64,000 nucleotides of DNA, from contig NC_091013.1 in NCBI RefSeq assembly GCF_041296385.1, positions 69,719,563 to 69,783,562 on the forward strand, given 5' to 3'. The stretch is from Aphelocoma coerulescens. Lineage: Eukaryota > Chordata > Aves > Passeriformes > Corvidae. The notes under the pieces were generated by a model. The model worked only from the letters and a program-made list of their open reading frames with translations, did no database searches and was not told where the DNA came from. Of this stretch, positions 1 through 64,000 are shown one piece after another. Numbering within the stretch: position 1 is the first letter of the stretch; every line of letters starts with the position of its first letter. Both the position numbers and the translations under genes were made by a program.

Positions 1-1289
1 TGACGTAGCAGACCAGTGCATACCAATGATATCCCAAAGGTGGGAAATCACACAAGAGATAAATATTGAACCTCTCTATTTTAACCTTCAATGCATCTTC
101 TCTCACAGTTCTTGTCTTTTCCCATTCTGTAAGTTACTATAAAAGAAAAAAAAAAAAGGAAAAAAGAACACCCCACCCTTGTATTCTAGCAGAAGACATA
201 GATTCTCTGAGTAGTCCTTTTAAATATAGCATACATACATAAAACTAAACACATTTTTGAAAACCACCTGTCTCTTTTATTGGGAAGGACATGTATGAGA
301 CCTGACTGGATTTCACAAGTTGTCCACCTTTTCTACTACCTTTAAAACTGGCCCCAAGGTCCCTCTGTGGGGAAAAAAAACCACCAAAAAAATGCAAAAA
401 TCAAAGCTAAAATACTTTAAAAATATGGTCTCCAAAATATTTCCAGATATGTTCCTAAATACTTCACCGAGCATGTAAACTAAGCAAACCCATAATCTTC
501 CAATTAATGAAGTGATAATGGATTAAAAGGGAATCACATCTTTAATAGCAGCAAAATTAACAGATCTTTTCATTTCTAGGAACTCAAGATTTTCTGCTTA
601 TGCAAGCATGCTTCCTGTTGAAATAAGTCTAAGAACAGAATATACATATAAATTACCTCAGTTTGAAAAAAGAAGAAATGAGACACAAAACCACAAGCAC
701 TATTTCAATAATAGTATCCATCTAAGAAACCTCTACTAGAAAAAAAGTAGAGAGGAACAAGTATAAGCTTCAAAATGCAATACTGTGTAGAATCAGTATT
801 CTACAAATTCAAAAACCATAATGATCTAGGTTGCATCTAGTGGGACCAATGCAAATTGACCAAAAAAAAAGACCCAAGAAATCCCTAAACCCTAAAAATC
901 AATAACAGGTACTAATTTTTGTCAGAAAAAATGAGAAAGCAAAAAGGAATTATTGGTGAGTTATGCTCCATTAGTCGCAAACCTAGGTGAAATAACCCTT
1001 TGTGTTTGCTTCTAAAAATGTCAACCTGGATGCCATTTTCACGAAATTCAGTCTGACGTTAAAAAACATGTCATAACTTTGAGGATCTGGGCCCCTGTGT
1101 CCCAGAAATCTGTTTATATAGCTCATAATGTAATTACAGCTACCTTAAGACAGATGAGGCAGAAGGCAGCAATATATTGAAAACTAATTGAAAAATGCAG
1201 TTGTCCAGAAGCACTTGTGGGGAAGAGGTCTCTGAAAAGCTGCTCAAAGCTTCAGAGTTTGAAGTGAAATTTTTGATGTTGTCACTCTC

Positions 1290-1660
1290 AATCTATTGAA
1301 GAGCTGACAGACAATCAAACCCTTCTGGCTGCCTGGCAGCTCATTTTGCTGGCAGGTGGCAAACAATTAGACGCACCAATTTGTGCCTCCTGATGACATT
1401 AAAGCATGAAACTAAGTTGTATGCAGGGCCTAGTGATTTGTGTGAAAGCATTTCAAAAATAATACTCTTTGCCGTGGCAACTCATTTCAGACTGCCACCT
1501 CCCATTACGGCTTTGAGTGGTGAAGACGACAGACTTGAGTTACGTGCGGTGCAAGGCCGCTTCTGTTCAATCCGTCATCAGCGCCCCCTGAGACCTCAAT
1601 CCCCTCCTTTCATCAATATCACCTCATCATTTACATTCGATAGCACTTGAACTGCTGCAT
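1290..1660. promoter_or_regulatory. Candidate conserved noncoding element with CpG retention
   Basis: About ten CpGs occur in about 290 bp (1370-1660), whereas flanking intron has almost none. The stretch lacks homopolymers, carries homeodomain-like CAATTA near 1364, and contains a CTCF-like core at 1580-1593. An 89-codon open frame (1381-1650, plus) crosses it but has no recognisable domain and no codon signature, so I treat it as noncoding. CpG retention and complex sequence are typical of functional noncoding DNA; conservation itself cannot be tested here. Confidence 0.45.
1580..1593 (-). promoter_or_regulatory. CTCF-like motif core
   Basis: The minus strand reads TCTCAGGGGGCGCT. This agrees with the AGGGGGCGCT heart of the vertebrate CTCF motif, although the usual CCAC 5' half is only partly matched (TCTC). 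Alternatively it is a chance GC-rich word. The surrounding CpG-retaining sequence makes a real site more plausible. Confidence 0.4.
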
Positions 1661-2729
1661 ACATTAGCTACACACAGATCCCACTTGATAAAACATGCTG
1701 GGCACTTTTTCTGCTTTTATGTTTCATTTATGACTCGCAAATTCTACAGGAGAATACACGGTAGGCCTGTTACAAAATTACTCTTATGGACACATTAGCA
1801 ATGTACAATTAAAAGAACATGCAGAGCAAAACACATCATATTAAATGCTAAAATATAGTTCTCAATTTCAATTCTATTTACAGGAGTTTACTTTACATGG
1901 TGTTCACCTTCATCTGTGATCATAATTAAGGAAAATTACAACTGTTCCTTTGCTAGGCACTCAGACATACAAATGAAAAAAAAAAAAAGTCTAGCCTCAC
2001 ACGGACTAAGAATATCTTCAGATTAATGTGAAAAATATATTTCTCTAACCTAGATTTGCTTATAAATCTGGAATCACTGTGCTTATTTTATAAAACCTGA
2101 AACAAATAGAACCTGACAAAACAAAACACTCCATTGCTCATGGTTCTCCCTAGGGACAAAAAAGATGACCAATAGTCACCTTGCTCAGTGAAGTACCAAA
2201 AGCTGCATAAACTACAGCAAGACAAGATCCTACAGAAATATGCTTTACAGGTATAGTATTAACTTTAAAAAAAACCCAGTTTATCTTATTTAACTATTAT
2301 TTTATATTAGTAAACTCAATTTCATTTTCACGAGAAAGTATGGAAACACAATCATCCCGTAATTTTTTAAAGTTTTTCAATTTTTATTGGGATACTATAG
2401 GAAAAAAATGTTCAAAAATCATCACTCAATAAAATTCATGCTGCTTTCTCAATTAATACTTTAATTCATTCTACTATTATATCAATGTACTGTCTTCCTC
2501 CTACCCTTTGCTTCATCCCCCATGAAAAGTTATAGGGTCAGGATCTGAATCTGCTCCACCTTTGTAATTTGGAAAAGTGACACCATCACCATCTGTATTT
2601 GCCTCCTAAGATTGTCACAATGGTCTAGTAAGTAGTCTGGCAATATGAAAAATTTGTACAGAGAAATATTTGCTTGAACAGTGGGCATCATTCAATAATG
2701 CAGCCATGAAATGCAACTGGCGAGCTGAA

Positions 2730-2778
2730 GACCTGTGGGCAAAGAACTTCAGGATTTTTATCCAGATGCCCACAGGTC
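2730..2778. repeat. 12-bp perfect inverted repeat, 25-nt loop
   Basis: GACCTGTGGGCA at 2730-2741 is followed by its exact reverse complement at 2767-2778. The stem is GC-rich in an AT-rich intron and could fold as an RNA hairpin on either strand. The stem is too short for a typical miRNA precursor and does not extend beyond 12 bp. It may be a remnant of a small DNA transposon. Confidence 0.6.
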
Positions 2779-5120
2779 AAAAACATTTGTTTAGTTGGAG
2801 AAAAGAATGTAACATTTCCTAATCTGCTGGACCTCCCTGAACCTGTTAATTTTCCTCTTATTAGCTGTTGGTTATACTAAAAATCACGGTCTACCTCAGT
2901 CACCAAAATCACACAGCTGGATCATTTATTTAAAAGAAACAAAAATGATATAAAAGTGAATTATTTTGCCTGAACTTCCCCCATTACGACTTTTTTCTTT
3001 TTTTTCTGAAGAAGTGAACAATTCCAAAGGCTGACATATACAGTGTATGCTACCAAGATACAAACACAGTGGTGCACTTTGTACAGGAAATCACGAAATT
3101 TGGTCAGCAGGGTAACAGGTCAGGGAGAAAACAAACCACTAAACTCACTAGCTCCTGAACTTATTAAGTATTAAATATCTATCAAAACCCATAAACTCTA
3201 GGCATGAGGCACCTCTTAAATAATTCCATAATTCTGTATTATCGACTACTACTAATGATGTTCAAAAGGTACAAGCAGTCACATTGTTGCAAGAACAATT
3301 CAATGGAGGTGCTCACATTAAATATGGGTTATTGCCAACCTGCTGCAGGCCCTTAGAGTTTTTCATGCTTTCTTATAGAGCTATAATTTTGAAGTGCACA
3401 GTAAAATTCATGTCTTCAATCACCTTGATGTCAAACTCCCTCTAACAATGACAAAGACATCTCATAAGGTGATATGCTCCTTTTTTAATTTAGCTGTCTG
3501 GCATTTTGTGAGTCAACCACAGCCCTCTGAATGAAATATTTTTCTTACTAACCCAGGTAGGAATTTAGATAAAGTAACTTTTTTGGTGATTACAGTTAAG
3601 GTCTTATTATTTCTACATGTAGCATGATTTTTTTATACTGCTTAATGTACGAGAATGCATTCTGGAATGTGGTGGTTCCTTACAGAGGATAAGGAAAAAT
3701 TCCTAACTGTATAGGAAGAAAAAATATTTTTCACTTCACATTGAAATGAATCTAAAATCAAAATATGCAGATTGATGAACCAAAAAAATCATCTTAATGA
3801 AAAAGTTGCTAAATGAGCTTTCTCCAGAATGGTCTTAAGATGAAAAATATTATTAGAAAGGGATATGTTCATTGCTTCTAAGGTATATTTCACTTTTCCT
3901 ATCTTGATAAAATAATCTTTCTTACAACAGACGCTATTTGATTGCTAATGGAATTATTTCACAAAAGCAGCCTCAGTACTTACATATAGAGATATAAAAA
4001 GACATCAGATTTTTTTATGGACTTCATAATGGAAAAGCATTTCATTTTTATTCTAAAATTCCAACATATCTTCTTTCACTTTTACTGTTTACATTATGTT
4101 GAAAACATTGCATATTGTTTTTCTTAAGACTTAATGAATATATTTATGATATTTTTGCAGGTCTTCTGTAAATGCAGATTTCTTTTCCTCATAAACACAA
4201 TATAACTCTGTTCTGCCTTAATTTTTCTATTTCCTTCAGTATTTTACTTCCTGTACCTGCCTGATAAACTAATATATACCTTTAAATTTTCAAGACATGT
4301 CTTAAATTATCTTAAAGTCTTGATTCCATTTTTAACTTTTCAAAAACATTTTCATGAAGAAACTTAAAAGGATGAAAAATACAACCACATCAACACTTGC
4401 AAGAGTTAGGTCTAAACTCACAGTGGATGGGGCTATACTTCTGGAAGGATGCTGACAATTGCACAACAGCACAATCTCTATGCTCAGAATAACTGAGAGG
4501 GACTGGACATTTAAAGGAAAGTATATTAATTAAAAACTAGGAAAATATAGCCTAAGAAAAGAAACAAAGGATTCTTTGTAGAAATGTTCATGAGTTTAGT
4601 TTTAAGCAGTAACTTCTGAGCTTTAACAACTTCTGTTGTTTAAAGACCTAAAAGGAAACTGGTTTCTACCATGACCAAGCAAAAATTTGCCATGGTCAAA
4701 GCATTTCAGCACCAGAAAACAGTTCAGTGATGGATCCAATTAAGATTTAAGCCTTTGAAAGAATATTCAACTGAGTTTCTGCACAATCTGTTCTATATCA
4801 GCAGATATTATACCCCTCCTCCTTCTCACTAAAATGCAGTTTTAAAGAAAAGAAAGATTTTATTGGAAATACATTTCTTTGCAACAGGCTTGTTTTTCAA
4901 GTACTTCATAGAGTTTTATTCACTGCTAACAGAGAAAAACAAGGTGAATTACTTTTGTCTATACTACATTGTCTGTTGGTAATGCAGAAAACCAGATGCA
5001 GGGTAGTTGTTTTTGACACAGTCTAATACAAACCAGTAGTAGAATAACCTTTTTGAAAAAATAAAACCCCTTCAAACTTCTGAATTACATCAATATAAAA
5101 TAATGAGTCTAACCATATAC

Positions 5121-5559
5121 CTGTCAAATGAGTGAAACTGCATGGGAAGAATAGCCTGAGCTTCTCTCTTCAGCGCAGGATCTGGGTAAGGGATCGGATC
5201 TGGGCCACATTCTGCAATTTCAACAGGGGCTGCCACAAGACTTTTCAGTATTTCTTTGACATTGATGCCTTTACTTTGGCTGATACTGGATATTGATGAT
5301 GCAGGTTTCAGAATTTCACTGGGGCTTTCTGTTAAGCTCTCCTGAGATTTCTTCACTTCCGAAGACAAAGTAGACAACAGCTCACTCATAGCATCAGGAC
5401 CTGTGCTGGTCTCTAAGTCTGTCCCATTCAAAATATTGGGCATCTGTTCATCTCCAATTCCAGAATCTGTATGAGGAATAGAACTTTCCAGCTGAATATC
5501 TTCAACTGGTGTTGGTGTTTCTTTATCTTTGATATTTTCTGGAAATACAGTCGGTGTCT
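5121..5559 (-). CDS. NBEA: NBEA exon 21 of window (Ser/Thr/Pro-rich linker before DUF1088)
   Basis: A 439-nt exon, phase 1 to phase 2. It starts (E)TPTVFPENIKDKETPTP, continues through SSIPHTDSGIGDEQ and GPDAMSELLSTLSSEVKKS, and ends with QAILPMQFHSFD plus AG. The acceptor is TTCACTGCAG|AGA and the donor is ACAG|GTATAT. DSGIG resembles a phosphodegron/casein-kinase-type acidic Ser motif (pattern only). KGINVKEILKSLVAAPVEIA is a short predicted helix in an otherwise disordered linker. Exon 19 to 21 and exon 20 to 21 junctions both keep frame. The next exon is beyond the left edge. Confidence 0.96.
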
Positions 5560-6879
5560 CTGCAGTGAAATAGAGATTATGAACAAAATTAAGTTTTCCC
5601 CTAAAAATATGATCATAAGGTTTTATACAACAGAAATGTGTTAGAAAGACCACAAATCATGGTGTTTTAAACCTTAAAAACTCATTTTACATACAAAACA
5701 TTTTGCCTTCAACAGTTGTTTGCATATAGACCGACTGGGAAGAGGGAGCCCAAAATCGCATTGTACAAACTCAGTGACATTTAGAAATTATGGCCCACTA
5801 CTCACACAGCAAAATACTGCCAGCAAAAACTACATTAAAAATTACAGCCTATCAACTGCAGAACTGTATGATCCTTGAGTCTACTGGAAGAGAAAATTGC
5901 AATCACTTATGTTTTCGGATTGCTGTAAAATGTAGTCGTTTGTATTGCTGTCATCAAATATTAAGCTTGCATTCAAAAGAAAACTGCTAAACTCTTTGTT
6001 TGCTTTGTGTTTTGTTTAAAATGTATATTACACACATTTCTACACACGTATCATCACACTGAATACAGATTTATTTATACGTGAATAAAAAAGAAGTGTT
6101 GTTACTGATCTTTTAGACACCTTTTCCCACGAAAGGCAAAATTCTGTAATTCAGGAAAAATTCATGAACAAAGTAAATACAGCTTCATAGAGATAGGCAA
6201 GTGAAATCTGTTGAGTTTGGAACAGTTCCAGATTGAAAAGGATTCTACAACATCTTGTAACTGAGAAGACTATACCTCTATTAATTACTTCAGTGAAACA
6301 GACACAAAACTTCACTAAATAAGAATAATTTGCTATGCTTAGACAAAAGTTAGCTAGAGCTGGTACTTATATATTCATATATTTGATTAGAGCAAAACAA
6401 ACTATTTTTAATAACAAAATTATTTTTTAGCATATTTTAAAACTACATTATTTTCATTAGATTACTTGTCTTGATTATAAAATTTAGCTGCCCTATGTAT
6501 GAAATAAGAACATTTTTTAAATGACTCTGATATAGTGGTTTAGGTATTATGGGAAATATTTTACAATGTATTTGGATGAAGCTCTGATATCAAAAAAATG
6601 TGCTTCAGCAATGTAACTTTAATAACAATCTCATAACTCACTAATGACTTTTTGGTACAGTCAGGTATAAAATACCTATTTAGCATATGGGCATAAGTGT
6701 GGGCACATGCATATGCACATAAAACAAATCTATAAGAGATTATTTATGTGTTTGAACTAATGGCCATGTAAACCTCTGCATATGTACAAGTATTAAGAAA
6801 GAACAGAAGAGGCTTTTAAAAAGATGAAGCAGAATCACCCATTATAATGGAACATTGTTTTCTTCTTTTAACAGCCACA

Positions 6880-7300
6880 AACACTGAAGCCACTTCCTCC
6901 TCCTTTTTCTCTTAAGTGCCTTAAACACATCTTATCAAGTAGATATGAGCTCTTCGTTGTGAAGCAGGAAGTAGAAACTGGATTTATGAGCTGCATCAAA
7001 TGCATTTAGCATCTGCCAGGTCAGGAAGCAAAAAGATCCGTATCTACTTAGTACTGCCTATATTTGGCACAGAAAGACATCTGATCCACAGAATGATCCT
7101 AATTAATTTTCTGCTTGTCTCTTTAAACTCCATCCATGCAAAGACAACACTTCTCAACTGAAGGGAAGATTAGAACTGGACAGCCAGTAAAGCAGGTTGT
7201 TGCCCATGAAATGTATGGTGAATAAAATGGCATAAGGCTCTATTATTATGCAAATGAAAAGAGGGCATTGAAAAAAGACGATGGTCCACTACATGGTGAA
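6880..7300. promoter_or_regulatory. Candidate conserved noncoding element with octamer
   Basis: This stretch lacks homopolymers and transposon features, unlike its flanks. It has CTAATTAATTTTC near 7099 (homeodomain-like TAATTA) and ATGCAAAT at 7248-7255 (POU/octamer). Composition resembles developmental enhancers in gene-poor introns. This is an inference from words and composition only. Confidence 0.3.
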
Positions 7301-7929
7301 GTTAGTTACACCCAACCTCAATTTTCATTAAGGTCAACAATGCTGAACAGGAAACTAAAGACAGAAAACCTGATAGAAATACAGTTGTGGAAAGTCATCT
7401 ACCTTGAGTAAACCAGAAGTAAGATTTTAACACATTAAATCATAGTAATAAACTGACTCCAGGCCAATTTTGAAAGAAACATCCCTGATATTACTGGTCT
7501 AGTAGCAGGCACTTTTGCTAAACAGATGACTGGAGATAGCAACACATCAGTGGAGAAAACCATACAAGGTTTCTTGTTTTAAGAGATAGGAAAAAAATTA
7601 TCTGGACAACTGTAAACCCTCAACAGAAAGCAAGATTTCAGGATTTATTTTGGAGTAAAGAATAGTAATGGAATGCAATGAGACAGATTAAAAAATGGCT
7701 TTATTAAAAGAGCTTTTTAAATACTTATTGTTCAGAGAAAATAAGGGTCAACATAGTAAATTCAGTAAAGCTGGGGTTGTCACAACAGGTTGTAATTTAG
7801 TCATGAGACCCTGGAAATTAACAGAATGTGGGAAAAGAAACTGGCTAAGAAAGAGCCATCAGTTACTTTCAAAAGAAAGTAAGTTCTTTCATCAGAGTGA
7901 GAGAAACTACCATGGGAGCTGTTTTGTTC

Positions 7930-8420
7930 AAAATTTTAATAAAGATTTTGGGTAAAAACATTCTGGTGAAATTTGCTGATGACAAAATTATGAGGTACAA
8001 CTGATGGTCAGAGAATGATGAATACATGAAGGCATTACAGCAGAACTGCAAATTAAATTTAATAGTGAAAAGCTTTGTATCAAGTGAAGATCACAGAGTT
8101 TCCCATTATCACTGGAATTCTTCTGTAAATGACTGAAGAGAAGGACTTGGATGCATCAATTACTGAGTAACTATTTAGTTACCAATACAATACTGTCATG
8201 GAAAAGGCAAATGTGGCTCCAAACTCTTTTGAATAAATAGTTCCTGCAACAGCTAAGCTTTAACAGCATTAGAGAAAACTTTGGAAGGATTCATTATGGT
8301 ATACTGTGTACACTTTTATATTTGAGAAATGTGGAAGTGCCACTATGGAGACACATAGTGATCTAATGTTGCAGAAAAAGTTTGGCTGATATAGTCTGGC
8401 CAAACTAATACTGAGAAGTT
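7930..8420 (+). mobile_element. Fossil CR1-like LINE fragment
   Basis: The tract contains TTTGCTGATGACAAAATTATG, reminiscent of the CR1 reverse-transcriptase segment that encodes KFADDTKL. Further along, about 8295-8345, it resembles the CR1 segment around GTACTGTGTxCA. It is heavily decayed with many stops and indels and has no intact terminus. The similarity is recalled by eye and the boundaries are rough. Confidence 0.4.
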
Positions 8421-8462
8421 ATACAACAGCTATCACAAGCTGTAGATGAAAACTCAAAACTC

Positions 8463-8483
8463 AAAAAAAAAAAAAAAAAAAAA
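8463..8483. repeat. A21 homopolymer
   Basis: Twenty-one consecutive A residues lie shortly after the fossil CR1-like tract, followed by GGAAGG. CR1 elements do not end in poly(A), so this is more likely an independent slippage tract. Length is probably polymorphic. Confidence 0.9.
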
Positions 8484-11400
8484 GGAAGGAATTTATTCTC
8501 AATAGCAGGATTGTCATGAGAAAAACAGTGTAAACTCACCAGGAATAAATTTTAGTTTGGAAAGTGACACTCATCAATATATAATTAAGGTTATGGAAAA
8601 GCTTTCCAATCAGCGTAGCAAGTTAAAAAAATAGAACTAATTTTGAGATGCTATAAATAGGACTGTACTTAATTACTCAGCAGGTGAATTGCAAACTATT
8701 GTTCCCAAAGGAGAATAAAATGTTGAGAGGCCTGCATCATTTGACACTAAAAATGGATGTAAAATTATATTTGTGGACATAGAATTTCAATATGACATGC
8801 TATAAAGTACATAACACTAAAGGATTTAGAGTAAAAATATCAAAGGGAGTTATTCTATATACAGGCAAGTGTATGGATACTTGATTTCCACAAAACTCAG
8901 ATCTGTGTCTTTACTTTTCTTGCTGCATCTCCAACACCTGCTATGAATTTGCCACACTAAGCCAATTCAGCTCAGTCTGATTTATCACTATGAATAACAA
9001 TATCTAAAAACTACTAAGTCAAATGCATTAACTCTCATTTTTAAAACATCAGACAAGCTAAATGAATAAGGGTTTTAAAGGTCCAATTTACTACTTGTGA
9101 ATTTAAAAAAAAAATTCAGAACTGATAAAACTTCTTAACTCCATTTCAAAAAAGAAACCTAGCAAATTAGGATATGTGAAATCCACATAAATGTAGCTGA
9201 AAAGATGTATTAGAAGACCATCTTGATCAGCATATTATTACTAATATCATTTTAGGTAAATGGTAAACTTCTTAGCATAGGTCACAAAACCCGACCAGTT
9301 TTATTTATAAAACTGTATATCCATAAGTTCTGTTCTATATTCTTTTATACCATGTCCTAGAAATTCTGCTGCCTTTGGAATGCAGAAATAAATACTGCTT
9401 CATAAAGTGACTTAGAAAAATCTTAAACCAGAAATGTCTATTCTTTTATAAAAATCCTAAATACTTAAAGCAACTTAGCAAATGATAAACATGAACGGAA
9501 GCAAAGCCACGACTGATTGCATCTGTCTACGTCCTAACACTGTGACAGTAAGCCTCTCAATTTTCAGCAAACCTCATCAGTTTTCTACAGCACAAGGCCA
9601 TGTCAGTAGACAAAGCAGAATCATTACTAGATCTAGTGATCTTAACCCTGTCAGAAACAGGCAGTTGGAAGCCAGATGCCTCCTTCTTACTGTTTTTCAT
9701 TGTAACTAATGAGTTCATCTACTACATTATGGGAAAAATATGGGCCTAAGTTAACTAAATGACATATTGTATATGTGGTGACCTCATCCGTCACGCTCCT
9801 TCCCTAAAATATCTTGTTTGCTTGTGATTTATGAAGTGTATTGTAATTGTTTTAACCTACTGAGTTACCTAAATAGCTCTTACACTGCTTCCATATGCCT
9901 AAAAAATACAACCCACACTCCCCCTGTTTATTAACCTAATAATGAGACGATTCATATATAGGATAAATACAGACAATTTTGTCATTTTAAAAAAATGATG
10001 ATACAAATCATACCTTTAATATTTATTTACTTTTAAAAGATGGAAAAATTACATGTATATTCCTGTGATCTTTTTGTCTTTTCTCATATTGTTAAACCTG
10101 TTAGGTAAAAATATACTGAAATTTTTCAAAAGTAAGATGAATGAAAAAAAATTATATATTTTTAATTGCTTATAATATGGCTGAAAAAATATTGGGACAT
10201 AATACTATCCCAAATCATCATCAAATTTCTGCTGTAAACAATAGAGAAACATTTGGCAATGGAAAGTTTGGAGCAATCTTGCTGCCACCTTTGTCTGCAT
10301 GTGCACTGAAAAATTTATGAGTTGTCTTCTGCATAGCTATCTTAAAGCACTGGTGATAACCTTATTATTTGCCCTTTGCAGTTTTCTACAAACTTCCAGA
10401 AACAGTACCCTACAACCGGAAAATGCTTCCATTCCAACTAGGCAGTGATAGTACAGCTTCCTTCATTGGTGGAAGAGTCAACTAATCTATTCCTAAACTC
10501 TAGGCTATAAAGAGAGAGTGGAAAAATTCTTCCCTGCAACATCAGTCTACTAATTTCCATGGGTAAGAAGCAGAAAATTAAACTGAGATGAGAAACTAAA
10601 TATGGGAACAGAATCAAAGGGTAGTGAGGGTCTGATTTGAAAGTACATTGAGAGAAGTAAGCAAGAATGGACTTGCAACAGTCCTTGAGGCTGAGGCACA
10701 ACAGTGAGAAGAATCCCCCTAGAAGAAGCTTTAAGATTCCAAGCTGCTCTGTATCTACTACTCAGGACCTTCTCTTCTGTTGGCATTTCTATTTCTCTGT
10801 GAAAGTTATAAGTGGACCAGAGTAAAAGTTGCCTTTACAGTGATCCTGATCATGGCCCAATCATGTAGAATCTACTAATTTTGGCAGCTTGGCTGGTATT
10901 AATCTTCATGTAACTATGCATTAATAGGCAAATTAGGTAATGTCCCACTAACAGACTTTATGGGGTTCCATTATTTCTGAGGCAAGGCTACCTGAACAAC
11001 ACTGACAGCAGAACTCATTTGCTGTCCTAAAATACTTTTAAACAAGTTTCTTTGTAACCTGTATTATTAAAATGTGAGGAAAAAGAGCCTGGCTTAGGGT
11101 TACAATTTTCCATTCTTTCCTTATCGATCTTTATCTACGAAAACATTTGATAAATGCAGCCTGCATTTAGCCTGCATCTGTTATTTAGCCAGCATTTATC
11201 CAGGTTTCTGAAATTCCTTTCAGAGCAAACACTGTCCCTTTCCATCCACAAGGACAGCAATGCAACAAGGCAGATTCAGTTGTCTAACAGCATGCCAGCA
11301 GTCATGCACGTGAAGGGGTGGAAGTAGAGCACATGCCAAGCAGCCTCTGGCCGATAGGAGGAAAAGCCACACGTAGGATACCCCAGGACTCTGATATGCA

Positions 11401-14400
11401 TGGCTGAGGGCAGAAGGAACACAGCTGAAAGTGAGGGGACTGAGGAAGGTCAGACAGGAAAGACTCTGGGGTGAGTTGGCAATTCGAAGGGCACAGATCT
11501 TGGTACAGGAGATTTAAGACAGAGGGTTGGGAATTTTCCTTTTAGTCAGAGTGGATTTGTGTGGAGAAGAGATGTAGCTGTTAACGAGGAAAAGCAGAGA
11601 GGCACTGAAATGGGAGAGGAATAGAGTGGGAGAGATTTAGGGTGGCAATATCAAGGTTGGGAAGTGATTGAAGGGGACAGTCATCATCAGCCCCTGTTCA
11701 CAGCTGGACATGTGTAAGTGCACGTCTTCTCTTTTTGCTCACCGTAAATTTCTTCTATGTGCTCAAATTCCTCAAAAGTCTTATCATTTTTTTCTTTCCC
11801 TGCAGCTACTAAGGCAGGCACACAGGGCAGTTCTTTCTACCTTCACCACAGACAGGACATAGAAAGAGCCATTTATGACAGATACAACCTCTTGATCTGT
11901 TTAGGCAATGTCTTTAATCAATGTCTTAATTCTTCTTTATTAATCAAAGGTCTTTCACTCAGGGTTTGATGGATAGGACATCAGTCTGATTGATTACCTG
12001 GCTGCCAAACAAAACGTCGGCAGTCCTAAACCAAAGCATTACCAAGATAATAATTAAAAGACACTAAAAAGATACAACAAAAAACCAAAATGAGAAGTCG
12101 TATTAAAGAAATGTTAGCTTTAGACTATAAAACCAGGTATTTATATTTTGAAACAAAACCCAAATAGAAATTAGGAACAATATGGTAATACGTATTTCTT
12201 CCCTAGGTGAATTTCCCTAGTTTTTTCAGTTTATATTTTTATTCATTTATTTTGTATTGTGTAAACTCAAACCCATATAATTAAAAAACAAATTTTAATA
12301 AAAAATAAATTATTTTAGAGGTACTTATGATAATATCTCTATTTCTGATGCATGCTGAGAAAGATGGTGGTTTTGTAATTAGACATTTCTTAGAAAAGAA
12401 ATTAAAAAAAAAAAAATCTGTCACATAGGCTACAGCAGCCAGCAACAAAAGTTATCAGTGAAGCACAGAGTATGTTCCATATAGACAATGAAACTTATAT
12501 TAAAACGTTTTGATTTAAGCACTACTTTGAAAACTGAAAAACTCTTAAAACATCTGTAATTTGTACAAACAAATGAAAACAAATACTGATGTTACTTACA
12601 AAAATCCCTATTACAACTATTACAACTGCTTCATGCATACATGATGACTGATCAATTAATAATGAAATATTTGTGCAAACATCTCCTATGATGCCTTAAG
12701 TAGCTGGTGAAGGGCAATAAATAATAGATTAAGATGTATTCATTACTATCTCATGATCTTCAAATGCATGTCTTTTCAGATGTAGTTGGAATAAGTAGCA
12801 TGTTTCATCAGAAAAGCAGTATGATTATTTTGAGCAGCAGGCAGAAATTCAATAGAATTGGAATTTTTTGATAATCATGATTATCACCCATGTTCCTTTT
12901 AGCATTCCCCTTTCTTGGAAACATATGTACAACCAGATTTTGAGGAAGATGGAGACATGAGCTTTGTCAGGACTTCCTGGAGGCAAAGAACATTTTGACA
13001 GGCAAAGGAAATTAGTCCTTTAGTCCATTTTGCATACTAAGGCTGTCACCTTTATGCTAAATAGTTTAAAAATAGTCTGGAAATCTCTATGCTACTACAT
13101 TAGAAATACAAACAACAGTGTAGCAATGTAATTCGCAGAGTATTATATACCTAGGAGATCTGAAAAACTGGATACTTTACTTGTCCAAAGAAAAAGCTGT
13201 TTCTGAAACCTTTTAATATAGTTTGTTCTGTCAAGAAAAAAAAAATCAATAGCTTCCAGTCCACCTGCATGACATACCTTTAAGAAATCTATTAATTTAC
13301 AGTGCTGTGGGAAAAATGCAGACAGTGATAGCAAGGGAGTGCAAAAGTCAATCAATTTTTGATAAAAGTTTCTGATAACATACATATTGATTTGCTTCAC
13401 ACAATATATTTTAAGTTGAATTGCACTGTTGCCATGCTTTCATTTCTGAAACACTCTTGAATAATGCAAATGGAAACATCACTTTTCAACTGAAAATATC
13501 TATCCATTTCTTGGTTAATATTAATTGAGTTCTCAGTAATTAACAGGCTGCCAGTTGAAGTGTAAAAAGAAAAAAAAAATATATCACGCTTTTCTACTGT
13601 GGGAAATGTGGAAATATTGTTGAAAGAAATAGTCCAATAAACCTTCAAGGTAAGCAAGTAACAACCAGAAGCGAAAAAACTCATCCCAAGTGATGCTGAC
13701 CACTGTAGCTAAATCTGCTTGAAATTTGTAGCGGTAATTTGAAGACGTTACTTGGTTTTACGTGGTAAGGCTGATTAGCTGTTACTAACAGAAGGTACCA
13801 TGCTCCTCTATCTCTCCCCTTATTCCAGTGAAAAGGTATTTCTCTCTCAGATATGTACTGATTATCCCCTGCCTGCTAAAAGGGCTGCTCTCAGTTTTTC
13901 TGTCTCTAGTTCCACACCTTTGACAAAACACAGATATTTTCATACCACTTTTGGGAAAATATCCTTATCGAACCAGAGAAATCAACAGAGAACAAACCAA
14001 TACTTCCTAAGCTATTCCAATTGCTCCCATTTCAGAAATGAAAATTTCAGCATTTTATGCTAAGTTCACAAGGGTAGTTCTTGCTAACCACTAAATGGCC
14101 ACTAATGATGTCTTGACTAAAACAGTTATATCTATGAACATATATGTAAAACATTATAGCTATGGATGGGGATATTACTAAGACACATTATTGGATCAAG
14201 TGCTGACATCAAAGAACTTGATTCCAGCTTTTGTCATAAACCAGTGTTTGTGTCTGCAGTTCAGCTAAGCCATGTCATGGGAGTCAGGATTGATCTGACC
14301 AAGACAGAGGTCTACAGTGACAAAACAGGTCGGATGAACTGTACCCTAAATGTGCCCTTACTTCTCTTCACCTATTATTAAGGCAGATGAGGATGACTAG

Positions 14401-15403
14401 CTCAAATATTGATTCATTACTAATATTTTCCAGAAAGTAGAACTCATATATGACTGAAGACTTTGAGACAAAATCCACTACAGAGGTTTTGGTCAATCAT
14501 TTTTAATGCTATTCTCATCTTTACCAAATCTCCGTATTTTATTTATTTAATGAATTAATTTTAAATTTAATTAATTCTTTGGTATGATGAAGAGAAAGAA
14601 GCAAGTCTGCAGCATTTACTGTTGTAGGACTGTGTTTCACAGACAACCTTCAGATGCAAGAGCAAAGTTCTGATCTGCCTTTTCCCTTGAGACCCTGCTA
14701 ATGAATAACTTCAAAGCGTAACACTATATATGACCCTAATTGAAGAGAGGGAACTTTCTCTTAATTTTGTAAGATCTGCTTTGTCTGACTAAACACTGAC
14801 TAATTTAGAAGTACTGAAGACACTTTAAAGTTTTCAGAAACAAGGAAGAGAAATACAAGCATTTTCAACAAACCTATGATAAGAGTAAATCTACAGATAC
14901 AGGTATATTTTTCTGTCCCCATGGATCAGATTAGAAGGAAAAATAAATACAGAGGGATAGACTATTATAAAGAAATAAATATTTTTACTGTTAAATGGTA
15001 GTCATAGACACTAGTGTAGTAGTTTTTTCTTCCTGGGTGTGAACTTTTCCTTCAGGCACCATAAGATAACACCTAGCATATGAGCAATATCTGAATAATA
15101 GTAAAAGAAACATTATTTTACCATTACAAACATTTGTAAGTAAAGGTAGAATATATTTCCCTGCAAAATATATTTTAAAGTCTTTTATTTCAATACTATC
15201 TTTTTTTCATACACAATAAAGAAGGCAAAGTTTAATATTTTTTATGATGATAATGGAAGAGTTTCATCACATAAAATGATGTTAAAATTCTTATAACCCA
15301 TACTTGACACCAGCTGCACTCATGGGAAGCATTCGCTGATCACATACTGTAATGTACCTGAGACAAGTAGGGTCTCACACAGCTTTAAATAGATTTTAAC
15401 TAA

Positions 15404-15454
15404 AGATGTAAAGGAAAGAAAGATGTAAAGGAAAGAAAGATGTAAAGGAAAGAA
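15404..15454. repeat. 17-bp tandem repeat, 3 perfect copies
   Basis: AGATGTAAAGGAAAGAA is repeated three times without a mismatch and then runs into an A tract. Perfect identity suggests recent slippage and likely length polymorphism. The unit is purine-rich on the plus strand, so it is pyrimidine-rich in the NBEA transcript. Confidence 0.95.
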
Positions 15455-15557
15455 AAAAAAAAAAAGAGCATCACTGACAAAATCATTATCTTAAATACTG
15501 GTAATACCTAATTCTATCTAACCCTTTCCCTACAAAGTTCCCTGGTCAGATAATTAG

Positions 15558-15609
15558 ATTCTACTAAAAATGGATAAATTGTTATTCTACTAAAACCGGA
15601 TAAATTGTT
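15558..15609. repeat. 26-bp tandem duplication
   Basis: Two adjacent 26-bp copies beginning ATTCTACTAAAA and ending GATAAATTGTT differ only at two neighbouring bases (AT versus CC). This is a local duplication with no coding role visible. Confidence 0.93.
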
Positions 15610-16736
15610 TTCTTTTAAGGACTCAATCCCTCTTCCTGAATTCATGGAGATCTTTTCCTGTACAGTTCTAACAATTATGACATAATTTTCCTGATAAACA
15701 AAGAAGAAATTCTTTATATCCATCTAGTGTCATATGGAATGAATAATATATGTCTTCACTTCCAGGTAACAATTAATTTCTATCAATTTTTTATTAAGTG
15801 GGACTTTGCTTTAAAAATATGTTATTAATTTTAAAGGTTACATCAAACCACTCGGTATTAAGTAAAAATAACTTTAAATTTAAAATAATATTCAAAAATT
15901 AAGTTTGCTGCCAACATCTGAAAGCAAGTCACTAAAAAGAAACCAATTGGCTTAGCCATTGGAATGAAATGACAAAATATATTTTGACTTCGGGCCTTTT
16001 CTGACAGTGTTTGCAATTTTTTTTCATTTAACTTTTTGCTGATGTTCAACACTGAGGAACTGTATTCACAATATAAAAAGTGGAATTATTCTTCCTCTAA
16101 TGGGTGAAGCTGTAAAGAGTATGAGACTGAGACCTCAAAGAGATAAAACCCTTAAGGATGTGATGACACCAACAAATAAAATAACTAACCACAGATAACA
16201 TTTCCTTTACTGAATAATTTATTTCGAAAGCCAAACCACTTTTCTTTCTAATCTGCTCACACGTTAATGTAGCTCTATTAAACTATTTCAAAACCAAAAC
16301 TATTTTGCTTGAACTCAAGGAAACAAGTATCATAGATAATAATATTATATTATATTATAAAAAATAGTTCTTTAAAAATGCTTTATTGTAAACATTTTGG
16401 TGAGTTTGCAGGACTGCTGCCATTTCTTCTTAACCTTTTTTCCTGCTTTTGATACATATATTTTACTCAGGTACTATCTGTGGATAAGAAGAACTATTTG
16501 TTTTTCCCCTGTCTTTGCCATCCATTATATCAAATGTCACGTTTCATACAAATAGCAATATAACGTCACTTATGTTGCATAGTCAATTTTTATTGTGTTA
16601 AATTTAACAAAAATTAAAATGTCTTTAAATAAGTGTTTTGAGGCAGTCTAACCAATCCCAATTTTCAAGCAAGCATGGTTGAAAATAAAATATCCTATGC
16701 CTGATACACAGAAATTACTCTAAATACAAAAAAAAA

Positions 16737-16756
16737 CCCAAACCCAAACCCAAACT
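16737..16756. repeat. (CCCAAA)n simple repeat
   Basis: Just over three CCCAAA units follow an A run. It differs from the vertebrate telomere unit (CCCTAA), so it is not an interstitial telomere. Confidence 0.85.
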
Positions 16757-17344
16757 AAACCAAACTTTTCACCAAAAAAATAACTCAAAACAATATCTAA
16801 TGACGTTTCAGTGGTCTTTTGTGAAGCACCACATAGTACTTCTGAACTAAGAGATTACTTTTTCTATCAATGATGGATTAAATCATACAAATGTAACTAT
16901 GTCACAACAACAAATATTACATTTACATCAGGATATTGAGTAATACAAAATATTTTTTTCTCTGTATGGCAGACAATAGTCTTATGAATCAAAATCACAA
17001 ACCCTGGCTTACACACTGTTATAAATTAAAGCAATTTTTAATATACATACATGCACACATCAAAGCTTAAGAAATGCCAGATTAACGTAGTGATAGTTAT
17101 AGTTGATGTAATAAGTATTTTAACATAATGCTCCCAGAACAGCATATGACAGCATAAGTCACCTTATTACTGAAGTAGGAAGTTAACTATCCTGTTCTTT
17201 ATAAACTGGATGCATTCTAAATCACTTATGCTTTTTATAAATCAGTCTTTTTACCAAACGAGATTTTACGAAATTATACCAAGGACATTTTCATCAGGTT
17301 AAATTTTTAAAATTGTTTTACATTCTGTGTTCACAGCACGGTGC

Positions 17345-17376
17345 ATGCAAATAATTGTGGAAATGTACATGCAAAT
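17345..17376 (+). promoter_or_regulatory. Paired POU octamer words
   Basis: Two perfect ATGCAAAT octamers occur in the same orientation at 17345-17352 and 17369-17376, 24 bp apart, each preceded by C. The first sits inside TGCATGCAAAT. POU-domain factors active in neurons bind this word. Paired spacing makes chance less likely but does not prove function. Confidence 0.35.
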
Positions 17377-17461
17377 TTGGCTAACGTTACATTCAGGTAA
17401 CCCTCTCTTTTCCGAGAAATGACAAGAATCCCCCATATTCCTACCTTATGGAGTATCTATT

Positions 17462-17481
17462 AAAACAAACAAACAAACAAA
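17462..17481. repeat. (AAAC)n simple repeat
   Basis: A run of AAAC units, about four and a half copies, adjacent to further A/C-rich sequence. Confidence 0.85.
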
Positions 17482-17829
17482 ACAGAACAAATCAGGCCCA
17501 AAACATATAATAGTTGCTTTGGTAGAAAAATTGGTTTCCTTCAAGAGAAACACAGCACAGCACATTAACTAACAGGCATAAAATAATTCACATACAATAT
17601 CAGAGGTTTACATACCATCAGGAAGGCAAGAAAAAAAGCAAGAAAGGAAGGCAAAAGAACAGGAAAAGATATAGGGAAAGGGAGTACTACAAAACTATAC
17701 TTCATGTGGTATGTAATATTTTTAAAATAGGCCTCATTTTATTTTTATGGACCTAATATTGCAGCAGAATAAACACAAACCAAAGGCATTTAAATTTTCC
17801 TATATCTGTTCCCTTCTCCTGACTGGTTT

Positions 17830-17850
17830 TTGTTGTTGTTGTTGTTGTTT
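17830..17850. repeat. (TTG)n simple repeat
   Basis: About six and a half TTG units in the intron. On the transcript strand this is a CAA tract. Confidence 0.9.
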
Positions 17851-18079
17851 ACTTTTATTTTATAATAATTAAAGATAATAAATTGTAGTAAAAGTGGGAG
17901 AGATATTTTCTAGAAAAATGTAGGCAGGAAGTTAAAGTTTTAAAGGTATCATCAGGTCTGATCTCCATGTAACCTGAGGCGTATACTTATTTATCAACAG
18001 TAACATCACATTTAGTTCTTGAAGTGCATTACATTAAATAAGAACACCCAAACAGGTTAGGAGATGATGTTAATATTAC

Positions 18080-18175
18080 CTTTGTAAAATGAGTGGGCAA
18101 AGCTCTGCTCAGGAATTAACTTGGCAAGGAATCCATGGTTCAAACTTGGGTGAGGGATAGATGGTATGACCACAA
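18080..18175 (-). CDS. NBEA: NBEA exon 20 of window: 96-nt symmetric linker exon
   Basis: A 96-nt exon, phase 1 at both ends. With G from exon 19 it reads VVVIPSIPHPSLNHGFLAKL then IPEQSFAHSFYK plus G. The acceptor is CTCCACAG|TTG, with a poor pyrimidine tract, and the donor is AAAG|GTAATA. The peptide matches a segment I recall in the mammalian NBEA linker. Exon 19 can also splice directly to exon 21 with an intact Thr-Glu-Thr junction, so this is a natural cassette candidate. The weak acceptor tract supports regulated use (inference). Confidence 0.88.
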
Positions 18176-18840
18176 CTGTGGAGAAAATCATGGAATCAAA
18201 TGTGAGCCAGCTAGTATTCATGTGTGGCCTGGTCCACTGTGGATCCATGACAGATATCCTATCTCATTGAAACATGCAAATATGGTATTATCAACAAAAA
18301 AAAGGCATTTCTAAAGAAAAAAAACCCAAGTTCTGTATCAAGAGATAGGAAACAGCATACCTATTATTTGGGCACTACAAGAGCAACATTTATGGGGAAA
18401 AAGAGACACAGATAGATAGATATATACAGGCAAATAGGCAAGACAATCATGGATGAAAGTAGCAGTTTCGTAGTTCAGAACCATAACATTTGATCAGGAA
18501 GGCAAAAAAGATTATGATTTTTCTTAACTGGCTATGTTCACACAGTATTTTTAAAATGGGAAGCCTACAAGCACACTGAGTTTAGAAAGTTATGTAAGCA
18601 TAGCAAATTAAAACATCATGATGAATTGTAAAATAATGACTAAATGTAAATATGACACAAATTGGATGAAAAATTCGATGAAGAATGAAAATTAGCAACT
18701 CCATAAACGAAGAAAGCAATTAAAGATTAACACAAGAACAAAACCATACACAAAAAATTTCGTGGACAAATTCAGTTACTGTTTTCAACTATTTTAACAC
18801 AGAAGGTATAGTTATAATCAATCCAATCAGACTTGAAAGA

Positions 18841-18876
18841 AAAAATACTGGACTGAGAAAAAAATACTGGACTGAG
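18841..18876. repeat. 17-bp tandem duplication
   Basis: AAAAATACTGGACTGAG occurs twice, separated by two A residues. The copies are identical, which implies a recent local duplication. Confidence 0.92.
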
Positions 18877-19311
18877 CGCAAAATATTTGAAACAAAGTGG
18901 GGTAAAGTTTGCATCCCTCATTTCTAACAGCTTCTGAGAGCTAACAGACTCCCTCCCTTTCAGGCTGAAGAACACATGCCAGTAAAACCACTGCTGATAA
19001 AAAAAATCACAAACAGTTCAGTCAGAGAAGGCAATAGCAATGTTTCCTTTTTATTATATTGTCACCATAGGCTTTTAAATGCAGCCACCAATACAGCAGG
19101 ACTCCAAGAAAGTACTCAGTCCTCCACTACTACCCTTTCACAAATCTCCTCACTCAAACAAAAGGAGCTTACATGGGCAAGTAGCTGTATTCTCTGTTTA
19201 TTCACTCCATGGAATAAAGATATCTGTTCTTCCCAGCACATAACAAATTCAGGAAGATTTTTGGTGAACTACCTTGTACGTTACAACTTTAACTCCAGCA
19301 GGAACCCTGTG

Positions 19312-19349
19312 TTTTTTTTTTGTTTTTTTTTGTTTTTTTGTTTTTTTTT
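19312..19349. repeat. T-rich low-complexity tract with G interruptions
   Basis: Runs of 7-10 T separated by single G residues. On the NBEA transcript strand it is an A-rich tract. It is the most slippage-prone stretch of this intron. Confidence 0.9.
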
Positions 19350-19609
19350 AATTATTTTCTAATTAAAGAAAAATAAAGACATAAAAAAACAATATACAAA
19401 TGAAAATTAGTAATACCCTATAAGCAAATATAGGGAATACCTCAAATATGCAATGTATTTTAAAACCCTAAATTATTATACAGGAAGAAAGTAGTATGTA
19501 ATTTCCTATTAGGTTCTTAAGCTACTCACTAAAAATACTTTGTAGTAAAATAATTACAGTTCTAAAAAAAAAAAAAAAATCACGTAACATTTGAAGAAAA
19601 CAAATTTAC

Positions 19610-19778
19610 CTGTACTTGTTGGTGAATTTATTTCTTGTCTGATATTTCTACCTGCCTGGCTCCCAGACCTCGCAGTTTCTCGCTGTGGTTCCAGGATGTC
19701 GCGGTACTTGGAGACCATCAGGACGGAGATGAAGTACACGACAGCCAAAGCCAGGAACTGAGCTTGTTTGCTGTCGTC
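19610..19778 (-). CDS. NBEA: NBEA exon 19 of window (hydrophobic helix)
   Basis: A 169-nt exon, phase 0 to phase 1. It reads [20 protein letters not shown], then [19 protein letters not shown], and ends QEINSPTST plus G. The acceptor is CCCCGGCACAG|GAC and the donor is ACAG|GTAAAT. The run [15 protein letters not shown] is the most hydrophobic stretch in the window and resembles a short membrane segment. NBEA is normally treated as a peripheral membrane protein, so a buried helix is at least as likely. The exon is more GC- and CpG-rich than its surroundings. Confidence 0.96.
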
Positions 19779-21350
19779 CTGTGCCGGGGGAAAAGAAGCA
19801 CATCCAGAATACTGAATATTTCCATAGAATTTTCATACAAGACCAGCACAAGACTTAATGGGTAATACCTTTCTGAAATGCTGCTTCTGCCAGCATAGCA
19901 GCAAATGGATAACACAGAAGGCTGAGTGGATTTTAAGTGGAGTACTACACACAAAAAGTACATATTAAGTACTGAATTTTGGAGGTAATTCAGCAGCTAC
20001 ATAAATCTCTAGGTCTGTGGAGCCAATGGACTTTTCAAAACAGAGGCCTGACTCTACTCTGAGAGTGCTTTAAAGGCCTCCTGGCAGCAAGGGCAACTGT
20101 CTTCTGCCGCCCCAAGGATGAGACTGTGAAGGTCCCTGACACAAGGAGGTAAAGGGTACTATTGCTGAGAGGGAAATCTAAGCTCACTGATGTTTCTCTA
20201 GCTGACACTGGATGTATAAGCAGGCATAACAGCTTCTAGTAACATGTAAAGGCAGGGAGAATGTACCACTGTTTTTCTTCCAGAAATAAATTCCAGCTTG
20301 TACATTCTGATTTCCCCTTCCACAGGACTGTCAGCAGCAATCCTAGGTTTCCAAGACTGATTTAAGTGAAAGCCAGGACTACTATAACTTTGCTGCCATC
20401 TTTTCTTCTCATCCCCCATAATCTGCTGTTCAAGGGAATGGCCATGTATGGCTTAGATATTCTCCTGATTGAGATTAAGTTGCTGTAGTTCAACTGAAAT
20501 GTGTTTTATTTTTATCATCATGAAAAAGTTACACGATGGAATTAAGACTCCAGTTTCTCTCTACTCCTATAGTGGTTTCATCTTTCCTCAATTCTACAGG
20601 TATGTACCTTCTATTACATATCCCTGGCTGCATGCTTTTGCAATTCTTAAAATAACTAGAAATTCTCTTATTAATTTCTTTCACAGAAGTTCCAGAAACA
20701 TGTTTTCTTGTATTATTTTCTTCATTAGTTAAGAAAAGAATAGGGGACAGAAGAGGGCAAAGTGGCAACACTTTGAACTCAGGTCGGAGAAGTTTAAACG
20801 TAACATATGTACTTGCAGCTGTACAGTAATAATTCCTATTGTACTACATTCAAAAACAAGCACATTGTGGTGCAGTTTTGTGCTGAAAACCATTGCAGAA
20901 AAATCTGAAAAACATCTTTATATATGTTTATATACATAAATATGTTCAGCAGAAGTGAGAATTGTGTTTACAAACCAATTTGCTGCATTTCTGTAACATA
21001 TATACTAATTGTTCCTCCTACTCTGGTTGGACAAATAGTTGACACCTTTAGTAATATGATTTTAATCAATATAACTCTTAACTGATTTATCTTGGCTGTG
21101 ATTATTTGGCTAGTACAAGATTAAGGCTGAGTGTTAAACACAGTTAACTACTAATCTCAAATAGCTTAATCAATATAATTTTTTAGCGCAGAAGGTGGCT
21201 GGTAGTTACAAAGCCACAAGCAGATGGGTTGCAAAAAATATATGAAGTGTGACACACAAAGGATATTTTTAATTTGCGTACAATCAAAATCTCTTTCAAA
21301 ACATAAGTGATGATTTTGCAGAAGAAAGAATTACAGCACGTATTACTCAC
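19779..21350 (-). other. NBEA: NBEA intron, 1.6 kb
   Basis: No exon, RNA gene or transposon is recognisable. The part near 19981-20460 is less AT-rich than typical for the window and free of homopolymers, but I see no motif to name it. Confidence 0.75.
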
Positions 21351-21458
21351 CACATCACGAAAAACAACTGCTCGTAGACGATTAATATCAACATCCTGCA
21401 GAAGCCTGTCAGGGTCTTTTATGGGAGAAAGATTTCCAGGGACGTTTTCAAGGGGAGT
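21351..21458 (-). CDS. NBEA: NBEA exon 18 of window
   Basis: A 108-nt, 36-codon exon in phase 0 at both ends: TPLENVPGNLSPIKDPDRLL then QDVDINRLRAVVFRDV. The acceptor is ATTTTTAG|ACT and the donor is TGTG|GTGAGT. It is symmetric, so skipping would be frame-neutral. The sequence is very highly conserved in the family. Confidence 0.95.
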
Positions 21459-22753
21459 CTAAAAATAAAAAGTAGTGAGATTTTTTTGTTCCCTCAAAAT
21501 ACTGAAGCATTTCTGTTACAACCTTAATTTGCTATAATTTTTTAGCTATTACATTAATTTTAGATGATATGTTACTACCAACATGCTTCCCACATAATAC
21601 TCAGACAAGGGCTCTAGAAAAAAAGTGATGTTTTGAATTACTATCTTAATACTAATTATTTAGATATAAATTGTTACATCTTTCCAGTAGCTTGGAACTG
21701 TGTCTCTAGATAGAGTTAAAACAATAATTTGCACACAAAAGTTTGTTTCAGATTGGGTACAGATTTGTTGCGTCATAGAAAAACAATAAATTAATTCTAA
21801 TATGCATGTTACATTTGAAAATGCTGAGCAGAAATATAATAAAAATGTTAATTTCACTGAGACTTATTACAGGCTACTTATAAAATAATTGCTACTATTA
21901 AAAAAACATAGAATAGTATGCTTCCTTTAAAAAATAAACTGTATTAAATGTGAGGCCTGAACACCTAAGTGTCTGCTTATAGTGATTTTCTTTGCATTAA
22001 ATGTGGCGCTATTGAAAAATGTAATGTCTCTGTGAGATTTAATGAAATAATATTGTGAAAGGACCTAACTTTGTAATGGCTATTTGAAAAAGTCTTTAGA
22101 GAAGAAAAATCACTGAATTTAGTAATGAAAATATGATAGAAAAAAAGAAGACATTATGCAATGTCTTGTATTTTAATCATGGGCTCTACCAAATTTTTTC
22201 AGATTTTAATTTCTGGATCCACAAAGTTTTAAAGCTGTGAATAAGTTGTTTTTTTTTAAAAAAAAAAAGAAGAACGAATTAATGACACTGGAAAAAACTA
22301 TACTGTAACTGAATATTCAATAAAACTCACTCCTAAAAGCAGATAGCAAATACTGATGTCTAATATGCACTCAGAGGTCTGTTGAAGCCATTGGAACTCA
22401 GATATTCCACCAACAGAGATTCAACTGCAGAATTTCATCAAAACTGCAAAGTATCCTGATGGACTAAAAAATCTATGCAGGTATATATAACAGAAGTGAG
22501 TAAGGGGATTTGGTCCTTCAAATAGGCCAAGCAAGAGTGAAAAAGCTGGTTAGAATTGCTCCAGTCATACTTCTGCATCAAAGTTTTCATGTTTCAAATA
22601 AGCCTCCTCACACACTTTACTATAGACCAGTTAACAGGAAAGACCTAAGCTTTTGCCAGATATTTGAGAAGGCAATTACAATTATTTTCTGATCCTAAAA
22701 AGCCGTGTTTCAGACTTGTCACCATTGCTGTTGGTTACTGAAGGCTCTGTTAC
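21459..22753 (-). other. NBEA: NBEA intron, 1.3 kb
   Basis: AT-rich intron with a T9-A11 junction at about 22249-22268. I see no other structure. Confidence 0.75.
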
Positions 22754-22884
22754 CTTGGTTGCTGCTGATGCAGTTACACCCTGAAGAGCATCTTGAGTTT
22801 TACCGCCAATTAATGACGTCTTGTTTACTCTCTCTCTTTGCCTTTGCCGGCATTCTAAGCAGTTCCTCACAGCCACACAACAAA
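22754..22884 (-). CDS. NBEA: NBEA exon 17 of window
   Basis: A 131-nt exon, phase 1 to phase 0. With the preceding G it reads V then CCVAVRNCLECRQRQRERVN, then a polar tail ending ASAATK. The acceptor is CTTCTTTTAG|TTT and the donor is CAAG|GTAACA, weaker than its neighbours. The Cys/Arg-rich start is family-typical. The polar tail is recalled as variable between species. The frame stays open past the donor for 22 more codons, but family comparison and phase put the end at ATK. Confidence 0.93.
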
Positions 22885-23525
22885 CTAAAAGAAGAAATGA
22901 AAAAGCCACAAATCAGCATATTTTCTCAATATAATATTTAGAATATCAATTAGCACTCAATACTAATAGGCAGTAATTGAAAAGTTGATTTAAGAAAATT
23001 GTAACTGAGAATAACCCACAAGTTTTATACCAGGAACAGTAAAATTATCAATAATATAAGTGGTATGAATAATAGTAAACAGTGAAGATAAATGCCATAC
23101 TGTTGCAAGATATATTGAGGTCTACAGAGTCTGCACAAGTATCCCATTCTTTTTGTCTTACATAGCCTATAAAGAGTCCTACAAATCCATCAAGGCTTGG
23201 ATAAGAAAACCTGCAACATGGAGGTGGCAAAGCAGTTTTAAGAAAAAAAAAAAAAATCATCTGTTTACTGGCTTATATTTATACTTTTACTCTCCCTGAA
23301 TATATACAACTTGAAATATATAAGGAAGAACACTTTCAGACATGTATTTCTTATGACTAAATTGAATTAGCCTTAAAAATGTATCAAATCAAAAATAAAT
23401 GGGATTTTTATTTTATCGCATCAAACTCTACCTACAAGGTCCTTTCCTACATGTGTCACTATTTGATCCATTGCAACTCATTGATCTGTAAGTAACTATT
23501 TAATACATTCTGTCTGTTGACTTAC
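22885..23525 (-). other. NBEA: NBEA intron, 641 bp
   Basis: Short AT-rich intron. Nothing beyond A-runs near 23241-23256 is seen. Confidence 0.8.
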
Positions 23526-23706
23526 CAAGCCTTAGGCACTGTCGCATTAGACCTCCAGAAGACATGTTTTTTTCAGCTTCAATCTCACTGAAATTTAGAG
23601 AACTGGCAAATACTAGTACATCAACCATTGCCATCAGACGGCTGAGAAACGTTACTGCTGTCTCTGCTGACATTCCTTGTGTCACTTCAATATTTTCCAA
23701 TTCAGT
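23526..23706 (-). CDS. NBEA: NBEA exon 16 of window
   Basis: A 181-nt exon, phase 0 to phase 1. It encodes [18 protein letters not shown], then [17 protein letters not shown], and ends [10 protein letters not shown] plus G. The acceptor is TTTTAAAG|ACT and the donor is CTTG|GTAAGT, near consensus. The frame starts at the acceptor, three codons before the first in-frame ATG. It belongs to the second NBEA/LRBA helical region. Confidence 0.96.
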
Positions 23707-26179
23707 CTTTAAAAGGAGATAATTGAATTAAAGAGTTTGAACACAACTGAAATATAAAGACAGCACATACACATAGAAATCTAAATTGTTATGCTTAATG
23801 ACAGATAGATTGAAAGTTATTTAAAAATCTCCTACTAACACCATTAACATAAGCTGTGAGTGAAATTCAAAGTAAGACAGCATGAAGAGTGAGAAAATTA
23901 TTTACATTTACATGCTGAAATAGATGAGAAAAAGTCTAATATAAATGAGAAAGTTATTAGCAACTACATAAAGACAAAGTATGGGCAGATAGTAAAACAA
24001 TGCATGGTGTAAAAGGGTGCGACATATTCTTACATTCTTCCATTCTTCCATAGGCTACCCAAAAAAGTAACAGCTGAAAGGCTAAAGAACTCTGTGTATA
24101 GCTTTTACTTTTTAATGTTCCTTTAGATAAACAAGCAAATGTGAGGAATGGAGTGGGAAAAAAACATACAGTTTTGCACTCTGTTTCCATGAATCGATTT
24201 TCCCTGGAATGTTTACAGCATATAGAATCCTGACAGAGTCCAATTCTCCAATTATGTTTGCTGCCTCATGACAACAACAGAGGGAAAGTAAAAACGTGAC
24301 AAGTGACATGGCATGCAGCTCACATGTCCCAGAGAGCTGTTGTTTCTTTCCTAATGTAGTGTTGGACTCTCTTTAGTGGGAATCCACAGAAGATTTCTGA
24401 ATGAGGTCAATATTTCTGAAAGCTAAAATGTTGTTCTCCAAAAAGACACTTAGATGTCGAGAGTCATGTTTTCAAATGCTTTCAGGTATTTAGCAGTGCA
24501 GGTAAGTGAGGAAACAGTCAGCTTAATAAAAAAAATATATCAGTTTAAACACTTTTACCTCTGGAGCTAGCCAAATTGAAAACAGGAATATGTGATATTT
24601 GTCCACATCCAGAATTATATGCCTAAATACTGTTTTAAAATTTGTTTACAGATGGCTGATTCTTACTGATTGTCAACAAGCTTTCCAGTTGCAAGACTTT
24701 TTGAGCACACAGTTTGGGCCCTCTGAAAAGTATTTTTCATTGTGCTGCTCTACTTTTATTAATTTGATTAAAAGTATTTATAAAAAATATATTTTTTGTG
24801 CTCTTAATGTAATTTCCTTCCAAAGGAAATAAAAAATACAGAAAACCAAAAATTTCTTTATTTCCATACTCCTAAAACATTATTAGCCTCAGTCATGGCT
24901 TACTTCTAAGAATACTTTTACATCCAAAATTATAAAAGTGCAAACTGTTCCAAACAGTATTAAGGAAACAATTGTTTTGAAAGATGAAAGATACAAAGTG
25001 GCATGTGTCACCATAATGATAGATCGCCCTTCATTTAATTTCTCTTAAGGATGTAGCGTGTCGGTTACATGAGTGATTTGGGAAGGGCTGCCATCTGTCT
25101 GAACTGCCCAGTAATATTAGAAAAAGAGTAAAATGACAACTCTCAGAAGAAAGATTTTCAGCCTATTTCCTCTCCTCTTTAGCCAGGGCTCCCCTGTTTA
25201 GTTTGTGCTGTGTTCCTACTTTTGGAAAAATACGTTGCTTGGTTTTTTATAATAGACTGGAAGAAGAGTTTTTGAAAGCATTCACCCAAAGAAAATATAT
25301 TTTCAAAAATCTATAGCCATAACAGTCTGCTAGAAAAACTCATATGTGGTTATGGAAACTTGAACTTTGAACTCATGCTTGAAATAACATCAGGCTCACT
25401 TGCAGCTGATTGACTACCTGATGTTGATTTTTATCAAGTTTCAACTGTATTGTGCCAATCATAGTCTTAAACCTCTCGGAATATCTATTACTTTTTTATT
25501 TTTGAAAGTTATGTAGTAAATTCACTTAATGTAAGACTTTAGTGCATTTTAGCAAGATTCTCGCAAACTTTGAATTAAAAAGAATCTTTTATTTTTTACA
25601 TATCTCCCTAAAATTCTGCTACCTGGAGGAAAAAATGACTGACAGTTTTCTAGCACCAAGTTTACCATCACTTCTACCTGTTAAATACAGCACACTGGTA
25701 CTGTAATAGTGTTTAAAATACATTCCATTATTGATCAAGCTGCCTTCTAATATCACCAATATTTTAGATAGTGGTGTCTCTAAAACCCATTGAAAAGTGA
25801 ACTCATCACCGTTCCATGACTACTCAGTGTAATTTAAGAGCAATGGCAAGCCTCCCATACAATGAACATGCTCAGGACATAAAGAGTTTCTCTACTGACA
25901 ACTGCATTTATAACTTAAATTAGCTCACGGACCCAACTACATTCAGGCCAGGAGCTAACAGCAAGCACCATAACTGGCAATGCATTAGGTACTCAAGGGA
26001 AATATGGTAAGAAAAGTTAATTACTACACCTAATATATTCCTATTCACATCCTACTGTATGATATAGGAAAATAATAGTAAGAATAATAATAGTTTAAAA
26101 AAGACAATATATCAAATGATCAAAAAGAAAGGTATTTTTTAAAATGCAAAAAACTGAAACTTACAGCAGCAATACTAAC
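23707..26179 (-). other. NBEA: NBEA intron downstream of the microexon, 2.5 kb
   Basis: The first 15 nt after the microexon donor (26165-26179) contain TTGCTGCT and lead to a second consensus-like donor, GTAAGT. The rest holds no recognised repeat. The part near 25010-25470 is homopolymer-poor and has a few CpGs (for example 25023-25062), so it could be a weakly marked regulatory stretch. Confidence 0.75.
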
Positions 26180-26188
26180 CTTAGAACC
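26165..26188 (-). other. NBEA: Possible 24-nt extended form of the microexon
   Basis: Using the downstream donor GCT|GTAAGT instead of AAG|GTTAGT would give a 24-nt exon encoding GSKVSIAA, in frame and without a stop. The downstream donor is the closer match to the consensus. Whether it is used cannot be told from sequence; the recalled family protein has only GSK. Confidence 0.3.
26180..26188 (-). CDS. NBEA: NBEA microexon (9 nt, Gly-Ser-Lys)
   Basis: On the minus strand the sequence reads TGCATGTCCAG|GGTTCTAAG|GTTAGT, a three-codon exon in phase 0 at both ends. Exon 14 ends in ...TSPT and the following exon begins TELENIEV, and from memory the family protein has GSK between them. The upstream tract (26190-26225) is rich in TGTC/TGTT and contains TGC words plus TGCATG immediately before the acceptor. 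Such arrangements are typical of neuronally regulated microexons. Inclusion or skipping keeps frame. A second donor 15 nt downstream could extend it to 24 nt. That it is spliced in this species is inference. Confidence 0.82.
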
Positions 26189-26193
26189 CTGGA

Positions 26194-26199
26194 CATGCA
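26194..26199 (-). promoter_or_regulatory. TGCATG (RBFOX-type) splicing element upstream of microexon
   Basis: TGCATG on the minus strand lies 5 nt upstream of the microexon, between the TG-rich polypyrimidine tract and the AG. UGCAUG is the established RBFOX binding word, and UGC words near short-exon acceptors are bound by SRRM4/nSR100. Binding so close to the acceptor could repress or regulate use of the 9-nt exon. The direction of the effect is not predictable from sequence. Confidence 0.55.
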
Positions 26200-27119
26200 A
26201 CAGACAAAACAGACAACAGATCACAACAATAAAAGAAAAAGAAAATTATTTAAGTTAACTAAAAATACAAGGTAAATTGAAACAAATTAGTATCTTGGAA
26301 TTATACATTTGTTTAATTTATATTTAAAACAGCAAAACATTTAAGCTCAGCATGAACATTTGAAAATAAAGACTTGTCAAAGATAGCTATGCACAAGGAA
26401 AACTTTAAATCTGGCATTGTTATGGAGTTCACGTAAACACTGATTCTTCCAAACCAATGTACATCTTTTATGTAGTACACAGAATAAAATTATGAAGCAA
26501 GGTAAAACAAAGTAATATTTTAACTAATTATATAGATATTAGCATTTTACAACAAGCCATTCAACTGAAATGTAATAAACTAGTTGATCCTTTTATGAGG
26601 AGGCAAATATGCTTCAAATGCTTGGAAAAAACAAATATAAATTATGAAAAGCAACCTGGATCTTCATGAATAATGCTCCTCCTCTGGATGCGCTACAGGA
26701 TAGCTCGTTATAATGTTATATTGGGTGTGATTTCTTCAACCTAAACCAGTATCAAACTAGATATGACAATGCTTTTGAACCACAGGAAAAAAAAAAATCA
26801 AGATTTACTAAGCCACTCAGTCTGAGTTGGCATTCATATTTCATTGTTCACAATTAAATATATGTGTTAAATTTTTATGGTTTAGTTTTAGGTAGAACCA
26901 CTTTCTCTATTATCACAATGGGCTAGGAACTAATTCTTAAGTTTTCGTTGGTTCTGTTTTAAAAATAGAAAGAAACTTCAGAGCATGTCAGTTACCATTG
27001 TTATGATTTAGACAGTGGAAAAACCTAATCTAACAAAAAGAAAAACAGGCTGAAACAAACTGTTTTCTTTCCTATCAGGACAGAAAATACCACACTCAAC
27101 CAGTTTTTAAATGTGTCTT

Positions 27120-27420
27120 TGTCTTTTCATAGTTGGATGCAGCTCGAGAATTAACCTGTGGCTATCATCTCTCAATTACTAGCTGACAATCTGCATATCA
27201 GTTTTACCACTTTTGATTCTCAGAATTGTTATAGACCACACAGAACCTGTGGAATCACACAAGTCCTGAACACGATAATGCTAACACTTTACACAGGTCA
27301 TACATCTCAGCTTTTAAGGCACAGACCAAATGAGGCCATCATTAAATGTTTAATGGAGTTTTGTGGACAGTTCATGTAACACCAGAAGCCCTCAGATGAC
27401 AATCTGAGAGCTGATGTTTT
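27120..27420. promoter_or_regulatory. Candidate conserved noncoding element
   Basis: Complex sequence without homopolymers, with CTCAATTACTAGCTGACA near 27172 and CATTAAATGTTTAATGG near 27340, both holding homeodomain-like cores. A short perfect hairpin, CTCAGAT-GACA-ATCTGAG, lies at 27391-27408. Composition-based inference only. Confidence 0.3.
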
Positions 27421-29244
27421 GAATTCTTCAAGTAAGAAGCTGAATTATAGACTTCTTAGAATAAGTGGAAAAACAAACTCATTGCAAGGGGTCTGGAAAT
27501 TTGTTCTGAATTGTAATATATATTTAAACTCCTCAAATTTCTTTTGCCTTGCTCAGTGTCCTCAAGCCCTTGTCACAGCTGCTATCCTTGTAGCATGCAG
27601 TGATTACTTCTAACTGCTATCTTTTACACAAAATGTGTTATCTGTAAACCAGCTTCTATTAACAGAAAGCATCTTTTGCAAACCTTTTCCCTTTACAGGT
27701 CCTGTTTTTCACACTTCCACAACATCTTAACTTTAAAAACATCAGCATTTGAAGCAAGTCCATGTACAGACCCTGGGACAGATGTAGTGTAGAATTGAAG
27801 TTGAGTGAAATATTAAAAATTGTGGGAATACATTATTGTGAATTAAAATAAACTTTTCCCTGTATGCCATACAAACATATAACCTTTTCTGCACTCTTGA
27901 GTTACCCACAGATTTTTGAGTGGTTTATATACACCACAAATGCATTTTTTCTTTTTTTTTTTTTTTTCTATTCATATTTAAAGTTTTCTATTCAGATCAT
28001 CCTAGTCTGGATTAAAAAAAAAAACCCAAAACAGAAAAAAACAAACAAATGAAAAAATTCCAAACCAGACCAAAACCAAAACAAAACAAAAGCCCTATCT
28101 GCCCTAAAAAGGCAGATTTCTATTACAAGAATTCCATAGTGAGGCAATTCCATAATTAAGATTGCCTGTTCTACAGCAGGCAAGGAGTCATGCAGTAATC
28201 TTCCACCCAGCCCAGAAGAATTGCCATTTCACTCAAAATCTGAACTATGCAAAGGAAAAAAAAGTCTTTCTGAAATTTTTCAAACGTTCATCTTTTTAAG
28301 GAAACTGTGACAGTACTTCTTTTTTTTTAGCAAGGGAGGGAACACAATACAGAATCTGCTGCACAAAAGAAAAAAAACAAACAAACCAAAACTACAATTG
28401 CTCCAGCATTCTGAAAGTCATTTTGCTAAATTTTTCCTTGGCTTTCTTCAAATAGAATTAATTAATTCAAGCATCTAATATTCAGCATCTGTTCTACTAA
28501 TGAGAAATAGGTGCTTTATAAAAATCAGAGGCAATAGCACATTAAGAGCAACTAATTCTGTATTAGATTGTTGAGAAGAGAGTTTTGCAGCAGAATTTAA
28601 GACTGTTTAAGAATGAGCCCAGGATGAACTCAGATTTGCTTGAAGTCTGACTGATTCACTGAAATCAAGGGACTGTGCACAAGCAGGACTGTAAGACAAT
28701 TGAAAAAGGAACTGTGTGCTTCTTCTTTTCTCCATTAGAAAACAAGTAAGCTATCTCATAAGAGACTGGATTGAGCTCCAGGGTAACAGTCACACCAGCT
28801 GGACTCTACAGGGATCTGGTAGATGTCTACATCAGAGGTAGCTGAATCATTTGCTTCTGATGAATAGATCTCCATTATCTAGAAATCTAGGCCACATATA
28901 AGCACTTCAAGGGAATACTTAGATTTACCCTAATCTCTCCATGAATTCCATCCCTGTTTCAATAATCCTGAAGACAAACGGTGCAATGACCTTTACTGTC
29001 TGTTCTATAATTTTTTTGCTTTCATATTTCATTATTCCAGACCAAAAAGTAAATTAATTTTTATAAACAGATGTAAACACATGACCTATGGAAAAATAAA
29101 ATATACTAGGAGGAAATAAGAACTACTACTTTAAAATTTCACTATGGGCCGCAAAAGACCTTCAGTGGGACTATTGGAGCATCACCATTCATGAAAGTGA
29201 AGAAGGAATAAATTAAGTAAAATGAGCTCACACTTGTTGATAAA

Positions 29245-29860
29245 TTGAATATATATATTCTACAGGATCTACAAAATGTGAGGGCTTTGACACCCCAGAA
29301 AAGCTCCACAGAACAGAGATATGGAGGATCAGAGACTAAACACGATGAAGATGGTATGGATTCAAACAGGCATGCCAGGAGATATGACTCAATCCTACAA
29401 AATCATAAAGGATATGGAACTGAATAAAGACATGATTAACCACTCTTTTCATAGCATAAACAGTACAGCACATAGTGACTTCATGCATTTAAGCAGGCTT
29501 AAAAAAAACAAAGACAAGAAGTGCTTTGAAGGTTATATAATTGCTTTGTCAGGCTCAATGCCATAGGATATCACGGAAGCTAAAAGTGTAAGTAGCTTCA
29601 AAAAAGATTAGATGATGTCTGGTAGGATAAATTCTTCAGTGGTTATTAAATATGACAGCCCAAACACCCTCTCTAGTTGTTAAAATCCTAAATGCTGAAA
29701 CGGAGTGTTATCAGAGCAATCAATATGCTTGCTCAGACTTCTGCATTCTGATGTAAGCTGCAAACAGTCACTGTTGGTGGCAGAATGCTAAAGGAGACGG
29801 GCCCTTGGGTTGACCCAGTGAGGCAGCTTATGTAGCCTGTGAACAGCTTCCTTTTGGAAG
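29245..29860 (+). mobile_element. Ancient CR1/L3-like LINE 3' fragment
   Basis: The part TTCAAAAAAGATTAGATGA near 29598, followed by GGATAAATTCTTCAGTGG and later GACGGGCCCTTGGGTTGACC near 29797, follows the order of the 3' end of old CR1/L3-type LINEs (Lys-rich 'FKKxLD' segment, then a tail ending 'gggcccttgg..gaccca'). It is strongly diverged. The 5' boundary is uncertain; the reading upstream of 29560 is less sure. Confidence 0.5.
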
Positions 29861-29920
29861 AGTAGTGCAATACAGCTTGAGCAGATTTCTAATACCATGC
29901 CCAGTTTCAATTACAGAACT

Positions 29921-29965
29921 ACACAGACTAACAGAATGGTTGGGGTTGGAAGGGATTCAGGAGAT
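29921..29965 (-). mobile_element. CR1 LINE 3'-end fragment (minus)
   Basis: ACAGAATGGTTGGGGTTGG followed by AAGGGATTC is the reverse complement of the usual CR1 3' end. It lies directly before a CR1 fragment in the other orientation. Confidence 0.65.
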
Positions 29966-29974
29966 GCAAAATTT

Positions 29975-30268
29975 CAACTCTGTACCTTGTGGATAAAACG
30001 CTATTCATTAATGTAATTAGTTATAACACAGTAGGTTCCACATGGAAATCAAGAAACACTTTTCCATGGTGAGGCTGACTGAGCACAGGCACAGGTTGCT
30101 CAGGGAGGTGATGAAGACTCCATCCTCAGAGATAGTCAAAAGCTGTCTGAACACAGTCCTGGGAAACTGGCTGTAAGTGGCCATGCTTGAGCACGGGTGT
30201 TGGACCAGGTGACCTCCTGTGCCCCATTTCCAGCCACAACCATTTTATGATTCTGTGAGTCTTTGAAT
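29975..30268 (+). mobile_element. CR1 LINE 3' fragment (plus)
   Basis: Contains GGCACAGGTTGCTCAGGGAG, then GTTGGACCAGGTGACCTCC, and ends CATTTTATGATTCTGTGAG. These are hallmarks of the CR1 3' region including its octamer-like tail. It is truncated at the 5' side, as usual for CR1, and carries no intact open frame. Confidence 0.85.
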
Positions 30269-31131
30269 CAGTGAGGGAAAAAGCCTAAAGGCCCTTTCCC
30301 CCTTAAGAACTACTCTGGCAGAAAGTGGCCAGTAGCAGGCCTGATATAAGTCTTTTCATGCAGTGGAGATGTCATATAAATCTTCTAGTTTCAAACCTCT
30401 TCTCTCTTCCCATTAGCAGCTTCTGGAAGGAGGAGGGTGAGACAGCCTTTTGTAACTGATTGCTTGCAGCGGCCTACTTTGCCCTTTCATGACTGAGAAG
30501 AAATATATTCTGAACCAGCAATCCATCCACTTCTCCACAGCAGTTCAAGGATGCACAAGTATTACAAGCCTGAGAATCAGTATGAAAACTCTTCATTCAT
30601 CATATGATGGATATTCACAAGTGGTCTGATGACCAGCAGGGCATCTGCTCCTTCGACACTGTGATTCAGAACAAGACTGAGGGAGAGCACCTGCTCTAAG
30701 GAGGGAGGATGTACTGCACTCTTTGTATCAGTCACCGTGATGAATAAATCCACCTTCCTTTCAATGTTTGTGGATGGACATTGAGGAACAGGAATGGAGT
30801 TGAATGGGCAGGAAGAATCTTTTTTTTTTTTAATTTCACATAGTAGGCTTTGTTCAATTTGAAGTCAGCTACCCAACTTTTAGTGAATTGCTTTATTTTA
30901 CAATTTATTTTTATTTTATTGACCCAGATAGATGGCAAAATTAAGCATTCAAGAAATACACACAGTCCCCATATAGTGGAGAAATGCATGCATAATACCG
31001 AAATTTGAAAATGTAGTCTTTTGTATCAGTGCATGAAAATCACTGCTATTGAGCAAGGCAGTATTGACACACAATATTTTAACAAATGGATGTGTAGTTA
31101 TTAAAGCTGTGTCAGGTAACTATCTACACAG

Positions 31132-31144
31132 ACACACACACACA
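31132..31144. repeat. (CA)n microsatellite
   Basis: A short CA repeat followed by CATACATATA. Likely variable in length. Confidence 0.8.
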
Positions 31145-31219
31145 TACATATACTTTCCAAAATAAATAGAGGGAAATGGTGAACCTCAAAATTATTATTC
31201 CGTAGAATGGCTCTGCAGT

Positions 31220-31680
31220 ATCATAAACCAGGACAAGAGCTAAAATCCACAAAGAGCATTCAATGGAACTGCAGCCTAATTAATGTTGTGCCTATTTTAT
31301 ATTTTTATATAAAAGATGTCAAAACACCATCATTTTCAAATGATGCCTAAAATGTTTGCTTTAAAAAAATATCCCCCAATGTCCTTTACTTCAAGGAATG
31401 ATATAGTGCAGCCTGTGTTTCAAGATGGCTCAGTGTGTACTCGCTCATACTTGTCAATATTTACAATGAAGCACTTGCAAAATCAGGACCTTTATGTTAT
31501 TCTTGTGACTACAGACAATAATTGTAGTGTTTCACTTTTGCTTATAGCAAATATTTTTCCAGTTAACACAGTGAAAATAGTAAAGAGACAGCATTTTAAC
31601 ATTAATTGCCTGCCTGAAAATCCTATTAATGTTTAGCAAATTGCCAGCCCATACATTCATATCTTTCAAATAAAATCTGC
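31220..31680. promoter_or_regulatory. Candidate conserved noncoding element
   Basis: A long homopolymer-poor stretch with CAGCCTAATTAATGTTG near 31271, a perfect 8-bp inverted repeat CATCATTT-TC-AAATGATG at 31328-31345, and CATTAATTGCC near 31599. A 106-codon plus-strand frame (31316-31636) spans it with no recognisable domain and no Kozak or splice context, so I do not call it a gene. The AT-homeodomain word density suggests an enhancer (inference). Confidence 0.35.
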
Positions 31681-32577
31681 AAAGAAAGGTTTTTTAACTA
31701 GAAGTAACAGTAAAGAAAAAGTAAAGTAATCTCAATTGCTGAATGGCTAGACCAAAGATTTGAGCTTTTACTGCAAACCACATTTGCAGTCTCCAGTGCC
31801 TACTACCCACATTGTTTCAGAGGAGCCCTTTGTCCCCTCTGGGTCTCATTGTCTCCCCTTTCAAAGACCGATATTAACTACAAATAATTTTTACAGGATG
31901 CTCAAGAAAACAATTAGTATGAAAGAAATAGTCACAGACATTGAGTGTACAGACAAGGCATCACATTCGAATAATGTAATTACTCTTGTCAATAATGCAA
32001 TATTTATAAAATATTCTTCCCTTTTTAGTGAAAATACTCTGCCTTCTTGAGCTTTAGTCTGTTAAGAACTTACAACTTATTAAGAATATTTGAGTGGATA
32101 AAAAAATCAGTTATTTTCAATATAAGATTTAAAAAAAAAAGAGGGGGAAAGGACCTACAGAAGGAAGAAGTAAACAGACTAGATAGGGGATGACTTGTGG
32201 TATCATTTGGCATGCAAGTTAACAGTGGCCATGCAAAAAAGCTTATGACTATCAATAAGCAGACATCATAAAGCATGCCACTTTGTTACAGGAATCATTA
32301 TCCTAATGGTGATCCCTGTAAATGAAATATTAAATTACTATGAAATATTATTCTTACTAAGTACTACTACTCTGATAAAATTAACATTTCAAATGAAAAA
32401 TGTTATAAACACTCTGTATATCAAAGTGTAACTGTTTTATTATAAATATAAATTTTTTGAAGGATATAGCAGAAAGGGAACAGGAGTCCTTAAAGAAGAA
32501 AAGTCAACTGCAAATACTGGTTTGCAATATTAACAACAATTTCTAATATGACCACTGGGTGGAAATATTGTACTTAC

Positions 32578-32731
32578 AGTTGGGGATGTGGCTGCTGACA
32601 GCAATGGTAAAATTCCTCCACAAGCAATAATAATATTGTCTACCATCTGGGAAATGAGGTGTATTGTGTTGTGTACAAAAATAATATTTTCATTGCTATT
32701 GACAAAGTCCATCACAGACTTCGTGGAGTGA
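32578..32731 (-). CDS. NBEA: NBEA exon 14 of window
   Basis: A 154-nt exon, phase 2 to phase 0, encoding [20 protein letters not shown] through [21 protein letters not shown]. The acceptor is TTCTTGCAG|TCA, with a good pyrimidine tract, and the donor is AACT|GTAAGT. The hydrophobic [12 protein letters not shown] stretch is a buried solenoid helix or a membrane-proximal segment (inference). It is followed by a 6.4-kb intron leading to the microexon. Confidence 0.95.
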
Positions 32732-34185
32732 CTGCAAGAACAGAAGAAAGGATGGATTAAAAACAAACAATTAAAATAAATTTTAGATAAACACATTCTT
32801 TGCAACCATACTGTGAATGTTTCTTTGATAAAAAGGAAGAGTCTGGTCTACAAAGCTTTGCATGTAAATTGTCTAAAAGTATCAACAAGACTAGTCTAAT
32901 GAACAAATTGATTGCTATCTCTTTTTGCACAGGATTACATTCAAATACTCAGCTGAGAACAACATCTTCTAACCTTTTATTCCCATCAATCAGTACTTCA
33001 CTTCACACGCAGTTCTGCTGAAAGCAGTGGAGTTGCTTCTGCAGCATGAAAGCAACTATTTAAGAGTTCACCATGCTGCACCAGTGCCATTTGAAGCACC
33101 TTGGTAACACCTAATGATAACACCTGCTACAGTTTTAAAGGAGAAACTTGGTAACATGGCCATACATTGATTTAATATTAACCTTACTAACTGATAATAA
33201 ATATAGCATTAATGACAGCTGCAGAAGCCACAGATGCTTGTAAGATTAGAAACTCCTAATTGGTGAGCAATTGTCCCATGAAACAGTCACTGCACAAAAA
33301 CATAAAACCCCTGTGTGAAAATATTGAGGAAAACTCTGTCTGTAAGCATGGTCTTTCCCCAAAGCAACATTTTTTGTCAGCCAGCAAACAAAGACTCAAG
33401 GCTTCAACTGAAAATATATAATCTGAACTTTAACCTCCAAACATTGTCTGAACACAAAATACAACCCCCTCCAACATACTTGGCCAAAAGAAAAACATCA
33501 AAATTGTCTATTTCCAAGTCTGTATCACAGAACAGTTCATCAACTTGGAAATTAAATGTAATATAAATTGCTCCTTTGATAAAACTATGCTCAAGTTTTG
33601 TGAAAATGAATCACTCTGTAGTGAAAATTAGAGTAAATTGTCTTTATTGTACTATAGTTAGAGTACCCCTATTAACATGTACAAAATGTACAAAACCCCT
33701 AGGAAATCACATTGCTGTTATAAATTATTACATCTTCACCAAGCTGGCATGCAAAAGAAAATTTGTCAATAGAGTGTTTCCTTAGAAGATGTAATAGGAA
33801 TGAGGTTTTATTTATACAGCTTGCAGGTAGAGAAGCTCCGTTTTAATTGATCAGTTAAGAAAATGGCCATTAGCAGAAGTCATCCTGTCTAGAACAGGGG
33901 AAGTAGATTCTAATGCTAAATAAAAGCTGAAAGAGCAGCTCAGTTTGTTTAGGTATGCAGGATTTATACAATGCCTCAAGAAAACAGGAATTACTACCTG
34001 TGAAACTGAGCTGTTATGGGCTGGGAAGGGGCAAAAAGACAAGGCAGAAGATACAGAAGGCCACTTCAACTCACACGAGCTCTTTTCTTCCCCACCATCC
34101 CAGTAGCATCCCCGGTCCAACACGCCAAATTTTTCCTTATTGATGGAAACACAAATCAGGAGTTAAAGGAGAAACAACAACCCAC
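32732..34185 (-). other. NBEA: NBEA intron, 1.45 kb
   Basis: No transposon or exon seen. The part 33000-33260 contains E-box words (CACCTG at 33121-33126, CAGCTG at 33216-33221) next to TTAATATTAA and ATTAATGA, in complex sequence. It is otherwise featureless. Confidence 0.75.
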
Positions 34186-34403
34186 CTTCTCCAAACATGT
34201 ACATCTGTTTCTAGTGCAAAAAGCAAGTCTGTCAGGAGCCTCTGGTGCATGGGAGACCATTTAAACTCTGGAATACGAAACATAGTTGTGCGTGGACCTG
34301 GACTAAACTGTCGTCGCTGCTCTTCTGTCATTGGCATGCCTCGAAATCCCAAGTCAACACGTAAATCCCGGTCTTGCTGGGTGACAGATCGACCCTGTAT
34401 TGC
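34186..34403 (-). CDS. NBEA: NBEA exon 13 of window
   Basis: A 218-nt exon, phase 0 to phase 2. It reads [20 protein letters not shown], then [17 protein letters not shown], and ends [10 protein letters not shown] plus AG. The acceptor is TTGATGTAG|GCA, with a weak pyrimidine tract, and the donor is GAAG|GTGGGT. The next exon supplies T to complete Ser. It begins the second helical region after the acidic linker. The start comes from the acceptor, not from the internal ATG at MGFRGM. Confidence 0.94.
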
Positions 34404-36247
34404 CTACATCAACAAGAGGTTCAAAAATGATGTTAACTTTATGCACTGTGCTTTTGAATGCAGTACAGAATCAGAGAAAGGAGAGGATAAAACAACGTGG
34501 CCACAAACCACAGGAGATACTGATGTTCCAAGGCAGGCAATATCCTTCAGCAAATGAGCTGCTCCAAGTCAAATCAATCAGTGCTCAAGCTGGCCCCCCT
34601 CCAGCTACTCACCAAGCTTTTACTCTCAGGTTCTTCACTTGAATTCTTACACACAAGACCAAATGTAGCCCATATAAGGTCAGTGACAAGATTTTGTTTA
34701 TATGTAACAATTATCTTTTTGGGCTAATAACACAATTTTCTTTGAAGATTTGACTGAAAAAATGAGCAAACTACATAGTGATGGCTTCAAGGAACGAGGG
34801 CATTTTTGGACAGCTCCTCATTTTTCAAAACAAATTTATTTATCTGGTCTTTTTAGCAGGATCATTAGAGAATTATATATAGTCTCCCAAATCCCATTTT
34901 GTCAATTTAAAAGCAAAAGAGAACTTTTCAAAACAATTATGTTAGCAATGTAAAAATGGACATAGCATTGGAGTTGAGCTGAAAAGCTTCTTGTATATTT
35001 AATCTGATCTTGATCTCCTGTAGCCAGTATTTTGAAAGCAGAGAAGGTTTCCTTTATTCAGTTTGACCTCTTGGGACTAAAATTTTTACTGTTGCTTGTA
35101 TTTCCTGTGTTTTCCTTAGAGTTATCTTAGACTTATCCAAGATTTTAATTTTTCCCATGAATCTTCTGCATAGCTCTTTCAATTGTATATTCGTATATTC
35201 AGTTTTTTCTAGTTGGAAACACAGGAAAGAGTGAATTTTATATTCTTTAATATTTGATCTATTATTGATAAAGGCATTAACTCTTCTCAGAAGTAAGCAG
35301 TAGTCCCATCTCTGTAGCACAATTTGCTTGTTTTCTTTCAGTCCATTTGGATAAAAGACAGTTACTTCTTACTAATAAGGCAGGGAGATGGTTGTAGACC
35401 TGTTTTTAGAGAATTTGAGGTTAGCAACTCCAGTCAAACACAGTTTCCCTCAGGCACAACTGCAGGTAACCCTCATGCCAGCAGCAGCAATGGCATCACA
35501 ATTGTACCATAACAGAGGAGCTTTTATCTAGCCAATAATACTGTATCTGCAAGAATGGGCTTTGATGTGCATTTCCACTGCATAAGCAAGCACGAAACAC
35601 TTAAGTATCTACACTTAGGTGGCTTGTCTTTAAGTAATTTTCAGTGTTCAGTGATATCAAGGAGATCACATCTAATGAGGCAGTTACCACATCTACAGCA
35701 ATCAAAATTCCAACTGCCAGCTACACAGTAAACATGCTAAAATTAAAATTGCTCATTATTCAATAAAACAATAATTTCCCGTTTATATTTTATTTAATAC
35801 CTACTTCAATTTTTTTTTTTTTTTTTACTAAGGTTAACTTCATTTTAAGAAAAAATATTTAACCATGGACAGCTTAGAGTTCATTGCCCACAAAGAAGTG
35901 ATTAGAAGATAAATTTCTGCTGGTTGCTCAGTTGATAATTCTTTCTGAGCAAATTATTTAAAGGAGAGATTAATGCCCACATATTTAAACCAATTCATTG
36001 TAGTTAATCATTGATTTTAGTGAGGAATAACTGTTATTTAAGTAGTATATGCAATATATGTTTTCTATACAGTCATGAAAGACTCCGCATTATGGCATTT
36101 TCAAAGAAAATAGGCCTGGAAGATGTACATTTTTCATATAATTAAATAAATATACTTCAAATATCTCTCAGATCTCATACTATTAATTTATCCCTCAGCA
36201 ATGAACACGGATTGCATCAGACACATACATGGCTACTTGAAATTTAC
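34404..36247 (-). other. NBEA: NBEA intron, 1.8 kb
   Basis: AT-rich intron with a T-run near 35809-35827. No repeat family, exon or RNA gene is recognised. Several small frames close to 34249-34642 on the plus strand are antisense shadows of exon 13 and its flank. Confidence 0.8.
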
Positions 36248-37270
36248 CTGGGTTGTGGTAGTTGTCTGGATCTTCCGAATCTCCTTTCCTGCCTCCTTAC
36301 CATCATCAGATCTTTCTGTATCTGATATTATACTTCCTGCATCAACATTAGGTACAGTTTTGCTACCAGAAGACTCTGTCTCAAGAGTTGTGGCAGTCAT
36401 TTCAGCATATTCTAATCCTTTAGATGATGAAGACAACTCCCTCTCAGAAATGCTATTCATTCCATCTGAAGTGGTGTGAATCTTGAACTCCTTGTCCTCT
36501 ATTATACTTGAAGCACAAGTTATATCTACACTACCTGTCATATGTGCAAGCAATCCCAAATCATCATTTACACCAAGATGCATCTGTGTCTCTTGCACAT
36601 TTGGAATAGCAATATGATTACTTGAAAGTTCAGGAAGGAGTTTCTCCTCCTGACTAGGTATTTTATCAAAGAGAAATGAGGTATTGTTAGTGGAAGGTTC
36701 ATCCTTCTCATCAGCCAGAGTTATTAATGGACCATTATCTTTTTCCTCATTCTTCTTAATAATACCCACACTTCCATGAACATTGTTTTGGAGCTTCTCA
36801 ACAGCTGCACTATACACGTTATCTAGAAGAGATTCCACTTCTACCAGCGCACCATTTTCTCCAGTTCCCAGTGTCTCTGGTGATAAATCCATATCATCAA
36901 GTTTTACTTCAGTAGCTTCTACTTTTTCAGCTTTTATATCAACTAAAAGGTCGTGAACCTCCACATGCACTCCTCCTCCTCCGGGTCTCTCAGCAGTTCC
37001 AAGCACATCATCTGACACCTTTGTAGCCATGAGCAAGTCCCTCGTATCTGTACTGACAGGGTAATCTGTTTCACTTTCTGGACTTTGACTTTGTGAAAGA
37101 TCTTCTATCTCTCGAATTTCCATTCCACCTTTTGCTCCCGTTGTCTGAGAGGAAAGACCTGAGATGGTGCTCACATTACCCTTCTTCCCCTTTTTTATGT
37201 TTTCTTCCTCTTGCCTTTGATACTCTTCATACATTTTTGCTAGATATTCCTTGTGAGCTTCATATGTGAC
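36248..37270 (-). CDS. NBEA: NBEA exon 12 of window: large acidic linker exon with candidate PKA-RII helix
   Basis: A single 1,023-nt, 341-codon exon in phase 0 at both ends. It starts VTYEAHKEYLAKMYEEYQRQ, a charged helix with coiled-coil character that ends the solenoid. It then becomes a low-complexity linker rich in Asp, Glu, Ser and Thr. Around 36771-36844 it encodes VESLLDNVYSAAVEKLQNNV, an amphipathic helix with the hydrophobic spacing of A-kinase anchoring helices. Neurobeachin is a known AKAP, and this is the best RII-binding candidate (inference). The end is Thr-rich, IRKIQTTTTTQ. A (GGA)4 run near 36965-36980 gives four consecutive glycines. The acceptor is TTTTTAAG and the donor is CCAG|GTAAAT. 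Confidence 0.96.
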
Positions 37271-37505
37271 CTTAAAAAGAAAAGAAAAGATTATGTGGAT
37301 GAACATATGCTAGATGACTTGGGCAAGATTCTTAAAAACATATAAAACACAGCTTAAAAAGTGTTTGACAAGAAAAAAAACCACCTTGGCATGAATAGGG
37401 ACAGCCACCAGATGGCACTAAATCACTTTACATCTTATATTACTATATCACTACTGCCTTTGGGGGTTACCAGTATTTAAAAAACATCTATGAGCTGTTT
37501 CTTAC

Positions 37506-37698
37506 CTTGGAATGAGCTATAGAAAGAGTATCCACCCACACTCTCCAGCCTCCCCATTCATATTTTATTGCATGGTACAAGAGAATACGGAAAATGTTGT
37601 AAACCATCTCTGTGATCTTCTGCTCTTCAGAGTTCTTTGGGTTAATGTATCCCAGAGAAAACATCCAGTCCTGCCACACTGAACACTGAAGTAAACAT
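37506..37698 (-). CDS. NBEA: NBEA exon 11 of window
   Basis: A 193-nt exon, phase 2 to phase 0, encoding 64 codons from [17 protein letters not shown] to [10 protein letters not shown]. The acceptor is CACTTTAG|ATG and the donor is CAAG|GTAAGA. The Trp-rich segment [13 protein letters not shown] is one of the best conserved parts of the NBEA/LRBA N-terminal half. The methionine in MWQDW is not the start; the frame begins at the acceptor, 8 residues earlier. Confidence 0.96.
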
Positions 37699-38027
37699 CT
37701 AAAGTGAAATAATTAGTTCAAAATATATCCAAACAAAGTTTCTCTATTTTAACATTGTGATGGTTAAGATGGGAGGAACATCATCTCTGAACATCAATCC
37801 AATATTAGGAATAAACTTAAAAATACTTCAGTATAATTAAAAAATTAAAGTACACTATAGAGAAGAATCCAGTATTAGTAACTGAACTAAGAAAAGTTAC
37901 CACAAATGTATTAAATTTATTTTAAATATATTTAATTTATTATAGAGTATAAAACTCTACACAGAATATAACAGATTGCTACTACCCAGAAATCAAGGAT
38001 GAGAAAATACCATTTGTATTGACATAC
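37699..38027 (-). other. NBEA: NBEA intron, 329 bp
   Basis: Short AT-rich intron between exons 10 and 11; nothing notable. Confidence 0.85.
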
Positions 38028-38151
38028 CTTCTGTTTTCACGGCTATTACTAAAGAGTTTTATCATATCAGATAAGAACAAACGTCGAACTTCCATCAGCT
38101 CTGCACTTGGTGTGGAGTTTTTTAACAGCGTTGCCACCACCTTAAGAATCA
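38028..38151 (-). CDS. NBEA: NBEA exon 10 of window
   Basis: A 124-nt exon, phase 1 to phase 2. It reads ILKVVATLLKNSTPSAELME to FLSDMIKLFSNSRENR plus AG. The acceptor is TTCAAAG|TGATTC and the donor is GAAG|GTATGT. It sits 211 bp from exon 9 and 329 bp from exon 11, forming a compact cluster of four exons (36248-38444) in an otherwise intron-rich window. Confidence 0.95.
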
Positions 38152-38362
38152 CTTTGAAAGAATAAATTAGTTATGTAAAGCACTTTACAAATGTTAAAAA
38201 AAGAAATAGTTGCTGACAGCCACTAATGTAAGAGGTAACAGAAACCCATATGTATCTAAGATACATTAATGAATTATTCTCACTTTCTGAACCATCATTT
38301 CAAAAAACCCCACAACCTCTAGATGATACATTTATCAAACAAACATAATATATTGTCCTTAC

Positions 38363-38444
38363 TTGGATTCTGAATTTTCACTGTTGAATCTGGCTCTGGA
38401 TGCGGTTTATGAACAACTTGGGTGCATACTTGTTCCGTCAAAAT
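38363..38444 (-). CDS. NBEA: NBEA exon 9 of window
   Basis: An 82-nt exon, phase 0 to phase 1, encoding ILTEQVCTQVVHKPHPEPDS then TVKIQNP plus A. The acceptor is TGTTTTAG|ATT and the donor is CCAA|GTAAGG. The trailing A joins TG of the next exon to make Met. The His/Pro-rich stretch is a loop between helices of the solenoid (inference). Confidence 0.93.
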
Positions 38445-40471
38445 CTAAAACAGAATAGTAACTTCCTTTTACCATTTTTAATCAAACACTACAGTATTTC
38501 TTTGTTCGTTTTTAAATTTGTTAAGAACGTTTACCGTGGCCACATGAAACCTCATATTAAAAAATTAGGTAAAATATTTTAAATTTTGAAGAATGGAATA
38601 AAGCAATTCCTCTGTGCAGGGATCAAGTTTCATTGTTGTACTGTGGCTGATTAGCTAACCTTTGAGTTCATTGCCTAAATATACAGTAAAGGTATTTTAA
38701 AGATATTCCATTAATATTTCTCATATTGTTATACACTCACAGATCAAAATATCTTTCACAAGCTACATACATCAATAATTATTCTCATACATTTCATCTA
38801 TAACCAAACTGAATAATTCTTAAAACTGGGTTTGGTTTCCTCCATCTAGTAAAGAGTATGAGTCAGAGACAGCATTCCACAGGAATAATCCTGGGCCTTC
38901 ACATAATGAGGAAGACAGAGCATTCTCCCATTGCATGCATTGTACCTGACAAGCTAATTAATCTGTATTGAGGCAACACCACAAACTTTTAACACCAGGA
39001 TACCTGTCACTGGATGTGTGTATGCAACTTTATTTTTAAGAACAAGCTAAAAATTCAATTATATCAACAGAGAATTCTCAGTAAGTACATTCAAGTAAAT
39101 GCCTTTCAAAATAGAGTAATTTCACTAGCAATATTTATTTTAAAGCAGAACTTTAGCTCACTCATTAAGAAATAATCAAAATAATGTCAGTCATAAACAC
39201 AGTATCTTAGAATAGGTCTTTACATATTTATATTTAAAATAGAATGCAAATATGCCCTTGCTTTTTATGAGAGAATATGGAAAATATCTCTTCCTTAGCA
39301 TCAGTTTCTTAGCAAACTTTCTGTACTCACAGCACTTAACCCCTTTTCTCTCCTTTCCTCTGACTATTTTTTCAAATGTACATGGCTGTGGATGCTGAAC
39401 TCTATGAGGACTTTAATTTTGTCAATGAGTTATGCATTTTCTGAGAATACCAATCACAGAAGCTCTCAGAAAACTGAATGCAGGAACTAGACTCTGAGAC
39501 CCAAGTGGCCAAATCATAAAAGGTAATATGCAGTAAAAAAGAACTTGACATCTAAGTCACTGGCAAATAGATGATGCTTAGGTTTTGCCTTGGGGTTTTT
39601 ACAATCATAGAAGAATAATTTTTTACACTACTCGGAACCCTAAAAACCAAGCGCTCGTCTAGTCTTTTTCCTTTTCTGGAACCAACCCTGAGCATCTAGC
39701 CATTAAATCTATTTATGACTAAAAAATATAAAAAAATCTTTCTAGTCCATAAGATTTTCAGAAATTGCAAGAGATTCTATTCTAAGTCATCATTTTAGTA
39801 ATAATTGAAGATTGGACAAGAGCTTTATGCATGCAAGCATGAGACATGAGTTTCAACCAACTTGATGTTCTCAATATGTTGCTTTTACAAAATTGCTCAT
39901 CACTGAAACTGAAGTTTCTACAAGAACCTGGTAGAATAGCTGAATGCTTTGGGGTTATACTTATTTACCTCAAGCAGTAGCTGGTACATAAAAGTGGCTG
40001 TGTTAGTTATCATTTGGCACAGTTAAAAAAGAAAAAAACAGCACTCTTCAAAATTTCGTAAACTTGAAATGAGTGACATGAAATAGAAAAAAGAGAGAGA
40101 GAGAGGCATCTCTGACTTCAGCACTTTCCATTTCAATGGAAACAAACTTTCCAAACAATGGAGAAGTATGAGCAATTGAAGATCTGCAGTAACTGATGGT
40201 GGTTTTTTTGTGGAAAGTGATTAACATGCTAAGTAGCAGGATTTCTTCCATCAGAAGTGGAAAGTTTTATAGAGCGTATGTAAAAATTATGACATTATTA
40301 ATAAAAACATCCAAAACATGGCAAAATACAACGTGAACCAAGAAGTTCTTTCTCAAAATTTCTAAAATTTTTCTAAAAAGTCTTGAGAATCAGGATATTA
40401 TAGAGCACGGATATTTTTAAGCCATACTTTTTACAAAAGAAACAACAATCTTTACATTTAAAAACTTGTAC
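38445..40471 (-). other. NBEA: NBEA intron, 2.0 kb
   Basis: AT-rich intron with an (AG)n tract at about 40092-40105. I see no transposon or RNA gene. Confidence 0.8.
40092..40105. repeat. (AG)n microsatellite
   Basis: About seven AG units following an A tract. Confidence 0.85.
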
Positions 40472-40580
40472 CTCATAAAGAGTGTTATATGTTGTAACGG
40501 TCACTGTATTTGTGTGCAGCATCAACCTTTCTCCAAGAAGTGTAAAAAGACTGTGAGTATGCATGATTTCAACCTTTCTC
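40472..40580 (-). CDS. NBEA: NBEA exon 8 of window
   Basis: A 109-nt exon, phase 2 to phase 0. After completing Lys (AA|G) it reads RKVEIMHTHSLFTLLGERL and ends TYNTLYE. The acceptor is CTCTTACAG and the donor is TGAG|GTACAA. It is flanked by introns of about 2.0 kb and 3.75 kb. The assignment is unambiguous from the family-specific sequence. Confidence 0.95.
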
Positions 40581-40956
40581 CTGTAAGAGAAAACAAAAAC
40601 ATTAGACACATGCCAAGCATGCTGAGCATTTTAAGTAAATGCAAGATAAAACCCAAAAGCCAAATATTTTGATGCTGTACTAAAAAGATCCCAAGCTTGT
40701 TATTCTGTACATATTAGGAAATAGATATCATTTAAGATATTTCCCCAAATGAATGCAATTGTACAAATATACAAAGGTTCTCAGAAAACAATGTTGTATT
40801 TAGAATGAGCTTTTGTATAAAATAAATCACACACCATTCTCAAAGTCAACTCCTCCTATCTTACAGAGGCTGGTTAAAATATGATCACTGAAAAACACAC
40901 CTTTTGCCACATCACAAGAACTCAGGACAATCCAACTTCATATTTTCCAACATTAA

Positions 40957-41040
40957 TCACAGAATCACAGAATTTGTTAGGTTGGAAGCAAACACAGTGG
41001 GTGATCTGGGCCAACCTCCCTCAGATTGTTCAAGCAATCT
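40957..41040 (-). mobile_element. CR1 LINE 3'-end fragment
   Basis: ATCACAGAATCACAGAATTT followed by GTTAGGTTGGAAG is the reverse complement of the CR1 terminus, including the duplicated ATTCTGTG tail. Only about 80 bp is recognisable before similarity fades. Confidence 0.75.
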
Positions 41041-42545
41041 GTATGTGTTAATACTAATATATATATGGATTTTTCAGTACCACCTTTCTTTTTAATACAT
41101 GATTCTCTCATGAAGCCAAAATAATTTAATCCTGGAATAACACATGTTGCATTGAAAAAGAAATAAAATCCTGAAAAGTTATGAAATTCTATGTGATTGA
41201 AGTGTTTCACACCTGGGATCCAAAACTACTCAAATCTTAAAAAGTGGAGAACAAAGAAACTCAGATCAATGTTTTGCCCCTAAACCCCACCCTTTTGAAA
41301 TGGGATATAACATCATAAATAGAGCATTTCTCATACTTTGCATCATTAAATTTACCTTCTACTTTAATGGATATGAAACAAAAACCATTTTTCAAAATAA
41401 ATAATAATCCATATTAAAGCAGCAGAACAATTTTAAATTGGTTACAGTACAGTAAAGTTTCTAAAAAATTTATGCATTCAAAAGTAAAGAAACTGTGTTT
41501 TCATGATTACCAGTAAAAATAAGAAATTATATAGGTTCATGCTAGAACTTTTGAAATTAATAGATTATTTTATAATATTCAAAGAACCACAAAAGAGAGT
41601 GACAACAACTTACAACAGTGTGTTCTTTTCTATGCACAGAAGGGAGTTCATGAGCTACTTATGAGAAAATCTACTGCTATTCAACCTTTTAAGGTATGGT
41701 TTAGCAGATAGAAGAAGAAGAAATCCATTGGGAAGTTTAAAAGTGCAGGTAAAACTCAAAAGTAAACAACGGACTATTATTTCAAGTGGTGGCATAGAAA
41801 GAATCAAATATGGCAGAGAAGGAAAAAACCAGGATTTTGTCAACTGTTAAGGTTAGACAAAGTAGTCTATCATCACAGATCACAAAGAAAAATCAATTAA
41901 GTTATTCAGGCTCTCATCTAACACATTACTGGTCACTTCTGAGAATCAATTACTTCCACTCTATAGCTTCATCTGCAATGAATATATATGAACTACAGCA
42001 ACAGTAATTGGTTTTATACCTACACATTTCTTAGTACTATTGTATGGGTTTAGATTTCATAAATCATGTAACATCTCTTTATGCAATTCTGCTTCAATGT
42101 ATTACAATGCAATGCCTGTTTCCCATACTGTGAAACAGAAATCTAAGTGCTTTAAAATTTTATAATTGCTTAGAATTTCCTATGGTTGTCTTCCATTTTA
42201 TAAAGTCATGTGTATGCACACATATGTATGTGAACAAAAAGGAACAAGCACTAGCTGTAAAACATGAAATGGAAGGGCATTTTGACTTGCTAAAATCTAC
42301 ATAAAATATGCACATTTGCAGATGTTCAGAGGTCTAAAAATTAAAAAAACTTTGAAAGTTACACAGAGTATTCAAGGGGATTTCAATGACTCCAATTACA
42401 TGAAAAATAAAGTTAATTTTTGCTAAGTACATATGTTCATTCAACAATGGAAACTCCACTGACACATCCATAATCACAAGTAGATGTTAAGGACCGGGAA
42501 TTAAAATTTCAGCTTCCAAAAAGGCTCACTTTTCTTTTTCTGTAA

Positions 42546-43145
42546 CCATAGAATCATAGAACATGCTGAGTTGTGAGGGACCCACAAGGATCACTGAGTC
42601 CATCTCTGGCCCAGCACAGGACCATCCCCAAGAGTCACACCACGTGCTTGAGAGTGTTGTTCAAACACTTCTTGACCTCCATCAGGCTGGTGCTGTGACC
42701 GCTTCCCTGGGGAGTCTGTTCCAGTGTCCAGCCACCCTCTGGGTGAAAAACATCCCCCGAAAATCCAACCTAAACCTCCTCTGATTTGGCTTCATGCTGT
42801 TACCTTGAGTCCTGTCACTGGTAACCACAGCGAAGAGCTCAGTGCCTGCCCATTCTCTTCCCCTCACAAGGAAGTTGTAACTGCAATGAGGCCTCCCCTC
42901 AGTCTCCTCCAGGCTGAACAGACCAAGTGACCTCAGCAGCTCCTCATACGGCTTCCCCTCCAGGCCCTTCACCATCTTGGTTGCCCTCCTTTGAACACTA
43001 TCCACTATTTAATGTCCTTACAATATTGTGGTGCCCAAAACTTCCCCCAGCAGTCGAGGTGAAGCTGCCCCAGTGCAGAGCAGAGCAGGACAATGCCCTC
43101 CCTTGCCCAGCTGCCAGTGCTGTGCCTGATGCACTCTAGAATATA
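42546..43145 (-). mobile_element. CR1 LINE, 5'-truncated, with reverse-transcriptase C-terminal remnant
   Basis: The 3' end is at the low coordinate (CATAGAATCATAGAAC reversed). The minus strand has a 107-codon frame (42682-43005) reading VQRRATKMVKGLEGKPYEEL, then LRSLGLFSLEETEGR, and ending AGHWNRLPREAV. This is the C-terminal tail of CR1 ORF2 ('RRATKMIKGL...LPYEERLRELGLFSLEKRRL'). The frame is intact over this stretch, indicating moderate age. The 5' truncation at about 43145 is typical of CR1. It is the most GC-rich intronic block in the window. Confidence 0.92.
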
Positions 43146-44330
43146 GTTTGCTACTTGATTTTCTGGATAAGTGATAAATATTTTAAAGAAATGTACTTCT
43201 CTGGATACAATCAGGCTTCTGACAAGTCAAACCTTTATCTGGTGTATCATACTTAATCCAACTCCTATCAATGTGAATGACTTTTAGTAAGTAATGTTTG
43301 AAAAGTCCTTGGAGATTCTTGAGTGGACTATCAATTTGCTTTATTAATTCCCAGAACAGTATTCAACTTGCTGGATCCCAAAGGAAAAATCCCATTTAGA
43401 AGCATATTCTCAGCTAACTCTCTCAATTATACAGTCATACTTTATTGATCTTACTGAGAAAAGTATTTCTAGCAATACTGCACTCTGGCTGGAGTCCTAC
43501 CTCCTTTCCCTTCAAAGGAGGCTTACATGATGAAGCCTCTTGGGAAGCATGTGGTTAATTTTTATAATACACAGCCTCCCACTAAAATGCCATTTTACAC
43601 GAATCCCGGCAGGGAGCTTAACACCACATGTAGAAGGGAAAAAATGAGCAACAGCAGGCTATGCAGCACTGCATGATTGCTAGTGCTTCCTTGACACCAT
43701 AATATGGAAGAAGAGACTAAGTAAACCCATTTTGTGACATCAGGTCTTTTTAAATGGGACTATTTCTTGCTGCCACATTTTCTGTGTGAGTATTTCTTGT
43801 GCAGAGATATGTCCTTACCACCATTTTTAAACACCACTTGCTTGATGTATCTACTTTTCCTCCTGAAATATTCCCATGTCAATAAAATATTCTATTTCAT
43901 TTATTCCCATCCTTCTAAAACTATTTTTAGAAGTGCTGCCCTGAAAATTTTATTGCTATGACACTGGTAATTCCAGAAGCAAATTTTAGATCACACTCAT
44001 ATGTTTCCTGTTAACTTTAGCTGAACATGCAATATATAGTTACAAGACGTATTTCTGGAAAATGTTCTTCCCTTGTTTTAAGACTTGAGTTTCAGCATGT
44101 TGTATATTTGAAAGACAATCAATGTTTCAAACATCATAGTAATAGCAAGTTAACTGGAAAAAATTAATTTTATCTGATTTATAAAGGTAACACTGTACAA
44201 ATTATTAATCAGAAGACCTAATAATTTGAAGCAATTTCTAAAGACTGACAATTACAGTAATCATGACAAAAAGACAGTAAGAATTGTGAACTTAAATACA
44301 CCACTACAAAAATTTTAAAATGACACTTAC

Positions 44331-44423
44331 TTATGACCCAAATGTTTAAGAAAATATCCAAGGACCTTCAAAGCTTGCACCCATATACTTTCACTTTTGG
44401 AAGCCAGTAACTTATAAATTACT
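44331..44423 (-). CDS. NBEA: NBEA exon 7 of window
   Basis: A 93-nt exon, phase 2 at both ends and therefore symmetric. It completes Arg and then reads VIYKLLASKSESIWVQALK to FLKHLGH plus AA. The acceptor is TTTTAG|AGTAAT. The first of two overlapping AGs is chosen because it completes the CG|A codon. The donor is ATAA|GTAAGT. The pattern is helical repeat, with the leucine spacing typical of the NBEA/LRBA N-terminal region. Confidence 0.93.
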
Positions 44424-46182
44424 CTAAAACAGAAAAACAAATTCAAGCTCAAACATCACATATATAGATTGTATTACTAAACATCATATATATAGCTTGT
44501 ATTTCACTGAATGAGGATATTTATTAAGAAATAAATCAATAAAAACAACAATTTACACAAAATAGAAGGATATATTGAAAGAATCAAGTGCAGCATAAGA
44601 GCTTGATTACAAATTCTTGAGGTTGGAGACATGGTGTAGCTTGGTTCAGTTCAATGTTTCATAACAGAAAGTAACATCTTATCCTAGACTTCTCTCTTGG
44701 AACAACCAAACAAAAGACAGTCTGAGCAGTTGCAGCTTAGGACAAGAGAAGCAGACTGGAACACATAAGGTCATATCCTGGAGTACCTGGATGCTAGTGA
44801 AAATCTCCTTTCATTACACCCACTATTTTTAAATCCTTGATTAAAAAAAAAAGTGCCTCAAATATTAACTAATCTAAATATTAGATATTTAATTAACATG
44901 AGAGGTTTAAGCACAAATTCTGCAGTCTTTCAGAAAGGAAACCAGCCTTCATCTGAAGACAGCAAGAGAAAGAAAACATTACCTTTCCCCTGCACTGTTC
45001 TGCAACAAATTTTTGAATTTATATTTTAGCTTCCCATTAGAATTAGCTTGACTTCAGCTTTTAGCCAGTCTTTCTAGTCTTTCTCCACTAAAGAGTGCTT
45101 TAGCAGACAATATCTTCCTCTTTTGAAGTGACTTATGCTATTACCAAATGACTTCTGAGGCTTTTGTCCTCTGATAACTTAGGCCAATGAACCCCTAATT
45201 TTATGTAAGGCTTTGGGTGTGTTTTGTTTTTTAAATACTTAAAACTTGAAATCCTGTGCATTCTCCACACTTTTACAAGACAGACTTCTAAACATAAAGA
45301 CTGCACAATCAAACACTTTTAATATCAGTACCACAAATGTTACATAAAGATGTCTTCAGTCTTCCAAGTCAGGCTTACCTTTCTTCAAAAAATGTCAGGA
45401 ATAGAATTCTGTTTGAATACAAACTACAGGCAGAAAGCAAAGTCCTAACCATGAGTCTTCCCTTCAACTAGCATTTTCATTCAAACAGTTTTAAGTACAC
45501 ATCTTTGTACAAAGATCTTAGCATTCAGGCAAAATTGAGCTTGAATTTATCAAGTAGTAGATGCTATGGGGTTTTTTTCCCTTTTACAAGCCCCTTGCAA
45601 TTTTGAAAGTATTTTCAGAAGAGCACAAAATAAAAATCCATAGTAAATATTAACATGAAAGTGTTTAGTCCCTGAAAAAAATTATATTACCAAATTAGGC
45701 ATAAAACCGCAACAAAAATAACATTTCTTTGGGAATTATCAGTTATTAATTTCATAGCCAAACAGATAAATGCATGAATTTCACTTTTGTCAGACAGAAT
45801 TTGAGAAGCTAGGGCACGATTTCTTGTTCTCCTCTTCTTCTCTCCAGAGAATGTTAAACATACAAAGAAAGAATATTTAAAATTATTCTGAGATAGATAC
45901 ATGGCTATTTGATGCATCTTGTTAATTACATACTCTATTCAAGATTGAGAAGCAAGTAAAACAGTGCAGTTACTTTAAATATCATAATGATAATCTTAAG
46001 TGGAAACCCTCTTTTTCCTCCAACTTACTGAAATCACTCATTTTGTCAAAAAATAAAGCCTAAGTTAATGGAATTGAAGTTTAAAAGATCAGCAAGTGTG
46101 ATATTTATGTGAAAAAGAAGCAAACTGGACAGCGATGATATTGGAACTACTTTTAAGGTATTTTCTCACTTCACTGTCTTAC
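44424..46182 (-). other. NBEA: NBEA intron, 1.8 kb
   Basis: Contains an imperfect 25-bp direct duplication at 44451-44475 and 44479-44503 just upstream of exon 7. No transposon or RNA gene is recognised. Confidence 0.8.
44451..44503. repeat. 25-bp tandem duplication
   Basis: AAACATCACATATATAGATT plus GTATT is repeated after 3 bp with two mismatches. It starts 28 bp upstream (transcript sense) of the exon 7 acceptor and could duplicate branch-point sequence. Confidence 0.9.
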
Positions 46183-46280
46183 CGTATCCCATTTCTCTGA
46201 TCAAAGGCAGGTATCATGGATGCTGGATGTTCGGACATTAGTGCCACTAGCAGCTGCAGCACATCATGAATATTTTCATC
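46183..46280 (-). CDS. NBEA: NBEA exon 6 of window
   Basis: A 98-nt exon, phase 0 to phase 2, encoding [17 protein letters not shown] and continuing to [10 protein letters not shown] plus CG. The acceptor is GTCATACAG and the donor is TACG|GTAAGA. The split arginine codon is completed by A from the next exon. It is part of the armadillo-like solenoid. Confidence 0.94.
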
Positions 46281-46388
46281 CTGTATGACAAGCACCAATG
46301 TTATTCTACAAACTAACCTCAACAGCAAGCTTCCCACAGAGCTGGTTCAATTAGTTACAATAAAAGGTAGGTAATTACAGAAATGTAC

Positions 46389-46451
46389 CTCGTGCATTGT
46401 TAATAAGTAATTTAATATGCTCTGCAGTTCATCTTCTTTCACTCCTCGATC
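46389..46451 (-). CDS. NBEA: NBEA exon 5 of window
   Basis: A 63-nt, 21-codon exon in phase 0 at both ends, encoding DRGVKEDELQSILNYLL then TMHE. The acceptor is TTTTTTTCAG and the donor is CGAG|GTACAT. It lies only 108 bp upstream of the next exon in the transcript. Its small size and symmetric phase mean skipping would remove 21 residues in frame; nothing in the sequence shows that this happens. Confidence 0.93.
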
Positions 46452-47154
46452 CTGAAAAAAAATCCAACAGCCATTATTCAGAGAAAATACATTCCTCAGG
46501 TCTGGGTATGCAAACCCAGTCAAATAATCCTACAGCTTTTTTATTTGAACCTAAAAGACTAAATTTTCCCTATCATTCTACTGCTTTTCTTTATCACATT
46601 GACAATTCAAAACAGTATGAGGTCAGATTCTTTTGGTGTTGGCCCTCAGATACTGCAAACTATTACTGCTACTCCTCCAGTTTCTGAGACAGAACAGAAA
46701 ATACTGGTTTTTGGTTTAGTCTTAAATTAGTAGATTTTGCCTCGAAGAGTAGCATTCAGCTGTTACAGAGAGAAAGAGTCTTACACCATTTCAACCATTG
46801 GTAGAACCAACAAGAAGGAAAAAGCAATAAGGAGCTTGACAACTGCAATTATTTTTTTCATTTGACCATTTAATTAAATTTTTTAAAATATTAATTTAAT
46901 TAAAACATTTTATATATTGGATACAAATATATTAAAATTTTAATAAAATATACATGGCAGAGTTTGGTGAGGTTAGTAAGAAATTTTGTATGGATTTACT
47001 ACTTCTCTGCTGATTAGAAGGATGTGCATGAACATTAAATTAACCAGAAAAAGACACAATACTGGACAGGTATGACCAATTTTCTGCTATGAAAGATCCT
47101 ATTACAAGTATTTAACAAACGTCAATGTCTTCACTCTGGAATAGACCATTTTAC
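46452..47154 (-). other. NBEA: NBEA intron, 703 bp
   Basis: Very AT-rich between 46855 and 46955, with near-palindromic TTTAATTAAAT and ATTTAATTAAA arms separated by 14 nt. Nothing else is seen. Confidence 0.8.
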
Positions 47155-47234
47155 CTTCAATATAAGTTGTTTCAAGAACAGAAGCATAAACGCCCTTAAT
47201 GATATGATTTCTTTCTGGGAGGGCCGAGGACCAT
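47155..47234 (-). CDS. NBEA: NBEA exon 4 of window (DUF4704 helices)
   Basis: An 80-nt exon, phase 1 to phase 0, too short for simple ORF calling. With the G from the previous exon it reads D then [18 protein letters not shown] and on to QLILK. The acceptor is TTCTTCCAG and the donor is GAAG|GTAAAA. It follows an intron of about 8.1 kb. The run [12 protein letters not shown] is a strongly hydrophobic helix of the solenoid. Confidence 0.93.
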
Positions 47235-50200
47235 CTGGAAGAAACAAAATATAACACTTTTAAATATAAACTAATACCTTTAATTACTGCAACTTTTTAA
47301 GGAAATTACAGTTCCTGTGAGAGTATAGATTTAGTAGCCTACTCATATAAAAGTTCGTATTTGCAAATGATATCATTCATAACCTTTCAGAATCACATTT
47401 TTCAACACCAATATATTTAAGTGTAAGTGATGTTCCATTTGGAAAAAAAGAAATCCATATTATATTTTACTTAGTTTTTTAAAAGACACGAGAAGATGAA
47501 AGAGAGTAATAAGTTGATAGTAATAGATAGACAGCAATATGTGATAAACAACTTGGACTGACTAAACCACTATGTTAAATATCATCTGAATGAAAACCAA
47601 CAGAAAAAGGATTTATGAAATACAAGTGGTAGCCCTTACCTGTAGCAGAAACTACAGTCATTTAACCAAAGAGAAACTACTATCTAAAGAAAATACTCAA
47701 TTTAAACCAGAAAAAAAAAAAGTAATCCATAATACTTTAAACAATTGTTCGTGATGAAGTATATCAGGAAAACAGAAATATCTAAAAAATCAGAGCTTGA
47801 ACAACTATAGTAATTTGGAACTAGTTCTATTGTATTTTCCATTTTCCTCTTTCATAAATATTGAAGTTGAACCAGGAATTCTTTTGTTAAGTTCCTGGTT
47901 TTCAGACAATGCATGTCATAGACAGTCTTAAATTTTGCACAGTAAAAATAAATGCAACTTAAATTACTTTTCAATCAGCCATTTAAACTTACACTGATAA
48001 ACACAGAACAAAGTTTAATTACAGTCTATGTCTCAGTATTATTTCCAATCCAGATGAACACAACTTCTTATTTAAGATTTTCTGATAGTTTTTGGTGACA
48101 CTTTTTGAAGTGAAGCCACTGCATTACACACAGTAATCCAAGTTCACAACAAGGGAAAACCTTAAGGTAAGGTATATTTGTTTCACTAGCAGGAACAAAA
48201 AGAATGGCTAATACACTGAAGTTTTCTTCCCTGTTTAGGAGTGGAGAGAGGAGGACTGTGTACTCTTCAGAAAAAAACAAATAAATCTCAAGCTTTCCAC
48301 TCACTGTGTGTAAGAACAGTAAGGAAAACAGAAGTCAGTTGGAGTTTGTTTGGGTTTTTTTGGTACTAGATGCAATTATATTAATACCGCATGAATTTTT
48401 TTATGGCAATGGTGTGCTTCTAACGAACAGCTATTTTTTTCCCTAATTCAAAAGTGGATTCAATTTTCCTAACTGCAGCACAGAAGTCGCTTTCTTTGTA
48501 CACCCTCTTCCCTCCTACACCTTATTTGGATTCAACATCAGACAATATCTGAAAAACAGGACTAAAAAAAATAATTTTGTCTTTTCTGAAAGACTGTAAT
48601 TATGGAAACAGAAAACAGGCAATGTGGAGGTCTGCAAAACATTTCTGTAACAGAAATTGTAAGGACATGTCAAAAAGGAGATATCCCAATTTAACTGGGA
48701 ACATCTTCAAAGACACATGAGTTTTATACTACTTCTTCATGTCCCCACTCATTTCCCTGGAGATGTGTGACAACATTGAAAATGGTTCTTCAACATGCAA
48801 AGGATACCAAAGGAGTTGTTGCTTGCAGGCTGTATGCCAAGCAGGTAAAGGGTAATTTTCCCTTCAGTGCTCTAGTACTATTTATTCCTTGCATTTTAGT
48901 TGTGTCATGAAGCTTCACTGCACTAGAACCAGAAAAAGGGGACAGCTGCTACCCAAAAGAATTCATTAGTTTCAAAAATTAAGAGGACTGGCACAGAAAA
49001 ATAAGACAGGCTGGAGAAACTGGAGGTTATGTAACCACCAGACAGCTACAAAGAATGGAAGAAAGGATGACAGCCATATAACGTAATGATCATCTGACAC
49101 AGACTGAATAGAATTAATTAAATAGGAAGTTCTAAAGCTACCTAAAGCAGATTTTCCACTATAAGTGTTATATCATCACAGTTTTTTACTTCATTACTAA
49201 TTGAAGGAATTGATTCCTAGTTGAAGATTTATTTTTAAAAAAAGTATTATTGACCAAAAAATGGTGTAACTTATGCTACAATTAAAAAAAAGTATATATT
49301 ATCCACACACATACTGAGGCAAAGAAAGACAAGTAGATCATGTTTTTCAACTGAAACATTGCAAAGTACTTTTCTTTGCTGTCTATTAATCTTTGTGCCC
49401 ATCACTGCATGTAGACAATTCAGTGTCACCATCACTCAGACACTGATAATCAGAACTTCTAAAGACTAAAACCAAGCTAACATCAGATCCACTATGAAGA
49501 TAATCCTTTCAAGAACTGGTACAGCAACCATAAATCCCTAATACAAAATAGTAACATTCTTTTTAATTGGCAAAGAGAAGGGATGCCTCCCTTACCCCAC
49601 ATGAGGATGAGTCACTAAAGCATTTCCTGCTTTTAGATTTCTTTAGGTACGTATTTTTCACAGAGAGCCCATCATTTGCGTCAGATTTTATAAAATATAC
49701 ACTCATAATAAGAGTTAGCCAGCTTTACCCAGACAAAAATAAATGAAAAACAAGAATTTATAATTTCATCCAATTCATCCCTGCAGCATAGAGAAATTAG
49801 AGGGGCATAAACCAGAAGTAAATAAGAGGGAATAAGTAAACATATTCACAGACTTTAGTATAATCAATACTGCTGTGAAAAAACCCCAAAACAAACCAAC
49901 AAAAAACTGATTGTGAGCTTTGTATAACAAAAATAATGATTTCTATTTCTGTCTTTGGAAATAAAAAAAATGTGTTATCAGTTCTACCAACAACCAAATG
50001 TAACATCTTTCCATCTGTTTTGATTTTTTTAATATGTAAAAAGCATGATTTTTTCTACTCCTGAAATTAATAAAACATGATACATATAGCAGAATCTGAT
50101 CTCCATGCACACATAAATAACATCACATGATATGTGGATCACAGAGACCTGTTTTTCTCTCTGCTGTAAATCTAAAAAGAACTGAGTTCCACTCTAACCC

Positions 50201-53200
50201 AGCTCTTGAAATAACTCTGTGAAACTTCTTGTATCCATAAAAAGAAAAACTACAGTTACTTTCTCCTCATAATAATTTTCTTAATTCCCACTTCTACAGT
50301 TTATGTTCCAAAATACTGGACATGAAAAACACGCTTGAAAACTATTTAGCATGAGATAACTTGTACTTTAACAACCATGTTGTTAAATTAGGAGACATGA
50401 TACTATTCAAAAAGGTCCACTCAGAGTTAGAGTTGTGAAGCACAGAGGAAACACCAGCAGAGAAAGAGAAATGCTTGGCCACTGAGTTCAGGAATGAACT
50501 AAACTACACAGTAATCTGGAACTTAAACGCACATTTCTGTCACACAACACAAGCTCCCCAGGGAAGCGGTCACAGCACCAGCCTGACAGAGTTCAAGAAG
50601 AGTTTGGACACGGCTCTCTGGTACGTGGTGTGATTCTTGGGGTGTCCCGTACAGGGCCAGGAATCGGACTTGATGATCCTGATGGGTCCCTTACAACTCA
50701 GCATAAAATACAATAATTACAGAAAGAAGCTATATATTTTAAATAAGTTTCATTCCATTCCCTGCTTTGCTGTGTGTTTAGATACTGCAATGGCTGGGTG
50801 ATCCTATTATCCTTATTCTGCACGATTTAACAAAATATTAAAAGTGTGCATGTGGCAAATCAAGATAACAGCTATAACCATAGTCCAAGTGTAAATAGTA
50901 AAAAATAAAATTTAGATTCTTTCCTTTGGAAATTAGTTTGACTTTTTAGGCTCTTTGTAAAAAAAAAGAAAAAAACAACACCAGAAGAAAAGTATAATTC
51001 ATAATTTTAAATAGATTACTTGTCTCCACTATGTGGATCTACATCTAAAATGTAAAAGCTACTAAGAATAATTATGGAGCAAGTTGATACTTTTACACTC
51101 TGAAACAGTGTTTCCTCAGAAGGAAATGGAAAAATAAATATGAATTCAGGATTCTGAATCTAAGAAGAAACATCAGGGTGAAACAAGAAACCAATAATGA
51201 AAGAGAAGATACAAAACCAAATTTAAAATAAGTGTCTGAGCCTTTAAAAAAATTCATTAAAATTCATTTTTTAAAAAGCATTTATGCCTCTCATCTTATA
51301 AGTTGATTACTAGGAAAAGTAAGTGAAAAACTTTCATTTTTAAAAGAAAGCAGCATCAGCCAAATGGGAAACTTCAATATTGAGCTCCTTTGGCCTTAAA
51401 ATAAGGGCTACGAAACTGTCAGTACAGAAGACTCACCCACTTTGTGCTTTATTAAGACAGCAGAAGGCAATAAAACCCTGAAGCAGAGTAACTGTCTGCA
51501 AGTAATAGTAAATCAAACTACTAATATTAAAGTGTGTTTCAGTATCTCCACATAAAAAATGACATGCCTAGAAGACAAGAAAACATAACACTACTAAAAT
51601 GTCTGCATGAATAAGCTTACTTGCTAATATGACAGCAAATTATTTGAAAGCACTATAGCACATGCAGTCAAATTTTAGATATTGGCATGATTTCCAGTAA
51701 AGTCTTCTCCAGATCTGAAAAGTCTCATGTGAAGTCAGCTTAGAATTTCAGCTGCCATTTACTCACATGACGACATTTTTCTGTTTCATACATTAAAATT
51801 AATGTGCAAAGAAAATGGGTCCTATTCTTCCATTTTGAGATATCAAATGTTACTTAAAATGCAGCAAATTTAACTTTCACATAATTGTATTTTTACACGG
51901 CAACTTTCTTACTTTAACAATTTTTTTTAATATATATTATTCTACATTTTAACAAATTATAAACTTTCTGGTAGTACTGGCTGCATGCAGGCTAATAAAA
52001 ATTAACACAAACCCAAAATCCTGGAAGAGTTACCTTTTTTGAACTATTAGGATTGTTGAAGTTACGAGAAGCTGAAACAGAGGTGAAAATAAAAAACCCT
52101 AAAGCATAATAACTACAGATACTTCTAAGACTCTGTTCCACCACTAAAAGCTGTCTGAACCAGCCAGAGCTGCACTTAATGTTAAAATACCATCTGGTAA
52201 ATAAAAGTGATGTAATATTCAGGGGATTAAACTTTTTGAAAAATTTTCAGGAATTTTATCAATTGCAAGCAACTAATGCAGATTTGATAAAAAATCTATT
52301 ATGAAATGCAGTTAATATGAAATTAAATTAAGCAACCCATCACCTCAGCAATTATTATATTTTCAAAGCCATTTGCTTGCAAATCAAATCAGTTATTACA
52401 GCTGTATTCATCATAAGCAGAAGTTATCTCTGGAATAATAGCAAAAGAAGTCCCAGTGCTGATTTGCATGGAGAAAACTCCATAGCTTTGCTGGGTTTGT
52501 ATATCTGTTGCTAAGTTCACTGATCCTCCTCTCTGATAGGCTGACATTCTTCAATGCAACACAAGAAAAGCCACTTTTACAGATTGTAAAGAAGTAGTAG
52601 TCTCTTTTCTGTTGTATCAATTACACAGGGCTTTCTGCAGGGAAGAAGGAAGAGAATAAGGAACAAGGAAGAAAGAAGATACTGAACTGTCAAAAAGTCA
52701 AGTTTATCTATAAATGTAACTAAAGACAAAATGAGAAAATTCAGATATAGTGGATAGTATGTTTTTGAAAATATGCCTCAGTTTACAAAACACCTTCCCA
52801 ATTACTGTATGAAGGCCTTAGTAATTTTGATTTTTGTTGTCAAACTGCTACACCAAGCAACCACTAATTTACACTGATTACCTTTCAGGGACTGACCTGG
52901 TTGCCTTCCTGATTAAAAAAGAATCTTGTCTGGAACTGACACAAATGAGAGCAGAATGTACTATACTCTGAATGAAATAAAAGGTATGGATGTAAACCAG
53001 CCATATGTATGCTAATTTAGAGTTAACTGATTAATTTCTCATTCCTAATTTTGTATTCTTGTGTACTTCTGTTCAGATTATGATGAATACATATTTTTTG
53101 AAGCTATGCAACTGGCATTACACATACAAATACTCAAAAATTACAGCTAATTGCAAAGAGGCAGATATGGGCAAGATAAAAACAATTCATGCTTCCTACA

Positions 53201-55343
53201 GAAAGAAATGTCACTGACTCCACAAAAGAGCAAACCTAGCCAGAGGGAAGCAGTCTGTAATATGCAATACATTTCCAAAGTGCTTTTAGGTAGTAGTATC
53301 ATGACACAGAATCACAGGAGTTTTTTAAATTAAAACAAATATACTAGAAAAAAAATTAAAAAGAATCTCAGCCATAACAAGTAAACTGTATTATCAAACT
53401 TCCACTCTCAAGCTAGTTAAGCAATTTTCCAAGTCTCTATCTAGCTGTAAAACTGGTTGACACCCGAAAACTTAACCTCACAACAGCTGGGTATTCAACA
53501 GTCACAAACGCTATGTATATAAGCTGATCAGCTGAGTTTTAAACACCCCAATTCCTCTCTGATCTCAGATACAGTTAATTTGTCTGACAGTAAAACTGTA
53601 CCTGTGCAGTACACTACTGTAAACCTCAGCAGAGCTCTGAAAGCATGGAACTGGATAAAGCCACTCCCAGGGTAGGATTCTGCTCACCCGAATTTTAGAT
53701 AGCAACAGTGTAGTTCCCAAAGGAGACCAGCTTCTAACCTCCCCCGGAGGTTAATGGAGATCTGAGCAATAGAGGCAACACAGTCTAGGAAGCAACTGCG
53801 CTTCAAGCAAAGCATTTCTCAAGTGTCTGTCAACTAGAGGTAGGACACAGCTTCCTAAACATACCTACCAGTGTAAGTTGTCATGCCATAAAGTATGCAA
53901 AATATCTACCCAAAACAAGCAGATATGGGGTTGGATGGACAGGAAGCCTGCATCCTTCTGAGAGGCAGGTGGGATGACTCACCAAGACTATAATGATGCT
54001 GGAAACCTGTATTAAGGCAACTGAATCCTGCATTCCACTGTCTATAATCAGCAGACATCTAGCTCAGAAGGAGACACCTTCACTGCAGGCACCAAAAGAG
54101 AAATCAATTCTATTTTGGCAGCAGGAATCCAGAATCAGTATGAATGGATAATATAATTCATCACTGACAAAGATTTCAAGCTAGTTAAGTAACCATCACA
54201 GGTAATTTTCATTATCTAGGATTCCAAACCTTTCATTCAAATGAACGGAGAACAGTGGGTTTTTGTTAAGTATTTTAAAATAAATTTTAATAATTTTTGA
54301 AGTCTACTGTCCATCTAATATACTATGAGAGAACTATAAATGTGATCCAAGATCCTAGAGCAGCTCTTTCTGTGACCTTCAACACCTTCACTGTCTATCA
54401 GGATACCTAATCTAGGAAAATAATTGTTACTTATTAAAAAAAATATTGAGGAAATCCCCTATGCATACAGCTCACTTACAAATAAGAATTATTCAATAAA
54501 TAATGTGTTATATATGTCACTCAAATATTTGGATATGTGACAGTACTAAAAACGTTTCCCAATTATTCAATTTCTCAGCATGACAGAAACAGTTACAGAA
54601 TAAAGATAATTAATAAGTTCTCCTTTATCAAGTGTTTTTTGAGACACTTTCAGCCAAATCCTTCCTGCTTTACACAAGTAGATAGCTAAATGTAATGGCA
54701 TTACAGTCAGAATGTATAGGATTAGAATGATTTACTCTGGTTAATACTCATCTGTAACACACAGCCTTCAGCCACTATCTCTTATTGCATTCTGTTGGTG
54801 CTGTCATTCAATACCTCCTTTGCTAAGCTAAGCGCGTCACTTTAACCAAAGCTAAATCAATCTCTATTTTATAAGGACAGAGAGAAAATATTGTTGAACT
54901 GGAAAAACATCTTCAGAGACTTCTGCAGTAAGAACTAGAAGTTTCCACTCTGTTTTCAAGGTCGCTTAACACTACTAACCACTCAAACCACACAAAGCTT
55001 TGTTTGGCATATGAAACACATGTAATATTTCCTCTTTATTACAGAAGAAGAAAAATCAATCATTTTAATATGTTTCCTAAAGTATGCCCACATATGTTTA
55101 TGCTATGTGGAAGGTCAGAGTTGGAATCTTCTGGGAATACATATAAACATAAGAAATTATCAGCAGGGGTGTATGATACGCCAAAAGTACTTCCATAGTC
55201 CTTCTACTGATGACCACCGGTATCAACTATTGCCACTTATTTACCTCCTTGTCTACAGATTCAAGGAGCTTTCAGACGTTTAACATCATAAACCTTCCCA
55301 AAGGAGAAATGCTTACATTTTCTTTCTTATGTGCTGCACTTAC
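47235..55343 (-). other. NBEA: NBEA intron, 8.1 kb
   Basis: The only recognised repeat is a CR1 fragment near 50540-50705. Long parts (for example 47900-50400 and 53400-54900) are AT-rich unique-looking sequence without exons or RNA genes. Small frames on both strands have no family resemblance. Confidence 0.75.
50540..50705 (+). mobile_element. CR1 LINE 3' fragment
   Basis: Contains CTCCCCAGGGAAGCGGTCAC and AGCACCAGCCTGACAGAGTT, then GGACTTGATGATCCTGATGG and GTCCCTTACAACTCAGCAT. It is the same CR1 subfamily as the copy at 42546-43145 (its complement has GGGGAGTCTGTTCCAGTG and GATCACTGAGTCC) but inserted in the opposite orientation and lacking the terminal ATTCTATG repeat. Confidence 0.85.
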
Positions 55344-55512
55344 CCAATCCTTTAGGAGTAATGCCACTGCTATCAGCAGGATTGACCACCCAGTAGTAGT
55401 ATTTCAGCGTGTGCATTAACTGCAGCACCGTGCCTACTCTGCGTATGGTGTTATAGATCGTAGCAGTCCCAATGAATTCAGCTGACAAGTAGGTATACAA
55501 CGATAGCTGCAC
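55344..55512 (-). CDS. NBEA: NBEA exon 3 of window (DUF4704 helices)
   Basis: A 169-nt exon running from phase 0 to phase 1. It encodes [17 protein letters not shown] and continues to [15 protein letters not shown] plus one base. The acceptor is CTTTAG|GTGCAG and the donor is TTGG|GTAAGT, close to consensus. The leftover G joins AT of the next exon to make Asp. The Tyr/Leu-rich helices continue the armadillo-like region, and the sequence matches the NBEA family over its full length. Confidence 0.95.
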
Positions 55513-56249
55513 CTAAAGAATGAAACAGTTATCCACATAAATGTAAGTTCTGTATTAGTAACCTCAAATGGTAGGGGTGTTTTTAGAATATACTTTGGAT
55601 ATGATATCAAAAACTCAAAAACTATTTACAATTTTGTTAGGGCAAGGGCTGGACTGATACCTAGGTACCTAGAACTGATATTCCATGATTTAAGTAAAGA
55701 TAAACATATTGGCTTGTTTTCTATTATGACTTTTTATATCAGTTTTTAGGAAAATGCCACTTTTCACTTTGGTTCACGTATCTCAACTATGATTACTTAG
55801 GAAAACAAATAATTCATTATTACCAGAGATGAATGATAACGTTTTATAGATTTTATCAAACTAGAATACATAATTTTGAATTAAATGAGAGTTTACATCA
55901 ATGTGTAACAAAACACAATTTGCCTGTAATTAAAAATACAAAATTTTATGCCTAATCTGTAGGAAAAAGATGTAATGCAACCACTGAAAAAGGGATTGGG
56001 TTTCTAAAAAGTCTTTTAACAGAATTAGACAGGATCTTAAGTAATAATTTAACTTCTTTTAGGAACTTATAATAGACATTGGAGTATATAGTTAAGCAGG
56101 GTGTAGACTTCCTGATCCAAAAAATCATTGCTATTACCATGTTTAAAAAAAACTCAACCAAACAAAAATCTAAGTAGAATTTTATGAAAGAATATAGGTA
56201 TTTAATTTTGTTGTAGGAGAGTCATAAGATTATTCAAGTGTACTATTAC
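55513..56249 (-). other. NBEA: NBEA intron, 737 bp
   Basis: AT-rich intron without recognisable repeats or motifs. Confidence 0.8.
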
Positions 56250-56402
56250 CTTTGCAGGGGTATGTATCCAGATAGCAGGATTAAAAAGGATGTGATCACA
56301 TAATTGCTTCAGTAGAGGTGCTCCATGAGATAATCCATCCAAATATTTTGCAAATGACAAAAATTGTTCCAGAACTGCTCTGGTTATATGAACTCTAGAT
56401 GA
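56250..56402 (-). CDS. NBEA: NBEA exon 2 of window (DUF4704 helices)
   Basis: A 153-nt exon of 51 codons, phase 0 at both ends, so skipping it would keep frame. It begins SSRVHITRAVLEQFL, contains FAKYLDGLSHGAPLL, and ends WIHTPAK. The acceptor is TTCCCCCAG, preceded by a pyrimidine-rich tract, and the donor is AAAG|GTAATA. The helical, leucine-rich sequence belongs to the alpha-solenoid shared by NBEA and LRBA. The open frame continues upstream into intron, so the start is set by the acceptor and by phase agreement with the previous exon. Confidence 0.95.
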
Positions 56403-58927
56403 CTGGGGGAAAATAATCAGAAAGAAAAAAGATAAAGAAAAAATCTTCTTCTTTAAAATAATTACAGCCAAACTATGAAGCAGTATTTTCACCTGGCTCA
56501 TGATTATTAAGTGCATGCAGCCTTGCATGTTTTGATGTCATTGAATATGAAGGCAACTTATACTTTCTAATAATATTAATGGCTTTTGTAATGGCTGTAT
56601 ATAACAGCTTAAAATATTCATCAATAATTTAGTTTTTTTGGTATTTTGCTTAGTTGGATGTGTTTTCATTTTATTAGAGCCCAGTCAGGATCCTACATTT
56701 TACAGCACAATTCTTTGAGAACTTCATCTGAAGTCCTTATCCTTTCTTAAAGACGTGTCTTACTGAAAGCGGGTGTCTGAGTGTGTGAACACACATTATT
56801 GGGAGATGTGCCTTTGTTTCTTTAACTGGAGTAGATATTTGAAGGAGTTGGGTTCATTGTTTCCTCAAACTTCAGGAGACTTTCAGTTTCATAGCATATG
56901 CCATAAAATCACTGTTGAGACCTGCTCCTATATAGTAACATGGCATGAGGACTTTGACAAACTTCTTTGTATACTAAATTAACAAATGAATAAATAGGAA
57001 AAATCTCTAAACATCCTTCCCCTTGCCTTCTCTACAAAATGTCAAGCACTGGAACAGGCTGCCCAGGGAAGTGGTAGAGTCACCATCCCTGGGGTATTTA
57101 AAAGACATGTAGATGTGGCACTGAGGGACATGGCTTAGTGGTAGATTTGGCAATGCTGAGTAAACAGTTGGACTCAATGGCCTTAAAAGTCTTCTCTAAC
57201 CTAAACGATTCTGTGATTCTATGTTTCGATTATTTTTAACTCTGTAAGTACAGTCTGGGAATATGGAGATTTGTTATTTTTAGAACTGAAGTCTACTTGT
57301 CAGTAATATAAGTTCAGCCTGGATGCTGATGCTGATTGTTTCCTTTGGCTTGTACATCAAAATTCACAATAAATAAACTGCAAATAATAAGAACAAAAAT
57401 GCTATTTGGAAGTTCAAGTAAAAAAAAGAGCTTTCTGTTTTCTCTGAAGTATTTGGTTACATGCAAATGAACAACAGATACAACAGATAATTTACAAATC
57501 AAAAAATTGAGGCTGGCTGGGACAGAAAACGATTTTTTCCCACCATGTGTGCCAACTGAATATAAGCATATATTGAAAAAAATAAAATACATCCTTTCAA
57601 AAAACTTCAGCTAAGTGAATATAATGTAATAAAACCACCCAGAAAACAACATCTGTTTTAAGAATTACACTGTGATCAATAGAAGTGCTTTAAATATTCA
57701 CATGCCCAAGTCTAATGAACATAGGAGGTGTTAATTAGAAGAGTGTGCAAACTTTTTTTTAAAAAAAGTCATGTACAACATTCTAAATTGATGTATTCCA
57801 TGTGCATAAACCACAGTGCTCTATTCAGGAGAAAGCCCTCCACAAGGGCTCACCCAGTCTGCATGTGCATAACTTACCAAACCAAAGCTAACAGCTTTGT
57901 AAATTCATTCTGGTTATGTCACAAGAAAACCTACCCTTGGAAAAAGACACTACCTTAGGCTAGTTCTTTGACATTCTAAATCACACTTGCTTAGCAGTGA
58001 AAACAGAAGCATAGAAAATCTGCTTTTAGGTATTGAGTGAAGGTATTTCCCAAGCCGCAAAGAACAAAGGGAACAGAATGAGAGAAACTGCTTATCATTT
58101 TTCTTCAAAATTCAGAACATTTTTAAAAGGTGCTATTATGATTTTTATCTTCTTCTTAAAAGATTTCTATGCTGACCTCGTGGTAATAAAAGTCCAGTAG
58201 TAGATATTCAAGAATGTTGGAGCCATGAGCTTCAATTGTAGGACCATCACTATCTTAGTATATCTGACAGTAGCTTGCTCTCAGGTTATTTAGATTAATA
58301 AACCCCAGTAACAGGGTGCCATGAGGCCAGGAGGCAGATGATGTTCCTCAGACTACTGAACTGAACCTAAGTTTTGTGATAACTGCTCATCATACCTGAA
58401 AATGAGCAAGTAAAGGGAATGTCCTTTGCAACTATTTCTTTCAGAAATTAAATTTTGCTACAGTTTTCTTCTTTAAAACACAGAGCCACTATTTCAACAA
58501 TTTCAGAATTGAGTCTCAGAAAATTAATTTAACTTTTATGAACATGCACACAAAAAACCTTAAATCTCAATTATGACATTTCTGCTATGTTTGTACAAAC
58601 TAGAAACAAAACAACTTTCCTAAACAAGTTTGGGGGACAGAAAGTGGAGAAATGAAAAAAATTTAAAGTGATTCACAGAGAGATCTAAACTAAGAACATA
58701 AAAAAGAGAACAGAACCAGCTCCAGAAAATTGATTCTTTGAATACTGGTATGTAAGAGGATGAAGAAGATGAGTAGACTCTTTTAGACAACTTACAATAT
58801 ATTTTTAATTTGCAATACTTGTATCACAAATATATTTTATTCCACCAGTCATTTGAGCCAAGTGATTGAAAGTACCACAGCAACAGTAGAAATATTAAGA
58901 ACAAAGATAAAAATCCTCCAAACATAC
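56403..58927 (-). other. NBEA: NBEA intron, 2.5 kb
   Basis: Contains one CR1 3' fragment at about 57045-57228. The rest is AT-rich with no exon or RNA gene recognised. Confidence 0.8.
57045..57228 (+). mobile_element. CR1 LINE 3' fragment
   Basis: CACTGGAACAGGCTGCCCAG, then GGAAGTGGTAGAGTCACCAT, and the end AACGATTCTGTGATTCTATG give a textbook CR1 3' terminus with its ATTCTGTG/ATTCTATG tail. It is 5'-truncated and antisense to NBEA. Confidence 0.92.
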
Positions 58928-59036
58928 CTTTTCAAGGAGATAGCCAATGACTAGAAAGCCTTTTCCACCAAGCATTTGTTCTTGCATGGCTACTGAACTC
59001 TTAAGAAGCTCAACCAAGAAAGCCAATAGGGTAGCA
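58928..59036 (-). CDS. NBEA: NBEA exon 1 of window (DUF4704 helices)
   Basis: This 109-nt exon starts with the last base of a codon and ends in phase 0. It encodes 36 full residues beginning ATLLAFLVELLKSS and ending GYLLEK. The acceptor is ACATACAG and the donor is AAAG|GTATGT. The leucine-rich amphipathic pattern fits the armadillo-like helical repeats of the N-terminal NBEA region. It is the most 5' exon I can find; the preceding exon lies beyond the right edge. Confidence 0.93.
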
Positions 59037-62000
59037 CTGTATGTAAAGAACAAGATTTTTTTCAGATTAAAAATTTATCTGTTGCTTTATCAATAATCAC
59101 CAGCTATTAAGTGAATAGAAACAGGTTTAGGGTGGTGAACTATTCCTAGAAAGAATACAAATCTTATTTTTCCTGTTCACAAATTTCTCCAGTGATTTTT
59201 CACATATTACAGTGGCAGGAGTGGGAATTCATATTCAGACAAGCACTGTCAGTACTCCTGGTTTGACCATGACTATCCCATGTTTTAAATATCCAGTCCC
59301 AGAGCTTGCAGTTCTAGCCAAAGTTTTGGCAGCTGAAAGAGGCAGAAGACACGGAGTGGAATCCAACTGACAGTGCTAGAATGACACAGGCAGGGGCTGT
59401 GTCAAACATTTTACTGTCCAGACTAGCTATGCTGAACAGCAAAATTTCCAGCCACTAGGTATGTCCTCATTCCACACTTTCAGTCCCTAGAGTCACTCAA
59501 CACAGAAGTGAGGCATAAAATGTTTGAACATGCACATGGGCAGTGATGCCCACCACAAACCACAGTGGAACAACAGCAGGGTGGAGAGCTTCCTTCACAC
59601 TTTCTAAAGACCAAATATGAGAACAATATCTGCTTGACCAAATAAAGGTTAATGATTACTTTTCATCCAGTTAGGAAAGCACAGAGAGACCCCAGAGGCC
59701 ACAAGGAAATCACCCAACAGCCCATCCCAGTATCTTAAAGTGAAGTGTTCAGAAAGTACAGGGAGGGAAAGTGCTCAGAAAAGGTTACAGTATAGAAATA
59801 TCAGAGATATGAAAGACTTCAGGGGATAGAATCATCAAGAAAGTGAAACTATGTTATGAAAACTAGCAGTAGAAACATGACAGATCAATCCACCACAGGG
59901 AAAAAAAATCATAATTGACTCTTGGGAGATGAGAATAAAACAAAAACACACTCATCTATTGCTGAAAAACCCAGAGAAAAGGGAGAAAGAAAAGAACTTG
60001 TGACAGAAAGGAAGTATTTAAAATTATTTTTCAAATGTCTTAAAAAGGTAGATGACAATGTATTGTAGTGCAAATACAATGCATACATAAAGTCATTATT
60101 CATTTTCTAAAAATTAAATAGATGTAACAGTTCCTAGCTGTATAGACAAGTGTCTGCAACCATGAAAGTTCTCACACAGGTAGTAGGCAGAGGCAAGGGT
60201 AAAAACTGTGGCTTTTGAGCTATGAAAAAGTGACTTACAGGAAATATCCAACCTGCATTTGATACCTTTCAACTTTACTTACAGTATCTACTCATCTAAA
60301 GGTTCACTTGCTCTTCAAATAGAATCTTTCACTTTGAAATAAATATTGAGATTGGTTAATTCATGCCAGCACCAAAAAATAATCAAAGTGCTGAGGAAAA
60401 CAAGATTTATTCTATTTGTTGAGTAAGGCTGCCATGCAAAAAAAACACAGTGTAGTCAAAGTACATGCTGGGAACATGAAATAGGGCCTTGTCTTTCTTC
60501 ATTGCTGAATGGTCATAATAATCCATCTAAAATCACATACGGAATTCTCCACAGTGTCAGCAATAAAAGAACACAGATAATATCCATTTACAATACTCCA
60601 AAGATTTTATCAAAACAGCCTGTCAAGCTGTCACATCAATTTCAAACCACATTATATGCATCAATTTTTTCTTACCCCAATCAAAAGTTCCTACTGTATT
60701 TGTCATCTAAAATAAAAATCTAATCATTTTTACTACATGAAAATCCATAAGCAGCTCACATAAAGTGTTGAAGATTTAAATTTAGATTTTTTTTTTAATT
60801 GAATAGGCAAAAGAAAATGCCATTTAGATTGATGGTGCTTACTACCATCCTCTATGAGTAACCTCATGACCTAGGAAAACAAGCCATTATGCATAAAGTC
60901 AGGAAACAGCATACATCTGCAGAATTAGAATTTAAATTAGAAAAAGAAAATACTATTACTATTGTATTGAAATGTCAAAAAAATATTCTTAAAATACCAT
61001 GAACATAGCACCAGACTTAAATTTATTTTCTATTCTCACAAGCACTTTTTCAAAAGCCTTTTGACTTGTTCATTCTATGAATTTAGATGTCAACTCATGG
61101 ACTAGAGTTATTCTTATCTCATACCAATACAATCTCTATACAACTGCTAGAAATTCTGACAGACTCTGAATGCAAGTCGTAAGACACACTAACACCCTAC
61201 AAAAAAGATTTTTCTCTTTCCCTCTATTCAAGTACACATAAACCACAAGTCAACTCAGAAATAGTAAGTGACCAGTTTATACCTAACCATGCCACAGACA
61301 CAGAAACAGACAAGCTGGTTCCATGTAAGAAAGAATGACTCAAAAAAGTGCAGTAATTCAGTTGCAGCCAGTGCCCAAATATCACTTTTCAGATATTAAC
61401 CATCTTTATGCGGGCTATAGCTGAAACTAATCCTGCCTGCCCACATTACCTCTGCACAGAGCTACCTTAGCTGCTACTGCAAAGTAGGGCCAGTGTTTCT
61501 AGTTGCTGGAAAATGTATTAATTTAGCCAATGCCTTTGTGAATGAGCTATGCTTTTACTTAATTCCAAAATGGCTTTTAACATCTATTGATCCAGACACA
61601 TAAAGATACCCCAATCCAGCTCTGCAGAGTCAGCTTGGGTCTGCAGGCAGTAACTCTAACTTCCAATCTTTCTGCATTATCCAAGATTGCCACCATAAAT
61701 AACAGAGTTGACTGCAGTATATAGTAAGTCAAATCTTGGGATAGCACATGTGAATGCATCATTACACCTTCAAGCACATTAAAAAAAATCCAAGTACCAG
61801 AAACAGCAGCAGTTAAGGAGAACCATCTGGCAGGCACAACGAGGTTTGATATGAATAGTGTATAGGACCACAGTATTGATAAAAATTAACATAATAATTG
61901 AATTTAACTAGCAGTTTGCTTATACTATTATGCAGGAAATGAGGGAAGGAAAAGATCTGTAATATTTCAACTCATAGAAGAACTATCAAATCAAAATGGA

Positions 62001-64000
62001 AATGTTTTTAAATTCCCACTGCATGTACAGTACTGAAGCTATTACTACATGACGATGATCAGAGGTAGGCAGAAAACAGACTACATGCTGTCTGCGGGGT
62101 TGTTTTTTGGTTTTGGTTCAGGTTTTTTTTTTGGGGGGGGGGGGGTGTTGTATGGTATTTATGGTTTGGGTTTTGTTTTGTGGATTTTTTACATCAGAGA
62201 GTTTGCTTAGACTTGTCTTAGGTGAAACTTCCTTTTTGGAGAAGGAGGAATGAAATTGCACTAAATAACAGCTGTTGCACGCAACACTGGTTTCACATGC
62301 AATGTTCTTCTCCTTACATACTTTATGCTAGAGAGCATCTGATCTGCCTGAATTCTCAGATAAACTTTCCCAAGCTCTTCAAAACTTTTCTTTCCCCACA
62401 TTGTCAGGCTGACCTCAAGCAAATGTGTATCTAGATATAAAAATCCATACTGAAGTAATGTATTTTTCCCCTCAATATTACATTCTAAGGATTTAGTCTG
62501 TATAATTCAGAGGACTGAATCCAGAACTTTTAACAATTTCTAAGGATACTCAGTTTATATAGTCATCTTGGCAGCTGAACACAAATTAAACCTGAAGATT
62601 TGAAATACGAAAATATTTATCAGCAGAAAGGGGTTGCCAAAATCATTCTTTTTAAAAGGTTGTTGTTGACAGAGGTAAAATAATATTGATGAGAAGACTG
62701 TCTTCTGAGTTGAACAATTTTTCAAACAGAACTTAACAAACTTACCAGCAACTAGCATGCATTGGATTGCTGCACAGCACACATTAAACTTGCAAAATTC
62801 TGTGGACTGCCACACAAAATTTATCTCCATTCTTTCCTATTTTCAACATGCCCAGATATAACAGATACATCAGCCCATTCCTACATCTCTTCTAGACCAT
62901 GTCCTTCCTAGAACAGATCAGTTTGTCTGCAGTGGAGCCAAGATACAGGTAGAAAATGAAACTATGTATGTCAACCAACACTAAATCAGAACACTATAAA
63001 AACTACTGAAAATATAACTAATTTTAGGAAAAAAGAAATCCAGCAGTTTTTCATTACTAAAAAGCAGGAAAAAAAAGGTGATAGACCAAAGCATGATGAT
63101 GCAGTACTTCCAACGGTTATGATACTGTTTAGAAGTACCTTAGAAGTCAGGAATTTGCATCATTAAGATAAAAGTGAAATTTGCCTTGGATTTTTGTTTT
63201 TTGTTGCTGTTGCTGTTCTTTTATTCTATTTTATTTTTAAACCACTACACAGATTAGTTTCTCTAGGCTCCTCACTCCCATGATAATTTTCTCTGTCAGA
63301 TATGCATTAATATAAGTTTCATCTTGGATCGTGTATTACAAAGTTATCTGGATTAGGTTTTACAAAAGGCACCTTTAGATAAGGTAGGCATGTTGCCTTG
63401 GAGATCTAAGTATGATTATTAATAACAGACCATTTAACTTCAAGAGTCTGTATAAAAGAAAATGATGCAAGTATTTTTTTTTTTTGTCTAATTCTCTTTG
63501 GGAAAGAATCCTTTATAAGATAAAAATCCTATATTTGTATTTTCAGCTTCTCCAAAACAATACAAGGAGATTCTATGAATAATTCCATCACAGACTGTTA
63601 ATATAATAATTATTGAAAATTAGTCAGCATAAACAGATAAAGTGGTATTAAGGAAAATCATACACCAGCAATTAACATTTCTATGAGCTACAGCTATGGC
63701 AGCTCTCTAAAGTGCTTCCTTAGCTTCCAGTTTAAGTATGTTTTTTCTTTCTGTAAGCTTGTTGCAGAGAAAGGGGAAGTGACTTCTTTCTTATGCCTTT
63801 TCAATTTTTTTCTTGTAACATGTGATGAAGCTTATAACACTACTAATCATGTTTCATCCATAAACATGAATCAGCTGAATAGGGGTTGTGTGAGAGAACT
63901 AGAGAGGCAAGCCACATCTGCTAAGAGGCAAAACATTTTGGGACACAGACTCCAGTAACAAATTAGTCACCCTTAATAGTCCCTGGATATTCTGGAGTAT
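59037..64000 (-). other. NBEA: NBEA intron (5' part leaves window)
   Basis: No exon preceding exon 1 of the window was found, so this is intron to the right edge. It contains a T/G-rich low-complexity block near 62090-62180. Two small minus-strand frames (61577-61837 and 62555-62830) do not resemble NBEA or any family I know. Confidence 0.75.
62101..62180. repeat. T/G low-complexity block with T10-G13 junction
   Basis: GGTTTTGGTTCAGG is followed by ten T and then thirteen G (62133-62145), then TGTTGTATGG and more TTTG units. The G13 run can form a quadruplex on the plus strand and a C13 run in the NBEA transcript. It is likely unstable and hard to sequence, so its exact length is uncertain. 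Confidence 0.92.

Follow-up and report, generated by a model that had tools for sequence, protein, structure and literature searches.

The neurobeachin gene (NBEA) of vertebrates appears to contain a cassette microexon in which a single acceptor is paired with two nested donors, and its DNA can be read in the window analysed here, a stretch of 64,000 nucleotides from Aphelocoma coerulescens. We give this reading, taken together with the mechanism proposed for it below, a probability of roughly 0.72. The exon, its splice sites and its second donor are found in the DNA, and vertebrate protein records carry zero, three or eight residues at the junction. The exon can be left out of the transcript, kept as 9 nt encoding Gly-Ser-Lys (GSK) or, as we infer for birds, kept as 24 nt encoding GSKVSIAA; all of these forms keep the reading frame. 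The new point here is the conserved second donor.

The gene and its microexon

A 21-exon model running from 59036 to 5121 encodes 1,266 aa with no stop codons, and the product equals the neurobeachin X2 records of both Corvus kubaryi and Corvus cornix residue for residue (100% identity). The other 38 among the 40 top full matches have identities of 99.68–99.92%, so that the DNA belongs to a crow or a near relative of one. Guides made from human proteins sum to 2,465 bits for NBEA against 1,165 bits for LRBA, and 19 NBEA pieces match the window in order. LRBA, the paralogue that was first suspected, is ruled out by these guide scores together with the named neurobeachin records, and the same evidence confirms the gene name proposed in the initial annotation. 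No Pfam family was found on two of the related protein records (P0245 and P0246), and no solved structure matches a 114-aa segment at E 0.001. Elsewhere in the model, the minus-strand exon at 22754-22884, encoding RQRQRERVNKTSLIGGKTQDALQGVTASAATK, agrees with the human guide at 68% of the 47 residues aligned, against 100% for the exon preceding it; it is perhaps a fast-changing linker.

The microexon, GGTTCTAAG, occupies 26188-26180 on the minus strand, where it encodes GSK in phase 0/0 between an AG and the donor GTTAGT. Read along that strand, the order is TGTCTGTTGCATGTCCAG (5′ flank), GGTTCTAAG (microexon) and GTTAGTATTGCTGCTGTAAG (3′ flank). The upstream exon, which ends in AATSPT, lies at 32578..32731 and is called exon 14 by counting inside the window and not along the gene; the downstream exon, which begins with TELENIEV, lies at 23526..23706. 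The intervening introns measure 6,389 nt on the upstream side and 2,473 nt on the downstream side, in agreement with the 6.4 and 2.5 kb given earlier. In fact, every structural element that had been proposed from the letters alone (the GSK exon, its splice sites, its phase and the place of a TGCATG word near its acceptor) held when checked on the sequence. With 9 nt, a multiple of three, and phase 0/0, the exon also has the size (3–27 nt) and symmetry of SRRM3/4-dependent neuronal microexons.

Several observations bear on whether so small an exon might be a chance arrangement. Within the 8,871 nt that separate exon 14 from exon 16, an AG followed by G-S-K codons and a GT occurs once, where 3,000 first-order simulations of a stretch of that length give 0.0073 on average. 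Across the entire minus strand of the window, the microexon is the sole AG-(3 to 30 nt)-GT pair with an acceptor score of at least 11 and a donor score of at least 6.9; since these cut-offs were chosen just under its own scores, the uniqueness means merely that no other pair equals both. The scores come from a home-made matrix and are approximate, not maximum-entropy values; by this measure the acceptor ranks fifth of 21. RNA folding around the microexon is not unusual (z 1.08), searches of the window for Rfam families at gathering score and for tRNAs found neither, and a degenerate DNA pattern of the microexon had no matches in viral_contigs. The question is settled by database records: GSK is present at the site in all 120 listed matches to a GSK query (the best 120 of 3,602 at E 0.001 or lower), so the exon is real and beyond chance.

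Inclusion and skipping in vertebrate records

A second query, built on the skipped junction, returned the opposite state. In 119 of its 120 listed matches (the best 120 of 3,271) the insert is absent and the junction reads PTT; the one exception is a mixed Acipenser record with ATH. These skip-form records cover birds, turtles, lizards, snakes, alligator, caecilian and mammals. Serinus canaria and Melopsittacus undulatus are present in both lists, with UniRef the only source of their skip records, and among the crows the GSK form alone was seen, from annotation. Skip forms with NCBI isoform names occur in the birds Rhea pennata (X1), Aix galericulata (X4), Leptosomus and Podargus (isoform 3 in both), as well as in alligator, lizards and mammals. 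The full-length comparison took in the 120 listed proteins of each query, and a third search added shorter proteins. The earlier claim of an alternative exon is thus borne out at the level of protein records, by two different queries, and the microexon is a cassette already annotated or recorded in many vertebrates. Annotated neurobeachin isoforms with GSK (Corvus kubaryi X2) and without it (Gorilla X3) concern the same gene, the same junction and the same three residues; what the window contributes beyond them is the DNA, namely the TGCATG at the acceptor and the second in-frame donor. In the literature listings and passages covered, no paper named the GSK exon or its second donor, and the portions available of PMC5451163 and PMC12287369 hold nothing on the GSK exon.

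Nucleotide contigs provide a further kind of evidence. Four rodent-like contigs (P0145-P0147 and P0190) of 6.5–7.3 kb carry the skip form, and are read as spliced RNA because they encode 1,626–2,048 aa without introns. Another contig, fish-like, carries the 9-nt form as SAK, in 3,259 nt for 917 aa (P0242). Both the included and the skipped state therefore probably exist as RNA in vertebrates.

It could be argued that the microexon is constitutive in birds and that the skip records are simply annotation misses of a tiny exon. Small microexons are in fact often missed in annotation, according to the accessible text of a study of plants (PMC8831610), the splice sites of this one are not weak on the home-made matrix, and many bird skip records (uncounted) have UniRef as their only source or are marked partial. 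However, there are contigs, read as spliced RNA, that carry the skip form, albeit rodent-like ones, and the skip records named as isoforms by NCBI include those of birds. We therefore regard constitutive inclusion in birds as unlikely.

A second, nested donor

The initial annotation did not mention a second in-frame donor. It is a GTAAGT (26159..26164, as GCT|GTAAGT) that starts at 26164, 15 nt past the first donor (GTTAGT, 26174..26179, as AAG|GTTAGT), with the frame open between them. The home-made scores are 6.3 for the second donor and 7.0 for the first. The 15-nt extension at 26165..26179, which the first donor overlaps, encodes VSIAA, so that use of the second donor would yield a 24-nt exon encoding GSKVSIAA. 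Exactly this peptide is recorded in fish: a neurobeachin-like record of the paddlefish Polyodon spathula (P0244) has PSGSKVSIAATELEN, that is, GSKVSIAA at the same junction, and a second paddlefish record (P0249) has the skip form. Three teleost records (P0246-P0248) have SSKSSANT, and the salmonid records P0355 and P0356 have SSKVSTNT/SSKVSANT followed by a divergent or cut end. These 24-nt forms come from the third protein search (120 listed records of 163), which left out full-length proteins, and the exact GSKVSIAA rests on the one Polyodon record. As a separate observation, the inserts that salmon P0355 and conger P0254 have at this junction, or beyond it, are longer and unlike those above, which suggests that further alternative exons may lie in the same fish intron.

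The likeness to the paddlefish is difficult to attribute to accident. The rough odds that I-A-A and a GT at +16 would occur by chance are 1 in 87,000, assuming equal codon use and with VS fixed by the first donor, and on that account the 15-nt extension is most likely inherited exon sequence. The two cases differ in that the paddlefish form is recorded in fish, whereas that of the window is a reading of the DNA, with no bird record of a 24-nt form among the listed matches of the three queries. This absence says little, since two of the lists were drawn up by queries for the 9-nt form and for the skip form, while full-length proteins are omitted from the third.

A different account of the same conservation is that the second donor goes unused in birds and the 15 nt are kept as intronic splicing elements, with GTTAGT, UGCUGC and GUAAGU serving, for example, as an extra U1 site. 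Conservation could in part be due to the donor and the UGCUGC words, and the 120 listed GSK records do have the 9-nt form at the site, though the list selects for it. Against this, the peptide retained agrees with that of the paddlefish exon down to the I-A-A, and the donor sits at exactly the same place. This account is a serious contender that we consider somewhat less probable than not, and the nested-donor exon remains the preferred reading.

Neurobeachin, LRBA and invertebrate proteins

The third search also bears on the origin of the insert. Judged by the human guides, 37 of its 120 listed records (of 163) are of vertebrate type, comprising 20 neurobeachin records, 16 of LRBA and the mixed Acipenser one. 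The neurobeachin records divide into eight with the skip form, six with the 24-nt form (two of them cut or divergent), one with the 9-nt form and five irregular ones, the last being probable cases of intron read-through, truncation or other exons. The insert is absent from all 16 LRBA-type records among the 120 listed. It is likewise absent from 81 of the 83 listed invertebrate-type records, where two residues separate ATSP from ELDV-like letters, the other two being unreadable at this place; the invertebrate-type records that name an organism are from arthropods.

LRBA has the same exon borders as neurobeachin on both sides of the site. In the same genome, its intron at this place is 409 nt long, and none of the six AG-GT pairs in it that pass lenient cut-offs encodes GSK. 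The simplest reading of these comparisons is that the insert was gained in neurobeachin after its separation from LRBA. Loss of the insert in LRBA is a less simple possibility.

The acceptor tract

The acceptor is preceded by a T-rich AG exclusion zone of 68 nt (26191..26258, minus strand) with two TCTT words at -54 and -48, which we take to be PTBP-type motifs. A candidate distant branch point, TTAAC at 26254..26258, places its A at -67, and an alternative, TTTAT, places its A at -42; both are matches to a consensus only. A TGCATG at -11 to -6 (26194..26199) lies inside the polypyrimidine tract. The tract had been described as having TGC and TGTT words, and the latter are indeed present four times, at -40, -30, -23 and -14. 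TGC occurs just once in the last 30 nt, within the TGCATG, so that the "TGC words" and the "TGCATG" are the same bases.

How much weight these features can bear depends on how common they are. TGCATG occurs 34 times on the minus strand of the window and 66 times on both strands, compared with 42.5 in shuffles, none of 100 of which reaches 66; given this general excess, single sites deserve little weight. The chance of a TGCATG in 24 start positions is about 1.3%, uncorrected for the choice of the motif. The window has 193 pyrimidine-rich AGs, and 32% of them have a TGC within 30 nt; the presence of one here is accordingly a weak sign. AG-free zones of at least 68 nt are less common, being found at 1.3% of 4,030 AGs and at 5.2% of the 193 pyrimidine-rich ones; the ordinary neighbouring exon at 32731-32578 also has a long one, of 64 nt.

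Opposing predictions for SRRM3/4 and RBFOX

The genome has two loci above the cut-off for PF15230 (SRRM_C), presumably the eMIC domain of SRRM3/4. In the accessible text of two sources, the SRRM3/4 microexon code consists of a UGC near the acceptor, a long AG-free zone and a T-rich tract (PMC8797185, PMC10551640), and one of them describes SRRM4 targets as having a weak 3′ splice site (PMC10551640). The exon of the window is like those of this eMIC-domain programme in being tiny and frame-keeping, with a UGC near its acceptor and a long, T-rich AG-free zone. It would differ from them in its acceptor, which scores high on the approximate, home-made matrix; this, the frequency of UGC near AGs and the 64-nt zone of the neighbouring exon all count against an SRRM reading. 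The UGC and the 68-nt zone suit SRRM3/4, as far as sequence features can indicate.

NBEA is also among the transcripts with nSR100/SRRM4-dependent microexons, as attributed to Quesnel-Vallieres et al. 2016 in the available part of a review (PMC7545264), where the exon goes unnamed. That report may concern another exon, because neurobeachin varies at three other places. The first is a 96-nt exon of the window (18080-18175, minus strand; VVVIPSIPHPSLNHGFLAKLIPEQSFAHSFYK; phase 1/1) that Motacilla alba isoform X2 includes and isoform X12 lacks; by these records, 18175-18080 is a second cassette exon in the window. The other two lie beyond the window and vary between listed bird isoforms: CFLPQ, an optional 15-nt microexon near residue 2566 of P0026, and VLAPFLPRLFTSR, of 39 nt, near residue 2146 of P0022.

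RBFOX leads to a different expectation. In what is available of the respective sources, alternative micro-exons show an enrichment of TGCATG on their downstream side (Li et al. 2015, PMC4317164), and RBFOX bound upstream favours skipping (PMC10551640, PMC12064062). TGCATG thus occurs near the micro-exon in both cases, downstream in those RBFOX-enhanced exons and upstream in the window, where no GCATG is found within 300 nt downstream of the microexon. The upstream TGCATG had been put forward as a sign of neuronal inclusion, and that part of the regulatory reading is not supported; the SRRM3/4-type features stand. Indeed, the UGC and the UGCAUG, once cited together, predict opposite outcomes, since an upstream RBFOX site favours skipping. 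That RBFOX might nevertheless promote inclusion in brain and muscle through this TGCATG has in its favour that the RBFOX word lies within 11 nt of the microexon; with no GCATG downstream and upstream binding stated to favour skipping, we consider it very improbable. From the upstream UGCAUG and the 300 nt downstream with no GCATG, RBFOX, if it acts here, would be expected to work against inclusion, competing there with SRRM3/4 for a shared stretch of bases.

The mechanism that we propose begins with an acceptor that would be read from a distant branch point across the T-rich tract and its long AG-free zone. Through the UGC at -11, SRRM3/4 would promote neuronal inclusion against PTBP1, RBFOX on the overlapping UGCAUG would hinder it, and the adjacent pair of donors would help to define so small an exon. 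In the protein, the GSK residues would add to the length of a loop that lies, in the neurobeachin core, between two predicted helices. A structure prediction of the teleost record P0246 (37 rows; mean pLDDT 49) places the insert in a loop of low confidence that separates helix 212-220 from helix 245-266; such a weak model gives only a hint that the insert extends the inter-helix loop.

A possible three-state peptide switch

A more ambitious proposal, which we advance tentatively and think rather doubtful as a whole, is a three-state peptide switch of zero, three or eight residues, which neurobeachin would have kept from ray-finned fish through to birds and which LRBA lacks. Competition between SRRM3/4 and RBFOX for the UGCAUG at -11 would govern inclusion, and the choice of donor would set the length. 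For work on microexons, the correction made above means that an upstream UGCAUG lends no support to neuronal inclusion and, for RBFOX, predicts the opposite. For neurobeachin, the nested donor allows three states, as opposed to two, to be tested cheaply at one loop of a synaptic trafficking protein, and it also bears on the timing of the three states relative to the neurobeachin/LRBA split.
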